From Lentzea sp. NBRC 102530 (GTDB lineage Bacteria > Actinomycetota > Actinomycetes > Mycobacteriales > Pseudonocardiaceae): 64,000 bases of DNA. The translations under genes and the position numbers were made by a program. This document shows, piece after piece, positions 1 to 64,000 of this stretch. The stretch lies in contig NZ_BSTF01000017.1 of NCBI RefSeq assembly GCF_030269365.1, positions 62,001 through 126,000 of the forward strand. The letters run 5' to 3'. Positions within the stretch are counted from its first letter, which is position 1; each line of letters begins with the position of its first letter. Under the pieces are notes generated by a model. The model was given only the letters and a program-made list of their open reading frames with translations. It did not search any database and was not told the DNA's origin.

Positions 1-95
1 CTCATGCGTGAAGTTCGGCTCAACTCGTCCGATTCACGGATGACCGTCGTCGAAATCGCACTTCAGAACTCGCGATTGCCCCGGAAACGTCCACT
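1..95. other. window edge, no gene seen
   Basis: There is no convincing coding signal before the end of the MarR gene. The nine-base word CACTTCAGA occurs at 59-67 and again at 92-100, across the MarR stop codon. Nothing else is recognisable. Confidence 0.4.
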
Positions 96-575
96 TCAGA
101 CACCTTCGGCGATGTCCTGGACCACCTGACACGCACTCGGCACCGGATCCAGTTCGTTCACGTGCCCTGCCAGCCGGCAGAGCAACTCCTTGAACGCCTT
201 CCGGTCCCCCGCCGGCAATCCGGACAACACGTGCGCCTCGGCGTGCCCCAGCCGTGAATCGAGTTCGGCCAATCGAGCCCGGCCGACCTCGGTGGCGACG
301 ACCAACCGGGTCCGGCGGTCGGCAGGGGCGGGCCGGCGTTCCACGAGCGACGCCCGCTCCAGGTCGTCCAGCAGGTAGGTCATGACCGTCCGGTCGATGC
401 CGAGTTGCTGGCACAGCGCGGACTGGCTCTCGGGCCGGTCGCGGGTGGCGGCGGTGAGGATCTGGTAGCCGCGGTGGCCGCCGGGCAGGTCGCCGACCGC
501 CTGGTTCGTCGCCTTGACGTAGGCGCGGAACACCACACCGAGGGTCCAGCCGAAGTCGTCCTCAAGCGCGGTCAC
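96..575 (-). CDS. MarR-family transcriptional regulator
   Basis: Winged-helix regulator of about 159 residues, a usual MarR length. The centre reads as the recognition helix and wing: QQLGIDRTVMTYLLDDLE followed by VERRPAPADRRTR, the standard MarR arrangement with a basic wing tip. A longer reading to an ATG at 641 would run over the start of the divergent LLM gene, so I chose the GTG at 575, where the protein begins VTALEDDFGW. It faces the LLM-hemerythrin gene, and a perfect inverted repeat at 603-615 lies between them, so it probably represses itself and its neighbour. The family often senses phenolic or oxidising compounds; the ligand here is unknown. Confidence 0.88.
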   Translation of the reverse strand: MTALEDDFGWTLGVVFRAYVKATNQAVGDLPGGHRGYQILTAATRDRPESQSALCQQLGIDRTVMTYLLDDLERASLVERRPAPADRRTRLVVATEVGRARLAELDSRLGHAEAHVLSGLPAGDRKAFKELLCRLAGHVNELDPVPSACQVVQDIAEGV

Positions 576-602
576 CCGGCCAATGATAGCCACGACAGAA
601 CG

Positions 603-615
603 TCTGTTGAACAGA
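603..615. promoter_or_regulatory. inverted-repeat operator and divergent promoter region
   Basis: Perfect palindrome TCTGTT-G-AACAGA between the MarR gene and the LLM gene. The TTGAAC at 607-612 can serve as a -35 and CATACT at 628-633 as a -10 (15 bp spacer) for the plus-strand gene. That places transcription start close to the ATG at 640, giving a nearly leaderless message. The palindrome overlaps this -35, the expected position for repression by the adjacent MarR protein. Confidence 0.6.
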
Positions 616-639
616 ACATCTGCGTGGCATACTTTCGGC

Positions 640-2034
640 ATGACAGACTACGGCCACGCGCTGGAGTTCGGGGTGTTCCTCCCACCCGGTGCCGCCGACT
701 TCGGCACCACGCTGCGACTGGCACAAGCCGCTGACGTGCGAGGACTGGAACTCGTCAGCATCCAGGACCACCCGTACAACGCGGCGAACCTCGACACGTG
801 GACGTCGTTGTCGGTCATCGCCGCGTCCACCACCAAGGTCCGCGTGTTCCCCAACGTCGCGAACCTGCCGCTGCGGCCGCCGGCCGTCCTTGCGCGCGCG
901 GCGGCGAGTCTGGACATCATCAGCGGCGGGCGCGTCGAACTCGGGCTCGGCGCGGGCTCGTTCTGGGACGCCATCGCCGCGATGGGCGGCCCGCACCGCA
1001 CCCCGCCGGAGTCCGTCGAGGCGCTGGCAGAGGCCATCGCGGTGATCAGGGCGCTGTGGACGCCCGGCCGCGGGGTGCGCCTGCAGGGCGAGCACTACTC
1101 GCTGAACGGCGCGCGCCCCGGCCCGTTCCCCGCCCACGACATCGGCATCTGGCTGGGCGCCTACAAGAAGCGGATGCTCCAGCTCACCGGCCGCGTGGCG
1201 GACGGCTGGCTGCCGTCGAGCCCGTACGCGCCGCCGGCCCAGCTCAAGGCGATGAACGCGATCATCGACGAGGCCGCGCACGACGCCGGTCGATCGCCGA
1301 AGGACATCCGCCGCATCTACAACATCGGCAGCGAGTTCACGCCGCAGCAACTCGCCGAGCTGGCGCTCCGGGACGGCATGAGCGGGTTCATCGCGATGAT
1401 CGGCACCGAGGACGAGCTGCGGGCGTTCGCCGAGGAGACGGCTCCCGCCGTGCGCGAGATCGTGCAGAAGGAACGCGGTGGCAAGCTCCCGTGGGACGAG
1501 TCGACCCGCCCAAAAGCACCGGCGCCTGAAGCGGACGCCGTCTACACCGCTTCGGGCAGGGCGCTCGGCCGCCAGCTGGTCGGCGTCCACAACCACCTGC
1601 GCGACGAGCTCACCAAGGTCAGGTCGATCGTCGACCAGGCCGCCGCGGGGATCATCGACGTCGGCCAGGCGCGCGACGAGATCAACACGATGACCATGCG
1701 CCAGAACAACTGGACGATGGGCGCGTACTGCGAGAGCTACTGCCGTCTCGTCACGATCCACCACACGCTCGAGGACACGAGCCTCTACCCGCAACTGCGC
1801 CAGGGCGACGGACGGCTCGGTCCCGTGCTCGACCGGCTGACCGAGGAGCACCACGTCATCCACGAGGTGCTCGAACGCCTGGACGCCGCCCTCGTGGCGA
1901 CGGTCGCGGAACCGCACCGGATCGCCGAGGTGAAGGAGTCGGTGGACCTGCTGACCGACACCCTGCTGTCGCACCTGTCCTACGAGGAAGGTGAGCTGCT
2001 CGAACCGATGGCGCGCATCGCGTACCACCACTGA
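640..2034 (+). CDS. LLM-class flavin oxidoreductase fused to a hemerythrin domain
   Basis: The first ~290 residues are a luciferase-like (LLM) flavin/F420 oxidoreductase: FGVFLPPG start, GGRVELGLGAGSFWD, then IGIWLGAYKKRMLQLTGRVADGWLPS. From about residue 315 the protein becomes a hemerythrin HHE domain with iron-ligand-type segments GVHNHLRDEL, IHHTLEDTSLYPQL (~373), EEHHVIHEVLE (~403) and LLSHLSYEEGELLEP (~443). LLM enzymes are normally ~300 residues, so the 464-residue length reflects a real fusion. I placed the start at the ATG at 640 because the alternative at 583 would lie inside the operator. The di-iron domain could sense or deliver oxygen or NO to the flavin site; the substrate is not predictable. 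Likely controlled by the divergent MarR. Confidence 0.85.
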   Translation: MTDYGHALEFGVFLPPGAADFGTTLRLAQAADVRGLELVSIQDHPYNAANLDTWTSLSVIAASTTKVRVFPNVANLPLRPPAVLARAAASLDIISGGRVELGLGAGSFWDAIAAMGGPHRTPPESVEALAEAIAVIRALWTPGRGVRLQGEHYSLNGARPGPFPAHDIGIWLGAYKKRMLQLTGRVADGWLPSSPYAPPAQLKAMNAIIDEAAHDAGRSPKDIRRIYNIGSEFTPQQLAELALRDGMSGFIAMIGTEDELRAFAEETAPAVREIVQKERGGKLPWDESTRPKAPAPEADAVYTASGRALGRQLVGVHNHLRDELTKVRSIVDQAAAGIIDVGQARDEINTMTMRQNNWTMGAYCESYCRLVTIHHTLEDTSLYPQLRQGDGRLGPVLDRLTEEHHVIHEVLERLDAALVATVAEPHRIAEVKESVDLLTDTLLSHLSYEEGELLEPMARIAYHH

Positions 2035-2091
2035 GTGCACTTCGGCGTGTGCGGCGGCGCGCGACCGTCCACTGCCAACAGACTGGGGTGC

Positions 2092-2568
2092 GTGGACACC
2101 AGGAAGCGAGTCGATCCCGTACGCCGCGGTCGCACCATCCTGGGGGCGTCGCTGCTGCTCACAGCCGTCTTCGCGGGAGGAAGAGCCGCCGCCGGGTTCA
2201 GCCACGCGGCCGACACCGAGTCCGCGATCCGCGCGAAGGACGGCATGGACGTCACGATCGCGCTGCACACCGGCATGACGTACGCGTGGCTCGCGTTCGC
2301 CGTGCTGACCGCGATCGCCGCGCTTCCGTTGCTGCTGGGCGGCTCTGGGCGCACCTTCGCGGCCGGTGTCTGCTACGCGCTCGGCCTGCCGTTGCTGCTG
2401 TTCAGCATCGGCGTGATCCCGCCGGTGCCGACGGTCCGCACGCTGACCTGGATCGCGTGCGGGACCGTCGTGCTGCTGGCCTGCTTCGTGATGCTGACGT
2501 CGGGACCGGTACCCCCGCAGCGAGCGGTTCCGGACCGGCGCAGGCCGGTCCGGAGCCGTCCCCGCTAG
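2092..2568 (+). CDS. small four-helix membrane protein of unknown function
   Basis: Unrecognised protein of ~158 residues with four hydrophobic segments (TILGASLLLTAVFAGG; AWLAFAVLTAIAALPLLL; FAAGVCYALGLPLLLFSIGV; WIACGTVVLLACFVML) and a basic C-terminal tail. A GTG immediately after the LLM stop (2035) is in frame, but its extra 19 residues look non-coding. The GTG at 2092 starts VDTRKRVDPVRR, a basic N-terminus typical before a first helix. It follows the LLM gene closely, so co-transcription is possible. Confidence 0.6.
   Translation: MDTRKRVDPVRRGRTILGASLLLTAVFAGGRAAAGFSHAADTESAIRAKDGMDVTIALHTGMTYAWLAFAVLTAIAALPLLLGGSGRTFAAGVCYALGLPLLLFSIGVIPPVPTVRTLTWIACGTVVLLACFVMLTSGPVPPQRAVPDRRRPVRSRPR
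2528..2551 (+). terminator. GC hairpin at the 3' end of the membrane-protein gene
   Basis: Perfect 10-bp stem CCGGACCGGC / GCCGGTCCGG with a 4-nt loop, located in the last codons of the gene and before a convergent gene. There is no U tract, as is common for actinobacterial terminators. Confidence 0.4.
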
Positions 2569-2667
2569 CGCCCCGAGCAGACCTCCGCCGACGACACCCC
2601 GGCGTGTCGCACCCAACACGCCTCGCGCCAAACGGCACGCGGCTTGGGTGGGTGTCCGGCGTGGGCG

Positions 2668-4752
2668 CTACCGGCTCGTCACCGTGCAGGTGGCGGTCGC
2701 GGACCTGCCGGGGTTGCTCTCCGACACGGCCGTCAGCGTCACCTTCGACATGATCGGGCCGTTGCCGCGCTGCGCGTGCACCGGAACGTCGACCCGGCCG
2801 CCGAACTTGGCGGTCGCGAGGGCGTTCGGCACCGAGACGGTCCAGCCGTTCTCGGCCTTCGCGCTCACCCGGTAGACGTCACCGTCGAGGTACTGGTCGA
2901 CGGGTTCCGGGTGCTGGCCGCCGGGCGTCGCCGCGCGGCCGGTGTTGGTGAGCGGGAAGCGGCACGTCGCCACGCCCGACGAGTCGGCACGGGCGGCGGT
3001 CGGCGTGACCCGCACGCCGCGCTGCTGCGGCCCGGCGCCGTCGAGCGAGCGGATCGCCACGGTGTACGCCAGCACGCCCTGCGCGTCCCGCTGCACGTCG
3101 AGGACGTAGAAGTGCAGGCGGTTGGCGGTGTCGACGAACTCGAACTCGCTGCCGGAGTTCGTGCCGGCGTGGAACAGCGCGTCCGAGAGCTGGCGGTAGT
3201 CGCCGACCGTGATCGGGACCTTGGTGCCGTCCGGCAGCACGTAGTCGGTCATGCCGATGTCCTGCGGGTTCGCGTCGATCACCCACGTGAACGGTGCCGC
3301 GTCGGCGTTCTTGGTCTTGGCGAGCAGCACGCCGGAGTCCGGGGTGAACGAGTCGGCGCCCATCCGGTCCACGACCTCGAGCGTGTAGTTGTTGTAGCCG
3401 CCGCCGTCGCAGAACGGGTTGGTGGAGACGTTGCAGGACGGCGTCTTGTCCCCGGTGCCCAGCGCGAGGTTGATGCCCGTCAGGCCGGTGGGGCCGGGGT
3501 TGACCTCGCGGGCGGTGATCTTCGCGATGACCGTGCCGGAGCCCGCCAGCGCCTCCCGCGACAGCCTCAGGACGTTCTTCTCGTCGATGATGCCGAGCTT
3601 GATCCGGTTGCGGAAGGTCTGTTGCGAGCCGAGCGAACCGCCGCCGGTCGCCGGGATCGTCCAGCGCGAGTGCGGGCCGCCGGGGCCGTTGAACGAGCCG
3701 CGCGACAGCATGTCCCACGGGCCGCTGTAGTCACGGCGCGGCGGGTTGCCGTACGGGTTGTTGTAGTTGTCGCCGATGCCGAGGATGTGGCTCAGCTCGT
3801 GCGCGTAGACGCCCTGGCCGGAGCTCTCGGCCTGCGTCGACGAACCACCGCCCGCGTTGGGCCAGATCGAGGAGCCGGCCGCCCACGACGTCCAGTCGAC
3901 GTACCGGGTGTTCGACCAGTTCGGCAGCGCGGGGTCCGGCGGGCCGAAGTCGTCGGTGACGTCCTCCTTGGTCCGGAACTTCATCATCCCGAACTCCTGC
4001 CAGGTGCCGGACTCGTCCTGGCCCGCCGACAGGTAGTAGATGAAGTCGTAGCCCGCCGGCACCTCGGCGCCCGCGTCCGCGACCCACGCCGCCCGGCCGT
4101 CGGTGCGGATGTTGCGGTTGCAGTTGTCCCCGGCGGGACAGGCCGTGCCGCCCTGGAACTCCATGGCGTACTCGTGGTCCTTGCCCGGCATCGTGTACGG
4201 GCCGAACGCCTTCAGCTCGACGCCGTAGCGCCCGCCGGAGGTCTCCATCCAGTACTCGTGCACGGTGTGGCCGCGGTTCAGCGAGTTCGGCTTGTTCAGG
4301 AAGTCCTGGTAGAACTGCCCGACCTGCTCGCGCGGCACGTTCGCGGCCTCGGCGCTCGGGTTGCCGAACACCGTGGAGTTCTTGGCCTGCGTGACGACGA
4401 ACGGCTGGTTCGGGTAGTCCAGCAGGACGAGCGCGCCCTTGAAGTTGCGCACCGATCCCTTGACCGACGGGTCGGCCCAGTTGGTGCCGGGAATCTTCTT
4501 GTAGTCCCGTTCCCACGTCATGTGGTCGGGGTTGACCCAGTTCTGCGGGTCGATCGGGCCGGGGAACCCCGCCTGGGACAGGACGCGCGCGGAGTCCCTC
4601 GTCTGCTGCCAGGGCTGTTGCTGCGGCCAGTGGTCGTACTGCCAGTGGTTCGCGGGATCGGCGGGGGCGGCGGCGGAGTTGCCGACGGTGACCATCGCGA
4701 TCGAGAGGAGCGCGGTGATCAGCAGGGCAGGGCGCCGGTGTGTGCGCTTCAT
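2668..4752 (-). CDS. secreted M6-family (immune inhibitor A-like) metalloprotease
   Basis: Secreted zinc protease of 694 residues. The start at 4752 gives a clean signal peptide (MKRTHRRPALLITALLSIAM... NSAAAPA). The zinc motif HELSHILGIGD lies at residues 318-328 (His318, Glu319, His322), the HExxHxxGxxD form diagnostic of peptidase family M6. The preceding region (YPNQPFVVTQ; QFYQDFLNKPNSLNRGHTVHEYWMETSGGRYGV) matches the M6 N-terminal domain, and the long C-terminal half is beta-rich and ends in NPGRSATATCTVTSR. Secreted M6 enzymes degrade extracellular proteins, including antimicrobial peptides in pathogens; here a nutritional role is more likely. It sits 55 bp downstream of the two-component genes on the same strand. 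Confidence 0.9.
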   Translation of the reverse strand: MKRTHRRPALLITALLSIAMVTVGNSAAAPADPANHWQYDHWPQQQPWQQTRDSARVLSQAGFPGPIDPQNWVNPDHMTWERDYKKIPGTNWADPSVKGSVRNFKGALVLLDYPNQPFVVTQAKNSTVFGNPSAEAANVPREQVGQFYQDFLNKPNSLNRGHTVHEYWMETSGGRYGVELKAFGPYTMPGKDHEYAMEFQGGTACPAGDNCNRNIRTDGRAAWVADAGAEVPAGYDFIYYLSAGQDESGTWQEFGMMKFRTKEDVTDDFGPPDPALPNWSNTRYVDWTSWAAGSSIWPNAGGGSSTQAESSGQGVYAHELSHILGIGDNYNNPYGNPPRRDYSGPWDMLSRGSFNGPGGPHSRWTIPATGGGSLGSQQTFRNRIKLGIIDEKNVLRLSREALAGSGTVIAKITAREVNPGPTGLTGINLALGTGDKTPSCNVSTNPFCDGGGYNNYTLEVVDRMGADSFTPDSGVLLAKTKNADAAPFTWVIDANPQDIGMTDYVLPDGTKVPITVGDYRQLSDALFHAGTNSGSEFEFVDTANRLHFYVLDVQRDAQGVLAYTVAIRSLDGAGPQQRGVRVTPTAARADSSGVATCRFPLTNTGRAATPGGQHPEPVDQYLDGDVYRVSAKAENGWTVSVPNALATAKFGGRVDVPVHAQRGNGPIMSKVTLTAVSESNPGRSATATCTVTSR

Positions 4753-4807
4753 GCCAACACCGTGGTGCAGAGCGGGTGGTGCTAAACACCCGTCGATCGT
4801 CTGCCGC

Positions 4808-6121
4808 TCAACGGAACTCGGGCAGATCCACGCGAACGGACGCACCGCGCGGTCCCGGTTCGAACCGGACGCTCCCGCCGTGCACGGCCACCACGTCGGC
4901 GACGATCGCGAGGCCCAGTCCCGATCCGGGCAGGCGGCGGGCGTCCGGGGCGCGCCAGAACCGTTCGAACGCGGCGTTGCGGTGCTCGAACGGCACGCCC
5001 GGTCCCTCGTCGCTGACGGTGAGCCAGCCGGGTTTCGACCGGACGGTGATCGTGGAGGACGGCGGGGAGAACTTCACGGCGTTGTCGAGGAGGTTGAGGA
5101 CGCTGCGTTCCAGCGCGCCGGCGTCGCCGACCACCGACCAGTGCTCGCGGTCGACGTCGAAGACGTGGTCGCGGGAACGGCTGCGGGCGCGCCGGACCGC
5201 CTTGTCGATCACCTCGGCGACCTCGACGTCGTCCTGCGCCAGTTCGCGGTCGTCGCGGGCGAGCACGACGAGTTCGGTGACGAGGTCGCCGAACTCCTGG
5301 CTCTGGGCCTGGAGGCGGTCGAGGACCTCGGTGCGCTGGGGCAGCGGTCTCCCGGTGCGTTCACTGCGGACCAGCAGGTCGATGTTGGTGCGCAGGCTGG
5401 TCAACGGGGTGCGCAGCTCGTGCGCGGCGTCGTCGACCAGGTCCTTCTGCCGCCGTCTGGACTCGGCGAGGGCGGCGGTCATCGACGCGAACGCACGCCC
5501 GAGGCGGCCGACCTCGTCCCTGCCGTCGACCTCGACGGGTGTGGCGAGGTCCTCGGTGCGCGCGATGTGTTCGGCGGCGGCGGTGAGGCGTTCCATCGGG
5601 GCGAGGGCGCGGCGGGTCAGCCAGAGCCCGGCGCCCGCGGCGAGCAGCACGCCCAGGATCGACACCGCCGCGAGGACACCGGCCAGGGTGGTGAGGGTGC
5701 TGTCGATCTCGGCGGTGCTGCGGCTGAGGATCAGCACGTCACCCGTGCCGATCGGCTGGACGAGGATCCGCGCCGGGGCGCCGCTTTCGGTGACGCCGTC
5801 GCGGAACATCGGTGTCGTGACGAGGTCACCGGCGGTGGTGACGACCGGGTCGACGCCGGGCGGGGCGCAGGTGTGCCCGTCGACGCCCAGGGTCTGGATG
5901 CCCTGCAACACCTGCTGGAGTCCCTGCGGCGGCGCGGGGTCGTCGCAGCGGATCTTGACGCGGGGCGGCGGTGTGCTGGCGAGCAACGACTTGTCGAGCT
6001 GCGAGCGGAGGTTGTGCTCGGTGGCGATCCAGGTGACGACGCTGATGCCCGCGATCGCGACCGCCACGACGAACGCGGTGATCAGCGCGAGCTTGCCGCG
6101 CAACAGGACCGGGCTCCTCAC
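4808..6121 (-). CDS. sensor histidine kinase, MprB-like
   Basis: Membrane sensor kinase of 437 residues. Order: one helix ([19 protein letters not shown]), an extracellular sensor domain to about residue 155, a second helix ([20 protein letters not shown]), HAMP, HisKA with the phosphoacceptor in [14 protein letters not shown] (His234), and HATPase with [15 protein letters not shown] and GSGLGLAIV. The GTG start at 6121 overlaps the regulator stop by four bases (GTGA), so the pair is translationally coupled. The organisation resembles mycobacterial MprB, an envelope-stress sensor. The divergent glycosyltransferase genes are the likely targets. Confidence 0.9.
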
Positions 6122-6783
6122 GGTGACTCGCGCAGGATGAAACCCATGCCCCGCACGGTGTGCAGCAGCCTCGGGCGGCCACCGGACTCGGTCTTGCGGC
6201 GCAGGTAGCCGATGTAGACGTCGAGCAGGTTGGTGCCCTGGTCCTTGCCCCACACGGCGTGCTTGAGGTGCTTCTTGGTGAGCAGCCGGTCCGGGTCGTT
6301 CAGGAACACCGCGAGCAGGTCGAACTCGGTCGGCGTCAGGTCCAGCCTGGCGGTGCCGCGCAGCACCTCGCGGGCCTGCGGGTCCATGCTCAGGTCGGCG
6401 AACCTGAGCAGCCGCGGCGCGGTGCGGCGGCGGTTCTGCTTGAGCAGCGCACGCACCCTGGCCAGCAGTTCTTCCAGCGCGAACGGCTTGACCAGGTAGT
6501 CGTCGGCACCAGCGTCGAGGCCGGTGACGCGGTCGCCCAGCGCGTCGCGGGCGGTGAGCATCAGCACGGGCAGCCGGACGCCCGCGGCCCTGATCCGCCG
6601 GCACGCCTCCGAGCCGTCCAGGTTCGGCATCATCAGGTCGAGGATGGCCAGGTCGGCGTGCCCGACGAGGGGCAGCGCCTCGGCACCGTCCGCGGCGGTC
6701 GTGACCTCGTAGCCCTCGAACTCGAGGCTGCGCCGCAGACTGTCCCGCACGTCGGGGTCGTCGTCCACCACGAGCAGTCTCAT
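6118..6783 (-). CDS. OmpR-family response regulator, MprA-like
   Basis: Two-domain regulator of 221 residues. The receiver has the acidic pocket Asp7-Asp9, phosphoacceptor Asp49 ([13 protein letters not shown]), Thr77 and Lys99 ([23 protein letters not shown]). The C-terminal winged helix ends with [26 protein letters not shown], the standard OmpR/PhoB DNA-binding element. The [13 protein letters not shown] segment and overall layout are close to MprA. It is transcribed first in the pair with the kinase and divergently from the GT2-GtrA and GT39 genes. Three phased TCTCA words in the shared intergenic region are candidate binding sites. Confidence 0.92.
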
Positions 6784-6832
6784 GCTCGAAGACGGTAGGG
6801 CGCCTCGCTGTGAGCCAGCTGTGCATCCGCGC

Positions 6833-6870
6833 TCTCACGATTCTCTCAGCGCAACCCAAGGACGTTCTCA
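6833..6870. promoter_or_regulatory. phased TCTCA direct repeats, likely response-regulator box
   Basis: TCTCA occurs at 6833-6837, 6844-6848 and 6866-6870. The spacings of 11 and 22 bp put all copies on one face of the helix. OmpR-family proteins bind direct repeats at about 10-11 bp. The site lies midway between the divergent regulator and glycosyltransferase genes. Confidence 0.45.
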
Positions 6871-6935
6871 CAGAAGGATCAGCAGGCTCGGTCCCACAAC
6901 GGTCACAGCTGTGTCCACAGTGGAACGGAGATGGC

Positions 6936-8153
6936 ATGACGGTGAGCACCGCACAGGCCACGGGGACGGTCGACATCATGATCCCCGTCTACAACGAGGA
7001 ACGGGCCCTGCCCGGCTGCGTCGAGGTGCTGCACGCGTTCCTGAGCGAGCAGTTCCCCTTCGACTGGTCGATCGTCGTCGTCGACAACGCGAGCACCGAC
7101 GGCACGCTGGAGGTCGCCTGGAACCTCGCCTCGAAGTACGAGCGGGTCCGGGTGCACCACCTCGACCGCAAGGGCCGCGGACTCGCGCTGCGGGAGTCGT
7201 GGGGCGCCAGCGAGGCGGCCGTGGTCGTCTACATGGACGTGGACCTGTCGACCGGCCTGGACGGGTTGCTGCCGCTGGTCGCGCCGCTGCTCAACGGCCA
7301 CTCCGACCTCGCGATCGGCTCCCGGCTCGCCCCCGGTTCGCGGACCGTGCGCGGGCCTCGCCGGGAACTGGTGTCGCGCGCCTACAACGCGTTGATCAGG
7401 ATGACGCACGGGGCGAAGTTCAGCGACGCCCAGTGCGGGTTCAAGGCGGCACGCACCGAGGTCGTGCGGCCGTTGCTCGGGCAGGCCTCCGACGACGCCT
7501 GGTTCTTCGACACCGAACTGCTGCTCCTCGCCGAGCACAACGGGTTGCGGGTGCACGAGGTGCCGGTCGACTGGGTCGAGGACGTGGACAGCCGGGTCGA
7601 CGTCGTGCGGACGGCGCTGGACGACGTCAAGGGCCTGATCCGGGTGGCGCGGGCCAAGGCCAACGGAACGGCGCTGGTGACCGGGTTGCCGCAGCGACCG
7701 CTGCCGCGCGCCATCCACCCGGACGCCGTGCTGAGCCGCAGTTCCGGCGGGCTCTCCTGGCAGGTGCTGTCGTTCGCGGTGATCGGGGTGATCTCGACGT
7801 TGGCGAACCTGGCCCTGTACGGGATGTTCCGGCTGTGGTGGCCGGTGCTCGGGGCGAACCTCGCCGCGCTGGTGATCACGACCTTGTTCAACACCGAGGC
7901 GAACCGGCGCTTCACCTTCACCGCCCGCAACGCCTCCCGCGGCAGAACGCACCTGCAGGGGTTCGTGGTGTTCGGGCTGTACTACGCGTTCACCTCGGCC
8001 GCGTTGCTCGTGCTGCACGCGGTTTCGGCCTCACCGCCGCGCACGCTGGAACTGCTGGTGCTGCTCGGTTCCTCGGCGCTGGGCACGGTGGGGCGCTTCT
8101 TCCTGTTGCGGAGCTGGGTGTTCCGCAGGACCGAACGAAAGGACGTTCGATGA
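6936..8153 (+). CDS. family-2 glycosyltransferase with C-terminal GtrA domain
   Basis: Residues 1-~245 form a GT2 domain (VDIMIPVYNEERAL, VVDNASTDGT, YMDVDLSTGL) of the dolichyl/polyprenyl-phosphate sugar synthase type. From ~270 there are four membrane helices of a GtrA-like domain (LSFAVIGVISTLANLALYGM, FNTEANRRFTF). This pairing normally makes and flips a polyprenyl-phosphate-linked sugar. I chose the ATG at 6936, which has an ACGGAG site six bases upstream, over the upstream ATG at 6810. The stop overlaps the start of the GT39 gene by four bases, so donor synthesis and sugar transfer are produced together. Probably under the divergent MprA-like regulator. Confidence 0.9.
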   Translation: MTVSTAQATGTVDIMIPVYNEERALPGCVEVLHAFLSEQFPFDWSIVVVDNASTDGTLEVAWNLASKYERVRVHHLDRKGRGLALRESWGASEAAVVVYMDVDLSTGLDGLLPLVAPLLNGHSDLAIGSRLAPGSRTVRGPRRELVSRAYNALIRMTHGAKFSDAQCGFKAARTEVVRPLLGQASDDAWFFDTELLLLAEHNGLRVHEVPVDWVEDVDSRVDVVRTALDDVKGLIRVARAKANGTALVTGLPQRPLPRAIHPDAVLSRSSGGLSWQVLSFAVIGVISTLANLALYGMFRLWWPVLGANLAALVITTLFNTEANRRFTFTARNASRGRTHLQGFVVFGLYYAFTSAALLVLHAVSASPPRTLELLVLLGSSALGTVGRFFLLRSWVFRRTERKDVR

Positions 8154-10141
8154 CCGCCACTGCTGCAGTGGCTCCACCGGCCGCACCGCCGGACCTCGCC
8201 AGCCGTTCCCGTTGGCCTGCTTGGGCTTTGGTCTTCATCTGCGTGCTCGCCGGGGTGCTGTACGGCTGGGCGATCTGGGGCGGGCAGGTCGGCAACTCCT
8301 ACTACTCCGCCGCCGCCAAGTCGATGTCGACGTCGTTCACGAACTTCCTGTTCGGGTCGTTCGACCCGGCCGGGGTGGTGACGGTCGACAAGCCGCCGAT
8401 GGCGTTGTGGCCGCAGGCCGTCTCCGTGTGGCTGTTCGGGTTCAGCGGGTGGGCGGTGTTGCTGCCGCAGGTCGTCGAGGGTGTGGCGGCGGTGTTCCTG
8501 CTGCACCGGACCGTCCGGCTGTGGGCGGACGAGGGCGTGGCCCTGCTCGCGGCGTTGATCCTCGCGTTGACGCCGATCACCGTGGCGATCAACCGGGACA
8601 ACAACCCGGACACGTTGCTGGTGCTGGTGCTGGTCGCGGCCGCCTACGCGTTCACGCGGTCGGTGCGATCGGTGGAGGCTCGTCCTCGCACGAAGTGGTT
8701 GCTGTGGTGCGCTTTCTTCGTCGGGTGCGGGTTCCTGACGAAGATGTTGCAGGCCTGGATCGTGGTGCCCGCGTTCGGATTGGCTTACCTGGTGGGGACT
8801 TCCGGGGCCTGGCGGCGGAAGGTGCTGGACCTGCTCGCGGCGGCCGGGGTGCTGGTGGTGTCGTCGTTCTGGTGGGTGGCGCTGCACGCGTTCTGGCCCG
8901 GGTCGAAGCCGTACATCGGCGGGAGCACCGACGGCGGGGCCTGGGACCTGATCATCGGGTACAACGGGCTGGGGCGGGTGTTCGGGGGCAGCGGGAACCG
9001 TGGTGGCGGGCCACCTTCGGGCCTGCCTTCCGGCGCTGTGCCCACCGGCCAGGGCCCGATGGAGTTCGGCGGCCCCGGCGGTGGCGCGATGTTCGGCGGC
9101 CAGCCCGGTGCCACCCGCATGTTCGACGCCTCCGTCGGCGGCCAGATCTCCTGGCTGCTGCCCCTCAGCCTGCTGGTCCTGGTCGTCGTCGCGGTGGCGG
9201 GTGTGCTGCGGTGGCGCCGAGGCGTTCCCGGCGCCCCGGCCGAACGCGCGGGCTGGTTCCTGTGGGGCGGGTGGCTGCTGATCACGGCGGCGGTGTTCAG
9301 CTTCGCCCAGGGCATCTTCCACCCCTACTACACGACGATGCTGGCACCGGCGATCGCGGCGATCAGCGCCGCCGGGCTGGTGATGTTCTGGCGTGCCAGG
9401 AGTTTCGTGCGGTTCCTGCTGCCGGTGTCGGTGGCGGTGACGGCCGGGTGGGCGTTCGTGGTGGTCTCGCGCGACCCGTCGTGGCACGGCTGGCTGCGGT
9501 GGGCGGTGCTCGCGGTGGCGTTCGCGGCGGTCGCGGTGCTGCTGGCCGGACTGCGCCGGACCGGACTGGTGGCGGCCGTGGTCGCGGTGTTGCTGGTGCC
9601 GGCGGTGTGGTCTTCGGCGACCGCCGCGACGGCCGGCACCAACGGCGTGATGCCCGCGGCCGGGCCGGTGCAGCGCGGCGGCGGCATGCAGTTCTACACC
9701 GGCGGGCAGCCCCCGCAGGACGGCGACCGGCCCGCCCGTCCGCAGATCGGATCGCCGCCGGGCGGTCGTGAGCTGACCGACGAGCAACGGCGGATGCTGG
9801 CCTACGCCAGGGAGAACAGCGGTGGCGCGGAGATCACCCTGGCCGTCGCCGGGTCCGCGCAGATGGCGTCGCCGTTCATCATGGGCACCGACGAGGTGGT
9901 GATCGGCATGGGCGGGTTCTCCGGCTCGGACGACGCGCCGTCGGTCGGCCGGCTGGAGTCCTGGGTCGCCTCCGGAAAGCTCAAGTACGTGCTCGGCACG
10001 GGCGACCGGATGGGGGCGCGCGGTCCCGACGGCCGCGGTGACAACGGCCGCCAGGAGTGGATCGACGCGCACTGCTCCGAGGTGGACCCGAGCGCCTACG
10101 GCGGTTCGTCGGGCTCGAAGCTGCTGGAGTGCCGGGTGTGA
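8150..10141 (+). CDS. GT39-family membrane glycosyltransferase (ArnT/YkcB-like)
   Basis: Polytopic membrane protein of 663 residues. The conserved first loop reads GNSYYSAAAKSM...SFDPAGVVTVDKPPMALW; the Asp in VDKPP is the usual acidic catalytic residue of GT39/GT-C enzymes. About eleven further hydrophobic segments follow. A glycine/proline-rich insert (GGSGNRGGGPPSG...) sits in an extracellular loop and the C-terminus is a soluble periplasmic-side domain. It likely transfers a sugar from the polyprenyl phosphate made by the upstream gene to an envelope acceptor that is not predictable. Starts with an ATGA overlap with the GT2 gene. Confidence 0.88.
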   Translation: MTATAAVAPPAAPPDLASRSRWPAWALVFICVLAGVLYGWAIWGGQVGNSYYSAAAKSMSTSFTNFLFGSFDPAGVVTVDKPPMALWPQAVSVWLFGFSGWAVLLPQVVEGVAAVFLLHRTVRLWADEGVALLAALILALTPITVAINRDNNPDTLLVLVLVAAAYAFTRSVRSVEARPRTKWLLWCAFFVGCGFLTKMLQAWIVVPAFGLAYLVGTSGAWRRKVLDLLAAAGVLVVSSFWWVALHAFWPGSKPYIGGSTDGGAWDLIIGYNGLGRVFGGSGNRGGGPPSGLPSGAVPTGQGPMEFGGPGGGAMFGGQPGATRMFDASVGGQISWLLPLSLLVLVVVAVAGVLRWRRGVPGAPAERAGWFLWGGWLLITAAVFSFAQGIFHPYYTTMLAPAIAAISAAGLVMFWRARSFVRFLLPVSVAVTAGWAFVVVSRDPSWHGWLRWAVLAVAFAAVAVLLAGLRRTGLVAAVVAVLLVPAVWSSATAATAGTNGVMPAAGPVQRGGGMQFYTGGQPPQDGDRPARPQIGSPPGGRELTDEQRRMLAYARENSGGAEITLAVAGSAQMASPFIMGTDEVVIGMGGFSGSDDAPSVGRLESWVASGKLKYVLGTGDRMGARGPDGRGDNGRQEWIDAHCSEVDPSAYGGSSGSKLLECRV

Positions 10142-10258
10142 CGGTCGAATCCGTCCCTGCCCGGTTCCTCGTCACCGGCCTGCGGGTGCGCCGCCTCGAG
10201 CACGCGGCGCACCTGCTCCTCGCTCGCTCCGAACATGAAGCACACGCCGTCGACGCTA
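10096..10258 (-). pseudogene. possible remnant of a small DUF4242-like gene
   Basis: A minus-strand frame reads VDGVCFMFGASEEQVRRVL followed by EAAHPQAGDEEPG with strong GC preference at third positions. It resembles the end of DUF4242-type (nickel-binding) small proteins. No upstream portion or start can be found: the sequence before it is not coding-like, and the frame runs on into the 3' end of the GT39 gene. Best read as a decayed fragment; it could be chance. Confidence 0.3.
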
Positions 10259-10418
10259 GGCGCGCGTCCGTGCGCCGGGCTTCTCGATTCCTGCTCGCTC
10301 TTCCGTTTTGCGAGGCCTCGCACCCGAACGCACGCCGAACCGGAGACGAAATTTGCATGCGCACGCCTCCGGCGGCGCTCCGCCGTGTTGGGATTCGCAC
10401 CCGGAGAGAGGGGCACCC
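10142..10418. other. 277-bp intergenic gap
   Basis: Apart from the possible minus-strand remnant there is no gene or clear promoter. A short stretch near 10391-10402 (GGATTCGCACCC) recalls a tRNA T-arm, but no cloverleaf can be built around it. Confidence 0.4.
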
Positions 10419-11729
10419 ATGACCGACCGCGGCGACCAGATCGTGCACGTGCTGGAGGAGGCGTTCGCCGACCTCATGTCCGCCGACCCCGCCGCGTTCC
10501 GGCACAAGTTCCGCAAGATGGCGGCCGAGCCGTTCACCTTCTACCGGGGCAGCGCCTGCCTGTTCTACGCCGACATGGCCGGCCTGCCCGACGAGTGGGC
10601 CGACGACCGCACCGGCCGGGTGTGGATCCAGGGCGACCTGCACGCCCAGAACTTCGGCACCTACATGGACTCCGAGGGCACCCTCGTCTTCGACGTCAAC
10701 GACTTCGACGAGGCCTACCTCGGTTCGTTCACCTGGGACCTGCGCCGCTTCGCCGCCTCCATGGCGTTGCTCGGCTGGCGCAAGGCCCTGCCCGACACCG
10801 TGATCACCGAGCTGATCACCACCTACCTGCTGTCCTACGTCTCGCAGGTCCGCTCGTTCGCCGACCACCCCGGCGACGAGCTCTTCAGCCTCGGCCTGGA
10901 CAGCACGGAAGGCGCCCTGCACCGCGTCCTGCAACGAGCCCGGCTGGCCACCCGGATCGGCCTGCTGGACGACAAGACCACCATCGTCGGCTACGAACGC
11001 CGCTTCCGCCGCGACCGCGAGGGCACCCACGAACTCTCGTCCGACGTCCTGGCCCAGGTCTCCGCGGCCTACGAGTCCTACCTGGACACCATTCCGACCG
11101 GCAAGCGGGCGTCGTCGCGCACCTACGCCGTCAAGGACGTCGTCGGCCGCAGCGGCTTCGGCATCGGCTCGGCGGGCCTGCACGCGTACAACATCCTGGT
11201 CGAGGGCCGCTCCCAGGCGTTGGAGAACGACGTCGTGCTCTCCATGAAGCAGGCCAACATCGCCGCGCCCAGCCGGATCGTCCCCGACGCCCGGATCCGC
11301 GAGTACTTCACCGACCACGGCCACCGCACCGCCGTCTCGCAGCGCGCCCTCCAGGCCCACGCCGACCCGTGGCTCGGCCACACCCAGATCGACGGCGTCG
11401 GCTACGTCGTCGCCGAACTCTCGCCCTACGAGGCGGACCTCGACTGGTCGGACCTCACCGAGCCCGCCGACATGCTGCCCGTGCTCGACTACCTGGGCCG
11501 CGCCACCGCCAAGATGCACTGCGTCTCCGACTCGGACTCGGCGCAGACCCTCGTCGACTTCCAGTGCGAGGAGGCGATCGCGGCGGCCATCGGGGACCGC
11601 GACACCGACTTCGTGGCCTCGATCGTGGAGTTCGCGCTGGACTACGCCCGGCAGACCCGCGAGGACCACCGGCTGTTCGTGGACGCGTTCCGGGACGGCC
11701 GGATCAAGGGGGTCGGCGCCACCGCCTAG
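10419..11729 (+). CDS. DUF2252 family protein (kinase-like fold)
   Basis: Protein of 436 residues typical of DUF2252. Motifs: EPFTFYRGSACLFYADMAG, then WIQGDLHAQNFGTY and LVFDVNDFDEAYLGSFTWDL, resembling the catalytic HGDxHxxN and Mg-binding DxD elements of aminoglycoside-phosphotransferase/HipA-like kinases. Later FGIGSAGLHAYNILVEG and DPWLGHTQIDGVGYVV. The family's substrate is unknown. The start is the ATG at 10419 with a GAGAG stretch 9-13 bases upstream. Single gene between unrelated neighbours. Confidence 0.85.
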   Translation: MTDRGDQIVHVLEEAFADLMSADPAAFRHKFRKMAAEPFTFYRGSACLFYADMAGLPDEWADDRTGRVWIQGDLHAQNFGTYMDSEGTLVFDVNDFDEAYLGSFTWDLRRFAASMALLGWRKALPDTVITELITTYLLSYVSQVRSFADHPGDELFSLGLDSTEGALHRVLQRARLATRIGLLDDKTTIVGYERRFRRDREGTHELSSDVLAQVSAAYESYLDTIPTGKRASSRTYAVKDVVGRSGFGIGSAGLHAYNILVEGRSQALENDVVLSMKQANIAAPSRIVPDARIREYFTDHGHRTAVSQRALQAHADPWLGHTQIDGVGYVVAELSPYEADLDWSDLTEPADMLPVLDYLGRATAKMHCVSDSDSAQTLVDFQCEEAIAAAIGDRDTDFVASIVEFALDYARQTREDHRLFVDAFRDGRIKGVGATA

Positions 11730-11790
11730 GCTCACCGGGCGTGATCCAGGCGACACTGTCCACATTCGTTAGATGCGTACTCTGATCAAT

Positions 11791-12915
11791 ATGCGCATCC
11801 TCTTCTCCAGCGTTCCTCAGCACGGTCACCTGCTGCCCCTCTTCCCGCTCGCCCGCGCCTTCCGTGAGCGCGGCCACGACGTCGCCGTGCTCACGGCGGC
11901 GGGGATGGCGCCGGTGGTCGCGGCGCAGGGGCTCCGGCACCTGCCGGCCGGACCGCTGCCGGACGTGTTGTTCGCCGAGGTCGCCCGGCGGACCGGAGCC
12001 GATCCCGCCGGTGCGCCCACGCCGGAGTCGGTGGCGGAGTTCTTCGCGGGCACGCGGATCGACCTGACCGCGGACGAGGCGTTGACCGCGGCGGCGGAGT
12101 TCCGGCCTGACCTGGTGGTGGCCGAGTTGTGCGACTTCGTCGGCCCGCTGGTGGCCGCCGCGTCCGACGTGCCCGTGGCGACGCTGGCGTTCGGGCCGCC
12201 GTTGCCGCCGGTGTTCACCGACGCCATGGACGACCTGGCCCGCACCCGGCACGAGGCCAGAGGGCTCGCCTGGCGGGAGCGGACGTGGCTGCTCGACACG
12301 TGGCCCGCGTCCATGCGGGCCGACGAGTGGCAGCAGCCCGCCGGGTGGCTGCCGCTGCGCCCCGAGGCGTTCCGGGAGCCCGCAGCGGCCGGGGGCGAGG
12401 GCGTGCCGGTGAGCGGGCGGCCTCGGGTGCTCGTGACGTTCGGGACCTGGTTCAGCGACCCCGCGAAGCTCAGTCCGCTGGTCCGCGCGCTGTCCGAACT
12501 GGACGTCGACGTCGTGGTGACGCTGGGGCTCGCGGCGACGGCCGAGCAGTTCGACGTCGACCGGGAACGGGTGCGGTTCGTCGGGTTCACGCCGATGGAG
12601 GAACTGCTGGACGGCGTGGACGCCGTCGTCACGCACGGAGGCGCGGGAACCACCGCCGCCGCGTTGCTGAAGGGCGTTCCGCTCGTGGTGCTGCCGCAGG
12701 GTGCCGACCAGTTCTTCCAGGCCGAGCGGGTGGCGGCGGCTCAGGTGGGCGTGGCGCTGGCGCCGCCCGCGCAGACGCCCGACGCGGTGGTGGAGGCTGT
12801 GCGCGGGGTGCTCGCGGATGCGAGCATTCGGGAGAACATCGTCACCGTGGCCAAGGAGATCGCCGCCATGCCGGACGCGCACGAGGTGGCCGCGCAACTG
12901 GAAGCTGGTCCATGA
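11791..12915 (+). CDS. MGT-type glycosyltransferase (GT1 family)
   Basis: GT-B fold glycosyltransferase of 374 residues. The N-terminus MRILFSSVPQHGHLLPLFPLA is the acceptor-side signature of macrolide and natural-product glycosyltransferases, and VVTHGGAGTTAAALLKGVPLVVLPQGADQF is the nucleotide-sugar-binding PSPG-like motif. Acceptor unknown; it could decorate a natural product or inactivate a macrolide-like drug. Two in-frame ATGs exist (11773, 11791); the second aligns with the family. The stop overlaps the TetR gene start by ATGA, so the two are coupled. A paralogue with the same opening lies at 35893. Confidence 0.87.
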   Translation: MRILFSSVPQHGHLLPLFPLARAFRERGHDVAVLTAAGMAPVVAAQGLRHLPAGPLPDVLFAEVARRTGADPAGAPTPESVAEFFAGTRIDLTADEALTAAAEFRPDLVVAELCDFVGPLVAAASDVPVATLAFGPPLPPVFTDAMDDLARTRHEARGLAWRERTWLLDTWPASMRADEWQQPAGWLPLRPEAFREPAAAGGEGVPVSGRPRVLVTFGTWFSDPAKLSPLVRALSELDVDVVVTLGLAATAEQFDVDRERVRFVGFTPMEELLDGVDAVVTHGGAGTTAAALLKGVPLVVLPQGADQFFQAERVAAAQVGVALAPPAQTPDAVVEAVRGVLADASIRENIVTVAKEIAAMPDAHEVAAQLEAGP

Positions 12916-13517
12916 CTCGGTCCTACCACTCCCCGCGCCGCGCGCAGGACGCCGCCGACACGCGGCGGGACATCCTGCGGGCGGCTGCGGAGTTGTTCTC
13001 CGCCAACGGGTACGCGCGGGTCACGGTCGCGGAGATCGCCAAGCGGGCGGGCGTGGCACCGCAGACGGTGTACACGAGCGCGGGGAGCAAGTCGGAGATC
13101 CTGCACAAGGTGGTCAGCGAGTCGATCGCCCGCAGTGACGCGGCAGCGGTGATCGAGGCGATCCGGGAGACCGAGGGGATCGCGGCCGCGCTCACCGTGC
13201 TGGCCAAGGGCACCCGGATGGGCAACGAGAGCGAGCAGCAGGTCGTCGAGGTGCTGTTCGCGGCGTTCCCGGTGCACGAGGACGGGGCGGCGTTGTGGGA
13301 GCACAGCACCCGGAGCTACCGGCGGGCGCTGCGCGAGGCGGCCGAACACCTGGAGGGCAAGGGACTTCTCCGGATGGACGTCGAACGGGCCACGGACGTG
13401 CTGTGGTTCTGCTTCGGGTTCGGGGCCTGGCGGACGCTGGTCAAGGAGTGCGGCTGGTCCTGGGACGACGCCGAGAAGTGGTTGGCGCAGCAGGCCATCA
13501 CCACGTTCACGCACTGA
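12912..13517 (+). CDS. TetR-family transcriptional regulator
   Basis: 201 residues. N-terminal TetR helix-turn-helix: DTRRDILRAAAELFSANGYARVTVAEIAKRAGVAPQTVYTSAGSKSEIL. The ligand-binding half is divergent with a Trp-rich end (CFGFGAWRTLVKECGWSWDDAEKWL). Translationally coupled to the upstream glycosyltransferase, so it probably controls that unit in response to a small molecule, perhaps the glycosyltransferase acceptor. Confidence 0.88.
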   Translation: MTRSYHSPRRAQDAADTRRDILRAAAELFSANGYARVTVAEIAKRAGVAPQTVYTSAGSKSEILHKVVSESIARSDAAAVIEAIRETEGIAAALTVLAKGTRMGNESEQQVVEVLFAAFPVHEDGAALWEHSTRSYRRALREAAEHLEGKGLLRMDVERATDVLWFCFGFGAWRTLVKECGWSWDDAEKWLAQQAITTFTH

Positions 13518-13577
13518 GCCGCGATCTGTCCGCACGGCACCAGAAGGCACCTGTGGTCGGGACCGGGGACGCAGTCC

Positions 13578-14525
13578 CTAGTTGACCCTGCCGTGGTGCC
13601 GGTTCGTCCAGGCGGCGACGGCGGGCAGCACGTCGGTGATCCACTCGCGGGCCGCGGCCGTCAGCTCGTAGCGGGACGCGCGGCGGAGCACGAAGCCGTT
13701 GTCCTGCAGGCGTTCCAACGTCATGATCACGCGCGGGCCGAGGACCGCGATCAGCTCCTCCGCCGACTTGGCGCCGTCGGACAGGCCGACCAGGACCTGC
13801 GGGAGCTGGTCGCTGCTCATCAGGTCCTGCAACGCCAGCAGGTGGTGCAGGGCCGCGGAGTCGGTGCGTTCGGTCGCGTGGGTGCTCGGGTCGTGCACCT
13901 GGACGCGGGCGCGGCCGGCCCGCTTGGCGCGCTGCAGGGCCGCGTCGGTGTCGCGGACCAGGTCGAGCAGCGAGTCCTCGGCGGAGGGCACGTGCGCCGC
14001 GACACCGATGGACGCCGTCTGGCCGTGCAACGTCAGATGGTGGCCGTCGTTGGTGGTGATCTCGGACTGCAACGCGCGCACGCCGCGCAGGATGCGTTCG
14101 GCGACCAATGCCGCTTCACCGCCCGTGGTGCGCGGCAGCAGCACGAGGAACTCATCGCCTCCGTAGCGGCACACGAGGTCCGTCGGTCGCGTGTGGGCGG
14201 TCAGCACGGCGGCGACGTCGGACAGCACCACGTCGCCCGCGGGGTGGCCGTACTCGTCGTTGATCTTCTTGAAGCGGTCGAGGTCGACCATCAGCAACGC
14301 GACGTGTTCCCAGCGGCGTTGCGCGCGGCGGTACGTCCCGGGCGCCTGGTCGTCCCAGCCCCACCGGCCGAGCAGGCCCGTCAGGCGGTCGGTCGCCCAC
14401 GCGCCAACGGGTTGTGCGCACGAACCACACCGCGAGGGAGCGCTCTCGTCGTGCAGCCGCAAAGAACCGCGGTCCGCCGGCAAGCCCATTCGCTCCGCCG
14501 GCAAGCCCATTCGCACAGTCGCCAT
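13578..14525 (-). CDS. diguanylate cyclase (GGDEF) fused to a winged-helix domain
   Basis: 315 residues. Residues 45-210 are a GGDEF domain with ATDRLTGLLGR, DLDRFKKINDEYGHPAGD and intact active site YGGDEF (121-126). The inhibitory I-site RPTD (113-116) sits at the correct distance, so product feedback is expected. Residues ~240-312 (LPQVLVGLSDGAKSAEELIAVLG...RRASRYELTAAAREWITDVLPAVAAW) look like an HxlR/MarR-type winged helix with the wing in RRASRYELT. No membrane segment; a CxxC pair lies at 33-36. GGDEF proteins with their own DNA-binding domain are unusual: it may be a c-di-GMP-linked transcription factor. Start at 14525 after a GGGGGGAC stretch; two more in-frame ATGs arise from a 21-bp duplication. 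Confidence 0.85.
   Translation of the reverse strand: MATVRMGLPAERMGLPADRGSLRLHDESAPSRCGSCAQPVGAWATDRLTGLLGRWGWDDQAPGTYRRAQRRWEHVALLMVDLDRFKKINDEYGHPAGDVVLSDVAAVLTAHTRPTDLVCRYGGDEFLVLLPRTTGGEAALVAERILRGVRALQSEITTNDGHHLTLHGQTASIGVAAHVPSAEDSLLDLVRDTDAALQRAKRAGRARVQVHDPSTHATERTDSAALHHLLALQDLMSSDQLPQVLVGLSDGAKSAEELIAVLGPRVIMTLERLQDNGFVLRRASRYELTAAAREWITDVLPAVAAWTNRHHGRVN
14473..14514. repeat. perfect 21-bp tandem duplication in the GGDEF gene start
   Basis: Two identical 21-bp copies (14473-14493, 14494-14514) encode MGLPAER/MGLPADR near the N-terminus. Each copy carries an ATG, and each ends with a GGAG that lies five bases before the following ATG, so the duplication multiplies possible translation starts. 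Confidence 0.85.
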
Positions 14526-14741
14526 GAGGTCCCCCCAGACTTCAGTTCCGACCGGCCCGATCTGCCCCTTTCAACTGAAGTGACGTCGTTCGGATCAAAC
14601 GCGACACATCAGTGCAAGCGGCGGAGTGTGATCATAGGACTACGGTCAGGTGGATTCAACCCCTGTGATGTCATATGATCTCTTGGTTCCACAGCAGTGG
14701 AACGATCACTGGGCCCTGAGTCGCTCCAGCGGAGGTGTGGC
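14526..14741. promoter_or_regulatory. divergent promoter region with two inverted repeats
   Basis: Between the GGDEF gene and the tandem-HTH operon. It holds a 9-bp inverted repeat ACTTCAGTT (14540-14548) / AACTGAAGT (14574-14582), and GTTCCAC-AGCA-GTGGAAC at 14686-14703. TATGAT at 14674-14679 with TGGATT at 14651-14656 (17 bp spacer) is a plausible promoter for the operon. Its start point would fall at the second repeat, which would then be an autoregulatory operator. Confidence 0.5.
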
Positions 14742-15449
14742 GTGAGGCCGTTCGCCGAGGTCCTCAACGAGCTGTGCACCAACCCGCCCGACAACCGAGG
14801 CAAGGTCACCAACGTAGCGCTTGCCGCCGCGGTCAAATCGCGGGGTGGGGACATCGGGCACGGCTACATCTCACAGCTGCGGCTCGGCGTGAAGGACAAC
14901 CCCACCTGCCAGGCGATCGTCGACCTCGCCGGCGCGCTCGGCGTGCACCCCGCCGCGTTCCTCGGCGGGCGCCGTGACCTGCACGCGAACGAGAGACCGG
15001 GGTGGCGCGCGGCGGCGTTGAGCACGCTCTTCGAGGCCGTGCACCCGCCGGACCGCGGGCCGTGGTCGCCCGAGGAGGTCGCCGCCGCGATCAGCGCGTC
15101 CGGTCAGTTCGGCAGCATCTCGGCGAGCTACATCCGTGAATTGTTGAGCAATACAAGTGACAATCCGCGACTGAAGCACATTCTGGGGCTCGCGGATCAT
15201 TTCGGCGCCGACCCCGCGTACTTCTTCGACGACGACCTCGCGGCGAAAGTGGATTCGGAGCTGACGGATTTCCTCGCTCTGCGCGAACTCGGCGTCGTCG
15301 AATTCGTCACCCGTCTGGCCGAACGGACGGGCGATCTCTCCCCACAGGCCCGCGCCGCTGCGGTAGAAGGATTCCGGCAGGCGCTCGAGGGCGGCGAGGG
15401 GTGGTCGTTCCCGCTGAACAGCCGCCGTACACCTGCGGACCACAATTGA
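14742..15449 (+). CDS. EspR-like regulator with two helix-turn-helix domains
   Basis: 235 residues. Two Xre/EspR-type helix-turn-helix units in tandem: residues ~1-75 (VTNVALAAAVKSRG...GYISQLRLGVKDNPTCQAIVDLAGALGVHPAAFL) and ~85-165 (WSPEEVAAAISASG...SYIRELLSNTSDNPRLKHILGLADHFGADPAYFF). Mycobacterial EspR, a nucleoid-type regulator of secretion, has a similar 'NPT...LA..FGV.PAYF' ending. The GTG at 14742 is preceded by GGAGG. First gene of a five-gene operon with an ImmA-type protease, the pairing seen in phage and mobile-element switches where the protease cuts the repressor. Confidence 0.88.
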   Translation: MRPFAEVLNELCTNPPDNRGKVTNVALAAAVKSRGGDIGHGYISQLRLGVKDNPTCQAIVDLAGALGVHPAAFLGGRRDLHANERPGWRAAALSTLFEAVHPPDRGPWSPEEVAAAISASGQFGSISASYIRELLSNTSDNPRLKHILGLADHFGADPAYFFDDDLAAKVDSELTDFLALRELGVVEFVTRLAERTGDLSPQARAAAVEGFRQALEGGEGWSFPLNSRRTPADHN

Positions 15450-15513
15450 TGACGACGACGGCGTGAAGATCTCGGCCTGGACCGCTGCAGACGACATCGA
15501 GAGGAGGCGACGG

Positions 15514-16071
15514 GTGAACCGCAGGAAGCTGCGCAAGCTGGTCGACGAGGTCGCCCGCGACCTCGACCTGCCGCCCGACGCCACGCACCAGGAGGCGAGC
15601 CGCCGCGTCTGCGAGCTGATGAGCGAACGGCTGGGGCGCCCCGTCGACGTCCGGTTCGCCGCCATCACGAACGCGGTCTGCCTGAGCGGCGCGACCGCGT
15701 TGCTGGAGAACGGCACCTACCTCGTCATCTGCGCCGACTCACCGTCCTGGTACCACCGCCTGCACGTGCTGCTGCACGAGTTCGCGCACGTGCTGCTGAA
15801 GCACCAACCCGTCGCGCTCACCCGGGACGAGGGCATGCGCCGGCTCGCACCGAGCCTCCTGCCGAGGATGGCGAAGATCATCGCCGGTCGCACGACGCTG
15901 ACCGAGGACGAGGAGCGCGAGGCCGAGAACCTCGCCGACCACCTGCTGGAAAGGCTGACCGAACACCGGGTCTGGGCCGACACGGCCGCGACCGAGGAAC
16001 CCGCGCACGTGCGCCGGGTGGCCGAATCGCTCGAGGGAAGATCTCGCTGGGTGCGTCGTGGCGATCTTTAA
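15514..16071 (+). CDS. ImmA/IrrE-type metallo-endopeptidase
   Basis: Short zinc protease of 185 residues with HRLHVLLHEFAHVLLKH (HEFAH at 88-92) and a downstream glutamate-rich helix EDEEREAENLADHLLERL that supplies the third ligand. In the known ImmA/IrrE systems the protease cleaves a partner repressor; here the partner would be the upstream tandem-HTH protein. An upstream GTG at 15463 is in frame, but the GTG at 15514 has an excellent GAGAGGAGG site, so I start there. The 3' end overlaps the next gene by 14 bases. Confidence 0.82.
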   Translation: MNRRKLRKLVDEVARDLDLPPDATHQEASRRVCELMSERLGRPVDVRFAAITNAVCLSGATALLENGTYLVICADSPSWYHRLHVLLHEFAHVLLKHQPVALTRDEGMRRLAPSLLPRMAKIIAGRTTLTEDEEREAENLADHLLERLTEHRVWADTAATEEPAHVRRVAESLEGRSRWVRRGDL

Positions 16072-17272
16072 CCTGATCTACCTCTCCTGCGGCATCGTCG
16101 GCCTGCTCCTCCTCGCGTACAAGATCCGCGCGTTGCGGTCGAGCTGGGGCAGCCCCCGGGTCGTCGCGCTGATCTCGACCGTGTTCTTCTCGGCGTTCGC
16201 CGTGCTGTTCGCGGCGCCCGCCAACATCACCTGGATCAACTGGGCCTCGGGCGTGCCGAACTTCGCCGCGCTGCTCGTCTACAGCCTCGTGGTGTGCTTC
16301 GCCGGGGCGGCGTTCGCGCTGGTGCTGTACTGGCGCTACCCGGCGGCCCAGGCGTGGCAACGGGTCCGGCTGATCGTCGTCAGCTACACCACCATCGTCG
16401 CGGCCATGATCGTGCTGTTCTTCAAGTCCGAGGTCGACGAGGAACGCCAGATCGACTTCGACACCCACTACGCGACGCAGCCCACGATCGCGGTGTTCCT
16501 GTTCATCTACCTCGTGGCCACGATGGTCGGCTGCGGCGGTCAGGCGTACCACTGCTGGCAGGGTTCGCGGGACCCGGCGATCTCCGCGCGGCCGTGGCTG
16601 CGGCTCGGGCTGCGCTGGTACTGCGCGGCGGCGTTGTTCCCGATGGCGTTCGCGGTCATCAAGCTGTTCGTGCTGCTGATGGACTGGGCGGGCGAGCGCA
16701 GCTTCGACGTCCTGAGCACCACCGCGCCGCTGATGGCATCGCTGTCGATGATCCCGCTGGTGATCGCGATGGCGCTGCCGGTCTTCGGTCCGCGCCGCCC
16801 GTCGCCGTCGCTGTGGCTGCGGCGCTGGCGCACGTACTTCGCGTTGCGGCCGTTGCACCGCGCTTTGGTGCACGTGAACCCCGGCATCGTGCTGGTGGCG
16901 CCGGGCAAGTTCCTCAACCCGCACCACCGCGTGCGGCGGCAGATCATCGAGCTGAACGACTGGCGCTGGGCTTTGACGCCCTACTTCGACCTGAACGTCG
17001 GCGAGGCCGCGTCGTCGCGGGCGGCGCAGGCGGCGCTGACCAAGGACGAGGTGGCCGCCGTCGTGGAGGCCGCCCAGCTGCGCGCCGCCGGGACGTCCGG
17101 CCGTTCGAAGCCCGCGCAGCGCCGGCCCGCCTCGGAGATCGTCGACGGCACCGACCTCGCCACCGAACACGACAGGTGGGTGCGGATCTCGCGGGCGTAC
17201 CAGCACTCGCCGATCGTCGACGCCGCCGTCGCCGATGCGGCACGGGTGCAAGCAGCAGGGGGAATGGATTAG
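16058..17272 (+). CDS. MAB_1171c-family putative transporter (seven-helix membrane protein)
   Basis: 404 residues: seven hydrophobic helices in the first ~245 (from FNLIYLSCGIVGLLLLAYKI to LSMIPLVIAMALPVFG), then a cytoplasmic tail (LNPHHRVRRQIIELNDWRWALTPYF...) of helices. This matches the MAB_1171c / DUF6545 family, named a putative transporter without experimental support that I know of; the fold also resembles a seven-helix receptor. GTG start inside the protease gene; the stop directly abuts the FAD gene, so it is part of a tight operon. I infer a sensor or transport role for the operon. Confidence 0.8.
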   Translation: MAIFNLIYLSCGIVGLLLLAYKIRALRSSWGSPRVVALISTVFFSAFAVLFAAPANITWINWASGVPNFAALLVYSLVVCFAGAAFALVLYWRYPAAQAWQRVRLIVVSYTTIVAAMIVLFFKSEVDEERQIDFDTHYATQPTIAVFLFIYLVATMVGCGGQAYHCWQGSRDPAISARPWLRLGLRWYCAAALFPMAFAVIKLFVLLMDWAGERSFDVLSTTAPLMASLSMIPLVIAMALPVFGPRRPSPSLWLRRWRTYFALRPLHRALVHVNPGIVLVAPGKFLNPHHRVRRQIIELNDWRWALTPYFDLNVGEAASSRAAQAALTKDEVAAVVEAAQLRAAGTSGRSKPAQRRPASEIVDGTDLATEHDRWVRISRAYQHSPIVDAAVADAARVQAAGGMD

Positions 17273-18640
17273 ATGGCACCGACACACGCCGTGGTCCTCG
17301 GCGGCGGACTCTCCGGCATGCTCGCGGCGTCCGTCCTCGTCCGGCACTTCGACGAGGTCACCGTGGTGGAGCGGGACAAGCTCCCCGAGGGTCCCGCGTC
17401 CCGTTCCGGCGTCCCGCAGGCCCGGCACGCCCACCTGCTGATGTCCGGTGGCGCGCGGGCGATCGAGACGCTGCTGCCCGGCACGCTGGACGCGTTGTTC
17501 GAGGCCGGCGCCCACCGCATCGGCGTGCCGAACGACCTGGTGTCGCTGAGCGCGCAGGGGTGGGTGCCGCGGTTCCCCGAGATGCAGTTCATCGTGTCGT
17601 GCAGCCGCAGCCTGCTCGACTGGGTGGTCCGCTCCCAGGCGTTGCGAGACGACAAGATCTCGGTGCTGACCGGCACCGAACCGGTCTCGCTGCTGGGGTC
17701 TTCGGACGCGGTGACCGGGGTGGTGGTCGCGGACCGGGTCTCCCAGGCGCAGACCACTCTCGAGGCCGACCTGGTGCTGGACGCCTGCGGGCGTGGTTCG
17801 CGGCTGCCCGCGTGGCTGGTCTCGCTCGGGCTGCCCGCGGTGCACTCGGAGAGCGTCGACTCCGGTCTTGCTTATGCCACGCGGATCTTCCGGGCTCCTG
17901 CCACGGCCGTGTCCGGGTTCCCGATCGTCAACGTGCAGGCGAACCCCCGCGACCCGCACCCCGGCTGCACCGCGACGTTGCTGCCCATCGAGGACGGGCG
18001 CTGGCTGGTCACGCTGTCCGGCACGCGCGGCGGCGAACCCACGACCTCGGAGTCGGAGTTCGTCTCGTTCGCGCGCTCGGTGCGCAACCCGGTGGTCGGC
18101 GACCTGATCGCGGACGCCGAGCCGTTGTCGCCGGTGTACGGGTCGCACAGCACGGCGAACCGGCGGATGTTCTTCGAGCGGCTGCGCGCCTGGCCCGCCG
18201 GGTTGCTGGCGCTGGGCGACTCGGTCGCCACCTACAACCCCGTGTACGGGCACGGGATGTCGATCGCGGCGCAGAGCGCCGAGGTGCTGGACGCAGGACT
18301 GGCCGCCGGGCAGTCGGCGCACCAGGTCCAGCGCGGGATCGGCAAGGTGGTCGACGGCGCCTGGGCCATGGCCACCAACCAGGACATCCTGTATCCGGGT
18401 GCGGTGGGCAAGCCCCTTCCGCTGGCCGGGCGGGTGTTGCAGCGGTACGTGGACCGGCTGGTGCGCACGGCCACCACGGAGGCGGCGGTGACGCGGGCGT
18501 TCCTGGACGCCTTCACGTTGTCTGCGCCGATGGCGAACTTGTTGAGCCCCAAGGTGTTGTGGGCGACCCTGCGCGGGCCCCGGTCGGCATCTCCGGAGCC
18601 GACGCTGACCGAGGACGAACGCGAGCGGGTGACCGGCTGA
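17273..18640 (+). CDS. FAD-dependent monooxygenase/epoxidase-like protein
   Basis: 455-residue flavoprotein: N-terminal Rossmann motif VVLGGGLSGMLAASVLVRHFDEVTVVERD, the substrate-side RSGVPQARHAHLL, and the second FAD motif LALGDSVATYNPVYGHGMSIA. The last two are typical of the squalene-epoxidase / LasC-type polyether epoxidase group. Substrate unknown. It begins the base after the upstream stop, and its own TGA overlaps the next ATG by one base, so it belongs to the HTH-protease-membrane operon. Confidence 0.87.
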   Translation: MAPTHAVVLGGGLSGMLAASVLVRHFDEVTVVERDKLPEGPASRSGVPQARHAHLLMSGGARAIETLLPGTLDALFEAGAHRIGVPNDLVSLSAQGWVPRFPEMQFIVSCSRSLLDWVVRSQALRDDKISVLTGTEPVSLLGSSDAVTGVVVADRVSQAQTTLEADLVLDACGRGSRLPAWLVSLGLPAVHSESVDSGLAYATRIFRAPATAVSGFPIVNVQANPRDPHPGCTATLLPIEDGRWLVTLSGTRGGEPTTSESEFVSFARSVRNPVVGDLIADAEPLSPVYGSHSTANRRMFFERLRAWPAGLLALGDSVATYNPVYGHGMSIAAQSAEVLDAGLAAGQSAHQVQRGIGKVVDGAWAMATNQDILYPGAVGKPLPLAGRVLQRYVDRLVRTATTEAAVTRAFLDAFTLSAPMANLLSPKVLWATLRGPRSASPEPTLTEDERERVTG

Positions 18641-19026
18641 TGTACGACCTGCAGGCCGCCATCGCTCCGGCCGGGGTGCTCGGCGACGGCGCGGTGCCGC
18701 TCGCCCAAGGCCTGGAACTGCTGCCGCTGCCCGACGGTCCGGGGGAAGCACGGCCCGCGGAGTGGTCGACGCGCGGGCCGGTCGCGCTCGTGGACGCGGA
18801 GTACTTCGGTGGCGTGGGCACGCAGCGGGCCGAGGTCTGGGACCAGGGCCACCTCGTGCTCGGGCCGCTGGTGCGCGGGCACGGCGACCCGCCGCCGGAC
18901 GTCTCCCCCATCTCGCTCGCCCTCCGGCGGCTCGGTGCCGTGCGCGGCGAGCACCTCGACGAGTTCGACGCCGTGGGGCTCGGCCGGCACCGCGACACCA
19001 GCCGCTGGGTGACGTCCGCCGACTGA
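18640..19026 (+). CDS. conserved hypothetical protein, last gene of the operon
   Basis: 128 residues with no named domain that I can assign. Features that look conserved: a MYDLQAAIAP start, the block VALVDAEYFGGVGTQRAEVWDQGHLVLGPL, SPISLALRRLGAVRG and a closing DEFDAVGLGRHRDTSRW. The acidic, Gly/Trp-containing core recalls polymorphic-toxin immunity proteins, but this is only a resemblance. Translationally coupled to the FAD gene (TGATG). The last 49 bp, coding for GLGRHRDTSRWVTSAD, are duplicated just after the stop. Confidence 0.75.
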   Translation: MYDLQAAIAPAGVLGDGAVPLAQGLELLPLPDGPGEARPAEWSTRGPVALVDAEYFGGVGTQRAEVWDQGHLVLGPLVRGHGDPPPDVSPISLALRRLGAVRGEHLDEFDAVGLGRHRDTSRWVTSAD

Positions 19027-19115
19027 CCTCGGCCGGTACCGCGACACCAGCCGCTGGGTGACGTCCGCCGACTGACCTCGGCCGGTACCGCGGCACCTGC
19101 CCGCTGGGTCACGTA
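18979..19115. repeat. 49-bp tandem repeat: copied end of the upstream gene
   Basis: Copy 1 (18979-19027) is the end of the hypothetical gene including its TGA, copy 2 (19028-19076) is nearly identical, and a degraded third copy starts at 19077. A tail duplication downstream of an operon. Confidence 0.85.
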
Positions 19116-19133
19116 CCCGCCGCGCCACCAGCC

Positions 19134-19261
19134 CGGCAGGCCACCCGCCCGCCACGTCACCAACCCGGCAGGCCACCCGCCCGCCACGTCACCAACCCGG
19201 CAGGCCACCCGCCCGCCACGTCACCAACCCGGCAGGCCACCCGCCCGCCACGTCACCAGCC
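19134..19261. repeat. four-copy 32-bp minisatellite
   Basis: Four near-identical 32-bp units begin at 19134, 19166, 19198 and 19230. Each contains GGCAGGCCACCCGCCCGCCA followed by CGTCACCAACC. Units abut directly with no spacers. ACGTCACC inside each unit is the reverse complement of GGTGACGT in the 49-bp repeats next door, so transcripts could pair. The stretch 19027-19300 between two convergent genes holds only these repeats. Confidence 0.9.
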
Positions 19262-19300
19262 AGCCGCGTGACGTGCCCACCGCGGCACCAGCCCGCCGCG

Positions 19301-19774
19301 TCACGCCTGCGGGGTGAACACCGCGCTCTGCACGTAGTTCATCGCCTCGACGAACACCGGGTCCGTCATCCGCGCGGTCATCTCCTCCGGCGTGGGCTGG
19401 GCGACCCGCTGGTGCACCCACCAGAGGTTGCCGCAGGGGTCGGCGAAGCGGCTGACCCTGTCGCCCCAGAACAGTTCCGTGGGCTCGGTGACGACCCTGG
19501 CACCCAGTTCCACCGCCCGGCGCAGGACCTCGGCGTCGTCGGCCACGTAGAGGCGCAGGAAGCCCGGGGTCGGGGTCCAGTCCGGCTGGTCGAAGAGCAT
19601 CACCACCGAGTCTCCGATGCGGACCTCGGCGTGGCCGATGTTCGGTGCCTCGCCGACGCGGCCGAGTTCGGTGGCGTCGAAGACCTCGACGATGAAGTCG
19701 ATCAGGTCTGCGGTCCGGCCACGGCTGATCAGCCACGGCGTCACGGTGTGGTAACCCTCGGGCACAACGTTCAT
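19301..19774 (-). CDS. VOC-superfamily (glyoxalase/PhnB-like) protein
   Basis: 157 residues with a paired beta-alpha-beta-beta-beta layout: TPWLISRGRTADLIDFIVEVFDATE, EVRIGDSVVMLFDQ, YVADDAEVLRRAVELGARVV, WGDRVSRFADPCGNLWWV. The ending 'D.FGD.....DPxGN.W' is the PhnB-type VOC signature. No specific reaction can be assigned. It faces a WYL-type regulator across an inverted repeat, a common pairing in which the regulator controls the VOC gene. Confidence 0.85.
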   Translation of the reverse strand: MNVVPEGYHTVTPWLISRGRTADLIDFIVEVFDATELGRVGEAPNIGHAEVRIGDSVVMLFDQPDWTPTPGFLRLYVADDAEVLRRAVELGARVVTEPTELFWGDRVSRFADPCGNLWWVHQRVAQPTPEEMTARMTDPVFVEAMNYVQSAVFTPQA

Positions 19775-19818
19775 CGGTCTCCCCTTCGAGTTCGGTGAGG
19801 AAGACCGTATGGCCCAGA

Positions 19819-19837
19819 TAGGACCGTTCCGGTCCTA
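19819..19837. promoter_or_regulatory. inverted-repeat operator between VOC and WYL genes
   Basis: TAGGACCG-TTC-CGGTCCTA, perfect 8-bp arms with a 3-bp centre, in the 85-bp divergent gap. It is the probable binding site of the adjacent WYL regulator. Confidence 0.6.
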
Positions 19838-19859
19838 GTTCGTGCTTAGGTTGGCGACC

Positions 19860-20813
19860 ATGAGTGATGCGGCTCGGTTGTTGCGCCTGCTGTCCCTGCT
19901 GCAGACACCTCGGGAGTGGCCGGGCAGCGAACTCGCCGAGCGGCTCGGGGTCACCGGGCGGACCGTGCGGCGCGACGTCGAACGGTTGCGCGACCTCGGG
20001 TATCCCGTCGAGGCGACGCTCGGGGCGCTCGGCGGGTACCGGCTCGTGGCGGGTGCGGCCATGCCGCCGTTGCTGCTCGACGACGAGGAGGCGGTGGCGA
20101 TCGCCGTCGGGTTGCGGACGGCCGCGCGGCAGCCCGTGGCGGGCATCGCCGAAGCCTCGCTGCGAGCGTTGGCGAAGTTGCAGCAGGTGCTGCCGCCCCG
20201 GCTCGGCCGGCGGGTTTCGGCGCTCACGAAGGCCACGTCGGCGGCGGAGGCGTCGTTCGCCACGCTCGTCGATCCCGGCCAGCTCACCGTGATCGCGGCG
20301 GCCACCACCGCGCGCGAGCGGCTGCGGTTCGCGTACGTGACCAACGAGAGCGCGGTCGCCAAGCGGCACGTGGAGCCTGTTCAGTTGGTAGCGCTCGGCC
20401 GGCGCTGGTACCTCCTCGCCTTCGACGTGGAACGGGACGACTGGCGGATCTTCCGGCTGGACCGCGTGTCCGAGGCGTTCGCCACCGGGGCGCGGTTCAC
20501 CCCGCGCGTGCCACCCGGCGGCGACGCCGCGGAGTTCGTGGCACGCAGGATGTACGACTCAGCGCCCACCTACCGGGCACACGCGACGCTGCGGCTGCCC
20601 GCGGACCTCGCGCGGGCGCGCCTGGCGGACTTCGCCGGCGACATCACGCCGGTGGACGACGACTCGTGCACGTGGCACAGCGTCGAGGACACGATCGACT
20701 ACCTCGCGTTCCGGCTCACCCTGCTGGGCTGTGACTTCGTGGTGCACGGGCCCGGCGAACTCGTCGAGCACCTGCGCGGCCTGGGCGAGCGGATCTCCCG
20801 CTCAGTCCGGTGA
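19860..20813 (+). CDS. YafY-type WYL-domain transcriptional regulator
   Basis: 317 residues. N-terminal HTH (LLRLLSLLQTPREWPGSELAERLGVTGRTVRRDVERLRDLGYPVEA...GGYRL), central WYL domain (VEPVQLVALGRRWYLLAFDVERDDWRIFRLDRV) and a C-terminal WCX extension. WYL domains bind small ligands or nucleic acid and usually control nearby genes. I start at the ATG at 19860, where the HTH begins, rather than 19842. The 3' end overlaps the convergent DUF4262 gene by 12 bp. Confidence 0.88.
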   Translation: MSDAARLLRLLSLLQTPREWPGSELAERLGVTGRTVRRDVERLRDLGYPVEATLGALGGYRLVAGAAMPPLLLDDEEAVAIAVGLRTAARQPVAGIAEASLRALAKLQQVLPPRLGRRVSALTKATSAAEASFATLVDPGQLTVIAAATTARERLRFAYVTNESAVAKRHVEPVQLVALGRRWYLLAFDVERDDWRIFRLDRVSEAFATGARFTPRVPPGGDAAEFVARRMYDSAPTYRAHATLRLPADLARARLADFAGDITPVDDDSCTWHSVEDTIDYLAFRLTLLGCDFVVHGPGELVEHLRGLGERISRSVR

Positions 20814-21272
20814 GGCCCTGATCCCCAGCACCGGCTGCCCTCCCCGCACGCCGGAGTACGCGCGGTCCCACGGCCAGCGCCCCGCGGAGTCGGCGTGCAC
20901 GAGCTGCAACGCCGAGATGCCCTCGCCGTACAACCGCGCGGACACCAGCAGGTGCGCCCACGGCCGTTCGACGCGCACGACCTCCAGCAACTGCCCGGAC
21001 ACGGTGAAGCGGTCCCCCGGCGACGGCAGGCAGACGCGCACGACGTGATCGGCCGCCGCGTCGAGCAGGCGCCCCGCCTCCAGCACGGGCAGGCCCGTCA
21101 CGACGAGCTCCGGCAGCCCGTGCGGACTCAGGCCGACCGTGTAGGCCCAGGGCGGATGGGCTCTGTCCCGGTCCATCGCCTGCACGGCCCACCCGCGCGC
21201 GTCGATGCAGCGGCGCAGGGTCGCCAGGTGCTCCTCCATGCGGTCGGCGGGGTGGTCGCAGTCCCAGCACAT
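20802..21272 (-). CDS. DUF4262 family protein
   Basis: 156 residues. Begins MCWDCDHP, then the family core WAVQAMDRDRAHPPWAYTVGLSPHGLPELVVTGL and a C-terminal GQPVLGIRA. DUF4262 proteins are small, soluble and uncharacterised; the CxxC at the N-terminus may bind metal. Transcribed away from the TIR-CHAT unit; a 10-bp inverted repeat lies in the divergent gap. Confidence 0.8.
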   Translation of the reverse strand: MCWDCDHPADRMEEHLATLRRCIDARGWAVQAMDRDRAHPPWAYTVGLSPHGLPELVVTGLPVLEAGRLLDAAADHVVRVCLPSPGDRFTVSGQLLEVVRVERPWAHLLVSARLYGEGISALQLVHADSAGRWPWDRAYSGVRGGQPVLGIRASPD

Positions 21273-21323
21273 CGTGGTCTCCTCGGATCGGTGGTGGATC
21301 CAGTGTGCCGAGGAGCACCGACA

Positions 21324-21367
21324 AGATCGTTTGGGCAGTTCGTTGACAGAAAGTGGACAAACGATCT
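21324..21367. promoter_or_regulatory. inverted repeat around a TTGACA element upstream of the TIR-CHAT unit
   Basis: AGATCGTTTG (21324-21333) and CAAACGATCT (21358-21367) are perfect reverse complements separated by 24 bp, and the gap contains TTGACA at 21343-21348, a consensus -35. Another GATCGTT follows at 21380-21386. This looks like an operator controlling a promoter for the small ORF and the large CHAT-TIR gene. Confidence 0.5.
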
Positions 21368-21412
21368 GTGGGCCGTCTGGATCGTTAATCTGCGACGCAC
21401 GGAGGATCGTGC

Positions 21413-21559
21413 ATGCGCCAACGAACGCGTCTCACCGCGGCCGTAGCGGCCGCGGCCGTGTCCACCCGCCGGTCCTCCCGATCGGACGGAGACATGGGCG
21501 ACATAGGACCCGGTAATGCGCCACGGCCCACAATGGACGCCAGGGGCTGCGGGGCCTGA
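21413..21559 (+). CDS. small ORF (48 residues) coupled to the CHAT-TIR gene
   Basis: ATG at 21413 preceded by GGAGG at seven bases, a much better ribosome site than that of the next gene. The product starts MRQRTRLTAAVAAAAVS, which has a basic then hydrophobic N-terminus like a short signal or membrane anchor, and ends MDARGCGA. Its TGA is directly followed by the ATG of the 1002-residue gene, so translation is probably coupled. It could be a real micro-protein of the system or only a translation leader. Confidence 0.45.
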   Translation: MRQRTRLTAAVAAAAVSTRRSSRSDGDMGDIGPGNAPRPTMDARGCGA

Positions 21560-24500
21560 ATGCACTTCGAACCCGGCACCCCGCTCGCGGACGCGGTCAA
21601 GGCCGCCAGGTCCGCGGCGCTGCGCGGCAACGTGCTCGGCGTCGACCTCGCCTACCGCCGGGCCGCCCGGATCAGCCCGCTGGTGGCCCACGACCACTGC
21701 GCCACCCTGCTGAACCTCGGCGCGGTCACCAAGGCCGCGCAACGCTGCGACGAGTACCTCGACCGCACCAAGGACACCACCCTGCGCATCCTGCGGGCCC
21801 AGATCCGCAGTGCCGCAACGGATCACACCGGTGCCGAGCAGGACGTCCGCGAACTGCGCAAGCTCAAGCTCACCGAACTCGAACAGGCGCGGCTCGCCCG
21901 CGTCGCCGCGCTCGCCGCCGCCGACCGCTACGACTACCCCACCGCGGAGAGCGAGTTCGACGCCGCCGAACGCCACTTCCGCCGCGCCGGCCGCCCGGAA
22001 CACCTCGAGCACGTCAGCCGGGACCGGGTCCTGCTCGACGTCCGCAGGGGCAGCCGCGTCTCGAAGATCACCACGACCCCGCCGAGCAGTCCCGCCGAGT
22101 TCCTGCAACGGGCCACCGCGTTGCGCCGCGAGGTCCGCTACGACGAGGCGCTGGCGTTGATGACGAGGTGCGCCACCAGCTACCAGATCGAACCCGCGCT
22201 GCGGTTCGCGGTCCTGTTCGAGCTGACCGTGCTGCTCGTGATGACCAGGCAGGCGGGTGCGGCCCGGCGCCTGTTCCCGCTGCTCGTCGCCGCGGCGGGC
22301 CCGGACGCCATCTCCCGGCTCCCCGACGCCACGCAGACGTTGCGCCCGGAGCGCAGGCTCACCCACGTGCGCCGCCTGATCGCCGACGACGAACTGCTGA
22401 AGGCGGAAGGCATGCTGGGCGAGGGGAACTCCCCGCTGTGGCACCTCACCGCCGCCGAACTCGCCTACGCACAGGGAGAACTCGAACAGGCCGCGAAGCA
22501 CTTCGAGGTCGCCAGCAGGTCGGGCCACGCCGAACTCACCGCGCTCGCCCTGCGCAAGCTCGGCGACACCTTCGCCGACGCGGGCCACGAGGCCCTCGCG
22601 ACCCGGCACTGGGCCGAGTCGCACCGGGTCGAGGAGAGCGTCGCCGACCACCGCGACAGCTCCAGCGTCAAGCTCAGGATGCTGCGCACCGCCCCGGACG
22701 TGCGCGACGGCCGGGTGCGCGCGGCCGCCCGCCGCGTCCACCGCGAGGGCGCGAAGGCGTTGCCGGGACTGGTGGTCGCCGTCGAGGCCGCCCGCGGCAC
22801 GGCGCTGGCCGACCACCGCGACCTGCCGGGGTTCGCCGAACTGAAGGCCGCGCGGCGCTGGCTCTCCCGCGCCACCCGGCACCTCGCCGGGGACCAGGTC
22901 GTGTGGATGATGCACGCGACCCCGGACCGGCTGCACCACGTGCTGGTCAAGGGCCGCCGTATCACGCACCTCACGACCGACGTGCACGTCGGCGACCTCA
23001 CCGACACGATCCGCCGCATCAAGGCCTGGAAACCCCGCTACGACCCGGCGGTCCTCAGCGCGCTGCTCCAGGAGCTCAGCCACCAGATCGCGCTGGACGA
23101 GGTCGTGAAAGCCCTGCCTGCCGGCGCGACCAGGGTCGTCGTGGTGGCGGACGGCCTGCTGGCGGACGTCCCGCTGACGGGCCTGCCGGTCGCCGGCACG
23201 CACCTCGGCCGGGTCCTCGCGTTGTCCAGCCTGCCGAACCTGTCGGCGCTGCGCCCGTTGCACCGCCGCGCCCGCGGGCAGCGCGGCGACCAGGCCGAGA
23301 TCGTCGGGAAAGCCGAAGAACTGCAACGGGTCCTGGACGAACGACGCTGCCAGCGCGTGCGCATCAACGCCCACGGCATGCACGACCGGATGAACCCCGA
23401 GTTGTCGTGGCTCCAGTTCACCGACGAACAGGTGTCCGCGGAAGCGTTGGCGGAGCTGGACTTCAGCGCGTTCGGCACGGTCGTGCTCGGCGCCGCCGAC
23501 CTCGGTTTCGCCCACGCGACCATCACCGCCGGCACGTCGTCGGTCCTCGCCGCCCGCTGGCAACCGGCGGCCGACGCGCGGCGCAAGGTGCTCGACGCGT
23601 TCGACCACCACCTGGCCAAGTTCCCGAGAGACCTCGCACTGCAGCACGCGCTGAAGGAAGTCGCCGACCGGCACCCGGCCGACTGGGCCTGCTGGTCCCT
23701 GCACGGCGACGCGGGCGTGCAGACCTCAGCGGGCCCGCTGCGCAGAAGACTCAGGAAGGACGGAGACCCCGTGCCGCTCGAAACCCGCCCCAAGGTGTTC
23801 CTGTCGTTCGCCGGGAAGGACCGCGGCCACGCCGAGAAGCTCCGCGCCGAACTGGAGGCCCGCAACGTCAACGCGTACCTGGACGAGAACGAGGCCGAGG
23901 CCGGCGACACCGCGACCGCCGCGATCGACGAGGCGCTGGCCACGTCGGACTACTACGTGCTGCTGTGGTCGGAGAACACCCCGCACCGCGAGTGGGTCGC
24001 GGCGGACTGGACGGCGGCGTTCAACCTCGAGATGACCCGCCGCCGCGCCTTCCTGTTCATCGTGCGGCTGGACGAGGAACCGCTGCCCCCGCTGCTCGCG
24101 CCGCGCAAGCACATCGACCTGGTGGACGCGGCCGACCGCCTGGTCGCGACCTGGCGGGCCGATCGCAAGTCCGAGCTCCCCGTGTTCCCGCAACCGGTCC
24201 CGCCCACGCCGGACGGCCCGACGGTCGCGATCTCGGTGCGCAGCCACGACCTCGGCACCACGCACGTCGTCATGACCCCGTTGCACCTCACCGGCTCCGC
24301 GCTCTACCGGTCGGTGTTCGAGGCGCTGCAGCTGCCGACCGAGCAGATCACGTTCGACGGCACGATCGGCATGCGCTTCACCTACGAGCTGTACCAGCAG
24401 AACGAACCGATCGCGGACGACGAGTCCACTGTGGAGCTCGCCTCCGACGTGGTGGACATCGCCGTCCGCGTCGAGTCGTTCAAGCAGGACCAGGAGACCG

Positions 24501-24568
24501 ACGAGGGGCTGGACGTCGACCAGCAACGGATGCTGCTCGTCGCCGCCTTCCGCCACCTGCTCCCCTAG
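21560..24568 (+). CDS. TPR-CHAT-TIR protein with ubiquitin-like C-terminal domain
   Basis: 1002 residues. Residues ~1-400 are helical TPR-like repeats (GELEQAAKHFEVASRSGHAELTALA...). Residues ~420-725 read as a CHAT caspase-like domain (KALPAGATRVVVVADGLLADVPLTGLPV; NAHGMHD with His605). The expected Cys block (ACETG) is AADLG, with Ala646, so protease activity is doubtful. Residues ~744-868 are a TIR domain (RPKVFLSFAGKDRGHAEKL, YYVLLWSENTPHREWVAADW). The usual WxxxE catalytic Glu of NAD-cleaving TIRs is Asp816. Residues ~887-975 (VRSHDLG...LYRSVFEALQLP...YELYQQNEPIADDESTVELAS) look like a beta-grasp, ubiquitin-like domain. The layout recalls bacterial NLR-like immune proteins. No RBS of its own; coupled to the small ORF. 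Confidence 0.8.
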   Translation: MHFEPGTPLADAVKAARSAALRGNVLGVDLAYRRAARISPLVAHDHCATLLNLGAVTKAAQRCDEYLDRTKDTTLRILRAQIRSAATDHTGAEQDVRELRKLKLTELEQARLARVAALAAADRYDYPTAESEFDAAERHFRRAGRPEHLEHVSRDRVLLDVRRGSRVSKITTTPPSSPAEFLQRATALRREVRYDEALALMTRCATSYQIEPALRFAVLFELTVLLVMTRQAGAARRLFPLLVAAAGPDAISRLPDATQTLRPERRLTHVRRLIADDELLKAEGMLGEGNSPLWHLTAAELAYAQGELEQAAKHFEVASRSGHAELTALALRKLGDTFADAGHEALATRHWAESHRVEESVADHRDSSSVKLRMLRTAPDVRDGRVRAAARRVHREGAKALPGLVVAVEAARGTALADHRDLPGFAELKAARRWLSRATRHLAGDQVVWMMHATPDRLHHVLVKGRRITHLTTDVHVGDLTDTIRRIKAWKPRYDPAVLSALLQELSHQIALDEVVKALPAGATRVVVVADGLLADVPLTGLPVAGTHLGRVLALSSLPNLSALRPLHRRARGQRGDQAEIVGKAEELQRVLDERRCQRVRINAHGMHDRMNPELSWLQFTDEQVSAEALAELDFSAFGTVVLGAADLGFAHATITAGTSSVLAARWQPAADARRKVLDAFDHHLAKFPRDLALQHALKEVADRHPADWACWSLHGDAGVQTSAGPLRRRLRKDGDPVPLETRPKVFLSFAGKDRGHAEKLRAELEARNVNAYLDENEAEAGDTATAAIDEALATSDYYVLLWSENTPHREWVAADWTAAFNLEMTRRRAFLFIVRLDEEPLPPLLAPRKHIDLVDAADRLVATWRADRKSELPVFPQPVPPTPDGPTVAISVRSHDLGTTHVVMTPLHLTGSALYRSVFEALQLPTEQITFDGTIGMRFTYELYQQNEPIADDESTVELASDVVDIAVRVESFKQDQETDEGLDVDQQRMLLVAAFRHLLP

Positions 24569-24633
24569 CCCGCTCCGCGGCAGCATGAACCCGAACGGGT
24601 GAATTCGGCGACCTCTTCTCAGCCTTTGCCGCA

Positions 24634-24675
24634 TTCACCGCCTGTCACCGGTGAAGGTCGCCTCAGGGCGGTGAA
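24634..24675. promoter_or_regulatory. CGGTGAA repeats upstream of the ECF sigma gene
   Basis: TTCACCG at 24634-24640 and CGGTGAA at 24649-24655 form an inverted repeat, and a third CGGTGAA lies at 24669-24675, 20 bp from the second. All lie within 65 bp of the sigma-factor start. Possible operator or autoregulated ECF promoter element. Confidence 0.35.
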
Positions 24676-24698
24676 CGGCACTCGCGGGCGTTGAAGGG

Positions 24699-25169
24699 AT
24701 GACAGTGGACCAGGGCTTCGCCGAGTTCTTCCGCGAGTGCAGGCCCGTGGTCACGCGGACGCTCACGGCGTTGAGCGGCGACACGCGCGTGGTCGACGAC
24801 ATCGCGCAGGACGCGTTCGTGATCGCTCAGCACCGATGGGCGGACATCCACGCGTACGACAAGCCCGAGGCGTGGGTGCTCAAGGTCGCGATACGACTCA
24901 TGCGTCGCTACCAGCAGAAGCACTCGCACGAGGCGTTAGTGGCTTCGGTGCCTGAAGTCGTGCAGCCGTCGTTCGAAACGGAGGCGCTGCACGCCGCGTT
25001 GCGCGAGCTCTCGCCCCGGCACCGCGAGACCGTGGCGTTGCACCACCTGCTCGGCTACTCGGTCAGCGAGATCGCCGCCGTCCTCACCGTCGGCGAGTCC
25101 ACCGTGCGCACGCACCTCACCCGCGGCCGGGCCGAGCTGCGGCGCATCCTCGGAGGCAGTGATGAGTGA
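24699..25169 (+). CDS. ECF-type RNA polymerase sigma factor
   Basis: 156 residues. Region 2 (FAEFFRECRPVVTRTLTALSGDTRVVDDIAQDAFVIAQHRWADI) and region 4 (LRELSPRHRETVALHHLLGYSVSEIAAVLTVGESTVRTHLTRGRAELRRIL) are both present. Region 2 is degenerate at the promoter-melting part compared with classical ECFs. The next gene starts inside this one and would occupy an anti-sigma position, but encodes a soluble TPR protein. 130 bp after the CHAT-TIR gene; it may belong to the same system or be independent. Confidence 0.85.
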   Translation: MTVDQGFAEFFRECRPVVTRTLTALSGDTRVVDDIAQDAFVIAQHRWADIHAYDKPEAWVLKVAIRLMRRYQQKHSHEALVASVPEVVQPSFETEALHAALRELSPRHRETVALHHLLGYSVSEIAAVLTVGESTVRTHLTRGRAELRRILGGSDE

Positions 25170-26175
25170 GCTGCTGGACGACTTCGAGCTCGACGAGGCC
25201 GTCGAACACCAGTACCACCTGGGCGCCCAGGCCGAACGGGCCGGACGCCTGCGGGACGCGGCCGTGCACTTCCGGGTGGCCGCCGACCAACGCCTCGGCG
25301 ACGCCGCGGTGCGGTTGGCCCGCGTCCTGTTCGCCCTCGGCGAGGAAACCGAGGCCCTGTCGTGGTGCCGGGCCGCCGTCGCCGACGGCTTCCCCGAGGC
25401 AGCGGACCTGGCCGAGGAGAACGCGGCCGCACGGCAGCGCTTCCTGGAGCACGCGGCCCGGATCATGGTCGGCGCGCCGACGTTCGACTGGGTCCCGTCC
25501 GGCGTGCCGTCCGTTCAGACACCGGCCGCCACGATCGCCGCACGCACCAGGGCGTTGCGCGCCCTGGACGAACGCTACGGCGGAATCGCCTGCCACAGCG
25601 CGGTTCTCGAACACCTCGCCGAGGTGGAACCGATGATCGTCGCAGGCGACCCTCCCACCTGGACCGCCGTCGCCGAGGTCTGCGAACTGGCGGGCTGGAC
25701 GGCGTTCGACAGCGGCCTGCCCGGCACCGCCCTGCCGCACTTCGCCCACGCCCTGACCCTCGCCCGCCAGGCCGAGGACGAGGCGCTGATCGCGTCCGTC
25801 CTCACCCGAGCGGGCCGGATGTTCCTGCACCACAACGCACCCGACGACGCCTACCGGGCGTTCCAGCTGGGCCTCGTCGCCGCGCACAACGCCTGGGCGG
25901 ACCGCCGCACGCTGGACGACCCACCCACCGCCATCACGGCCCTGACGGCGAAACTGGGCACGTACGGCGAAGGCCGCGCCCGAACGCTGACCCTGACCGC
26001 CCTGGCCCGCAACCACCTCGCGCTGGGCAACCTCGCGCGAGCCACCGAGTTCGCCGCCCAGGCAGTCGACGCGGGCAGGAATCTGCGATCGGCCCGTGCC
26101 GACGACCACCTGGCCTGGCTGGCAGCGGAAGCCCGCGCATCAGGTGCAACGGCACTGGCGGAACAGCTTTCCTGA
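25162..26175 (+). CDS. TPR-repeat protein coupled to the ECF sigma factor
   Basis: 337 residues, all-helical, no membrane segment. It opens with MSELLDDFELDEAVEHQYHLGAQAERAGRLRDAAVHFRVAAD, Sel1/TPR-like units, and continues with TPR pairs (LPGTALPHFAHALTLARQAEDEALIASVLTRAG; GNLARATEFAAQAVDAG). The ATG at 25162 overlaps the sigma gene by 8 bp and has CGGAGG upstream, so both are made together. It may bind and hold the sigma factor in place of a classical anti-sigma, or be a partner of the TPR half of the CHAT-TIR protein. Function unknown. Confidence 0.7.
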   Translation: MSELLDDFELDEAVEHQYHLGAQAERAGRLRDAAVHFRVAADQRLGDAAVRLARVLFALGEETEALSWCRAAVADGFPEAADLAEENAAARQRFLEHAARIMVGAPTFDWVPSGVPSVQTPAATIAARTRALRALDERYGGIACHSAVLEHLAEVEPMIVAGDPPTWTAVAEVCELAGWTAFDSGLPGTALPHFAHALTLARQAEDEALIASVLTRAGRMFLHHNAPDDAYRAFQLGLVAAHNAWADRRTLDDPPTAITALTAKLGTYGEGRARTLTLTALARNHLALGNLARATEFAAQAVDAGRNLRSARADDHLAWLAAEARASGATALAEQLS

Positions 26176-26232
26176 TCCTTCACCCGATCCAGACCGATAC
26201 ACGCCTGCGCACAAGCGAGTAGGTTCGTCGGC

Positions 26233-27036
26233 ATGGCCGAGCCGTTCGCATGGGTGCCCGCAGGAATCAACACGGACGTGCCCAGCGCGGCACGCGTCTA
26301 CGACTTCCTGCTGGGAGGTGGCCACAACTTCGCGGCGGACCGCATGGTCGGCGAGAAGGTGCTGCACGTCCTGCGCGACGGCCGCGCCATCGCCTCGTCG
26401 AACCGCTCGTTCATGCGCCGAGCCGTCCTCCTGATGATGGAGAAGGGCATCACCCAGTTCCTCGACCTGGGCTCGGGAATCCCCACCGTCGGCAACGTCC
26501 ACGAGATCGTGCAACAGGAAAACCCGGACGCACGGGTCGTGTACGTCGACTACGACGAAGTGGCCGTCTCCCACAGCCAACTCCTCCTCGAGGACAACGA
26601 CAAGGCGGGCGTCGTCCAAGCCGACATGTGCCGCCCGGACGACGTCCTGTCCGACCCGGTCGTCAAGGACCTGATCGACTTCACCCAGCCGGTCGGCCTG
26701 CTCATGGTCGCCGTGCTGCACTTCGTCTCGGACGAGAAGGGCCCGGCCGACGTCGTGGCCCGCTACCGCGACGCCATGCCGTCCGGCAGCCTCATCGCCC
26801 TCTCCCACCTCACCGCCGACTTCAAGCCGCAGGAGATGGGCGCCGTCGTCGACGCCATGAAGCACAGCCGCGACCCGATGTACTTCCGCTCCCTCCCGGA
26901 GTTCGAGCCGATGTTCGCCGGCCTGGAACTCCTCCCGCCGGGCGTCGTCTCGGCGCCGCAGTGGCACCCGGAACTCGGCCCGGCCGGAGTTGGCGATCCC
27001 GCCGACGTCTACGTGGGCATCGGCCGCAAGCCCTAG
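26233..27036 (+). CDS. DUF574-type SAM-dependent methyltransferase
   Basis: 267 residues. The N-terminus FAWVPAGINTDVPSAARVYDFLLGGGHNFAADR is the hallmark of the actinobacterial DUF574 / Methyltransf_19 family. The SAM-binding motif FLDLGSGIPTVGNVHEI is followed by ARVVYVDYDEVAVSHS with the acidic ribose-binding residue. These are numerous in Streptomyces and Pseudonocardiales; targets are mostly unknown. Monocistronic, tail-to-tail with the PI-PLC gene (4-bp overlap). Confidence 0.9.
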   Translation: MAEPFAWVPAGINTDVPSAARVYDFLLGGGHNFAADRMVGEKVLHVLRDGRAIASSNRSFMRRAVLLMMEKGITQFLDLGSGIPTVGNVHEIVQQENPDARVVYVDYDEVAVSHSQLLLEDNDKAGVVQADMCRPDDVLSDPVVKDLIDFTQPVGLLMVAVLHFVSDEKGPADVVARYRDAMPSGSLIALSHLTADFKPQEMGAVVDAMKHSRDPMYFRSLPEFEPMFAGLELLPPGVVSAPQWHPELGPAGVGDPADVYVGIGRKP

Positions 27037-28646
27037 CGGAACTTCCAGGCCTGCGCCGCGGTTCCGTTGCAGGTCCAGATGTTCAGCCGGGTGCCGGGCG
27101 TCGCCGAGGCGTTCGGGTTGTCCAGGCACAGGCCCGACTGAGGGTTCTGCACGGAGCCGTCGGCCCGCACGCGCCACTGCTGCGCGCCCGTGCCGTTGCA
27201 CTGCCAGAGCTGGACGGCGGTGCCGTTGGTGGTGCCGCCGTTGCTGACGTCGAGGCACTTGCCGGAGATGGCGATGGTGCCGTCGGCGACGACTCGCCAG
27301 CGTTGGGCGTGGGAGTTGTTGCACGTCCAGGTCTGGACCGGGTTGCCGTTGGCGGTGCCGCCCGCGTTGTTGTCCAGGCAGAGGGCCGGGTTCGCGGCCA
27401 GTGCGACGGTGCCGGTGCCGGACGGGAGGCGTTCGGCGGGCAGGGCCGGGGTGTTGCGGTGGTAGAAGTCGACGGCCAGGTAGTTCGGGGTCTTGCGGGC
27501 CGCCGGCTCGCAGAAGCGCTGGGCCCGGTTGACGGCCTTGGAGTTGTCGGTGGCGACGGTGCCCTCCATCGGGACGTCGCGGAAGTGGTTCATGACGAAG
27601 AGCGGGCGGAAGCCGGTTTCCGTGGCGGTGAGGGGCTTCTCGCCCCAGCGGGAGTAGCAGGACCAGTCGGAGCCGTCGACGCCCGCACCCATGGACCAGT
27701 AGTTCTCGACGGTCCAGTCCTTCTGGTAGAGGACGCCGGAGTCCTCGCGGCCGTCGCGGCCGTGGTCGGTGAAGATGAGCAAACGCTTGCCGGAGGCCCT
27801 CATCTGGGACAACGTCGGCCAGCCGTGCTCGCGGACGCCCTCGGCCCGGAAGAGGACGTCGTTCAGGCCCCGGACACGGGCCAGTTCGGCGCGCAGGACG
27901 TCGGCGGAGACGTAGTCCTCGAGGAAGACCGTGACGACCTCGGTGGGGCGGGACTTCAGGAAGTCGACGATGCGCTGGAGGTCGACGTTCAGGGCCACCG
28001 GACGGATGACGGCGGTGCAGCTGTTGTGGCAGAGGATGGCGCCGTCGGGGGTCTGGTGGATGTCGAGCATGAAGCCGCGGACGCCGTCGTTGAGCTGCTG
28101 CACGATGCCGCGGGACTGGTTCGGGGCGATGTTGGCGAACATGAAGCCGCCGTCTACGCCGTTCGCGTAGGCGTTGTGGGAGGTCAGGAACGTCATCTCG
28201 TCCAGGCGCGGGTCGGCGGGGACGGGCACGCGGACCGGGGTGACCGGGGTCAGGTACCAGGTGTCGTCGCCGGTGCCGACGCGGACCTGGTCGGTGCCGG
28301 ACGCGATCAGGTAGCGGTCGGCACCGGGGTCCTTGAAGCGGTATCTGTCCTGGTCGTCGAGTTGGCCGACCCACTGTGCGTCGGGGCTGGAACAGCTGGT
28401 CATCTGGGCGGTGTCGCCGCTGCGGCCGAGGCACTGGCCGCCTTCGGAGAGGGTGCTGCCGTTCCACGAGAACTGCTGGCGGTCCTCGTTGCCCTTGGGG
28501 CGGTGTTGCTGGACGGCGGTGCCGGAGACGGCCGCGTTCTGGCCGGTCACGGCGCTTTGCAGGTAGTAGTCGCCATTGGGGGCGGCGGCTGCGTCCACCG
28601 GGACGAGCAGCAGCGGCACCAGCGCGAGTGCAGGGATGATGCGCAT
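27033..28646 (-). CDS. secreted PI-PLC-like phosphodiesterase with ricin-type lectin domains
   Basis: 537 residues with a signal peptide (MRIIPALALVPLLLVPVDAAAA). The central domain (~145-395) is phosphatidylinositol-specific phospholipase C-like: FLTSHNAYAN and ILCHNSC carry the two catalytic-type histidines, with GVRGFMLDIHQTPDG between. The C-terminal ~130 residues form a ricin B-type beta-trefoil with three repeats ending QTWTCNNSHAQRWRV, QLWQCNGTGAQQWRV and NIWTCNGTAAQAWKF. The N-terminal region is also trefoil-like. Probably an extracellular lipid or glycan-targeted phosphodiesterase. Divergent from the SigE-like sigma gene. Confidence 0.88.
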   Translation of the reverse strand: MRIIPALALVPLLLVPVDAAAAPNGDYYLQSAVTGQNAAVSGTAVQQHRPKGNEDRQQFSWNGSTLSEGGQCLGRSGDTAQMTSCSSPDAQWVGQLDDQDRYRFKDPGADRYLIASGTDQVRVGTGDDTWYLTPVTPVRVPVPADPRLDEMTFLTSHNAYANGVDGGFMFANIAPNQSRGIVQQLNDGVRGFMLDIHQTPDGAILCHNSCTAVIRPVALNVDLQRIVDFLKSRPTEVVTVFLEDYVSADVLRAELARVRGLNDVLFRAEGVREHGWPTLSQMRASGKRLLIFTDHGRDGREDSGVLYQKDWTVENYWSMGAGVDGSDWSCYSRWGEKPLTATETGFRPLFVMNHFRDVPMEGTVATDNSKAVNRAQRFCEPAARKTPNYLAVDFYHRNTPALPAERLPSGTGTVALAANPALCLDNNAGGTANGNPVQTWTCNNSHAQRWRVVADGTIAISGKCLDVSNGGTTNGTAVQLWQCNGTGAQQWRVRADGSVQNPQSGLCLDNPNASATPGTRLNIWTCNGTAAQAWKFR

Positions 28647-28808
28647 GGGGTGAAGGCTCGCTCATGGACGTGAACATGAAAAGGATTCATGCCGAAATCC
28701 GTCCGAACCGAGACATCGGTGAGCCGGGCCACAGAAGTCGATGCAGCGGATCGGGTCGCGGGAGGGGTTTCCCACTCCGCAAGCGACCGCGAACGAGAAG
28801 GGGGCGGC

Positions 28809-29315
28809 GTGGGGTTCGACCAGTTCGTCGCTGATCGGCTGGACCGGCTGTTGGGGTACGCCACGGCCATCACCTGCGACAAACACCTGGCGCAGGACAT
28901 CGTGCAGAACGTGCTCATGCGCGCGCAGGGCAAGTGGGAACGCATCGGGGCGATGGACGCGCCCTACCTCTACGTGAAGCGCATGGTGACCAACGACTAC
29001 CTGTCGTGGCGTCGCCGCAGGGCCGCGAGAGAGATAGCCGTCGAACGCGCGGAGCTCGCGCAGCACGTGCCGTCGATGGCAGACCCGGCCGACGCACACG
29101 CCGAACGTGACGCCATGCGCGCGCGGATCGCCGTGCTGCCACGTAAGCAACGTGCCGCGTTGGTGCTCAGGTTCTACGAGGACTGTTCCGACGCGGAGAT
29201 CGCACAGGTGCTCGGGTGCACGGAATCGACCGTGCGCAGCCAACTCTCTCGTGCGCTGCAGACGTTGCGTGCCCACGAACTCGCCCGATCCGCCACCCTG
29301 GGGGTGCAAGCATGA
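28809..29315 (+). CDS. SigE-family ECF sigma factor
   Basis: 168 residues from the GTG at 28809, which follows a GAGAAGGGGG site and gives the family-typical start VGFDQFVADRLDRLLGYATAIT. Region 2 includes LAQDIVQNVLMRAQGKW and YVKRMVTNDYLSWRRRR; region 4 is LPRKQRAALVLRFYEDCSDAEIAQVLGCTESTVRSQLSRAL. A longer in-frame start at 28689 adds 40 low-complexity residues and is less likely. Its stop overlaps the next gene by ATGA, so sigma factor and LCP protein are co-expressed. Confidence 0.88.
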   Translation: MGFDQFVADRLDRLLGYATAITCDKHLAQDIVQNVLMRAQGKWERIGAMDAPYLYVKRMVTNDYLSWRRRRAAREIAVERAELAQHVPSMADPADAHAERDAMRARIAVLPRKQRAALVLRFYEDCSDAEIAQVLGCTESTVRSQLSRALQTLRAHELARSATLGVQA

Positions 29316-30235
29316 ACGACCTGATCCGTCAGGCCATCGAGGCCGAGGCCGGGGAGCGCGTCGACTCCCGGACGGTGCTCGCGAACCTGCACAAGGCCAA
29401 GAAGCGCAAGCCGCTCGGCCTGATCGTCGGGGTCGCCACGCTGACGGCCGCTGCCGCCGCGGCCGCCGTCATCATCCCGACGACGATCAAGAAGACCGAC
29501 GCCGCGCCCGCCGCGCAGCCCCCGGCGGCGCAGAACGTCCTGCTCATCGGCACGGACCCGGACCACCGCAGCGACGCGCTCGTGCTCGCCCGGTTCGAGG
29601 GCGACGGGTCGGTCGCGGTCGTCTCCCTGCCCCGCGACGTCTACGTGGGGTCGAGCCCCGACCGGATCAACAGCCTGTACATGGAGGACCCGCGCAGGCT
29701 GACGGACGCGGTCGAGCAGATGACCGGGGCGAGGATCGACCACTGGGCTGCCGTCAACATGGCCGCGTTCGGACAGGTCGCGGCCGCGGTGGGCGGGGTC
29801 GAGGTGTGCCTGAACGCACCGGCGAAGGACGAGTACAGCGGCACCGACCTGCCCGCCGGCAAGCAGAAGATCGCCGGCGACCAGGTGCTCGGGTTCCTGC
29901 GGCAGCGGCACGGCCTGCAGAACGGGGACCTGGACCGGACGAAGCGGCAGCAGGCGTTCCTCGCCGGGCTCGCCGCGAAGATCTCCGGAGACCAGGCTCT
30001 GATGATCGCCCGCCAGGTCAAGGACACGATCCAGGTCGACGAGGGCTTCGACGTGGTGGAGTTCGCGGCGCGGTTCCAGGGGCCGGTGAAGATCCGGACG
30101 GCGACGCTGCCGGTGCAACCCGAGGTCGAGCGGGGCGGCACGTTCGGGCTCGGGGTCGACCCCGCCCAGGCGAAGCAGTTCGTCGCGGACCAGTTCAGCG
30201 GCAAGGGTCCGGCCGAGCCGGGCTGCGTCGACTGA
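29312..30235 (+). CDS. LytR-CpsA-Psr (LCP) family protein
   Basis: 307 residues: a cytoplasmic N-terminus of ~35 residues (MNDLIRQAIEAEAGERVDSR...), one membrane helix (LGLIVGVATLTAAAAAAAVI), then an extracellular LCP domain with NVLLIGTDPDHRSDALVLARF, VVSLPRDVYV, RINSLY and GFLRQRHGLQNGDLDRTKRQQAFL. LCP enzymes transfer undecaprenyl-linked glycopolymers to peptidoglycan and use the Arg/Asp residues seen in these motifs. The C-terminus is short, about the minimal size of the family. It occupies the usual anti-sigma position behind a SigE-type sigma gene, with a four-base overlap. Confidence 0.87.
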   Translation: MNDLIRQAIEAEAGERVDSRTVLANLHKAKKRKPLGLIVGVATLTAAAAAAAVIIPTTIKKTDAAPAAQPPAAQNVLLIGTDPDHRSDALVLARFEGDGSVAVVSLPRDVYVGSSPDRINSLYMEDPRRLTDAVEQMTGARIDHWAAVNMAAFGQVAAAVGGVEVCLNAPAKDEYSGTDLPAGKQKIAGDQVLGFLRQRHGLQNGDLDRTKRQQAFLAGLAAKISGDQALMIARQVKDTIQVDEGFDVVEFAARFQGPVKIRTATLPVQPEVERGGTFGLGVDPAQAKQFVADQFSGKGPAEPGCVD

Positions 30236-30321
30236 CGATCACTCGGATGGAGCATCAAGTCGCCCTTCTGCGCAGCCGATGACCTGCGTGTAGCGAGGGA
30301 AGCGGCCGCTACGATCAATTC

Positions 30322-33081
30322 GTGCGCGAACCACTTGAACGTGACTCCGAGATCGCGCACATTCGTGAAGCTCTGGACGCAGCCACCCGTGGTGAGGGTC
30401 GCGTCGTCGTCATCGAGGGCCGTGCGGGCATCGGCAAGACCAGGCTCGTGCACGAGTGCCGTGAGCTGGCCAAGGAGCGCGGGTTCGGCAGGCTCCAGGC
30501 GGTGGGTGACGCCCTGGAGAGCGCCATGGCGTGGGGCGTCGTCCGGCAGATGGTCGAACGGTCGGTGTCGCGGTACTCCGGCGAGATCCGCGAGAAGATC
30601 CTCGCCGGGCCGTCCGGGGCGGCGCTGAAGGCCCTGGACGACGCCGCGCTCGACCCGAGCCAGGCTGAGCTCGCTCGCACGTTGCACTCGTTGTGGTGGG
30701 TCGCGGTGGACCTCTCGTCCACCCGCCCGCTGCTGATCACGGTGGACGACGCGCACTGGGCGGACCACTCGTCGCTGCAGTTCCTCGTCTACCTGTCGCG
30801 CCGGATCGCGGACCTGCCGATCGCGCTGGTCGTCGCGACGAGGCCACCGCTCGACAACTTCGGACCGCTCGCGCAGCTCAGCGTGTCCGCCGACCGGTTG
30901 TTGCCGCGCCCGCTCACGGCGGACGCGCTCGGTGAACTTGTCGGCGGGCACCCCGAGGTGATCACCGCCCTGCACGCGGCGAGCGGCGGAAACCCCTTCC
31001 TGTCCGGCGTTCTGGTCGACGAGCTCAACGCGCTCGGCCTGCCGCTCGACGTGCCGGAGACGGCGGAGGAGGTCGGCACCCTCGGCCCCAGCACGGTCTT
31101 CCGCGCCACGCTCGGGCGGTTGCCGGCCGAAGCGGTGGCGCTCGCGGGCGCGGTCGCGGTGCTCGGCACGCACGCCGATCCCTGGCAGTCCGCCGAACTG
31201 GCCGAGGTCACCGACCTCCCGGCCGCCGTCGAGGCGCTCACCGCGGCCAACGTCCTGGTTACCGGCGAACAGCTGGAGTTCGTGCATCCCGTGGTGCGGG
31301 AAGCGGTGCTGGCGAACCTGGGCCCGATCGCCCGCGCCTCGCTGCACGCGCGGGCCGCTCAGAAACTCCAGGAAGCCCACGCTCCGGCCGACCGGATCGC
31401 CGCGCACCTCGTGCACGCTCCCAAGGGGACGCTCCCGAACGCCGCCGAGGTGCTCAGGAAGGCCGCGGCGGCGTTGCTCGCGGCCGGCGACCCCCGCACG
31501 GCCGCAGGCCACCTGACCCGGGCCGTCGACGAGAAGCCCGCGGACGCGGCACTGCGCGCGGAACTCGGCCGGGCGCTGCTGCGGGTCGGCGACGCGGTCA
31601 ACGCCCACCGTCACCTCAAGGCAGCGGCACAGGGCCTGCCGGACGCCGAACTCGTCGCAGCGGCGGCATCGGCAACGGCGGCGCTCGAAGGTCCGGCGGC
31701 AGCCATCGCCGAACTGACCGAGGCCATCGCCGCACGGCCCGATGGCGAGTCACGCCTGCACCTCGAAGCACGGCTCGCGGTGTTCCGCTCGTTCCTCCCC
31801 GACCAGCGCCAGACAGCGTCCGCCCACCTCAGCGCGTACGCGGGCCTGGCAGGCAGCACCCCGGACGAACGCACGCTCCTCGGCCTTCTCGCCCAGATGG
31901 GCCGCTACGAGGTGTGGCCGCACGACGAGGTCGCCACGACCGCAACGCGCGCGCTCGCGAACGGTGCCTACCTCGACGACGCGACGGGCAGCACGGACGC
32001 GATGGTCGCCTGGCTGGTGGCGTTGCTCGCGCTGATGGCCGCGGACGGCGTCGACACCGCCCGGCACGAGATCGACCGGGCCAGGCTGAAGGTCCGCGCC
32101 CACGGCTCGCCGATCGAGTTCGCGATGGTGGCGAACGCGTCGCTGTTCCTCAACTGGCGCTGCGGCCACATGCGGGCCGTCGAGGCGGAGGCCGAGGGCG
32201 CGCTGGCCGCCGTCGCGCACGAGGACCCGGTGTCCGAGGTGATCAGCCTCAGGGCGACCTCGACGCACTTCGCGGTCTACGCGGCTCTCGAACGAGGTGA
32301 CGTCGCCGCCGCGAAGGCGTTCACGACGGCGTTCGACAGCAGGCACGCCGACGCGCGCCTGACCATGCCGATGATCTGGCTGCACGAGGTCCGCGCGCTC
32401 ACCGCGCTGGCCGAAGGCGACGCGAGGCGCGCCATGTCCGAGGCCTACCGCCAGCGCGACGCCATGCACCAGGTGCACGTGGACCCGCCGACGATCCCCT
32501 GGCGTGCCCCGGCGACGAGGGCCGCTCTCCTGCTCAACCAGCACGAACTGGCCGAGGAACTGGCCGCCGAACAGCTCGACGTCGCCCGCAGGTGGGGTGC
32601 CGCGACCGAACTCGGCGCCGCCCAGCGCCTGCTCGCGCACGCCTCCCCCGGCGATCGCCTCGACCTCCTCACCGAGTCCGTCCGGGTGCTCGAGGAGTCC
32701 CCCGCACGGCTGGAACTCACCCGCTCGCTCGTCGACCTGGGCGAGGCGCTGAGGGTGGCCAGGCGCAGGACGGACGCGCGCGAGCCGTTGCACCGGGCCA
32801 TCGAACTGGCGCAGGCGTGCGGTTCGACCGTCCTGCAGACCCGCGCCTCCGAGGCGTTGGAGGCGCTCGGAGACCGGCCGCGCAGGCAGGTCGTGCTGGG
32901 GGCGGAGGCGCTCACGGCGTCCGAACGCCGGGTGGCCGACCTGGCCGCGGCGGGCCGGGCGAACCGGGAGATCGCGCAGGAGTTGTTCGTGACGCCCAAG
33001 ACGGTCGAGAACCACCTCGGCCGCATCTACACGAAGCTGGGCATCGCAGGTCGCAGGGACCTCGCCCGCGTCCTTGCCTGA
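30322..33081 (+). CDS. large LuxR-family ATPase regulator (LAL/MalT-like)
   Basis: 919 residues. N-terminal AAA/STAND ATPase with Walker A GRAGIGKT (33-40), Walker B LLITVDDAHWAD and sensor-like ALVVATRPP; a central TPR-rich region (~370-830); and a C-terminal LuxR helix-turn-helix (LTASERRVADLAAAGRANREIAQELFVTPKTVENHLGRIYTKL). GTG start at 30322. LAL regulators often control carbohydrate or antibiotic clusters; no target cluster is next to it, though the secreted protease downstream is on the same strand after a hairpin. Confidence 0.9.
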   Translation: MREPLERDSEIAHIREALDAATRGEGRVVVIEGRAGIGKTRLVHECRELAKERGFGRLQAVGDALESAMAWGVVRQMVERSVSRYSGEIREKILAGPSGAALKALDDAALDPSQAELARTLHSLWWVAVDLSSTRPLLITVDDAHWADHSSLQFLVYLSRRIADLPIALVVATRPPLDNFGPLAQLSVSADRLLPRPLTADALGELVGGHPEVITALHAASGGNPFLSGVLVDELNALGLPLDVPETAEEVGTLGPSTVFRATLGRLPAEAVALAGAVAVLGTHADPWQSAELAEVTDLPAAVEALTAANVLVTGEQLEFVHPVVREAVLANLGPIARASLHARAAQKLQEAHAPADRIAAHLVHAPKGTLPNAAEVLRKAAAALLAAGDPRTAAGHLTRAVDEKPADAALRAELGRALLRVGDAVNAHRHLKAAAQGLPDAELVAAAASATAALEGPAAAIAELTEAIAARPDGESRLHLEARLAVFRSFLPDQRQTASAHLSAYAGLAGSTPDERTLLGLLAQMGRYEVWPHDEVATTATRALANGAYLDDATGSTDAMVAWLVALLALMAADGVDTARHEIDRARLKVRAHGSPIEFAMVANASLFLNWRCGHMRAVEAEAEGALAAVAHEDPVSEVISLRATSTHFAVYAALERGDVAAAKAFTTAFDSRHADARLTMPMIWLHEVRALTALAEGDARRAMSEAYRQRDAMHQVHVDPPTIPWRAPATRAALLLNQHELAEELAAEQLDVARRWGAATELGAAQRLLAHASPGDRLDLLTESVRVLEESPARLELTRSLVDLGEALRVARRRTDAREPLHRAIELAQACGSTVLQTRASEALEALGDRPRRQVVLGAEALTASERRVADLAAAGRANREIAQELFVTPKTVENHLGRIYTKLGIAGRRDLARVLA

Positions 33082-33096
33082 GACAGAGCGACGTGG

Positions 33097-33115
33097 GGGT
33101 GTCCCTGATACACCC
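33097..33115 (+). terminator. hairpin after the LuxR gene
   Basis: GGGTGT (33097-33102) pairs with ACACCC (33110-33115) across a 7-nt loop, followed by AACTTTC. A weak but plausible terminator before the protease gene. Confidence 0.45.
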
Positions 33116-33224
33116 AACTTTCGGGCCTGCACGTTGAGGGTTCTCCCCTCATGCCCTTGGGGGTTCGCCTCGGCGAATCTTGTGTCACCGCAGGGGAACA
33201 CAGGAACTCGAAGGGGAAACCGAA

Positions 33225-34145
33225 ATGATCCGCAACGCTCTCGTCGCCGCCGCCGCTCTCACCGCCGTCGTCGCTCCCGCCACCGCGGTGGCCGACCCGA
33301 TCATCGGCACGCCGGTCCCGTGCGTCGGCGCCTCCGACCTCGTCGGACCGCAGTTCAACGTCAAGAAGTGCGGGATCAGCGACGTGGACCAGCACCGCGC
33401 CGGCCTGGAGAACAACGGCGGCGCGTACTGCGGCCCGGCCTCCCTCTACAACGTCCTGCACTACTGGGGCCACGAGAAGAACGCCCCGGTCGGCTGGCTG
33501 ACCACCAAGGTCGGCAACCTCGACCCGAAGGACCCGGCCGACTTCAGCGTCATCACGAACTCGATCTGGCGCATCGGCGTGGACGCCAAGTACGACGGCG
33601 GCACCAACCTCACGAACCTCCGCAAGGCGTGGGACATCGCCACCAAGCCCGCCCGCGACGCCGGGTGGACGACGTCCTCGGGCGTCGTGAGCACCAACAA
33701 CGTCTCGGACTTCGGCGGTGAGCTCGCGAAGAAGCTCAACGAGGGCCCGATCCAGCTGGTCTACGGCCGCTACAAGGCGGGCCCCACGGCCGGGTCGTTG
33801 CAGCGCAGCGGCGGTCACCTCGTCACGGTCGTGTCGGCCACCGGGTCGTTCAACGGCAACACCATCCAGCTCAAGCTCGCCGACCCGGGCCGCGCGGGTG
33901 ACAGCGGCCAGGGCAACTACCTCTACACCCAGTCCGCCTACGAGTCGCTCGACGTCACGCTGACCAAGAAGGTCTTCACCGAGTACGTCCCGGTCAAGGA
34001 CGACGAGAACACCCGCGAGGACGAGTCGATGCAGCCGGGCACCTACCGCACGGTGACGCGCTGGGAGCTCACCGGCCCGCGCTACGTCAGCGACACCACC
34101 CGTCAGATGGTCGAGGGCTTCAACTGGTTCGACATGGCGAAGTAA
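33225..34145 (+). CDS. secreted C39-like (papain-type) cysteine protease
   Basis: 306 residues with a signal peptide (MIRNALVAAAALTAVVAPATAVA). The catalytic triad is visible as YCGPASLYNVLHYWG (Cys69), SGGHLVTVV (His198) and LADPG (Asp220), the arrangement of C39-like and other papain-fold peptidases. There is no ABC-transporter part, so it is not a bacteriocin exporter protease but a free secreted enzyme. A GGGGAA site precedes the ATG. A strong terminator follows the gene. Confidence 0.82.
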   Translation: MIRNALVAAAALTAVVAPATAVADPIIGTPVPCVGASDLVGPQFNVKKCGISDVDQHRAGLENNGGAYCGPASLYNVLHYWGHEKNAPVGWLTTKVGNLDPKDPADFSVITNSIWRIGVDAKYDGGTNLTNLRKAWDIATKPARDAGWTTSSGVVSTNNVSDFGGELAKKLNEGPIQLVYGRYKAGPTAGSLQRSGGHLVTVVSATGSFNGNTIQLKLADPGRAGDSGQGNYLYTQSAYESLDVTLTKKVFTEYVPVKDDENTREDESMQPGTYRTVTRWELTGPRYVSDTTRQMVEGFNWFDMAK

Positions 34146-34174
34146 GTACCTGGGGTAACTGCTAGAGGCAGCTT

Positions 34175-34203
34175 GGGGCCGCGCTCTTCATGGGCGCGGC
34201 CCC
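34175..34203 (+). terminator. strong terminator hairpin after the C39-like protease gene
   Basis: Perfect 10-bp stem GGGGCCGCGC / GCGCGGCCCC with a 9-nt loop, followed by TTCGTC. Confidence 0.8.
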
Positions 34204-34222
34204 TTCGTCATAGCCTGGGTCG

Positions 34223-34741
34223 ATGCCCAGCCGCGATCGGGAACGCACCCGCCGCCGGTTGCTGGACGCCGCGTTCGTCGAGTTCGCCGCCTACGGGATC
34301 GCCGGGGCCCGGATGGAACGCATCGCCCGCATCGCCCGGTGTTCCGCGGGGCTCGCCTACACCTACTACGGCGGCAAGGACGAGCTGTTCGACGCCGTGC
34401 AGTCCGAGGTGGTGGGCGCGTCGTCGGTGGAGTTCGACGCCCGCGACCTGCCGGGGTACGCGGGCCGGTTGTACGACCTGCAGCACCAGCACCCCGAACT
34501 CGCCCGGCTCGCGACGTGGCAACGGCTGGAGCGGCGCGGCTCGGTGAGCCGGGCGGCGGACGTCGAGGCGATCCGGTCGGCTCAGGAGCTGGGGCTGGTG
34601 TCCGCGCGGTTCGCCCCCGAGCAGGTCCTGCAGCTCGTCGGGGCGATCGCCTCCATGTGGGCGTCGGCACCGTCGACCTCGGACCACGTGGTGCGGCGGC
34701 AGACGGTCGAGGACGCCGTTCGCCGGCTCGTGGAGCCCTGA
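34223..34741 (+). CDS. TetR-family transcriptional regulator
   Basis: 172 residues. HTH region: DRERTRRRLLDAAFVEFAAYGIAGARMERIARIARCSAGLAYTYYGGKDELFDAV. The ligand domain is short. Only 20 bp upstream of a glycosyltransferase gene on the same strand, so it likely regulates the two glycosyltransferases that follow, echoing the TetR/glycosyltransferase pair at 11.8-13.5 kb. Confidence 0.87.
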   Translation: MPSRDRERTRRRLLDAAFVEFAAYGIAGARMERIARIARCSAGLAYTYYGGKDELFDAVQSEVVGASSVEFDARDLPGYAGRLYDLQHQHPELARLATWQRLERRGSVSRAADVEAIRSAQELGLVSARFAPEQVLQLVGAIASMWASAPSTSDHVVRRQTVEDAVRRLVEP

Positions 34742-34761
34742 ACGAGGGTTAACGTGGAGGT

Positions 34762-35856
34762 ATGCGTGTTCTCGTGGTCGCCGCTCCCCTCCTCGGTCAC
34801 GTCTTCCCGGTGATGCCGCTGGCGCTGGCGTTGCGCGAGGCGGGCCACGAAGTCCTGGTGGCGACGGGTGGTGAGGCGCTGCGGGTGCGTGATTCGGGGC
34901 TTCCGGTCGAGGACGTCGTGCCCTCGAACGTCCGCTTCGGACCCATCGCGTTGCGCATCATGCTGACGCATCCGTTGGTGGCCAAGAGGGAGCTGCGTGG
35001 CAGCGGTCGGCTCGACTTCGTGTCGCGGCTGTTCGGGACGGTCGGGGACGCGATGACGGCGCCGTTGCGGACGCTCTCGGACCGGTGGCGGCCGGACGTC
35101 GTGGTGCACGAGCCGCTGGCCGCCGCCGGGTCCGCACTGGGCGTGCCCTCGGTGGTGCACGACGTGTCGTTGTTCGACGGGCTGGAGCTGACGGCCGCGG
35201 TCGGTGGCCGGATGAAAGCCGAAGTGCGTTCTCCCGCAACGGTTCTGCGCACCTCGCCGCGATCGCTCGCGGAGTTCGCCGGCGGTGAGCCGATGCGGTT
35301 CGTGCCGTACAGCGGGGACGGTGCGGTGCCGGACTGGCTGGCCGGGCCGTCCGGCAGGCCGCGCATCCTGGTCAGCCGCAGCACCGCGCCCGGTCCGGGG
35401 GCGGGGCGGATGATGGCGGCCGTGGTGAGGGCGGCCGAGCGGGTGGACGCCGAGTTCGTGCTGGTGCGTCCCGGCCGGACCGACGGGCTGCCGGAGAACG
35501 TGCGGACCGTCGGGTGGGTGCCGATCCCGCGGGTGCTGCCGTTCTGCGACGGGATCGTGCACCACGGCGGCGCGGGGACGGTGCTCGGCGCGCTCGCGGC
35601 AGGGGTGCCGCAACTCGTCGAGCCGGGGCCGGGTGACCGGACCGTGCACGCGACCGCCGTCACCGCACGCGGGGCGGGACTGCGGGCCGAGGCGCGCGAG
35701 GTCACGCCGGACCTGCTGACCACGCTGATCGAGGACGCGAAGCTCCAGCGGGCGGCGGGCGAGGTGCGCGCGGAGATCGCCGCCATGCCGTCGCCGGCCG
35801 CTGTCGCCGATCGGTGGGAAAGTGTCCTGCAACAGGCGCAAAATTCACGCGAATGA
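34762..35856 (+). CDS. MGT-type glycosyltransferase (GT1 family)
   Basis: 364 residues, GT-B fold: MRVLVVAAPLLGHVFPVMPLALALREAGHEVLVATGG at the N-terminus and GIVHHGGAGTVLGALAAGVPQLVEPGPGDR as the donor-sugar motif. The donor motif departs from the usual LPQGADQ ending, so sugar preference may differ from its neighbour. Acceptor unknown. Lies between TetR and a second glycosyltransferase. Confidence 0.85.
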   Translation: MRVLVVAAPLLGHVFPVMPLALALREAGHEVLVATGGEALRVRDSGLPVEDVVPSNVRFGPIALRIMLTHPLVAKRELRGSGRLDFVSRLFGTVGDAMTAPLRTLSDRWRPDVVVHEPLAAAGSALGVPSVVHDVSLFDGLELTAAVGGRMKAEVRSPATVLRTSPRSLAEFAGGEPMRFVPYSGDGAVPDWLAGPSGRPRILVSRSTAPGPGAGRMMAAVVRAAERVDAEFVLVRPGRTDGLPENVRTVGWVPIPRVLPFCDGIVHHGGAGTVLGALAAGVPQLVEPGPGDRTVHATAVTARGAGLRAEAREVTPDLLTTLIEDAKLQRAAGEVRAEIAAMPSPAAVADRWESVLQQAQNSRE

Positions 35857-35892
35857 CTCCCGCTCCATTCGGGGAGCACCTAATGTGTCGGC

Positions 35893-37038
35893 GTGCGCAT
35901 TCTCTTTTCGAGCCTGGGCTCGCACGGACACGTGTATCCGATACTTCCGCTCGCGATCGCCGCGCGCGAGCAGGGACACGACGTCCTCTACGCCGTCGAC
36001 AGCGGATTCCACGCGACGGTGGAAAAGCTCGGCCTGACGGTGGTCGACGCGGGCATCAGCATCTGGGACGCGTTCCGCCAGGCCAACGAACTGCACGGCA
36101 CCGGGGAGTTCCGGCGCGACATGCTGCGCCAGACGGCCGTCGACGCGTTCGGATCAGTGCTGCCCAGGGCGTTCGTGAACGATCTGGAGCCGGTGCTCGA
36201 GCGGGACAAGCCGGACCTCGTGGTCTTCGAGCTCATCAACCCCGGCGCGGGCCTCGCCGCGATGCGCGCGGGCATCCCGGCGGTGTGCCACGGATTCGGC
36301 AAGATGGACGGTGAACTCGTTCCGGAGGCGATGAGCAACCTCCTTTTGGAGTACGTCGCCGAGCTCGGCATCACCTTGCCGAATGGGCATCATTACGGTC
36401 TCGGATCGCCTTATCTGGACGTCTTCCCGCCGTCTTTGCAGGACCTGGACTTTCTTTCAGACGTCGATCGCATTCCGATGCGACCCGTTCCGTTCGCCGA
36501 GTCGGGCGAATTGCCCGATTGGGTGGTGGCACACGAGAAGCCGCTCGTCTACCTGACGTTCGGCACGGCGTTCTCGAACCCGGAGGTGCTCAAGACCGCG
36601 GTCGCGGGGCTGTCCGGGCTCGACGCCGAGGTGCTCGTCGCGACGGGGCCGCAGGTCGACCCGTCCGCGCTGACCGACGTGCCGGGCAACGTGCACGTGC
36701 TGCCGTGGGTGCCCCAGGCGGATCTGCTCGCGCACGCAGATCTCGTCGTGCACCACGGCGGCGCCGGCACCACGGTCGCCGCGATGACGAACGGCCTGAC
36801 GCAACTCGTGCTGCCGCAGGGCGCCGACCAGTTCCGCAACGCCGACATCGTGCGGGACACCCGGCTGGGTGACCGGCTCGTCGGCGAGGAGTTCACTTCG
36901 GACGCACTGCACGAGCTGGCGCGGAAGTTGTTGCGGGACAACGACATCAAGGCCGCGAACGCGACCATCGAGGCGGAGATCGCCGCCATGCCCGCCCCCG
37001 GCGAGGTCGTGCCGAAGCTGGTCGACCTGGCCGGATGA
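35893..37038 (+). CDS. MGT-type glycosyltransferase (GT1 family), second copy
   Basis: 381 residues from a GTG at 35893. MRILFSSLGSHGHVYPILPLAIAAREQGHDV and VVHHGGAGTTVAAMTNGLTQLVLPQGADQF are the acceptor- and donor-side signatures. It resembles the product at 11791 more than its immediate neighbour. It could act on a secondary metabolite or detoxify one; nothing else in the cluster makes a natural-product scaffold, so a tailoring role in a local pathway is not supported. Confidence 0.85.
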   Translation: MRILFSSLGSHGHVYPILPLAIAAREQGHDVLYAVDSGFHATVEKLGLTVVDAGISIWDAFRQANELHGTGEFRRDMLRQTAVDAFGSVLPRAFVNDLEPVLERDKPDLVVFELINPGAGLAAMRAGIPAVCHGFGKMDGELVPEAMSNLLLEYVAELGITLPNGHHYGLGSPYLDVFPPSLQDLDFLSDVDRIPMRPVPFAESGELPDWVVAHEKPLVYLTFGTAFSNPEVLKTAVAGLSGLDAEVLVATGPQVDPSALTDVPGNVHVLPWVPQADLLAHADLVVHHGGAGTTVAAMTNGLTQLVLPQGADQFRNADIVRDTRLGDRLVGEEFTSDALHELARKLLRDNDIKAANATIEAEIAAMPAPGEVVPKLVDLAG

Positions 37039-37053
37039 GCACGGGACCGGTGC

Positions 37054-37437
37054 CTACTCGCTGGGCACCGGTTTCAACGCCGACAACGCCTCGTCGACGG
37101 AGTCGTACAGCGCGAGGACGTCGGCCACGCCGGTGACCTGCAACGGTCTCCTGACGGTCCGCTGCGGCGCGACGACGTGCAGCTTCTTGCCCCGTTGTTC
37201 GGCCATCTCGTGTGCCGTGATCAGCGTCGAGATGCCGGTCGAGCCGAAGAAGCTGACCAGCGTGAGGTCCGCGACGAGGGCAGGCCCCGCGGTGGCGAAA
37301 CCGAGCCGAACGGCGTCCAGCACCTCATCGGCCGTGTCGACGTCGATCTCCCCTTCGACCGCGATGACCACCACTCCGGCCACTTCCGTGGCGTGTGCCG
37401 TGAGCAGCGGTGGTTCCTGGAACTCTTCTTCGTTCAC
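37054..37437 (-). CDS. STAS-domain anti-sigma-factor antagonist
   Basis: 127 residues. STAS fold: VAGVVVIAVEGEIDVDTADEVLDAV, then LVADLTLVSFFGSTGISTLITAH, where the phosphorylatable serine lies in the FFGSTGIST loop (usual FMDSSG). Such proteins bind and release an anti-sigma kinase depending on phosphorylation. I start at the GTG at 37437, which has GGGGAG five bases upstream; an upstream start at 37464 is possible. No partner kinase gene is nearby. Confidence 0.83.
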   Translation of the reverse strand: MNEEEFQEPPLLTAHATEVAGVVVIAVEGEIDVDTADEVLDAVRLGFATAGPALVADLTLVSFFGSTGISTLITAHEMAEQRGKKLHVVAPQRTVRRPLQVTGVADVLALYDSVDEALSALKPVPSE

Positions 37438-37539
37438 CAGCACTCCCCGGTGGCCGAAGCGCACGAGACTACGACTCCGAGCACGCTGCTGAACCCGGCT
37501 ACATCCCCGACGTTACGGCCGTTGCTTCCCTCCCACAAC

Positions 37540-38535
37540 CTACCCCGCTGCGTAGCGGAAGTTGCGCGAACGTCCGACCACGAACGGTCGTGCCTGGTCG
37601 AACACCTCTTCGTGCTGCTGCTCGACGCCGAGCACCGGTGAGACGAGCTTGAGCAGGTGGGTGGCGTCGGTGTCGAGCGCGCCGCCGAGCGGGAGGAGAC
37701 CGAAGAAGATCTCGGCGCTGGAGTTCCCGGCGGTCTCACGCGCTGCTTGGAGCGCCTCCAAGGGCACGTCCTTCAGGAGGACGTTGTCGCCGCTGTAGGC
37801 GTGCGGGGGCAGTGGCCTGCCCGCCGCCTGGGCGAACGGTTTGACGCTGAACTCCTCCTTCAGGGTGGGGGCGACGCGGAGGTGGCCGATGTCGAACGGC
37901 CTCGTGCTGGCGAAGGTGACGCGCACGACGTCGCCGAGGGTGGTGAACGCCGGGGTGACGTGGTCCGGCAGGTCCCAGGATTGGAAGGCCTCCAAGACCC
38001 GGCCCGCGTGCTCGGCCGCGTAGAACAACTCGCCGGCGTGGACGTCGCGGATCGGCAGGAGTTCGAACTCCAGCGAGGTGACGACGTCGCCGATCTGCTC
38101 CGTCCTGGTGACGCGGTCGCTCGCGAAGCCGAACTCCCTCGCCAGCACGCTGAACCCGCCACCGAGGGTGTAGCCGACGACACCGACGTCGCTCGCGTCG
38201 CCGCTCAGCGGGGCGAGGCCGTGCCCGGCTGCCTGGTCGATCACCTGCTGCCAGACCGCGCCTGCTTCGACCCTGGCGGTCCTGGTCTTCGGATCGATCT
38301 CGACCTCGTTGAAGCGCCTGGTCGAGATGAGGACGCCCGTCGTGGCCGTGGTCAGGCCGTGGCCGGTGGCCTGGACCGCGTACTCGTGGCCGTGGACCTC
38401 GGCGTACCGGACGGCCTCCTCGACGTCCCGCACGCTCTGCACGGCGAAGACCACCTGCGGTTCGTGGCGGAGTCCGGTCTGGAAGCCGCTGCGTTCCTCG
38501 TCGTAACCGGCGTCTCCGGGGTAGAAGATCTGCAT
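37540..38535 (-). CDS. FAD-binding oxidoreductase (berberine-bridge type), internally shortened
   Basis: 331 residues, against ~430-470 for the family. The N-terminal FAD domain is present (PQVVFAVQSVRDVEEAVRYA; QATGHGL with the likely FAD-linking His; GYTLGGGFSVLAREFGFASD). Then FASDRVTRTEQIGDVVTSLEFELLPI joins directly. The segment that normally lies there (VVTADG...LFWALRGGGGNFG, ~35 residues) is missing in frame, and the C-terminal BBE region is also absent. The reading frame is open, so this is either a decayed gene under repair-neutral deletion or a divergent short form. The divergent LysR gene probably controls it. Confidence 0.7.
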   Translation of the reverse strand: MQIFYPGDAGYDEERSGFQTGLRHEPQVVFAVQSVRDVEEAVRYAEVHGHEYAVQATGHGLTTATTGVLISTRRFNEVEIDPKTRTARVEAGAVWQQVIDQAAGHGLAPLSGDASDVGVVGYTLGGGFSVLAREFGFASDRVTRTEQIGDVVTSLEFELLPIRDVHAGELFYAAEHAGRVLEAFQSWDLPDHVTPAFTTLGDVVRVTFASTRPFDIGHLRVAPTLKEEFSVKPFAQAAGRPLPPHAYSGDNVLLKDVPLEALQAARETAGNSSAEIFFGLLPLGGALDTDATHLLKLVSPVLGVEQQHEEVFDQARPFVVGRSRNFRYAAG

Positions 38536-38605
38536 GTTTCCAGCGTGCTTGGCCTGCTCTTATATGTCCAAGATCTAGTCATGCTGTCTTCTATAATCGT
38601 TGGTT
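38536..38605. promoter_or_regulatory. AT-rich divergent promoter, LysR target region
   Basis: 70-bp gap with locally low GC. TATAAT at 38592-38597 is a perfect -10 for the LysR gene and would place its start point at the ATG (38606), a leaderless message. The TTATATG stretch near 38560 is a candidate -10 for the divergent oxidoreductase. Confidence 0.5.
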
Positions 38606-39475
38606 ATGGAGCTTCGGCAGCTGGAGTACTTCGTCGCGGTCGCGGAGTCCGGGTCGTTCACGCGGGCGGCGGAACGGGTGCACGTCGCGCAGCCCGGGGT
38701 GAGCGCGCAGATCCGGCGGCTGGAGCGGGAACTCGGGCACGACCTGCTGGACCGCTCCGGGCGGACCGTGACGCTGACGGACGTGGGCGCGGCGGTGCTG
38801 CCGCTGGCGCGGGCGGCGCTCGGGTCGGTCGAGTCGGCGCGGCGGACCGTGGAGGAGATGGCCGGGCTGGTGCGCGGGTCCGTGCGCGCCGGGATGGTCG
38901 TGTCGTGCGGGATCATGGACCTGCCCGAACTGCTGGCGGCGTTCCACTCGTCGTTCCCGGCGGTGGACATCACGTTGTCCGAGGCCAACTCCGACGCGCT
39001 GATCTCGTCCCTTGTGGACGGTTCGCTGGACTTCGCGCTGATCGGGTACGCGGGTGCCGCGCCGGACGGGCTGGCCGTCCGGGTGCTGGCCGACGAACCG
39101 CTGGTGGCGGCCGTCTGCGCGGAGGACCCCTGGTACGGCAGGGAATCCGTTCGACTGGACGAACTGCTGGAGCGCGGGTTGATCAGCCTGCCGCCGGGAA
39201 CCGGGTTGCGCGGAGCGCTGGACGCCGCCTGCGGCTCACGTTCGCCGCGGATCGCGTTCGAGGCCTCCGCACCGCCGATGGTGATCACGCTCGCGGAACG
39301 CGGGCTCGGTCCGGCGGTCCTGGCCGAGTCGATGGTGGGCGCGCTGCACGCCGTGCGGATCACCGATCCCGTGCCGCACAGCAGGCTCGCGTTCGCGTGG
39401 CGTGCCACCGGCCCGCACAGCCCGGCCGCGCGGGCGTTGATCGGGCTGGCCGAAAATGGGGTGACAGCGGTCTAG
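38606..39475 (+). CDS. LysR-family transcriptional regulator
   Basis: 289 residues. Typical HTH start MELRQLEYFVAVAESGSFTRAAERVHVAQPGVSAQIRRLERELGHDLLDR, followed by a periplasmic-binding-type effector domain (VRGSVRAGMVVSCGIMDLPELLAAFHSSFPAVDITLSEANSDALISSLVDGSLDFALIG). Divergent from the FAD oxidoreductase and probably its activator. Its stop codon lies in a palindrome that may belong to the next promoter. Confidence 0.9.
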   Translation: MELRQLEYFVAVAESGSFTRAAERVHVAQPGVSAQIRRLERELGHDLLDRSGRTVTLTDVGAAVLPLARAALGSVESARRTVEEMAGLVRGSVRAGMVVSCGIMDLPELLAAFHSSFPAVDITLSEANSDALISSLVDGSLDFALIGYAGAAPDGLAVRVLADEPLVAAVCAEDPWYGRESVRLDELLERGLISLPPGTGLRGALDAACGSRSPRIAFEASAPPMVITLAERGLGPAVLAESMVGALHAVRITDPVPHSRLAFAWRATGPHSPAARALIGLAENGVTAV

Positions 39476-39487
39476 ACCGCCTGTCAC
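39461..39487. promoter_or_regulatory. GCGGTCTAGACCGC palindrome, operator or terminator
   Basis: Perfect 14-bp palindrome at 39467-39480 inside a longer imperfect inverted repeat (GTGACAGCGG ... CCGCCTGTCAC). The core GGTCTAGACC is the same as in DasR sites. GTGACA (39461) and CACGAT (39485-39490) flank it as possible -35 and -10 for the leader ORF starting at 39497. As RNA it could also be a terminator hairpin for the LysR gene. Confidence 0.45.
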
Positions 39488-39496
39488 GATCACCGC

Positions 39497-39589
39497 ATGT
39501 TCCTGACGGCTGAGCTCAACACGCACGCGGGTGTTCCCGCGGGCGCGCTCGCCGTCGCAGTGGCACCGTCGGCCGGCGCCCGACTCTGA
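39497..39589 (+). CDS. putative 30-residue leader peptide upstream of the EF-Tu gene
   Basis: An open frame MFLTAELNTHAGVPAGALAV...GARL between the LysR and EF-Tu genes. It has no ribosome site but may be leaderless from the promoter next to the palindrome. It ends six bases before a set of mutually exclusive hairpins, the arrangement expected of a translational or transcriptional attenuator. Existence as a translated peptide is inference. Confidence 0.35.
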   Translation: MFLTAELNTHAGVPAGALAVAVAPSAGARL

Positions 39590-39594
39590 CCCTT

Positions 39595-39640
39595 CTCCAG
39601 TCCCTCCTTCAGGACCGCTGGAGGAGGGTGGCAGCGGTCC
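39595..39640 (+). promoter_or_regulatory. competing RNA hairpins (attenuator-like) upstream of EF-Tu
   Basis: GGACCGCTG (39612-39620) pairs with CAGCGGTCC (39632-39640), a perfect 9-bp stem. The same CTG segment can instead pair upstream: CTCCAG (39595-39600) with CTGGAG (39618-39623), or CCCTCC (39602-39607) with GGAGGG (39623-39628). The structures exclude one another, and a ribosome at the leader stop (39589) would cover the upstream arm. Confidence 0.5.
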
Positions 39641-39679
39641 ATCGGTTCTGAGCCACCGGTTCGCCTTCGAGGAACAGAG

Positions 39680-40861
39680 ATGAAGCAGGAGTTCGTGCGC
39701 GCCAAGCCGCACCTCAACATCGGCACCATGGGTCACGTCGACCACGGCAAGACCACGCTGACCGCGGCCATCACCAAGGTTCTGTCCGAAAAGGACCCTT
39801 CGGGCACGACCTTCACGGCGTTCGACCGGATCGACCGGGCGCCGGAGGAGCTGGCCCGCGGCATCACGATCAACATCGCGCACGTCGAGTACGAGACGCC
39901 CACGCGGCACTACGCGCACGTCGACATGCCCGGCCACGCCGACTACGTGAAGAACATGATCACGGGTGCGGCGCAGCTGGACGGCGCGATCCTGGTGGTG
40001 TCCGCGGAGGACGGCACGATGCCGCAGACGCGTGAGCACGTCGTGCTCGCGCATCGGGTAGGCGTGCCGTACGTGGTGGTGGCGCTGAACAAGGCCGACA
40101 CGGTGACCGACCCGGAGCTGCTCGACCTGGTGGAGCTGGAGATCCGCGACCTGCTCTCCCAGTACGGCTTCGACGGCGACGCCACCCCGGTCGTCCGCGT
40201 CTCCGGCCTGCGCGCGTTGCAGGGCGACCCGGTGTGGGTGCGGTCGGTGGCCGACCTGCTCGACGCCGTGGACTCCCACGTCCCGGTGCCCGAGCGGGAC
40301 GTGACCGGCCCGTTCCTGATGCCGATCGAGAACGTCATGACCATCACCGGCCGCGGCACCGTCGTGACCGGCGCGGTGGAACGCGGCGTGCTCGGCCTCG
40401 GCGACACGGTCGAGGTGCTCGGTCTCGGCGCGGCGGTGACCTCGGTCGCCACCGGCATCGAGACGTTCGGCAAGCCCATGCGGCAGGCCCAGGCGGGAGA
40501 CAACGCCGCGATCCTGCTGCGCGGTGTTCGTCGTGGTGACGTCCGGCGCGGCCAGGTCCTGGCCCTGCCGGGCAGCGTCGCGCCGCACACCAGGTTCCGC
40601 GCGTCGGTGTACCTGCTCTCACACGCCGAGGGCGGCAGGCACACCGGCATCGCGTCGAACTACCGCCCGCAGTTCCACTTCCGCACCGGCGACGTCGTCG
40701 GCGTGGTGGAGCTCGACAGGACGCTGGCCATGCCGGGGGACACCGTCGAGGTCACGGTGGAGCTGGGCAAGGCGGTGGCGATGGACACCGGGCTGGGCTT
40801 CGCGATCCGCGAGGGCGGCAAGACCGTGGGTGCCGGCACGGTCGGCGAGATCCTCGCTTAG
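39680..40861 (+). CDS. tuf: divergent second copy of elongation factor Tu
   Basis: 393 residues, full-length EF-Tu with all G motifs: [23 protein letters not shown] and SGLRAL. It is clearly not a housekeeping copy: canonical RAPEERQRGITI is [25 protein letters not shown] is [19 protein letters not shown] is SGLRAL, and GDNVGVLLRG is [10 protein letters not shown]. No fusA or ribosomal genes lie nearby. Streptomyces carry similar extra tuf genes, some tied to elfamycin (kirromycin) resistance. I infer a conditional or resistant EF-Tu; the resistance idea is unproven. Preceded by a leader ORF and alternative hairpins; followed by a terminator. Confidence 0.88.
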
Positions 40862-40904
40862 GCGGTGGTGACGGCCCGAGAAGGTGGTCGCGCCGCCTTG
40901 GAGA

Positions 40905-40936
40905 GCGCGGCGGGATGCTTGTCCCGCCGCGCTTTT
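40905..40936. terminator. strong hairpin with T tract between convergent genes
   Basis: GCGCGGCGGG (40905-40914) pairs with CCCGCCGCGC (40923-40932), followed by TTTT. Terminates the EF-Tu message; the convergent gene ends at its far edge, so it may serve both. Confidence 0.88.
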
Positions 40937-41256
40937 CACTGCACGGTGAGCATGGCGCGGAGTTCCGCGTTGTCGTAGGTGGGGACGGAACGGGCGAGGT
41001 AGAGCTCGTCGAGCGGCCGGATCCGGTGGAACAGTTCGCGCGCCGCTTTCGCGGGCAGGGTGTGCAGGGCGAGTTTCAGCAGTGATCGGTTCCAGTCGGC
41101 TGACTCGCGCTCGCAGCACGGAAGGCATCCCACGCCGAGTTCGTGGAGAACGATGAGACGTCGGGGTCCGTGCACGAACCGGCTCCAGTGGGCGAGCGCA
41201 CGCTCGACCTCAGCCAGGTCTGTCCGCTGTGCGCGGACGGGGCGCCTACGCGGCAT
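40936..41256 (-). CDS. small conserved-looking hypothetical protein
   Basis: 106 residues, basic N-terminus (MPRRRPVRAQRTDLAEVERALAHWSRFVHGPRRLIVLHELGVG) with a CLPCC cluster and a helical second half (LLKLALHTLPAKAARELFHRIRPLDELYLARSVP). No domain recognised. Codon use fits coding. Convergent with the EF-Tu gene and sharing its terminator. Confidence 0.6.
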   Translation of the reverse strand: MPRRRPVRAQRTDLAEVERALAHWSRFVHGPRRLIVLHELGVGCLPCCERESADWNRSLLKLALHTLPAKAARELFHRIRPLDELYLARSVPTYDNAELRAMLTVQ

Positions 41257-41285
41257 AACCCTTTCGGTTGGTCATGGCCACGATC

Positions 41286-41950
41286 TTAACCCGACCTGTC
41301 GCTGACCGAGTGCGGTGCGCCGACCGGTTTCGACTCGGGCGACCCCCGCTGCCGCAGGTACACGCTGAGGATCGCCATCGACGCGATCGCGAGGAACTCC
41401 GACTGCCAGTTCTGCAGCGACCGGTTCCAGAAGTCGGCGCTCAGGAAGTACTCGAAGAGGCCGGCCTTCTGGGCCAGCGGTCCGAGTTGTTCGCGTGCCA
41501 ACCGGCGATCCACTGCATGGTCCACGAGAACAGGAACAGCACCAGCATCGCGAGGCCCAGCGACTTCGAGTAGATCGCCGTGCGCCAGCCCCCGGCTCGC
41601 GCCCACTTCGGCGAGTCCGGCTGCACGTAGGCGCCCACCTGCTGTTCGCGATCCGTCTCGCGGCCTGCCTTCTCCGCGGGCTTCGACTCGGTCGAGCCGC
41701 GCTGGATCAGCCAGACGGTGGCGGTGACGTACAGGAAGAACTGCAGGTACTCGGACTGCCAGTTCTCCACCACGTCGACCAGGAAGTCGGCGGAGAACAG
41801 GTAGGAGCCCAGGGACATCAGTGGTTCGCCCAGCGCGGCCTGACGCTCGTTGTAGTCGGCGTGGCCGGCGAAGAACTGGCCGACCAGCGCCGCGAGGAAG
41901 AGCCCGCCGAAAACGAGCGTCAGGCTGTGCTCGCGCAGGAATCTCCTCAT
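41286..41950 (-). pseudogene. DUF6766 membrane protein gene split by a frameshift
   Basis: From the ATG at 41950 the protein reads MRRFLREHSLTLVFGGLFLA...VENWQSEYLQFFLYV...FLFSWTMQWIAGWHA and then goes out of frame near 41493, stopping at 41441. In the other frame it continues EQLGPLAQKAG...EYFLSADFWNRSLQNWQSEFLAIASMAILSVYLRQRGSPESKP to 41286. Joined, it is a complete DUF6766 protein of ~220 residues with its internal repeat (the SADF...NWQSE block appears twice). A one-base deletion in the GC run explains it. It may be a true mutation or a sequencing error. Confidence 0.75.
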
Positions 41951-41977
41951 AGGACCGGGTGCCCTGCGCAAACATCA

Positions 41978-42928
41978 TCAAACATCGAGCAGGGGCACCA
42001 CTTCCTTGGCCCAGAACTCGAAGAACTCCTGCTGCTGGGGCCCGATCTGCTGCACGTAGACCTCGTCGAACCCGGCCTCGGCGAACTCGCGGACCTTCTC
42101 CGCGTACTTCTCCGGGTTGGGGCCGCACGGGATCGCGTCGCGGATCATGTCCGACGTGACCAACTCGGACGCCTGCTCGAAGTGGCGCGGCGTCGGCAGC
42201 ACCTGCGCGAGCTCACCGGGCAGGCCGTCGTTGGGCCACAACCGGTGCGCGGTCGCGACGGCCTCGTCCTCGGACTGCGCGTAGCAGACCTTCAGGCCGC
42301 TCTGCGCCGGCCCGCGCCCACCTTCGGCGCGGTACTGCGACACGAGGTCGCCGGCCGGGCCCACCGACACGTAGCCGTCGCCGCAGCGCGCGGCCAGCCG
42401 GACGGCCTTCGGGCCGAACGCCGAGACGTAGATCGGCACCGGGCGTTCGGGGATGGTGTAGAGGCGGGCGTTCTCCACGGTGTAGTGCTTGCCGTGGTGG
42501 GTGACCTCGTCGCCCTGGTGCAGCGTGCGGATCAGGCCGATGGCCTCCTCCAGCATCTCCAGGCGGACGTCGGCGGACGGCCAGCGGTCGCCCAGCACGT
42601 GTTCGTTCAGGGCTTCACCGCTGCCGACGCCGAGCACGAAGCGGCCTTCGGTCTGGACGGCGGCGGTGGCGGCGGCCTGGGCGATGACGGCCGGGTGGAT
42701 GCGGACGGTCGGGCACGTCACGGCCGTGGTGATCGGGAGCGTGACGGCTTCCGAGAGGGCGCCGATCGTGCCCCAGACGAACGGGGACTGGCCCTGTTCG
42801 CCGTTCCACGGGTGGTAGTGGTCGGAGATCCACAACGACTCGAAGCCGTGGTCCGAGGCCATGCGCGCGTTCTGGACGAGCTCGCGCGGGCCGTGTTCTT
42901 CTGACGAGAGGAAATAGCCGGTGATCAC
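41978..42928 (-). CDS. F420-dependent LLM-class oxidoreductase (FGD-like)
   Basis: 316 residues. VITGYFLSSEEHGPRELVQNARMASDHGFESLWISDHYHPWNGEQGQSPFVWGTIGAL is characteristic of the F420-dependent glucose-6-phosphate-dehydrogenase-type LLM group; further LPITTAVTCPTVRIHPAVIAQAAAT, GRFVLGVGSGEALNEHVLGDRWP and YVSAFGPKAVRLAARCGDGY. Binds F420 or flavin; substrate unknown. The GTG at 42928 overlaps the ThDP-enzyme stop by four bases. Last gene of a five-gene operon. Confidence 0.85.
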   Translation of the reverse strand: MITGYFLSSEEHGPRELVQNARMASDHGFESLWISDHYHPWNGEQGQSPFVWGTIGALSEAVTLPITTAVTCPTVRIHPAVIAQAAATAAVQTEGRFVLGVGSGEALNEHVLGDRWPSADVRLEMLEEAIGLIRTLHQGDEVTHHGKHYTVENARLYTIPERPVPIYVSAFGPKAVRLAARCGDGYVSVGPAGDLVSQYRAEGGRGPAQSGLKVCYAQSEDEAVATAHRLWPNDGLPGELAQVLPTPRHFEQASELVTSDMIRDAIPCGPNPEKYAEKVREFAEAGFDEVYVQQIGPQQQEFFEFWAKEVVPLLDV

Positions 42929-44682
42929 GGCAGCAACTCCTGGATCTTGGTTTTGAGGCCGCGCGTCATGAGGTCCCACGCGTCCGGGTCGCCGCGCAGC
43001 ACGGCCTCGGTCATGTCCTTGATCTGCTCGAACGTCGCGTGCGGCGGGATCGGCGGCACGTTCGGGTCGCAACGCACGTCGAGGACGGTCGAACCGTCGA
43101 ACGCGAGCGCGGTCTCCCACGCGGTGCCCAGCGACGCCGGGTCGTTGACCTCGATGCCCTGCAGGCCGATGGAACGGGCGAACGCGGCGTAGGAGATGTC
43201 CGGAAGTGTCTGCGACTCCTCGAACTTCGGTGCGCCACCCATCGCGCGGAGTTCCCAGGTGACCTGGTTGAGGTCGTTGTTGTGGAACACGCACACGACG
43301 CAACGGACGCCGTATCTCCGCAGGGTCAGCAACTCCGCCATGCCGTTCATCTGCATCGCGCCGTCGCCGACCAACGCGATCAACGGCCGGTTCGGCTGCG
43401 CGAAGGAGGCACCCAGGGCGTACGGAACGGCGCACCCCATCGTGGCCAGCGTGCCGGACAACGACGACCGCACGCCGCCGCGGATCTTGAGCAACCGCGC
43501 GTACCAGTTCGTCGCCGAACCGGAGTCCGCGGTGACGATCGCGTTGTGCGGCAAGCGTTTCGAGAGCTCGGAGACGATCCGCATCGGGTTGACCGGGTCG
43601 GCGGGCACCTGCGCCTGCCGTTCCACGACCTCCCACCAGCGCGCGACGTTCGATTCGATCGTCTCGCGCCACGAGCGGTCGGTCTTGCGTTCCAGCAACG
43701 GGATCAGCGTGCGCAGGGTCGCGCCCGCGTCGCCGACCAGGTTCACCTCGGTCGGGTAGCGCATGCCGATCGCCCGGCCGTCGAGGTCGATCTGAACGCC
43801 CCGCGCGGCCCCGAACTTCGGCAGGAACTGCGAGTACGGGAAGTTCGAGCCGATGATCAGCAACCGGTCGCAGTCGCGCATCATCTCGTACGACGGCCGG
43901 GTGCCGAGCAGGCCGATCGACCCCGTCACGTACGGCAGGTCGTCGGGCAGCACGTCTTTACCCAGCAACGCCTTCGCGACGCCCGCGCCCAGGATCTCGG
44001 CCAGCGCGCGCACCTCGTCGGCGGCGTCCCGGGCGCCCTGGCCGATCAACACGGCGACCTTCTCGCCGCTGTTGAGCACCTCGGCCGCGCGCTCGACCTC
44101 CTCCAACGCCGGCACGACGGACGAGGTCGGCCGCGACGGCGGACTCGACGGGATGTACTTGAACTCGTGCTTCGGCGGCGCGTACTCCTGCTCCTGCACG
44201 TCGTTCGGGATGATCAGCACGGCCGGCGCGCGCTCGGCCGCGGCCGTGCGCATCGCCCGGTCCAGCGCGTTCGGCAGCTGCTCGGGCACCGTCACGTCGA
44301 CCAGGTAGGAGGCGACGTCGCGGAACAACGAGTGCAGGTCGACCTCCTGCTGGTAGCTGCCGCCCTGCGCGGTGCGGGCGGTCTGGCCGACGATCGCGAC
44401 GACCGGCACGTGGTCGAGCTTCGCGTCGTACAGGCCGTTCAGCAGGTGGATCGCGCCCGGACCGGACGTCGCGAGGCACACGCCGACCTCGCCGCTGAAC
44501 TTCGCGAAGCCCACGGCGGCGAACGCGGCCATCTCCTCGTGCCGCGTCTGGATGAACTTCGGGTCGTTGTCCGCTTTGCCGAACGCGGCCACGATGCCGT
44601 TGATGCCGTCACCGGGGTAGGCGAAGACCTGCTGCACACCCCAGTCGCGCAGGCGTTGGACGACGAAGTCCCCGACGGTCAT
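42925..44682 (-). CDS. thiamine-diphosphate enzyme (pyruvate oxidase/acetolactate-synthase type)
   Basis: 585 residues in three ThDP-family domains. N-terminal pyrimidine-binding: VFAYPGDGINGIVAAF and FIQTRHEEMAAFAAVGFAKFSG with the conserved Glu (~50). The middle domain is PALEEVERAAEVLNSGEKVAVLIGQGA. The C-terminal pyrophosphate-binding part is LIALVGDGAMQMNGMAELLTLRRYG...VFHNNDLNQV, the GDG...N metal motif. Nearest in style to PoxB-like enzymes; product not certain. Its ATG overlaps the metallophosphoesterase stop (TGATG), and the next gene overlaps by GTGA. Coupling with an F420/flavin oxidoreductase suggests a shared oxidative step. Confidence 0.88.
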   Translation of the reverse strand: MTVGDFVVQRLRDWGVQQVFAYPGDGINGIVAAFGKADNDPKFIQTRHEEMAAFAAVGFAKFSGEVGVCLATSGPGAIHLLNGLYDAKLDHVPVVAIVGQTARTAQGGSYQQEVDLHSLFRDVASYLVDVTVPEQLPNALDRAMRTAAAERAPAVLIIPNDVQEQEYAPPKHEFKYIPSSPPSRPTSSVVPALEEVERAAEVLNSGEKVAVLIGQGARDAADEVRALAEILGAGVAKALLGKDVLPDDLPYVTGSIGLLGTRPSYEMMRDCDRLLIIGSNFPYSQFLPKFGAARGVQIDLDGRAIGMRYPTEVNLVGDAGATLRTLIPLLERKTDRSWRETIESNVARWWEVVERQAQVPADPVNPMRIVSELSKRLPHNAIVTADSGSATNWYARLLKIRGGVRSSLSGTLATMGCAVPYALGASFAQPNRPLIALVGDGAMQMNGMAELLTLRRYGVRCVVCVFHNNDLNQVTWELRAMGGAPKFEESQTLPDISYAAFARSIGLQGIEVNDPASLGTAWETALAFDGSTVLDVRCDPNVPPIPPHATFEQIKDMTEAVLRGDPDAWDLMTRGLKTKIQELLP

Positions 44683-45401
44683 CAGGAGTTCCCTTCCAGC
44701 ACGTAGACCGTGTAGGCGGAGCGGATGATCGGCTGCGCGACGTTGCGCACGCGCACGCCACCGGGTGTCATGCCCTGCTCGGTGCCGAAGTGCGCGTGAC
44801 CGTGCACGGCGAGGTGCGTGCCGGTGGCGTCGATGGCCTCGCCGAGCAGGTAGGAGCCGAGGAACGGGTAGATCTCCGGAGGTTCGCCGCGCAACGTGTC
44901 CGGCACGGGCGCGTAGTGCGTCAGCGCGACCTTGATGTCGGTGTCCAGTTCGGACAGTGCGCCCTGCAGGTTCTCCGCGATCTCGCAGGTGTGCTGGATG
45001 AACGCCTTCATCTCGCGCTCGCCGAACGCGCTACCGCACTTGCCCGCGAAGCCGCCGCCGAACCCCTTCACGCCCGCGATGCCGATCGAGCACCCGTTCA
45101 CCCGGTGGGTGAACGTCGTGCCCTCCAGCACGTGGATGCCCTTGTCCTGCAACGTCTTGGTGACTTCGAGGGGCTTGTCGTCGTGGTGGTCGTGGTTGCC
45201 GAGCACCGCGACGACGGGCACCGGCAGGTCCGCGAACTCGTCCGCGACGACCTCCGCCTCGGCGACGGTCCCGTGGCGGGTCAGGTCACCGGCCAGCAGC
45301 AGGACGTCCGCGTGCTCGCCGACCTTCTCGAGCGCCGGCCGGAGGTGCCCGCGCATGTCCTCGCCGAGGTGGATGTCCCCGACCGCAGCAACACGGATCA
45401 T
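44682..45401 (-). CDS. metallophosphoesterase
   Basis: 239 residues of a calcineurin-like phosphoesterase with the complete metal set: GDIHLG, LLLAGDLTRHG, VLGNHDHHDDK, THYAPVP and VHGHAHFG. The substrate could be a nucleotide, phosphoester or cyclic nucleotide. Starts in a four-base overlap with the BON gene and ends overlapping the ThDP gene. Confidence 0.88.
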   Translation of the reverse strand: MIRVAAVGDIHLGEDMRGHLRPALEKVGEHADVLLLAGDLTRHGTVAEAEVVADEFADLPVPVVAVLGNHDHHDDKPLEVTKTLQDKGIHVLEGTTFTHRVNGCSIGIAGVKGFGGGFAGKCGSAFGEREMKAFIQHTCEIAENLQGALSELDTDIKVALTHYAPVPDTLRGEPPEIYPFLGSYLLGEAIDATGTHLAVHGHAHFGTEQGMTPGGVRVRNVAQPIIRSAYTVYVLEGNS

Positions 45402-45646
45402 CGCAGGTCCTCCTCACCCTCCGGTTCGCCCGCAGGTGTCACGCGCACGTCGTTGAAGATCGTCAGCTCGGGGGCGGCCTCGTGCAGGACCTCCTCCAGC
45501 GCGGCCCGGCGGTCCGCGCACGCCACGTCGCCGGAGAGCATCACGTGGTCACCGCGCACGGTGACCCGGACGCCCAGCTCGGCGGTCCGCGGGTCCTCGG
45601 CCACCGCCCTACGCAGATTTGCCGCCAGGTACTGCTCGGAACTCAT
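45398..45646 (-). CDS. BON-domain protein
   Basis: 82 residues, one BON domain: LAANLRRAVAEDPRTAELGVRVTVRGDHVMLSGDVACADRRAALEEVLHEAAPELTIFNDVRV. BON domains bind phospholipid or ligands and often occur in stress proteins. No signal peptide, so cytoplasmic here. Starts 38 bp inside the upstream nucleotidyltransferase gene. Confidence 0.82.
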   Translation of the reverse strand: MSSEQYLAANLRRAVAEDPRTAELGVRVTVRGDHVMLSGDVACADRRAALEEVLHEAAPELTIFNDVRVTPAGEPEGEEDLR

Positions 45647-46199
45647 GGCCCCTCCCGATGATGTCGAGACGTTCGATGAGCATCAGAAACGCTTCCGCGT
45701 AAGGAGAAGCCTTGGTCTCCTCACGCACCTGCTCCCAGTCGATCTGTTCCCGCAACGCCCGCGCGAACGGCAGCAGCTCGCTGAAGTCGCAGCGGTGGCC
45801 GTCCAGCACGAGCAGCTTGCTGCTCAGCACGAACGTCGCCGGCATGACCGGCAGCATCACGGAACCGACCGGCATCTCCTCCGCCATCGCGAGGACCTCG
45901 TCGGTCACCGGCCGTTCGTTCGGCCGGAACAGCAGGTCCACCAGCGAATCGCCGTCGTAGACCTTCAGCAGCCAGTCCTCCGGCGGCTCCGCGCCGCGCA
46001 GGCCCGCCTCCACCAGCACTCGTACGGCCTCGTTGACGTCTTCCTCCTTCACCAGGAGGTCGACGTCGTGCTCGCTCACGGGACCGCCGCGCGCATAACC
46101 GGCACAGCCGCCGGTCAGGGCGAACGGGATCTCCGCTGCACGTAAGACCTTGGCGACCTTCGTCAACGTCATCAGCAGTTCGGCCTGCACGTCGCTCAT
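45609..46199 (-). CDS. nucleotidyltransferase-fold protein
   Basis: 196 residues with the polymerase-beta-type nucleotidyltransferase motif: FALTGGCAGYARGG followed by SEHDVDLLV (GG...DxD). The rest is helical (MLIERLDIIGRGHEF). Similar proteins are annotated as minimal or AbiEii-like nucleotidyltransferases; the acceptor is unknown. First gene of the operon running to 41978; the long overlap with the BON gene is unusual. Confidence 0.78.
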   Translation of the reverse strand: MSDVQAELLMTLTKVAKVLRAAEIPFALTGGCAGYARGGPVSEHDVDLLVKEEDVNEAVRVLVEAGLRGAEPPEDWLLKVYDGDSLVDLLFRPNERPVTDEVLAMAEEMPVGSVMLPVMPATFVLSSKLLVLDGHRCDFSELLPFARALREQIDWEQVREETKASPYAEAFLMLIERLDIIGRGHEFRAVPGGKSA

Positions 46200-46235
46200 G
46201 CACTCCGGGCTACCCGCCGCGACGCCGGGTGAACC

Positions 46236-46736
46236 TCAGTCCGTGGCGAGTCGCGCGTGGGTCTCGGTGTCGTGGCGAACGCCGTCGTAGAGCAGCCGGG
46301 CCCGTTCGACGCCCTCGACGACGAACCCCGCCCCCGTCGCGACACGACAGGAGGCGGGGTTGTCCACGCGGTGCGCGAGTTCGAGCCGGAACAGCCCGAG
46401 CTCGCCGAACGCGAACTCGCTGACCGCCCGGCAGGCCCGGGTCGCGATCCCACGACCCCGCGCCGCTTCCAGCGTCCAGTACGAGATCCACCCGGTGAGG
46501 TGACGGCGTTCCACGCTCGACACGGCCACGTTGCCGACGGGCACGCCGGCGTCCAGCACGGCGAACGAGTAGGCGGTGTCCTCGGCGCGGCGGGCCGTGA
46601 GCAGGGCGATCCAGTCCTCGGCGGCCGCGAGCGAGTCGATCGGGATGGTGAACTGGCGGCTCATCACCGGTTCCGCCGCGGCTGCCAGGATGGTCGGGGC
46701 GTCGTCCAGGGTCCAGGGCCGCAGCAGGATGTCCAC
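46236..46736 (-). CDS. GNAT-family N-acetyltransferase (RimJ/RimL type)
   Basis: 166 residues: ILLRPWTLDDAPTILAAAA start, GWISYWTLEAARGRGIATRACRAVSEFAFGELGLFRLELAHRVDNPASCRVATGAGFVVEG with the acetyl-CoA loop RGRGIA. The Leu-Arg-Pro opening and 'N..S..v..k.GF' ending are typical of RimJ/RimL acetyltransferases of protein N-termini or small amines. Confidence 0.87.
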   Translation of the reverse strand: MDILLRPWTLDDAPTILAAAAEPVMSRQFTIPIDSLAAAEDWIALLTARRAEDTAYSFAVLDAGVPVGNVAVSSVERRHLTGWISYWTLEAARGRGIATRACRAVSEFAFGELGLFRLELAHRVDNPASCRVATGAGFVVEGVERARLLYDGVRHDTETHARLATD

Positions 46737-46743
46737 CTGTCCA

Positions 46744-46757
46744 CCTTCTGAAGAAGG
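46744..46757. promoter_or_regulatory. CCTTCT-GA-AGAAGG palindrome
   Basis: Perfect 6+6 palindrome just upstream of the GNAT gene and in the 86-bp divergent gap. Possible operator; no regulator gene is adjacent. Confidence 0.3.
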
Positions 46758-46822
46758 AGACCCGATCGCAACTCAGATGCCTCGCCGTGCGTCTTAGGAG
46801 CAACCCGACACCAGGAGCGCTG

Positions 46823-47047
46823 ATGGTCATCTTCGGCTGGCGTACGACGATCGAGACGGTGCGCATGCTGACGCTGGTGTGCGGGAACTGCCACCACCAG
46901 TCGGCGCACAACCTGTTCCGGCGCTACACGAAGCCGACCATCTTCTTCATCCCGCTGTTCACCATCAGCAGCCACTACGGGTTGCAGTGCACGTTCTGCG
47001 GGGTGCAGTACGACATCAGCAAGACGCACGCGCATCAGCTGGTCTGA
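46823..47047 (+). CDS. small zinc-ribbon protein
   Basis: 74 residues from the ATG at 46823 (CAGGAG site upstream). Two CxxC knuckles, VCGNCHHQSAHNLFRR and LQCTFCGVQYD, separated by a hydrophobic segment (TIFFIPLFTISSHYG), fit the zinc-ribbon family in which the middle is membrane-associated. Function unknown. Confidence 0.75.
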   Translation: MVIFGWRTTIETVRMLTLVCGNCHHQSAHNLFRRYTKPTIFFIPLFTISSHYGLQCTFCGVQYDISKTHAHQLV

Positions 47048-47157
47048 CAGGCCGGGCATCCGGGCGCGCCCGAGTCGGTGGTGACGCGCCCGCACTCCGG
47101 GCAGATCAGCTCGAGAAGGCAGGCCGGCTCAGCCTCAGGGACACGGCCGAGGTCCAC
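47035..47157 (-). CDS. possible 40-residue zinc-ribbon ORF
   Basis: Minus-strand frame reading LLELICPECGRVTTDSGAPG then CPACQTS, two CxxC pairs with good codon bias, ending within the 3' end of the zinc-ribbon gene on the plus strand. A GTG at 47157 could start it but would overlap the DUF998 gene end by 52 bp. It may be a real micro-protein or the end of a lost gene. Confidence 0.35.
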   Translation of the reverse strand: MDLGRVPEAEPACLLELICPECGRVTTDSGAPGCPACQTS

Positions 47158-47690
47158 AGCCAGCCGATCGTCGCGACCACGTAGAGCAGCATCGTCCCGC
47201 CGGGGTTGCCCAGGAACGCCATCGGCGCCATCAGCAGCACGCCCGTCAGCCCGCTCAGCACCGCCAGCCATCCACCGAGCCTACGCGCGAACACGAAGCA
47301 CGCCCCGATCCAACCGATCATCGCGACCCCGAACGCGACCGCGTGCAACGCGCCGTGCCACGACAACGACTCCGGCGGACCGGCAGGCGCCCCGGCGGGG
47401 AAGCCCATGGCCGGATCGGCGACGAAGACGCCGCCGAGGACCATCCCCACCCCCATCAGGCCGATCAGCCGCGCGCCCCACTTCGAGAAGCGCGCCATGC
47501 CCGTGGCGGCGACCAGGAACAACGCGCCGCTGACGACGAAGTTCGCGATCTGGATCCAGCCGAGCGAGCCGAGGCTCAACATGCTGAACGGGTGTTTCGC
47601 CAGGTCGAAGCCCTCTCGGGTGAACGCCTGGGCGTACCCGACGACGAGGTGGAGCGGACCGGCGACGACACCACAGGCGATGCGGGACAT
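47106..47690 (-). CDS. DUF998 family membrane protein
   Basis: 194 residues, six hydrophobic helices, no soluble domain. The ARCHAEA-type DUF998 pattern is visible in FDLAKHPFSMLSLGSLGWIQIANFVVSG and LSWHGALHAVAFG. Function unknown. It faces the SRPBCC gene across a region with an inverted repeat, so both may be co-regulated. Confidence 0.8.
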   Translation of the reverse strand: MSRIACGVVAGPLHLVVGYAQAFTREGFDLAKHPFSMLSLGSLGWIQIANFVVSGALFLVAATGMARFSKWGARLIGLMGVGMVLGGVFVADPAMGFPAGAPAGPPESLSWHGALHAVAFGVAMIGWIGACFVFARRLGGWLAVLSGLTGVLLMAPMAFLGNPGGTMLLYVVATIGWLWTSAVSLRLSRPAFSS

Positions 47691-47739
47691 GGGTTCCTCC
47701 AGGAGGTCTCGGTGACGACCAGAACGGAACCTCCGACAA

Positions 47740-47797
47740 TTTTTTTTGTCAAGACGAGCTTCACTGTCTTGACGAAGAGAATCGTCGGGAGCAGGAT
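47740..47797. promoter_or_regulatory. divergent promoters with inverted repeat and T tract
   Basis: GTCAAGAC (47748-47755) and GTCTTGAC (47766-47773) are perfect inverted repeats. Eight consecutive T at 47740-47747 precede them, unusual in this GC-rich DNA. TTGACG (47769-47774), 17 bp, CAGGAT (47792-47797) is a plausible promoter for the SRPBCC gene. TTGACA on the other strand (47747-47752) is a perfect -35 for the DUF998 gene. Confidence 0.55.
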
Positions 47798-47830
47798 GGC
47801 ACCATCCACGAACCGGGAAGAGGAGAGCTG

Positions 47831-48514
47831 ATGGGCCACGAGTTCAGGAGCACCGACGAGATGGAGGTGCCGGCGTCCGTCGAGGACGTGTGGACGGCCA
47901 TCGCCACCGGACCCGGCATCGACTCGTGGTTCATGGGCCGCAACGAGGTCGAGAACGGCCAGGTCAAGATGGCCTTCGGCGGCTACACGCCGACCAGTGG
48001 GATCACCGCCGAGGAACACCTGAAGCACTTCGCGTACGACTCCGGCAAGGCACCTGACGGCCGGTTCGTCGCCTACGAGTTCCTCGTCGAGGGCCGTGAC
48101 CACGCGAGCACCGTGCTGCGGATGGTCACGAGCGGTTTCCTGCCCGGCGACGACTGGGCCGACGAGTTCGAGGCCATGACGCTCGGTGGCGCGTTGTTCC
48201 GCCGCACGCTGCTGGAGTACCTGACGCACTTCCCCGGCCGCACGGCCCGTCCGCTCACGGTCTTCGGGCCGATGATCAGCGACTGGGACGAGGCCTGGAA
48301 GAAGCTCGACGCGGCCGTCGCCGAGAAGCTGCCGGACGCCGTCGAGTTCCACCGCAACGCCCACACGGTGGCCCTGCGCACCGACAAGGCCATCTACCGG
48401 TTCATGCGCGGCTTCTTCGGGCCGGTCATCGCCGCGCACCACGTCTTCGAGGGCGACGAGTCCGAACAGGACTGGCAGGACTTCCTCGACAGCACCTTGG
48501 GAGAGCAGAAATGA
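47831..48514 (+). CDS. SRPBCC/AHSA1-type ligand-binding protein
   Basis: 227 residues. The first half is a START-like helix-grip fold: STDEMEVPASVEDVWTAIATGPGIDSWFMG...VKMAFGG, the AHSA1 start. The second half is a longer helical extension. Such proteins bind hydrophobic ligands and in actinobacteria often follow ArsR regulators, which are absent here. The stop overlaps the hydrolase start by ATGA, so the two are co-expressed. Confidence 0.82.
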   Translation: MGHEFRSTDEMEVPASVEDVWTAIATGPGIDSWFMGRNEVENGQVKMAFGGYTPTSGITAEEHLKHFAYDSGKAPDGRFVAYEFLVEGRDHASTVLRMVTSGFLPGDDWADEFEAMTLGGALFRRTLLEYLTHFPGRTARPLTVFGPMISDWDEAWKKLDAAVAEKLPDAVEFHRNAHTVALRTDKAIYRFMRGFFGPVIAAHHVFEGDESEQDWQDFLDSTLGEQK

Positions 48515-49332
48515 CGCGCTTCACGACTTCCGCCGACGGCACCGAGGTCGCGTACTCGATCACGGGCTCCGGTCCGGCGCTGGTCCTCGTGGACGGCGCG
48601 ATGTGCCACCGCATGTTCGGCCCGTCGACCGAGCTGGCCTCGGTGCTGGACAAGAACTTCACGGTCTACACCTACGACCGGCGCGGTCGTGGCGAGACCG
48701 GTGACGGCGCGACGCCGTGGTCGCTGGAGCGCGAGATCGAGGACATCGACGCGGTCATCAAGGAGGCGGGCGGCAGCGCGTTCGTCTTCGGCGTCTCCTC
48801 CGGCGCGGTGCTCGCGATGGAAGCGGCGTCGAAGCTCCCCGGCATCTCCCGGCTCGCGCTCTACGAGGCGCCGTTCGTCGTCGACGACACCTACAAGCCG
48901 CGTCCGGCCGACATCGTCGGGCAGATGAACGACATGCTCGCGCGCGGCGACCGGGGCGGGATGCTCTCGACGTTCATGAAGATGGTGGGCGTGCCCGGGA
49001 TCGGGCTCGCGGTCATGAAGCTGACGCCCGTGTGGAAGAAGCTCAAGCCCGTCGCGCACACCCTGCCGTGGGACCTCACGATCCTCGGCGACGACGGCCG
49101 CGGCACGAAGCTGCCGGCGGACCGCTGGACCGTCAAGGTGCCGACGCTCGCGATGGACGGCGGCAAGAGCCCCGAGTACCTCCGCAACACCATGAAGAAC
49201 GTCGCGGAGGTGCTGGGAGCGGAGCACAAGACGTTGCCCGGTCAGACGCACATGTACAAGTCGTCGGTCATGGCACCGGAGTTGGTGGCGTTCTTCGCAC
49301 GGGCCCAGCGCACCGCCGGTCCCATCGCGTAG
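48511..49332 (+). CDS. alpha/beta hydrolase
   Basis: 273 residues. Oxyanion region GPALVLVDGAMCH, YDRRGRGETGD and nucleophile elbow FGVSSGAVLAMEAA with Ser in GVSSG; the C-terminal His lies in PGQTHMYKSS. The usual HG is replaced by DG. Hydrolase of unknown substrate, coupled with the SRPBCC gene. The last 91 bp overlap the end of the convergent MFS gene. Confidence 0.87.
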   Translation: MTRFTTSADGTEVAYSITGSGPALVLVDGAMCHRMFGPSTELASVLDKNFTVYTYDRRGRGETGDGATPWSLEREIEDIDAVIKEAGGSAFVFGVSSGAVLAMEAASKLPGISRLALYEAPFVVDDTYKPRPADIVGQMNDMLARGDRGGMLSTFMKMVGVPGIGLAVMKLTPVWKKLKPVAHTLPWDLTILGDDGRGTKLPADRWTVKVPTLAMDGGKSPEYLRNTMKNVAEVLGAEHKTLPGQTHMYKSSVMAPELVAFFARAQRTAGPIA

Positions 49333-50447
49333 CCCGCCACGACGAACAGCCCTCCGACCGCGAGCCACCCGAGCGCTCCCCAGCCGAGCACGACGGTGGT
49401 GAGCAGGGCGGGGCCGACCATGCGCGCGACGGCCGTCCCGGTCGCGAAGAAGCCCTGGTACTGGCCCTGCCGGTCGGCGGGTGCGAGGGCGAAGCTGATC
49501 TCCCACGCCCCGGAGGCGAGCATCATCTCGCCGAGCACCTGCAGCGCGGCGGCCGCGACCAGCAACGCCGCCGCGGGCCAGGCGCCGAAGCTGAACGCCG
49601 TCACCGCGAACACCGCGCAGGACGCGAGCATGACCAGTCCGGCGTGCCGCACGAGCGTCGAGGCCGCGCCCAGCCCGGTGGCCCGGCGGGCGATCCGCAC
49701 CTGGAACAGCACGACGGCCGCGGTGTTGAGCACCAGCAACCCGGCCGCGAGCCACGTCGGCGCTTCGGTGCGCTGCACGATCCACAGCGGGATGATCAGG
49801 CTGAGCAACGGCATGTAGAGCAGCATCACCGCGTTGATCAGCGTCACCAGCGCGTACGGACGGTCCTTCAGCACGTCGAACTTGCCCTTGGCCCTGGTCA
49901 TCACGGTCTCCGGCACAGTGCCGAGCACGGCGGCCGCGATCAGGAACGCGACGACGTCGAGCACGAACACGGCCGTGTAGGCGATCTCGGTGCCAAGGTG
50001 CAGCGCGAACCCGCCCGCCGCCGCGCCGATCGCGATGCCCGCGTTGGCGGTCGACTGGATCCGTGCCCGGACCCGCGTGCGTTCCCCGGGAGTCGTGAGG
50101 CCGGCGAGGAGTGCCTGCCGGGACGCCTGCAACCCGCTCTGAAAGCTCGCGTACAGGCACATGACCACCACGAACGCCGCGAAGTTCCGCGTGCACAACA
50201 GGATCCCGATGCTCGCGGCCGTCGCGAGGGCCAGCATTACGGCCGTGGTCCGCGGCCCCAACCGGTCGGCAACGTGTCCCAACGCGACCCCGGCGACGGC
50301 TCCGACACCCCACGCCAGCGTGAGCGCCAGGCCGACCTTCGCCGCGCTCAGGCCCACGACCTGGGTGAAGTAGAGGGCCGAGACGACGAGGAAACCGCCG
50401 TCCCCGATGGAGTTCGTCAGCTGCGCGTACGCGAGTCGCCTGGTCAT
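49242..50447 (-). CDS. MFS transporter
   Basis: 401 residues, twelve predicted helices: LTNSIGDGGFLVVSALYFTQVVGLSA at the N-terminus and the motif-A-like GHVADRLGPRTTAV between helices 2 and 3. Antibiotic/multidrug-type efflux is the general expectation. Its 3' end overlaps the convergent hydrolase by 91 bp, so the last ~30 residues (RWARAKNATNSGAM...) share DNA with the hydrolase C-terminus. Confidence 0.88.
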   Translation of the reverse strand: MTRRLAYAQLTNSIGDGGFLVVSALYFTQVVGLSAAKVGLALTLAWGVGAVAGVALGHVADRLGPRTTAVMLALATAASIGILLCTRNFAAFVVVMCLYASFQSGLQASRQALLAGLTTPGERTRVRARIQSTANAGIAIGAAAGGFALHLGTEIAYTAVFVLDVVAFLIAAAVLGTVPETVMTRAKGKFDVLKDRPYALVTLINAVMLLYMPLLSLIIPLWIVQRTEAPTWLAAGLLVLNTAAVVLFQVRIARRATGLGAASTLVRHAGLVMLASCAVFAVTAFSFGAWPAAALLVAAAALQVLGEMMLASGAWEISFALAPADRQGQYQGFFATGTAVARMVGPALLTTVVLGWGALGWLAVGGLFVVAGYAMGPAVRWARAKNATNSGAMTDDLYMCV

Positions 50448-50475
50448 GCCTCTGACCGTAGGTCGACCATTGGCC

Positions 50476-51054
50476 CTAGCTGCGGGACAAAGTCGCAGAC
50501 TTTCTCTGGGCCAATTTGGTGCCGGCCCAGGACACCGCGAACGACAGCACGACGAACACGACCGTCACGAACACGCAGCCCAGGGCCACCGAGCCGTAGC
50601 CGTTCGCGCGCGGGTCCATGAACGGGTACGGGTACCAGCCGACGATCGGGCCCCTGACCAGCGTGTACACCAGGTACGCCGCCGGGAACGCGAGCCAGGT
50701 CCACCACCGCCGCGTCTTCTCCGGCGCGAGCAGCCACTCCACGACGACGAGGATCGGCACGATGATGTGCAGCACCCAGTTCGCGTACGCGGGCGTCTGC
50801 ACGTCGATGCCTCTCAGCAAGAACTGGTACACGAGCCCGGTCGTGGCCATGTAGACCACGGCCGCGCCCCTGATCTGCGCCGACACCGGCTGGAACACGC
50901 CGAGCAACGCCACCACCGCCGCGAGGACGTTGGACAGGATCGTGAAGAAGCTGAAGTGGTTCACCGGCTGGAACCGATCTCCCAGCACGATCATCAGGTA
51001 GACCTCGGCCGAAAGCACCAGCAGGAACACGGCCATTCGGAGCAGCTTGATCAC
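50476..51054 (-). CDS. Pr6Pr-family membrane protein
   Basis: 192 residues, six helices. FFTILSNVLAAVVAL, LRGIDVQTPAYANWVLHIIVPILVVVEWLL and LVYTLVRGPIVGWYPYPFMDP are the conserved parts of the Pr6Pr / FAR-17a-AIG1-like family. The histidine and threonine residues resemble those of AIG1/ADTRP-type lipid hydrolases, so an ester hydrolase is possible. Adjacent to DUF2000 on the same strand. Confidence 0.82.
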   Translation of the reverse strand: MIKLLRMAVFLLVLSAEVYLMIVLGDRFQPVNHFSFFTILSNVLAAVVALLGVFQPVSAQIRGAAVVYMATTGLVYQFLLRGIDVQTPAYANWVLHIIVPILVVVEWLLAPEKTRRWWTWLAFPAAYLVYTLVRGPIVGWYPYPFMDPRANGYGSVALGCVFVTVVFVVLSFAVSWAGTKLAQRKSATLSRS

Positions 51055-51078
51055 GCCGAGAATTAGAACCCGGTTTCG

Positions 51079-51477
51079 TCAGGGGTGCATCCGCGCGCCC
51101 TTGAAGATCTTGTCGACCGCGTTCTTCTGGCCGTGCACCGCGATTCCGACCAGGTCGAGGTCCCGCGTGTGCACCTTGCGGACGGCCGCGCGGTTGTCCT
51201 CGTCGTTGCCGGTGGCGAACAGGTCGGCGGTGAAGATCGTCATGGCCTGGTCGCGGTTCAGCGCGCGTTCGTGGGCCTTCTTGAGCAGCTCGGCGTCACC
51301 CTGGAGGACGACCACGGGCTGGCCGAACATCGGCAGGTACCGCACGTCGTCGGCATCGGTGTACGGCTCGCCCCTGAGGGTCTCGGGCAGGCCGCTGACG
51401 AGGAAGGCGGTGACGTTCAGCGCCTGCCAGCCGGCCAGGTCGTCCCGCAGCAGCACAGCGATCTTGGTGTCGAACAT
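51079..51477 (-). CDS. DUF2000 domain protein
   Basis: 132 residues from the ATG at 51477: FDTKIAVLLRDDLAGWQALNVTAFLVSGL, YLPMFGQPVVVLQGDAELLKKAHERALNRDQAMTIFTADLF, DLVGIAVHGQKNAVDKIFKGARMHP. This is the DUF2000 fold related to peptidyl-tRNA hydrolase 2. Paired divergently with an AraC regulator, the usual arrangement for this family, which suggests regulation by AraC. Confidence 0.88.
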   Translation of the reverse strand: MFDTKIAVLLRDDLAGWQALNVTAFLVSGLPETLRGEPYTDADDVRYLPMFGQPVVVLQGDAELLKKAHERALNRDQAMTIFTADLFATGNDEDNRAAVRKVHTRDLDLVGIAVHGQKNAVDKIFKGARMHP

Positions 51478-51527
51478 GGGTGCCACGATCGTGGGCAGGT
51501 GGCCCGGCGGTCTTGTACGTTCCTGAC

Positions 51528-52289
51528 ATGAGCACGACCGCGTGGAAACCCGCGGTGGACGGCATCAAGGAGGCCTTCCACGCATCGTTCACCACGCACG
51601 CCTATCCGACGCACACGCACGACGCGTGGACGTTGATGGTGCTCGACGACGGCGCCGTGACGTACGAACTGGACCGCCACGAACACGGCGCGCTCGTCTC
51701 CGCCGTCACGCTGTTGCCGCCGCACGTGCCGCACGACGGCCGGTCCGCGTACCCGACGGGATTCCGCAAGCGCGTGCTGTACCTGGACGGCACGGTGCTG
51801 CCGGACGACCTGATCGGCAAGGCCGTCGACACCCCGATGCTGCCCGATCCCCTGCTGCGCCACCGGGTGCACCAGCTGCACCTCGCGCTGGACGAACCGC
51901 TGGAGGCGGCGTCGCGGCTCGCGTTGATCGCCGAACGCCTCCGGCACCGCTTCGCCGGCACCGCACCGGTCGTGCACGCGGACCCGACGCTCGCCGACCG
52001 GCTGAGGCAGTTGCTGGACGCCTCGCTGCCTTCCGGGATCTCGCTGGCCGACGCCGCGCAGGAGTTGCAGACGAGTCCGACGCACCTCGTGCGGGCGTTC
52101 AGCCGCCGGTTCGGGCTGCCGCCGCACAAGTACCTGACCGCGCGCCGGGTGGACCTCGCCCGCGGCTACCTGGTCGAGGGGCGGCCCGCGGCGGAGGTGG
52201 CGGTGCTGGCCGGGTTCCACGACCAGTCGCACCTCACCCGGCACTTCCGCCGGGTGCTGGGTACGAGCCCCGGCCGCTTCGTACGCTGA
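51528..52289 (+). CDS. AraC-family transcriptional regulator
   Basis: 253 residues: an N-terminal cupin (AraC_binding: HAYPTHTHDAWTLMVLDDGAVTYELDRHEHGA...LLPPHVPHDGR) and a C-terminal double HTH (GISLADAAQELQTSPTHLVRAFSRRFGLPPHKYLTARRVDLARGYL...AGFHDQSHLTRHFRRVLGTSPGRF). Divergent 50 bp from DUF2000. The start at 51528 (MSTTAWKPAV) is chosen over 51480. Confidence 0.9.
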   Translation: MSTTAWKPAVDGIKEAFHASFTTHAYPTHTHDAWTLMVLDDGAVTYELDRHEHGALVSAVTLLPPHVPHDGRSAYPTGFRKRVLYLDGTVLPDDLIGKAVDTPMLPDPLLRHRVHQLHLALDEPLEAASRLALIAERLRHRFAGTAPVVHADPTLADRLRQLLDASLPSGISLADAAQELQTSPTHLVRAFSRRFGLPPHKYLTARRVDLARGYLVEGRPAAEVAVLAGFHDQSHLTRHFRRVLGTSPGRFVR

Positions 52290-52293
52290 CACC

Positions 52294-54879
52294 GTGCACA
52301 TCGGCATCCTCGGGCCCGTTGAGGCGCACTCGCCCGACGGCAAGGTCGCGGTGGGTGGTCCGCGGCCGCGCACCCTGTTGGCACTGCTCGCACTCCGGGT
52401 GGGGGACATCGTCCCGCTCGACCGGTTGGTGGACGAACTCTACGGCTCCGTGCCACCCGCGGACGCGGCGAACGCCCTGCAGGGCCAGGTGTCCCGGCTG
52501 CGGCGGGCGCTCGGGGACGCCGCGCTGGTCGAGTTCCACCCGGCCGGCTACCGGTTGGCGTTGCGTGGTGAGCAGGTCGACGCGCACCGGTTCGCCGTGC
52601 TGGCGGCGGAAGGCCGCCAGGCACTGGAGGCCGGGGACGTTCGCGGCGCGGAATCCCTTTTGTCGGAGGCGCTTCAGCTGTGGCGCGGTCCTGCGCTCGC
52701 CGACGTTCCGCTCGCCGATCACGCTGTGCGCCTTGAGGAACAACGGTCTGCGGCCTTGGGGTCGTTGACCGCCGCCCGCCTCCGGCTCGGCACCGCCGAC
52801 GTCGCCGAGATCCAGGAACTCGTGCGGCAGCACCCGCTGGACGAACGGCTGCGCGGCTTCCTCGTGCAGGCCCTGCACCAGCAGGGCAGGCAGGCCGAGG
52901 CGTTGCAGGCGTTCGAGGACGCCCGTTCCGTGCTCGCCGACGAACTGGGCGCCGACCCGTCCGCCGAACTGCGGGCCGTGCACCTCCAGGTGCTGCGCGG
53001 CACGACCCACCGCGAGCCGCCGGCCCAGCTGACGAACTTCGTGGGACGCCAGGAAGAACTGCGCCGGATCAAGGCGCTGACGTCCCGGCTGATCACGCTC
53101 ACCGGCCCGGGCGGCGCGGGCAAGACCAGGCTGGCGCTCCAGGCCGCCGGCCCCGGGGCGATCTTCGTGGACCTCGCACCGGGAAGGGACGCCGCGGCCG
53201 CCGCGCTGCAGGCGTTGGGGCTCAAGGAAACGGTGCTGGAGCCGGAGGAACGGCTGGTGCTCGCCCTGCGCGAGCGCTCGGCGTTGCTGATCCTCGACAA
53301 CTGCGAGCACCTGGTCGTCCAGGCCGCTCGACTCGCCGGGCACCTGCTCAGCGCGTGCCCGTCGGTGCGGATCATCGCGACGAGCAGGGAGCCGCTCGGC
53401 ATCACCGGCGAGACGCTGTGCCCGGTGCCGCCGCTCGACCCGGCGCAGAGCGCCGAGCTGTTCGCCGACCGCGCCCGGCTGGTCAACCCGGCGTTCGTGC
53501 GCGACGAGCACACCGCCGAGATCTGCCGCTCGCTCGACGGCCTGCCGCTCGCGATCGAACTGGCCGCGGCACGCACCCGGACGTTGACGACCGCCGAGAT
53601 CGCGCTGCGGCTGAACGACCGCTTCCGCCTGCTCACCAAGGGAAACCGCGCCGCCGCACCCCGGCACCGGACGTTGCGCGCGGTCGTGGAGTGGTCGTGG
53701 GACCTGCTGTCCGACGAGGAACGCGACCTCGCCGCGTGCCTCGCGACGTTCAGCGGCGGGGCGAGCCTGGACGCTGTCGAATCGGTGTGCGGTCACGACA
53801 TCGAGGTGCTGGACGCCCTGGTGGACAAGTCGTTGGTCGAGGCCGCCGACGGCCGTTACCGGATGCTGGAGACGATCCGGGAGTTCTGCGCGCAGCACAA
53901 ACGCGTCGACGCCGCACACGCGGCCTACTTCGCCGACCTCGCTCTCCGAGCTGATCCCGAACTGCGCCGAGGGGACCAGGTCCGCTGGTTCTCCAGGCTG
54001 ACCGCCGAGCACGCGAACCTGGTGCAGGCCCTCGACTGGGCCACGGACGCCGATCCCGCGCTGGGACTCCGGCTCGTCAGCGGCCTCGCCTGGTACTGGT
54101 ACGTGAAGGGCAGCCGCGCGGAGGTGCGGGGCCTGGCGCTGCGGCTGCTGGCGCGCGTGCCCGAGGAGTCCACAGAGGACTATGCCGTCCTGCTGGCACT
54201 GGCCGCCCCGGAACGCGTGCAGGACAGGCTGGTGGGGTTGCGCGGCCCGATCAGGCAACCGTTCGTGCTCATCGCGTGGGCCATGCTCTCCGGGCCACCC
54301 GGACCGGACACGCCGCGCACCGAGCTGCAGGACGAGATCGAGCGCAGCGACGACCCGTGGATCCGCGGCCTGCTCGGCTTCAGCAACGCCTACACGGCCT
54401 GGACCGCCACCGGTGACAGCCCGCGGGCGATCGCGCAGGCCCGCGAGGCGCTCGCGTTGTTCCTGGACCTCGGCGAGCGCTGGGGCGCGGCCCAGGTCCT
54501 GGACGTGCTGGCCACCATCACCGAGGACCGGGCCGAGGCGCTCGCCCTGACCGACCAGGCGATCGCGGCCATGGCGGAACTCGAGGCCAAGGAAGAACTC
54601 GCCGAACTGCGGGGCCGCCGGGCAGACCGGTTGCTCGACGTGGACGAGGCCGCGGCGGAACGGGACTACCTGCTGGCGCTGGAGATGGCGACCGAGGCCG
54701 GCCTGACCGCGACCAGGGCGCTGGCGCACACCGGGCTCGCGGAGATCGCGGCGCGCCGGGGTGACCGCGGGCAGGCCGAAAGGCTCCTGCGCCTGGCGCA
54801 GCAGGAGCTCGGGGTCGGGTGGATGCACGCGTCGGCGCAGCAACGGGTCGAGGCCGCGCTCAGCGACCTGACCCGCTGA
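52294..54879 (+). CDS. SARP/BTAD regulator with NB-ARC and TPR domains
   Basis: 861 residues from a GTG just after the AraC stop. OmpR-type winged helix (HIGILGPVEAHSPDGKVAVGGPRPRTLLALLAL, 1-~90), BTAD (~95-235: FAVLAAEGRQALEAGDVRGAESLLSEALQLWRGPALAD...), NB-ARC ATPase (P-loop GPGGAGKT at 271-278, ILDNCEHLV, GLPLAIELAAARTR) and C-terminal TPRs. SARPs activate secondary-metabolite clusters, but none is near, so the target is unknown. May be co-transcribed with the AraC gene. Confidence 0.9.
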   Translation: MHIGILGPVEAHSPDGKVAVGGPRPRTLLALLALRVGDIVPLDRLVDELYGSVPPADAANALQGQVSRLRRALGDAALVEFHPAGYRLALRGEQVDAHRFAVLAAEGRQALEAGDVRGAESLLSEALQLWRGPALADVPLADHAVRLEEQRSAALGSLTAARLRLGTADVAEIQELVRQHPLDERLRGFLVQALHQQGRQAEALQAFEDARSVLADELGADPSAELRAVHLQVLRGTTHREPPAQLTNFVGRQEELRRIKALTSRLITLTGPGGAGKTRLALQAAGPGAIFVDLAPGRDAAAAALQALGLKETVLEPEERLVLALRERSALLILDNCEHLVVQAARLAGHLLSACPSVRIIATSREPLGITGETLCPVPPLDPAQSAELFADRARLVNPAFVRDEHTAEICRSLDGLPLAIELAAARTRTLTTAEIALRLNDRFRLLTKGNRAAAPRHRTLRAVVEWSWDLLSDEERDLAACLATFSGGASLDAVESVCGHDIEVLDALVDKSLVEAADGRYRMLETIREFCAQHKRVDAAHAAYFADLALRADPELRRGDQVRWFSRLTAEHANLVQALDWATDADPALGLRLVSGLAWYWYVKGSRAEVRGLALRLLARVPEESTEDYAVLLALAAPERVQDRLVGLRGPIRQPFVLIAWAMLSGPPGPDTPRTELQDEIERSDDPWIRGLLGFSNAYTAWTATGDSPRAIAQAREALALFLDLGERWGAAQVLDVLATITEDRAEALALTDQAIAAMAELEAKEELAELRGRRADRLLDVDEAAAERDYLLALEMATEAGLTATRALAHTGLAEIAARRGDRGQAERLLRLAQQELGVGWMHASAQQRVEAALSDLTR

Positions 54880-55043
54880 CGTTCAGGAGCCGCCGCCGAC
54901 ACCTGAACCGCTGCACGCGCCGACGTTCCGGCTCCGGCCGCACACCGCAACTCGCCGCCGACGTCCAGGCCCCGGCCGCACAACAGAACCCGCAGCACCC
55001 CACCGACGTCCAGGCTCCAGCCGCACACCGCAGCCAAGCCTTC
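54880..55043. repeat. degenerate intergenic repeats at a convergent junction
   Basis: Three related copies (starting near 54921, 54959, 55004) of a motif CGACGT(C/T)C followed by GGC(C)CCGGCCGCACA, at irregular 38-45 bp spacing. There is no gene. It resembles the repeat-filled gap at 19.0-19.3 kb in position, between two gene ends, but not in sequence. Confidence 0.5.
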
Positions 55044-55640
55044 CTACACGCCGCCGATGATCTTCAGCATCTGCTGGATCTGGCCCTGCCGGGACGTGAC
55101 CACGCGCTCGGCGTAGGCCGTCGCCTCGGGGTTCTGCCCGTCCTTCTTCTCGGTGAGGGCCATCTCCACGCCGGCACCCTGGTGCCCGGTCATGAGGTTG
55201 AGGAAGACCTGGTCGAACTCGGCCCCGCTCTTGTCCTTGGTCTCGTTGATGACCTTGTCGTCGAGCAGCGGCTGACCTCCGTGCGCGGCGTGCAGGTTCG
55301 CGCCGTCGCCTTCGGGCTTGTCCCAGAGCTTCAGCCACGACTTGAGCATCGTGAGCTCCTCGCGCTGCGTCACGTCGATCGCGCTCGCGAGGTCCTTCGC
55401 CTCCTTGCTCTCCGCCTTCGCGATGCCCACCTGCGACAGGCTGATGCCGAGCTGCAGGTGGTCCACCATCATCTGCACGAACGTCACGTCGGCGTCGTTG
55501 AACCTCGCACTGGCACCCGGAACGGGTGGTGCGGCGGAAGAAGCGCCGTGCCCGTGAGCCGCTGGGCTCTCCGGCACGACCGCCTCTCCGCCGCACCCCG
55601 CCAGCGCCAGGACCGCGACCGCGATCACCAGGCGCTTCAT
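55044..55640 (-). CDS. DUF305 lipoprotein
   Basis: 198 residues. Lipobox VLALAGCGG at the N-terminus, then a four-helix ferritin-like DUF305 domain: FVQMMVDHLQLGISLSQVGIAKAESKEAKDLASAI and FLNLMTGHQGAGVEMALTEKK. The usual DUF305 motif is MMxxHHxQAI; here the second His is Leu (DHLQL), so metal binding may be altered. Five bases from the LPMO stop. Confidence 0.85.
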   Translation of the reverse strand: MKRLVIAVAVLALAGCGGEAVVPESPAAHGHGASSAAPPVPGASARFNDADVTFVQMMVDHLQLGISLSQVGIAKAESKEAKDLASAIDVTQREELTMLKSWLKLWDKPEGDGANLHAAHGGQPLLDDKVINETKDKSGAEFDQVFLNLMTGHQGAGVEMALTEKKDGQNPEATAYAERVVTSRQGQIQQMLKIIGGV

Positions 55641-55644
55641 CGGA

Positions 55645-56397
55645 TCAGATCTTCTCCCAGAGCGCCGCCACGTTCGGCGGTTCCCAGCCGGTCAGCGAGG
55701 TGTGCGCCTGACGGCAGCGGTAGCTCGAGCCGCCGTAGGTGACGGTCGCGCCGGCCGCGTACGACGTGTTCGCCGCCCACGTGCCGCCGGCCGGCGGCTG
55801 CTGCGTGCTCGTCGTGGTGGTGGTCGTCGTCGGAGGACGGGTGGTCGTGCTGGTGGGCGGCGGGGTCGTGCCGCCACCACCGCTGATGTTCAGGTCGATG
55901 CACGAGTAGAACGCGTTGACGGTGTCGCTGATGTTCCAGATCGCGATGAGCTTCTGGCGACCGGAGAAGCCGCCGAGGTTGATCTGGTGCGTGGTCGGGT
56001 TGTTCGGCTGCTGGTTGTTGCCGGAGAAGTAGCCGACGCGCGTGCCGCCGATGAAGTACTCGTAGTCGCGCGTGGCGTGCCGGGCAGTGAAGGTCCAGGT
56101 CAGCGACAGGGTCTGACCGGTGTTCGTGACCTTCCAGGGCAGCGAGTCGTTGTTGAGGGGAGCGAAGCTGTCGTTCGCGCCGCTGCAGTTCTTCAGGCCC
56201 TTCGGGCCCTCGGCGCTCTGCGGTTCGTACTTCGCCTGGCCGCAAAGGCTTTCCGCGATGTCGCCCCTGGCGCACTGCGCGGAGCGGCTCGCGGGTGACG
56301 ACACGTAGCCGTGCGCACTCGCCGAACCGACCGGCGTGATGAGGACGATGGCGGGCACAGCGGCCAGGACGAGCGCCGCTTTACGCATGAGTTTCAT
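55645..56397 (-). CDS. secreted lytic polysaccharide monooxygenase (AA10) with chitin-binding module
   Basis: 250 residues from the ATG at 56397. Signal peptide ends SASA before His29, which becomes the N-terminal copper ligand of the mature enzyme (HGYVSSPASR); the second ligand is His107 in WTFTARHATRDYEYF. A Thr/Pro-rich linker (PPPTSTTTRPP) leads to a CBM5/12-like domain (GTWAANTSYAAGATVTYGGSSYRCRQAH...W). Oxidative cleavage of chitin is the family activity. A DasR-type palindrome overlaps the likely -10, as for other actinobacterial chitin genes. Confidence 0.92.
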   Translation of the reverse strand: MKLMRKAALVLAAVPAIVLITPVGSASAHGYVSSPASRSAQCARGDIAESLCGQAKYEPQSAEGPKGLKNCSGANDSFAPLNNDSLPWKVTNTGQTLSLTWTFTARHATRDYEYFIGGTRVGYFSGNNQQPNNPTTHQINLGGFSGRQKLIAIWNISDTVNAFYSCIDLNISGGGGTTPPPTSTTTRPPTTTTTTTSTQQPPAGGTWAANTSYAAGATVTYGGSSYRCRQAHTSLTGWEPPNVAALWEKI

Positions 56398-56492
56398 TGC
56401 TTCCGAACTCCTTGGATCGTTCCCAAACGGGTGGACCCGTAGGCAGGGGGCGGGAACCGGGAGCGTTCGATGATTGCTCACCGATCCAGTTT

Positions 56493-56518
56493 CGGTTTGT
56501 GGTCTAGACCATAAACCG
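56493..56518. promoter_or_regulatory. DasR-like operator overlapping the LPMO promoter
   Basis: The core TGGTCTAGACCA (56500-56511) matches the DasR site consensus, within a longer near-palindrome with CGGTTT / AAACCG arms. On the minus strand TTGACC (56537-56532), an 18-bp spacer and TATGGT (56513-56508) form a promoter whose -10 lies inside the palindrome. Confidence 0.75.
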
Positions 56519-56675
56519 GTGTTCAGAAACTGGTCAAGATGTCACCGGACATGAGCCGGAAATCGGTGCACGGCAACAAGTCCACGTCGCGCAGTGGTCT
56601 TGTCTGCGCCATTCGGGTCATCACAGGGACCCGATCGGAGCACTGAAACCGTTCAGTGACTGGGTATCCACGACC
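56519..56675. other. spacer between LPMO operator and next gene
   Basis: Holds the -35 of the LPMO promoter. No gene or other repeat seen before the ATG at 56676. Confidence 0.5.
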
Positions 56676-57149
56676 ATGCGCGATTTCGACGAGCCCAGCA
56701 GGGCGGCGGGTCCCGGCGTCGTGGCCGACGGACCCTCAGGCGCCGCAACGGTACTCGTGATCGATCCAGCCGGCGAAGCCCTCCACGACGAGATCCCCGC
56801 GACCTGGCGCCCGCTGGCGGAGAGCGTGCGGGTCGTGTGGCTGCGCGTGCCCGCCGCGCCGGGCTGGAAGTCCACAGTGGACGAGGTGCTGACCAGGCAC
56901 CACGACGACACCCGGACCGTGCTGGACGTCGTCACGAGCGGCCCGATCGCCGCCGACGTGCTGGACCTCGTGGCGGGTCACCCCGACCTCGTCCGCTCGG
57001 TCTTCGTGGTCGACCCCGAGGTGCCGGTGGAGGCCACGTTCGCCCAGGTCATCCCGCACAGCAACGCCCTCGTGGCACCCCTTCCGCTCGGCCACCCGGA
57101 CGTCGTCAGCGGGGTCGTCGCGGCCCTCGACCAGCGCCGAACCACTTAG
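56676..57149 (+). CDS. hypothetical protein, alpha/beta-like
   Basis: 157 residues, not recognised. The pattern VLVIDPAGEALHDEIPATWRPL, VRVVWLRVPAA, VTSGPIAADVLDLVAGHPDLVRSVFVVDPEV looks like alternating strands and helices of an alpha/beta-hydrolase core lacking a visible catalytic serine. Followed by a DUF305 lipoprotein gene on the same strand. Confidence 0.55.
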   Translation: MRDFDEPSRAAGPGVVADGPSGAATVLVIDPAGEALHDEIPATWRPLAESVRVVWLRVPAAPGWKSTVDEVLTRHHDDTRTVLDVVTSGPIAADVLDLVAGHPDLVRSVFVVDPEVPVEATFAQVIPHSNALVAPLPLGHPDVVSGVVAALDQRRTT

Positions 57150-57223
57150 GTTCGGAAAGTTTCACTGAACCGGACACTTCGGCCACCCGTATCCCTCGGC
57201 AGGGAACCGAGACGGGAGGCTTC

Positions 57224-57766
57224 ATGCGAGCGCGTCTGCTCATCATCGTGCTAGGGCTGCTTGCGCTGGTCGGATGCTCATCCGCAGGTGGCAGCGGCTC
57301 CGCCGAACCGGCGGCGAACGAGGCCGACGCGATGTTCTCGCTGCAGATGATCCCGCACCACCGCCAGACCATCGAGATCGCGAAGGTCGCCATGGAGAAG
57401 TCCAAGGACGAGTTCGTGGTCAACGTGGCCGACAAGATCGCGACCGCCGAGGCGGGCGAGATCGAGCAGATGGCGACCTACCTGCGCAGCTGGAACATCC
57501 AGGTGCCGGGTGACGACGCCGCCGCCGCGCACAAGATGGCGGGCATGATGACCGCCAAGGACGTCGAGGCGCTCAAGGCTGCCAGCGGCAAGCAGTACGA
57601 CGACCTGTTCCTCGCCACGCTGTCCCGCCACCTCCGCAGCGGTGTCGACATGGCGAAGTCCGCGCAGGCCAAGGGTGAGCACATCGGTTCGAAGGCACTG
57701 GCCGGCAAGATCATCGTGTCGCAGACCGAGGTGCTGGACCAGATCGCCACCAAGCAGAAGTCCTGA
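57224..57766 (+). CDS. DUF305 lipoprotein
   Basis: 180 residues. Lipobox LLALVGCSS, then a full DUF305 domain: MFSLQMIPHHRQTIEIAKVAMEKSKDEFVVNVADKI and FLATLSRHLRSGVDMAKSA. The MIPHHRQTI motif carries both histidines that are typical of the family, unlike the copy at 55044. Ferritin-like, probably metal-binding on the outer face of the membrane. GGGAGG precedes the ATG; a strong hairpin follows. Confidence 0.87.
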   Translation: MRARLLIIVLGLLALVGCSSAGGSGSAEPAANEADAMFSLQMIPHHRQTIEIAKVAMEKSKDEFVVNVADKIATAEAGEIEQMATYLRSWNIQVPGDDAAAAHKMAGMMTAKDVEALKAASGKQYDDLFLATLSRHLRSGVDMAKSAQAKGEHIGSKALAGKIIVSQTEVLDQIATKQKS

Positions 57767-57781
57767 CGCACCAACGACTCC

Positions 57782-57814
57782 ACACGTCCACCGCCGTCAC
57801 GGCAGTGGACGTGT
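57782..57814 (+). terminator. terminator hairpin after DUF305
   Basis: ACACGTCCAC (57782-57791) pairs with GTGGACGTGT (57805-57814), with an inner CCGT/ACGG stem. No T tract. Confidence 0.7.
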
Positions 57815-57877
57815 CGGCGTGTCCGGACCCCGGAAATCGACTCGCCGTCCCGCACGCCCGGCAATAGCCTCGCGCGC

Positions 57878-58825
57878 ATGTACCCACAGGTGGAGCCCTA
57901 CGCACAGGGCATGCTCGACGTCGGCGACGGCCAACTCGTCCACTGGGAGGCGAGCGGCAACCCGGACGGCAAACCCGCCTGCGTCTTCCACGGCGGTCCC
58001 GGATCAGGACTGAACACGCGATGGCGGGAGGACTTCGACCCCGACCATTGGAACCTGGTCCTCTGGGACCAGCGCGGCACGGGCAGGAGCACCCCGCCGG
58101 TCGCCGACCCGGCGACGAGCATGGAGCACAACACCACCCAGCACCTGATCGACGACGCCGAGAAGCTCCGCGACCACCTCGGCATCGAGAAGTGGCTGCT
58201 GGAAGGCGGGTCCTGGGGTTCCAGCCTGGTCCTCGCCTACGCCATCCAGCACCCCGAGCGCGTCACCGAAATGATCATCCCCGCGGTGACCACCGGCCGT
58301 CCCGCGGAGATCGAGTGGATCACCCGTGGCCTCGGCCTCTTCTTCCCGGACCACTTCGACGCGTTCATCGAGGGCGTCCCCGAGGAAGACCGCGACGGCA
58401 ACCTCGCCGCCGCCTACAACAAGCTCCTCAACTCGCCCGACCCGGCGGTCCGCGCGAAGGCCGCGCACGACTGGAACAAGTGGGACCTCTCCACCATCAC
58501 CGGCGGTGACAACGACTTCGCCGGCACCCGGTACGAGGACCCGGTGATGAGCTACCAGCTCGCCAGGACCGTGACGCACTATTGGGGCAACGGCTGCTTC
58601 ATGGAGCCGGACCACATCTTCGAGAACCTGCACCGGCTCGCGGGCATCCCCGGCGTCCTCATCCACGGGCGCAACGACTTCGGCGGGCCGCTGCACACGG
58701 CCTGGGAGGTCGCGAAGAGGTGGCCCGACGCCGAGCTCGTGATCCTGAACGACGCCGGGCACCTCATCATGGAGGGCAACAGCATGGACAAGGCCATCGC
58801 CGCCGCCATCGAGAAGTTCCGCTAG
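57878..58825 (+). CDS. pip: proline iminopeptidase-like hydrolase (S33)
   Basis: 315 residues. HGGPGSG oxyanion motif, WDQRGTGRS, and nucleophile EGGSWGSSLVLAYA (Ser in GGSWG) are the proline iminopeptidase signature; the catalytic His lies in NDAGHLIM. Removes N-terminal proline from peptides. No signal peptide, so cytoplasmic. The last 4 bp overlap the convergent tannase-family gene. Confidence 0.9.
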   Translation: MYPQVEPYAQGMLDVGDGQLVHWEASGNPDGKPACVFHGGPGSGLNTRWREDFDPDHWNLVLWDQRGTGRSTPPVADPATSMEHNTTQHLIDDAEKLRDHLGIEKWLLEGGSWGSSLVLAYAIQHPERVTEMIIPAVTTGRPAEIEWITRGLGLFFPDHFDAFIEGVPEEDRDGNLAAAYNKLLNSPDPAVRAKAAHDWNKWDLSTITGGDNDFAGTRYEDPVMSYQLARTVTHYWGNGCFMEPDHIFENLHRLAGIPGVLIHGRNDFGGPLHTAWEVAKRWPDAELVILNDAGHLIMEGNSMDKAIAAAIEKFR

Positions 58826-60366
58826 GGAGCCACCGGGCCTGACCTGTACAGGTCCTCCCCCGCCCACCTGATCCGGTCGTCGAACCCGAAACCGGGTGCG
58901 GCGACGAAGTTCCCGGCGTCGTCGATCGAGCCCGAGCCGGTGTACCTCGCCCGCAACGGGTACGGGAACACCGGACGGGTGCGCACGACCTTGCCGTCCT
59001 GGTCACGCCCGGTCGCGATGATCTTCAAGGGCACCTGGCCGCCCTCGACCCACGACACGAGCGCGCGGAACGGGTCGAAGTCGGTCAGCGTGTCGCCGCC
59101 CGAGCAGTGCCACATCGACGGCACCACGAAAAGCCGTGCGTAGGACGGGTTCTTGCCGCCGGTGAGCCGCTGCCAGTAGTCGAGCGTGCCCTCGAACGGG
59201 ATGCCCTGGTCGCCCGCGCCGTGCCAGAGGATCAGCTTGCCGCCCGCCCGTTCGAACGCCCGCAGGTCGAGCGAGAGCGAGTTCGCCTTCACCGTCTCCG
59301 GCACGAGCCGGCGGAACTCGCGGGTGGTGAACTCGAACCCCTCCAGCGACGAGCCCGGCTTGCCGATCGGGTGGACGAGGTTCTTCAGGCCGTTGTCGGC
59401 GAGTTCGGGCGCGATGCCGCGGCCGAGCCCCTCCGACGGGTTGAGCCAGAACGTCCACGAGATCTCCGACCCGTACGGCTGGCCGCCGGGGTAGAGCCGC
59501 ACGCCGTTGTCGGACGGGCCCGCGTACAGGCGCCTGACCCGCGCGATCTCGTCGTCGGTGAGCTGTCCGGCGAGCGTGCCGGGATCGAACCTGCAGAGCC
59601 TCGGGTCCTCGATCTGGCCGTCCACCAGACCGTCGTTGCCGTCGCACGCCTTCATCACGGCGGCGTGCAGCACGAAGAGCTTGTCGTTCGGGATGGTGTT
59701 GCGCGCGATCCACGCCTGGTAGCCGATCAGCGCGGTGTAGTAGGACCCCGGTGCGGCGGCGATGACGCCGTCGAAGTCACGCGGGTAGCGCTGGGCCAGC
59801 AGCAGGCCCTCGCGGCCGCCGTTGGAGCAGCCGTTGAAGTACGACTTCACCGGCGGCTTGCCGTAGAAGACCGAGATGATGTGCTTGGACACCTTCGACA
59901 ACGCGTGCGGCGCGCGGAAGAAGTAGTCGTCGCGGGCCTTCTGGTTCGAGGCGGCCCAGGTCGTGTCGAACGGGTTCTCCGGCGGTGCCTGGTGCCCGTC
60001 GTCGGTCGCGGCCACCGCGGCGTCCCCGAACGCCGGGCCGCAGCCGGACGGGAAGTCCGGGTCGTCGACGACCCCGCAGAAGCCGCCGCAGCCGTACTGG
60101 AGGTAACGGCCCTGGTAGCCCTTCAGCGGCAGCTTCAGCTGGAAGCCGATGGCGGGTTCGATCGTGCCCCGGACGTCGCAGAACTCCTTGTCACCGGACA
60201 CGATCCGCGCCGACGTGACGCGGGTGCGGGCGTCCGGGACGTCGAACGACCGCACGAGTTCGGCGCACGATCTGACGGTCCTGCGTCCCGATGATCCGAC
60301 GGCCGGTGCGGCCCCGGCACCCGCCGTCCCCAGCACGACGAGCAGCACGAGCAGCTTGCGGAACAT
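58822..60366 (-). CDS. secreted tannase/feruloyl-esterase family protein
   Basis: 514 residues with a signal peptide (MFRKLLVLLVVLGTAGAGAA). Tannase-family motifs: LQYGCGGFCGVV, SYFNGCSNGGREGLLLAQRYP with the nucleophile Ser flanked by Cys, GAGDQGIPF and SMWHCSGG with the catalytic His next to the disulphide Cys. Hydrolyses plant phenolic esters or aryl esters; the exact substrate is not predictable. Downstream of the APC permease gene, with a terminator between. Confidence 0.9.
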   Translation of the reverse strand: MFRKLLVLLVVLGTAGAGAAPAVGSSGRRTVRSCAELVRSFDVPDARTRVTSARIVSGDKEFCDVRGTIEPAIGFQLKLPLKGYQGRYLQYGCGGFCGVVDDPDFPSGCGPAFGDAAVAATDDGHQAPPENPFDTTWAASNQKARDDYFFRAPHALSKVSKHIISVFYGKPPVKSYFNGCSNGGREGLLLAQRYPRDFDGVIAAAPGSYYTALIGYQAWIARNTIPNDKLFVLHAAVMKACDGNDGLVDGQIEDPRLCRFDPGTLAGQLTDDEIARVRRLYAGPSDNGVRLYPGGQPYGSEISWTFWLNPSEGLGRGIAPELADNGLKNLVHPIGKPGSSLEGFEFTTREFRRLVPETVKANSLSLDLRAFERAGGKLILWHGAGDQGIPFEGTLDYWQRLTGGKNPSYARLFVVPSMWHCSGGDTLTDFDPFRALVSWVEGGQVPLKIIATGRDQDGKVVRTRPVFPYPLRARYTGSGSIDDAGNFVAAPGFGFDDRIRWAGEDLYRSGPVAP

Positions 60367-60394
60367 GGCGTCCTCCCCCTGATGTAGGACGTAC

Positions 60395-60432
60395 CGGTGC
60401 CGCGGCCCGAAGCGTTACCGGACGCGGCACCG
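60395..60432 (-). terminator. terminator hairpin between APC permease and tannase genes
   Basis: CGGTGCCGCG (60395-60404) pairs with CGCGGCACCG (60423-60432), 10 bp with an 18-nt loop. It lies just after the end of the permease gene on the minus strand. Confidence 0.65.
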
Positions 60433-60447
60433 AGGGGAGTGTTCCAG

Positions 60448-62421
60448 CTATCCGACGTGCACGCGTGGCCTTCGGGACGGATCCTCCTCAGCCGAGCGGA
60501 TGATTTCGCGTACGACCGGAGGCGTGTCGCCGCGGCCGAGGATCAGGTAGCGGAACAGGTGGCCGAGCGGGTTGCCCTCGGACCACTCGAAGTGCGCGTG
60601 CGGGATCACGCCGGTCGAGTCGCGCAACGCGAGCAGGATCGCCGCGATGGCGTTCGGCGCGGCGGGGGCGGAGGCGCGCAGCACGCGGTGCCCGGCCACC
60701 TCGACGCCGGACACGCACAGGACGTTCGAGAACGCCGACGGGTCGACGATGTCGATCTCCAGGAAGATCACGTCCGCCGTGCCGGGCACCGGGTTCATGC
60801 CGCGCTGCTCGGTCTCCTTCTCGACGTACTCGGCCTCGTCCCCGGTCTGGCGGCGGTTCGCGATCAACGTGATGCGGCCGTCGTTCGCGATCGTCTCGGT
60901 GATGAACCGGCGGGCCTGCTCGTCGAACTCGATGCTGTCGACCCGCAGCTCCGTCGTGCGCGAGATCCGCGACACCAGGGAGATCACGACGATGCCGATG
61001 ATGAAGCCGATGGAGATCGTGATGCCGTCCGGCTTCTCGATGACGTTCTCCACCAACGCGTACAGCAGCACCAGCGTCAGCACGGTGAACCCGATGCCCG
61101 CGCCGCGCTGCTTCTTGCGCCACGCCGAGACCGTCACCGCGAACGATCCGGAGACCATCATCGCGAGGATGCCCGTCGCGTACGCGCCGGCCTGCGCGTT
61201 CACGTCGGCGTTGAAGATGATCGTGATGATGATGCAGATGACCGTGTAGACGATCACCACCGGGCGGACGGCGCGTCCCCATTCCGGCGCCATGCCGTAG
61301 GACGGCAGGTAGCGCGGGACGATGTTGATGAGCCCGGCCATCGCCGACGCACCGGCGAACCACAGGATCAGGATGCTGCTGATGTCGTAGACCGTGCCGA
61401 ACGCCTCGCCGAGCAGTTCGTGCGCGAGGTAGGCGAGCGCGCGGCCGTTCGCCGGGCCACCGGGCGCGAACTTCTCCTGCGGCACCAGGACGGTCGTGAT
61501 GAACGACGTCGCGACCAGGTACACCGACATGATGAGCGCGGCCGTCGTCAGCAGCTTGCGGGTGTTGCGGACGCGGCTCTCCAGCCGTTGCTCCGGCGTC
61601 TTCCCGTCCGCCGACACCAGCGGCATCATGCTCACGCCGGTCTCGAAGCCGGACAAACCGAGCACCAGCAACGGAAAGGCCAGGATCGCGGGCCCGACGA
61701 CACCGAAGAACCCGTCGCCGTGCGCTCCCAGCGCCGAGATCCAGCGGTCCAGGGCGTCCGGCGTCGCGAAGACGTCCACGAGCCCGACCACGGCCACGAC
61801 GGCGTTCAACGCGAGGAACACGGCCACCAACGGGATCGCGACGCCCACGGCCTCGCTGAAGCCCATCAGGAAGACGCCGCCGAGGATCACCAGCAGGATG
61901 ATCGTGAGCCACAGTTCGGTGCCGTGCAACGCCGCCGGCACGTACGGGTTCTCCAGCGCGTGCACCGAGGCGTCCGCGGCGGACAGGGTGATCGTGATGA
62001 TCCACGACGTCGCCACGAACCCGAGCAGCACCAGCACGAAGATCTTGCCGCGCCAGAACGGCAGCAGGTCCTCCAGCATCGCCACGGACCCCTGGCCGTT
62101 CGGGCTCTCCTTCGCCACCCGCCGGTACATCGGCAGCATGCCGAGCAACGTCAGCGCCACGATCAGCAACGTCGCGAGGGGCGAGAGGGCTCCGGCGGCC
62201 AGCGCGGCGATGCCGGGGAGGTACGAGAGGGTGGAGAAGTAGTCGACGCCGGTGAGCGTCATGACCTTCCACCACGCGTGCGGCTCGGCGTGCGACTCGT
62301 GGCTCTCCGGGCCGCTCGGTGCCACCCGGTCCGCGAGCAGCCACCTGCCCAGCGGTCCGCCGGGCGGCGCCGGTCGTTCCGGGCTCGGCACCTCGGCGGG
62401 GATGGCGTACTCCGTGCTCAT
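60448..62421 (-). CDS. APC-superfamily amino-acid permease
   Basis: 657 residues: twelve membrane helices in residues ~50-500 starting at [32 protein letters not shown], then a large cytoplasmic C-terminal domain ([33 protein letters not shown]...). The long soluble tail and the SLSYLPG region place it among the larger amino-acid permeases in actinobacteria. Substrate not assignable. The second gene in a run of minus-strand genes, after the GGDEF/HD-GYP gene. Confidence 0.87.
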
Positions 62422-62447
62422 GGCGAGAGCATGGCACGGTCAGTCGA

Positions 62448-64000
62448 TCACGGCCTGAAGTCGGCCGGGAATCCTGCTTCCTGCACGGACAAACCGGACG
62501 GACGCAGCATTCCGATGCTGCCCTGCGTGTGCAGGTCGAGGAACATGTCCACTACGTCCGGATCGAACTGTTCGCCGCGACCGGCCCAAAGTTCCCGCCG
62601 TGCCCGGTTCTCGTCCAATGCGGTCTGATGTGGACGGTTCGACCGCATCGCCGCCCAGGCGACGCACACGGACAGGATGCGTGCTTCCGCACGGATGTCG
62701 GCGCCGCGCAACCCGTCCGGGTACCCACCGCCGTCGTACCGCTCGTGCTGCTGCCTGATGACGTGCGCGACGCCCGCGAACCCCGGCACCATGCGCGCGA
62801 GCCGGTAGCCGAAGTCAGGGTGCTGGCGCAGCAGCCGCCATTCCTCTTCGGACAGTGCGCCCGGTTTGGTCAGCACGACCTCGGGAATGATCACCTTGCC
62901 GATGTCGTGCAGGCGCCCGGCGAGCTGGGTGACGCGGATCGTGGGCGCGTCCAGGCCGAACTCCCCCGCCGCCACGCCGGCCCAGCGCGACACCGAGCGG
63001 CTGTGGTCGTAGCGGTGCAGCCAGCCGTCCACGCGGTCCGCGACCTGGCAGAGGAACTCCGCCATCGCGCCGTCGGTGTCCGGATCGACCGCGGGCAACG
63101 GCTCGGGGCCGACCGCGATCCTGTTGCGCCCGGCCGCTTTCGCCGCGTACAGCGCGCGGTCCGCGATCACCACGATGTCGTCGGGACCGTCGCCGTGGGT
63201 CGGGAAGCTCGCCGAACCGACCGAGACCGTGACGAACAACGGGATGTCGTCGTTGCCCGCGTTGACCGGGATCGGCTTCTCCGCGACGCGTTCGCGCAGC
63301 CGGTTCGCGATGACCGACAGCCGGCCGGGGCCCGCGTCCGGGACGAGCAGCGCGAACTCCTCGCCGCCGTACCGGGCGAGCACCTCACCGGCGCGCGAGG
63401 CGGCGCGCAGCCGGGCCGCGACCTCCATCAGCACGTCGTCCCCGGCGGGATGGCCGTAGTTGTCGTTGATGGACTTGAAGCGGTCGACGTCGATGATGAA
63501 CACCGCGACCGAGCCGTCGTTGCGCCGTGCCCTGGATATCTCCAGCGGCAGTTGCGCCTCGAAGAACCGGCGGGTGTGCAGGCCGGTGAGGCTGTCGGTG
63601 ATCGCGAGCTTGCGCTGGTCGGCGACGAGGCCCGCGAGCCGCGCGATGATCAGCAGCGACAGCACCGCGCTGCCCACCGCGATCACCAGGACGTCCTGCG
63701 ACGACTGGCCGACGTCGTGCACCAGCATCAGCACGGGGGCGGCGAGGACGGCCGAGCACAGCGCGATGATCCGGCCGCGACTCAGGCCGACGTCCTTGAC
63801 GTGCGCCCGGTCGACGAGCCGCGCCATCGTCGGGTGCAGCGCCGCCGCGCCGATGCACAGGTTCGCGGAGAGCCAGATGGCGTCGAGGAAGTTGCCCGCG
63901 TGGTAGCTGCCGTCGAGGCGCTGCAGCACGTAGATGGTGTCCGCGGTCAGGATGCCGAGCAGGTTGCACGTCAGCAGCACGAACGCGCGCGGCCGCGGCC
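62448..64000 (-). CDS. membrane GGDEF plus HD-GYP protein (5' end beyond the window)
   Basis: Partial at its N-terminus; 517 residues visible. Four or more membrane helices, then GGDEF (DVDRFKSINDNYGHPAGDD, YGGEEF active site, variant GGEEF), then HD-GYP (HSRSVSRWAGV, LAGRLHDIGKVIIPE, QQHERYDGGGYPDG). The I-site before GGEEF is RAGE, not RxxD, so feedback inhibition is doubtful. It can make c-di-GMP (GGEEF) and break it (HD-GYP); which dominates cannot be read from sequence. Confidence 0.88.
   Translation of the reverse strand, partial: PRPRAFVLLTCNLLGILTADTIYVLQRLDGSYHAGNFLDAIWLSANLCIGAAALHPTMARLVDRAHVKDVGLSRGRIIALCSAVLAAPVLMLVHDVGQSSQDVLVIAVGSAVLSLLIIARLAGLVADQRKLAITDSLTGLHTRRFFEAQLPLEISRARRNDGSVAVFIIDVDRFKSINDNYGHPAGDDVLMEVAARLRAASRAGEVLARYGGEEFALLVPDAGPGRLSVIANRLRERVAEKPIPVNAGNDDIPLFVTVSVGSASFPTHGDGPDDIVVIADRALYAAKAAGRNRIAVGPEPLPAVDPDTDGAMAEFLCQVADRVDGWLHRYDHSRSVSRWAGVAAGEFGLDAPTIRVTQLAGRLHDIGKVIIPEVVLTKPGALSEEEWRLLRQHPDFGYRLARMVPGFAGVAHVIRQQHERYDGGGYPDGLRGADIRAEARILSVCVAWAAMRSNRPHQTALDENRARRELWAGRGEQFDPDVVDMFLDLHTQGSIGMLRPSGLSVQEAGFPADFRP

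Follow-up and report, generated by a model that had tools for sequence, protein, structure and literature searches.

The open reading frame at 21560..24568 (+) of the window, by which we mean the whole 64,000-nucleotide stretch analyzed, encodes a protein of 1002 residues with a stop-free translation and a TPR-CHAT-TIR-UBL arrangement, as judged from the translation, a Pfam scan and a structure model; all other features described below lie on the same strand. The window belongs to the 9.5 Mb genome of a soil bacterium of the genus Lentzea (G000). In the predicted structure (mean pLDDT 83.4, pTM 0.57), a helical solenoid extends to about residue 411 and is followed by the CHAT region, the TIR fold, a small C-terminal unit and a last helix. 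The TPR-like helical solenoid was assigned to residues 1-400 (21560..22759) from the model, where residues 8-411 form the solenoid, and from its dN/dS of 0.21. No TPR model was found in the Pfam scan up to an E value of 1, and a family profile matched consensus TPR chains along the whole chain (E 8.2e-6), with no single stretch passing. Pfam, the model and fold matches place the CHAT region at residues 401-733 (22760..23758), the best stretch of the PF12770 match covering 584-716 (E 2.8e-8, 34 bits, cut-off 24), and the TIR domain, supported by Pfam, alignment and model, spans residues 742-880 (23783..24199), with TIR_2 matching at 746-857 (E 1.2e-20, 74.6 bits, cut-off 28). Beyond it, the model predicts strands at 888-895 and 900-907, a helix at 912-923, strands at 928-931, 936-946 and 964-975, and a helix at 986-1000. 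The resulting b-b-a-b-b-b order of the unit at residues 888-975 (24221..24484) is beta-grasp-like in the whole-protein model, as the sequence-only reading had anticipated along with the other three domains; this C-terminal part had no Pfam match, and PDB sequence matches to it reached E 0.83 at best. The final helix (residues 986-1000; 24515..24559), seen in both alignment and model, is conserved.

We then aligned the CHAT region with 15 relatives from outside Lentzea and read the codons at the predicted active site. His605 (CAC, 23372..23374) is kept in the column of the His of HGxxD, and Ala646 (GCC, 23495..23497), followed by a 12-residue gap, stands in the column of the Cys of GACESGM, in agreement with the residues named beforehand. 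Each of the 15 TPR-CHAT proteins from outside Lentzea has both His and Cys. When a profile built from 12 of them was compared with Csx29, these two residues were matched to its His and Cys, in a weak match (E 0.0029), and H615 and C658 of Csx29 are given as its catalytic pair in excerpts of PMC10028731. Inspection of the translation by eye revealed no Cys in the CHAT loop that could represent a shifted nucleophile. The protein has the profile and the catalytic His of a CHAT peptidase (PF12770) and lacks the catalytic Cys, with Ala646 in its place and the following loop deleted; on sequence grounds, it is a CHAT-fold protein and not a working CHAT peptidase.

At the TIR active site, Ser749, Asp775 and Trp812 are kept, and codon reading and alignment confirm that Asp816 (GAC, 24005..24007) occupies the column of the WxxxE glutamate, which the TIR-UBL profile aligns with that of AbTir (E 6.3e-6). 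According to excerpts of PMC11374754, this glutamate (E208) is required by most bacterial TIR NADases; the protein has the TIR profile and reads W812xxxD816 at this site. Glu811, which directly precedes Trp812, is also found in Lentzea proteins that keep the catalytic Glu, and is therefore not a shifted copy. We rejected a misplacement of the catalytic residues, as the alignments show the columns of GACESGM and WxxxE clearly (the TIR alignment leaves out the non-Lentzea TIR-UBL L064, whose frame was missed by the gene caller, and includes L066, which starts late). A homologue survey for Ala646 and Asp816 showed that relatives carry Cys and Glu and that both changes are lineage-specific losses, which argues against the unusual chemistry that the sequence-only reading had considered as one option.

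The full-length fusion gene is present in 19 of 24 Lentzea genomes, including that of the window; the other 18 copies are 69-81% identical to it, and none of the 19 contains an inner stop. Given that 19 of 24 genomes hold such a copy, the observation is not due to chance, and the 19 stop-free copies rule out an annotation or frame artefact. A single TGA listed for several genomes appears to go with matches that start or end a few bases beyond the gene. Among the Lentzea loci that were read, the position of the gene does not vary. Two genomes (G017 and G011) hold TIR-UBL only, G006 lacks the CHAT, and the gene is absent from G015, where the neighbors are in place, and from G019, where the close copy of an upstream neighbor is missing as well. 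The fusion gene is dispensable, since two genomes lack it, one lacks the CHAT and two lack TPR-CHAT. A functional tie to the downstream ECF sigma/NsdA-like pair was rejected: the pair is kept in G015 without the fusion gene, and is missing at the fradiae, G017 and G011 loci, where the fusion gene is present in full or in part.

Outside Lentzea, where as elsewhere beyond the window genes were called by a codon-usage script, we found a TPR-CHAT gene in 15 of the sampled family genomes. At these 15 loci, TPR-CHAT and TIR were never called as one gene (in G164, a different frame encodes the TIR-UBL), and a separate TIR-UBL gene occurs in 8 of the 15 genomes. The CHAT and TIR genes were fused in Lentzea. 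The UBL search of 287 genomes gave 29 places in 28 genomes, all of them TIR-UBL places found previously, and in a phylum sample of 396 genomes the sole TIR-UBL match at an E limit of 1e-25 was the window's own genome.

A gene of about 1000 codons, here named c10, lies directly upstream of TPR-CHAT at all 15 non-Lentzea loci and in four Lentzea. It is present in 19 of 297 family genomes, namely the same 15 non-Lentzea genomes that hold TPR-CHAT and 4 of the 24 Lentzea, and a sample of 298 genomes of the order gave two matches, both within the host family. The window genome had no match to c10, ruling out that it is encoded elsewhere in G000. The c10 protein had no match in Pfam, NCBIfam or PADLOC, and none of its PDB sequence matches fell below E 0.58; in a PDB fold search with its model (mean pLDDT 76.5), the best E value was 0.28 and none fell below 0.001. 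By eye, its N-terminus carries a lipobox-like signal in 14 of the 15 non-Lentzea proteins (the exception being L059) and a membrane segment in the four Lentzea ones, suggesting that c10 is probably located outside the cell and anchored in the membrane, which argues against c10 as a simple cytoplasmic substrate of the CHAT protease.

At nine of the 15 non-Lentzea loci, genes for a vWA protein and a tubulin-like (Tubulin_2-type) protein stand in one run with the relatives of the fusion gene; no vWA, tubulin-like or GTPase gene was found in the stretch read at the other six. Two of the nine also hold a double-GTPase gene, that of G113 (DO-GTPase2 above the cut-off) and a homologue in G164. In G113, the vWA and tubulin genes are succeeded by two unassigned genes, the double-GTPase gene and a further gene, which lead directly into c10, TPR-CHAT and TIR-UBL. 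The unassigned neighbors of the relatives were examined for GAP1-N2 and FNIII-repeat membership and had no Pfam match. Tubulin_2 (PF13809) had no match in the window genome, nor did tblastn detect a tubulin-like match in the window.

In the window, the place of c10 is taken by a remnant at 21413..21559, consisting of 48 codons and a stop (MRQRT...ARGCGA), in which the start and end of c10 are joined in frame and which abuts the next ATG. The start of c10 is kept upstream of the fusion gene in c10-less Lentzea (in the window, ATGCGCCAACGAACGC), as is its end in most of them (GGCTGCGG..CTGA or a variant), and flava retains a stretch that, translated by eye, reads ILICPQDDNAKGCGD in another frame. 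In the window lineage, c10 was lost by an internal deletion that left its start, its stop and the 48-codon leader. Of the 15 full-length copies without c10, 13 have a leader frame of 12-71 codons that begins at the c10 start and overlaps or abuts the start codon of the fusion gene, the exceptions being flava, where it stops 41 nt short, and xinjiangensis, where it runs on out of frame. The chance that a random deletion leaves such a leader is about one third times 0.68-0.89, a calculation that uses the open-frame values of 0.68-0.89 only, the zeros at two lengths not divisible by three being trivial. The stop region of c10 may, in addition, contain the fusion gene's ribosome site, and this by itself could have preserved the last codons. 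On two trees, several nodes of which are weak (43-60), about four to six groups of species without c10 can be distinguished; as deletions are shared within clades, they likely represent about four to six events rather than 15. Further upstream, at 21356..21387, lies a block reading GACAAACGAT...GTTA, a candidate promoter or operator, whose pattern is conserved in 21 of 22 Lentzea loci, including the two with TIR-UBL only, and is off by one base in L045.

We analyzed the two active sites across the genus in relation to c10. The four c10-bearing Lentzea keep the CHAT His, Cys and loop and the TIR Ser/Asp/Trp/Glu set. Among the 15 full-length copies without c10, the CHAT His, Cys and loop are intact in five (waywayandensis, albida, flava, cavernae and jiangxiensis) and the site is lost in ten, by different routes: the window has Ala for Cys and the 12-residue gap, five species combine a gap with a change of His to Gln, xinjiangensis has a gap together with Arg for His, fradiae shows a gap and no other change, and in alba and kentuckyensis His is changed to Gln and the Cys motif is removed. 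The TIR site has lost Asp and Trp and kept Glu in both albidocapillata, californiensis and NEAU-D7; Trp is replaced in pudingi, in xinjiangensis and in atacamensis, which lacks the CHAT; and Gly stands at the Glu column in jiangxiensis. The two TIR-UBL-only species, with open frames of 256 and 251 codons, have Ser or His at Glu and Asn at Asp. The Phe found at the Trp column of xinjiangensis is shared by L063, an outgroup that bears c10. Across all Lentzea genomes that carry the gene, whole or in part, both active sites are intact in 4 of 4 with c10 versus 4 of 18 without. This arrangement would have a probability of 70/7315, about 0.01 (calculated by hand), on the assumption, which does not hold here, of independent species. 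Losing c10 does not by necessity abolish catalysis, since 5 of these 18 c10-less species keep the CHAT site.

These alignments bear on whether the window protein could still be an enzyme, with Asp816 supporting NAD chemistry or the CHAT using a different residue. The change from Glu to Asp retains an acid, the other TIR residues are kept and the TIR dN/dS is low; Asp816 may keep some activity, a point against a non-enzymatic reading. However, Asp occupies this column in only 2 of 31 aligned TIR rows, the window and kentuckyensis, the latter having lost the Trp, while other c10-less species show Gly, Ser or His, and the CHAT loop is deleted with no Cys. We thus regard persisting catalysis as very improbable.

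To compare constraint between the parts of the gene, we computed pairwise dN/dS by the Nei-Gojobori method with codon bootstrap; pairs share species and species are related, so that the counts below are not independent. Between the window and waywayandensis, dN/dS was 0.21 (0.16-0.29) for TPR, 0.17 (0.09-0.30) for TIR, 0.27 (0.12-0.53) for UBL with the tail, and 0.52 (0.33-0.83) for the catalytic half of CHAT; TPR and TIR of this pair are under purifying selection and CHAT is more relaxed. The UBL value against jiangxiensis was 0.45 (0.25-0.92), and the TIR-only pair gave 0.43 (0.21-0.82) and 0.42 (0.25-0.71). For the catalytic half of CHAT, values ranged from 0.14 to 0.22 in three c10-bearing pairs versus 0.26 to 0.67 in eight c10-less pairs, a range that excludes the flava/atacamensis value of 0.68, which rests on 21 codons; the TPR ranges overlap (0.16-0.27 with c10, 0.11-0.44 without). 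In two c10-less pairs, alba/kentuckyensis and fradiae/xinjiangensis, the CHAT rate does not exceed that of TPR; for aerocolonigenes NBRC/indica, a pair with c10, it is slightly above that of TPR. The CHAT catalytic half of flava, which lacks c10, is still constrained (0.17 against terrae). We defined conserved columns as common to at least 14 of 15 outgroup rows for TPR and CHAT, or 7 of 8 for TIR and UBL; 48-49 of the 55 conserved CHAT columns are kept in c10-bearing Lentzea, 48 in flava and 35 in the window.

The relaxed CHAT half, the erosion of the TIR site in many c10-less species and the five of 24 Lentzea that lack part or all of the gene would all fit a fusion gene decaying after the loss of c10 and without present function, the window copy representing an early stage. 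The missing parts make this a serious rival, yet it sits poorly with the absence of stops in 19 full-length copies, with the low dN/dS of TPR and TIR in the window pair, and with a leader frame kept in 13 of 15 copies and an upstream block kept in 21 of 22 loci; we consider it unlikely on balance.

The sequence-only reading had proposed an undescribed defense or death-signaling protein, a description that fits the ancestor, with its TPR-CHAT and TIR proteins and its adjoining vWA and tubulin-like genes at 9 of 15 loci, better than it fits the window copy with its fixed locus. Searches with the fusion protein gave no match among 72,556 plasmid records (E up to 1e-15) and none among 50,697 phage records (E up to 1e-10), which together with the constant place in the loci read led us to reject a mobile defense gene, and a scan of the protein against defense families returned nothing beyond TIR models. 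A working anti-phage or cell-death effector that kills by assembly alone would be in line with an ancestor resembling conflict systems with vWA, tubulin and GTPase genes, but against the results of these searches, and in a genome without c10 and Tubulin_2, we find it quite improbable.

We therefore favor, as the probable reading, a former envelope-coupled protease/NADase effector that was orphaned and kept as a non-enzymatic binding protein. The ancestral module would comprise c10, large, membrane-anchored and probably extracytoplasmic, the TPR-CHAT protease and the TIR-UBL protein, a signal through c10 licensing both the protease and the TIR NADase; in some species, vWA, tubulin-like and GTPase proteins may join c10 signaling. 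In Lentzea, the CHAT and TIR genes were fused, and c10 was then deleted on more than one occasion; the short leader left behind probably passes ribosomes to the fusion gene. Without c10, the two enzymes would have become useless, which may explain the erosion of their sites. In the window species, both key residues are gone, purifying selection still acts on the TPR solenoid and the TIR, and the upstream block persists, supporting the earlier suggestion that the protein works by assembly or binding; its present role would most likely be that of a non-enzymatic scaffold or adaptor, the TPR binding one partner and the TIR-UBL with the C-terminal helix another.

More tentatively, we propose that in Lentzea a two-enzyme immune effector was repeatedly converted to an adaptor without catalysis, once its surface partner had shrunk to a translational leader, within an undescribed c10/TPR-CHAT/TIR-UBL module where c10 would be the partner that makes the enzymes worth keeping. 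If true, this would be a bacterial parallel of pseudo-caspases and signaling TIR adaptors. Lentzea offers a natural experiment, with proteins that have the partner and both sites, proteins without the partner that keep the sites, and proteins without either, and makes two questions testable: what turns on a TPR-CHAT protease outside CRISPR, and how immune enzymes become binding proteins. The c10 family, probably membrane-anchored and with no fold match in our PDB search, stands beside an intact protease at each of the 15 non-Lentzea loci read.

TPR-CHAT proteases, CHAT plus TIR proteins and vWA/tubulin/GTPase systems are already in print, as excerpts of PMC7159879, PMC10028731 and PMC10907252 document; our searches of open-licence papers turned up neither the domain order TPR-CHAT-TIR-UBL nor the c10 family nor the erosion series. 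The GAP1-N2 GTPase-centric tubulin/vWA systems of actinobacteria, described in excerpts of Kaur et al. 2020 (PMC7159879), resemble 9 of the 15 non-Lentzea loci; however, the word “chat” is absent from the main text of that paper, where such domains may be filed under caspase, and the window genome lacks Tubulin_2, as the stretch read at 6 of the 15 relatives' loci lacks such genes. A target of a Thiohalocapsa diversity-generating retroelement, as described in excerpts of PMC10907252, likewise combines CHAT and TIR in one protein, although it has variable regions and the likeness is one of description only. The window protein shares with AbTir and other bacterial TIR NADases the TIR profile and the Ser, Asp and Trp of the site, but has Asp for Glu and an attached beta-grasp-like unit and helix. 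Csx29 of Craspase (type III-E CRISPR) has the same succession of helical repeats and CHAT with the same His/Cys columns; in contrast, the window protein has Ala for Cys, has TIR and UBL added, and is 10-13% identical. The NCBIfam Csx29 model matched two relatives at 16.5 and 17.4 bits, far below its 300-bit cut-off, and none of six window proteins scanned around the fusion gene is a Cas protein. In a PDB fold search (Foldseek), Craspase/Csx29 TPR-CHAT chains made up most of the best matches (E 4.0e-11 to 2.4e-8), with a superposition that is only partial (TM by query 0.23-0.32, rmsd 14-24 A); other fold matches were separases and DdvA, an anti-sigma factor.

In the Foldseek search with the model of the CHAT-TIR protein (window 21560-24568), the transmembrane anti-sigma factor DdvA ranks amid the Craspase chains (8rw5, E 3.7e-10; 8rot, E 2.4e-9).

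Upstream of this gene, a block at window 21356-21387 is conserved across Lentzea and represents a candidate regulatory element, both ends of which are retained even at loci carrying the TIR-UBL (TIR plus beta-grasp-like unit) alone. On the other side, window 24699-26175 holds two overlapping genes, encoding an ECF sigma factor and an NsdA-family TPR regulator; this pair is retained in most Lentzea, independently of the CHAT-TIR gene. In part of Lentzea, the CHAT-TIR gene is directly followed, on the opposite strand, by a big gene for a repetitive secreted-like protein of up to ~2090 residues, as at locus L046 (L046:11140-16317), with equivalents at L045, L047, L048, L050, L051 and L055.

L. 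terrae (G020, contig C44) encodes an additional, free-standing TIR-UBL of 310 aa with the WxxxE glutamate kept, within the stretch L077:4449-9132. Its ORF overlaps a sigma-factor-like gene, and it is preceded by two genes with dynamin-like GTPase motifs as well as by a small gene reminiscent of IniB; these neighbours are named by eye from their motifs.

At L067-L073, the families c17, c18, c24, c25 and c26 are conserved beside the genes for c10 (lipoprotein-like), TPR-CHAT, vWA and tubulin. The examples put through a Pfam scan gave no match, apart from the longer form of c18, which gave weak double-GTPase matches.
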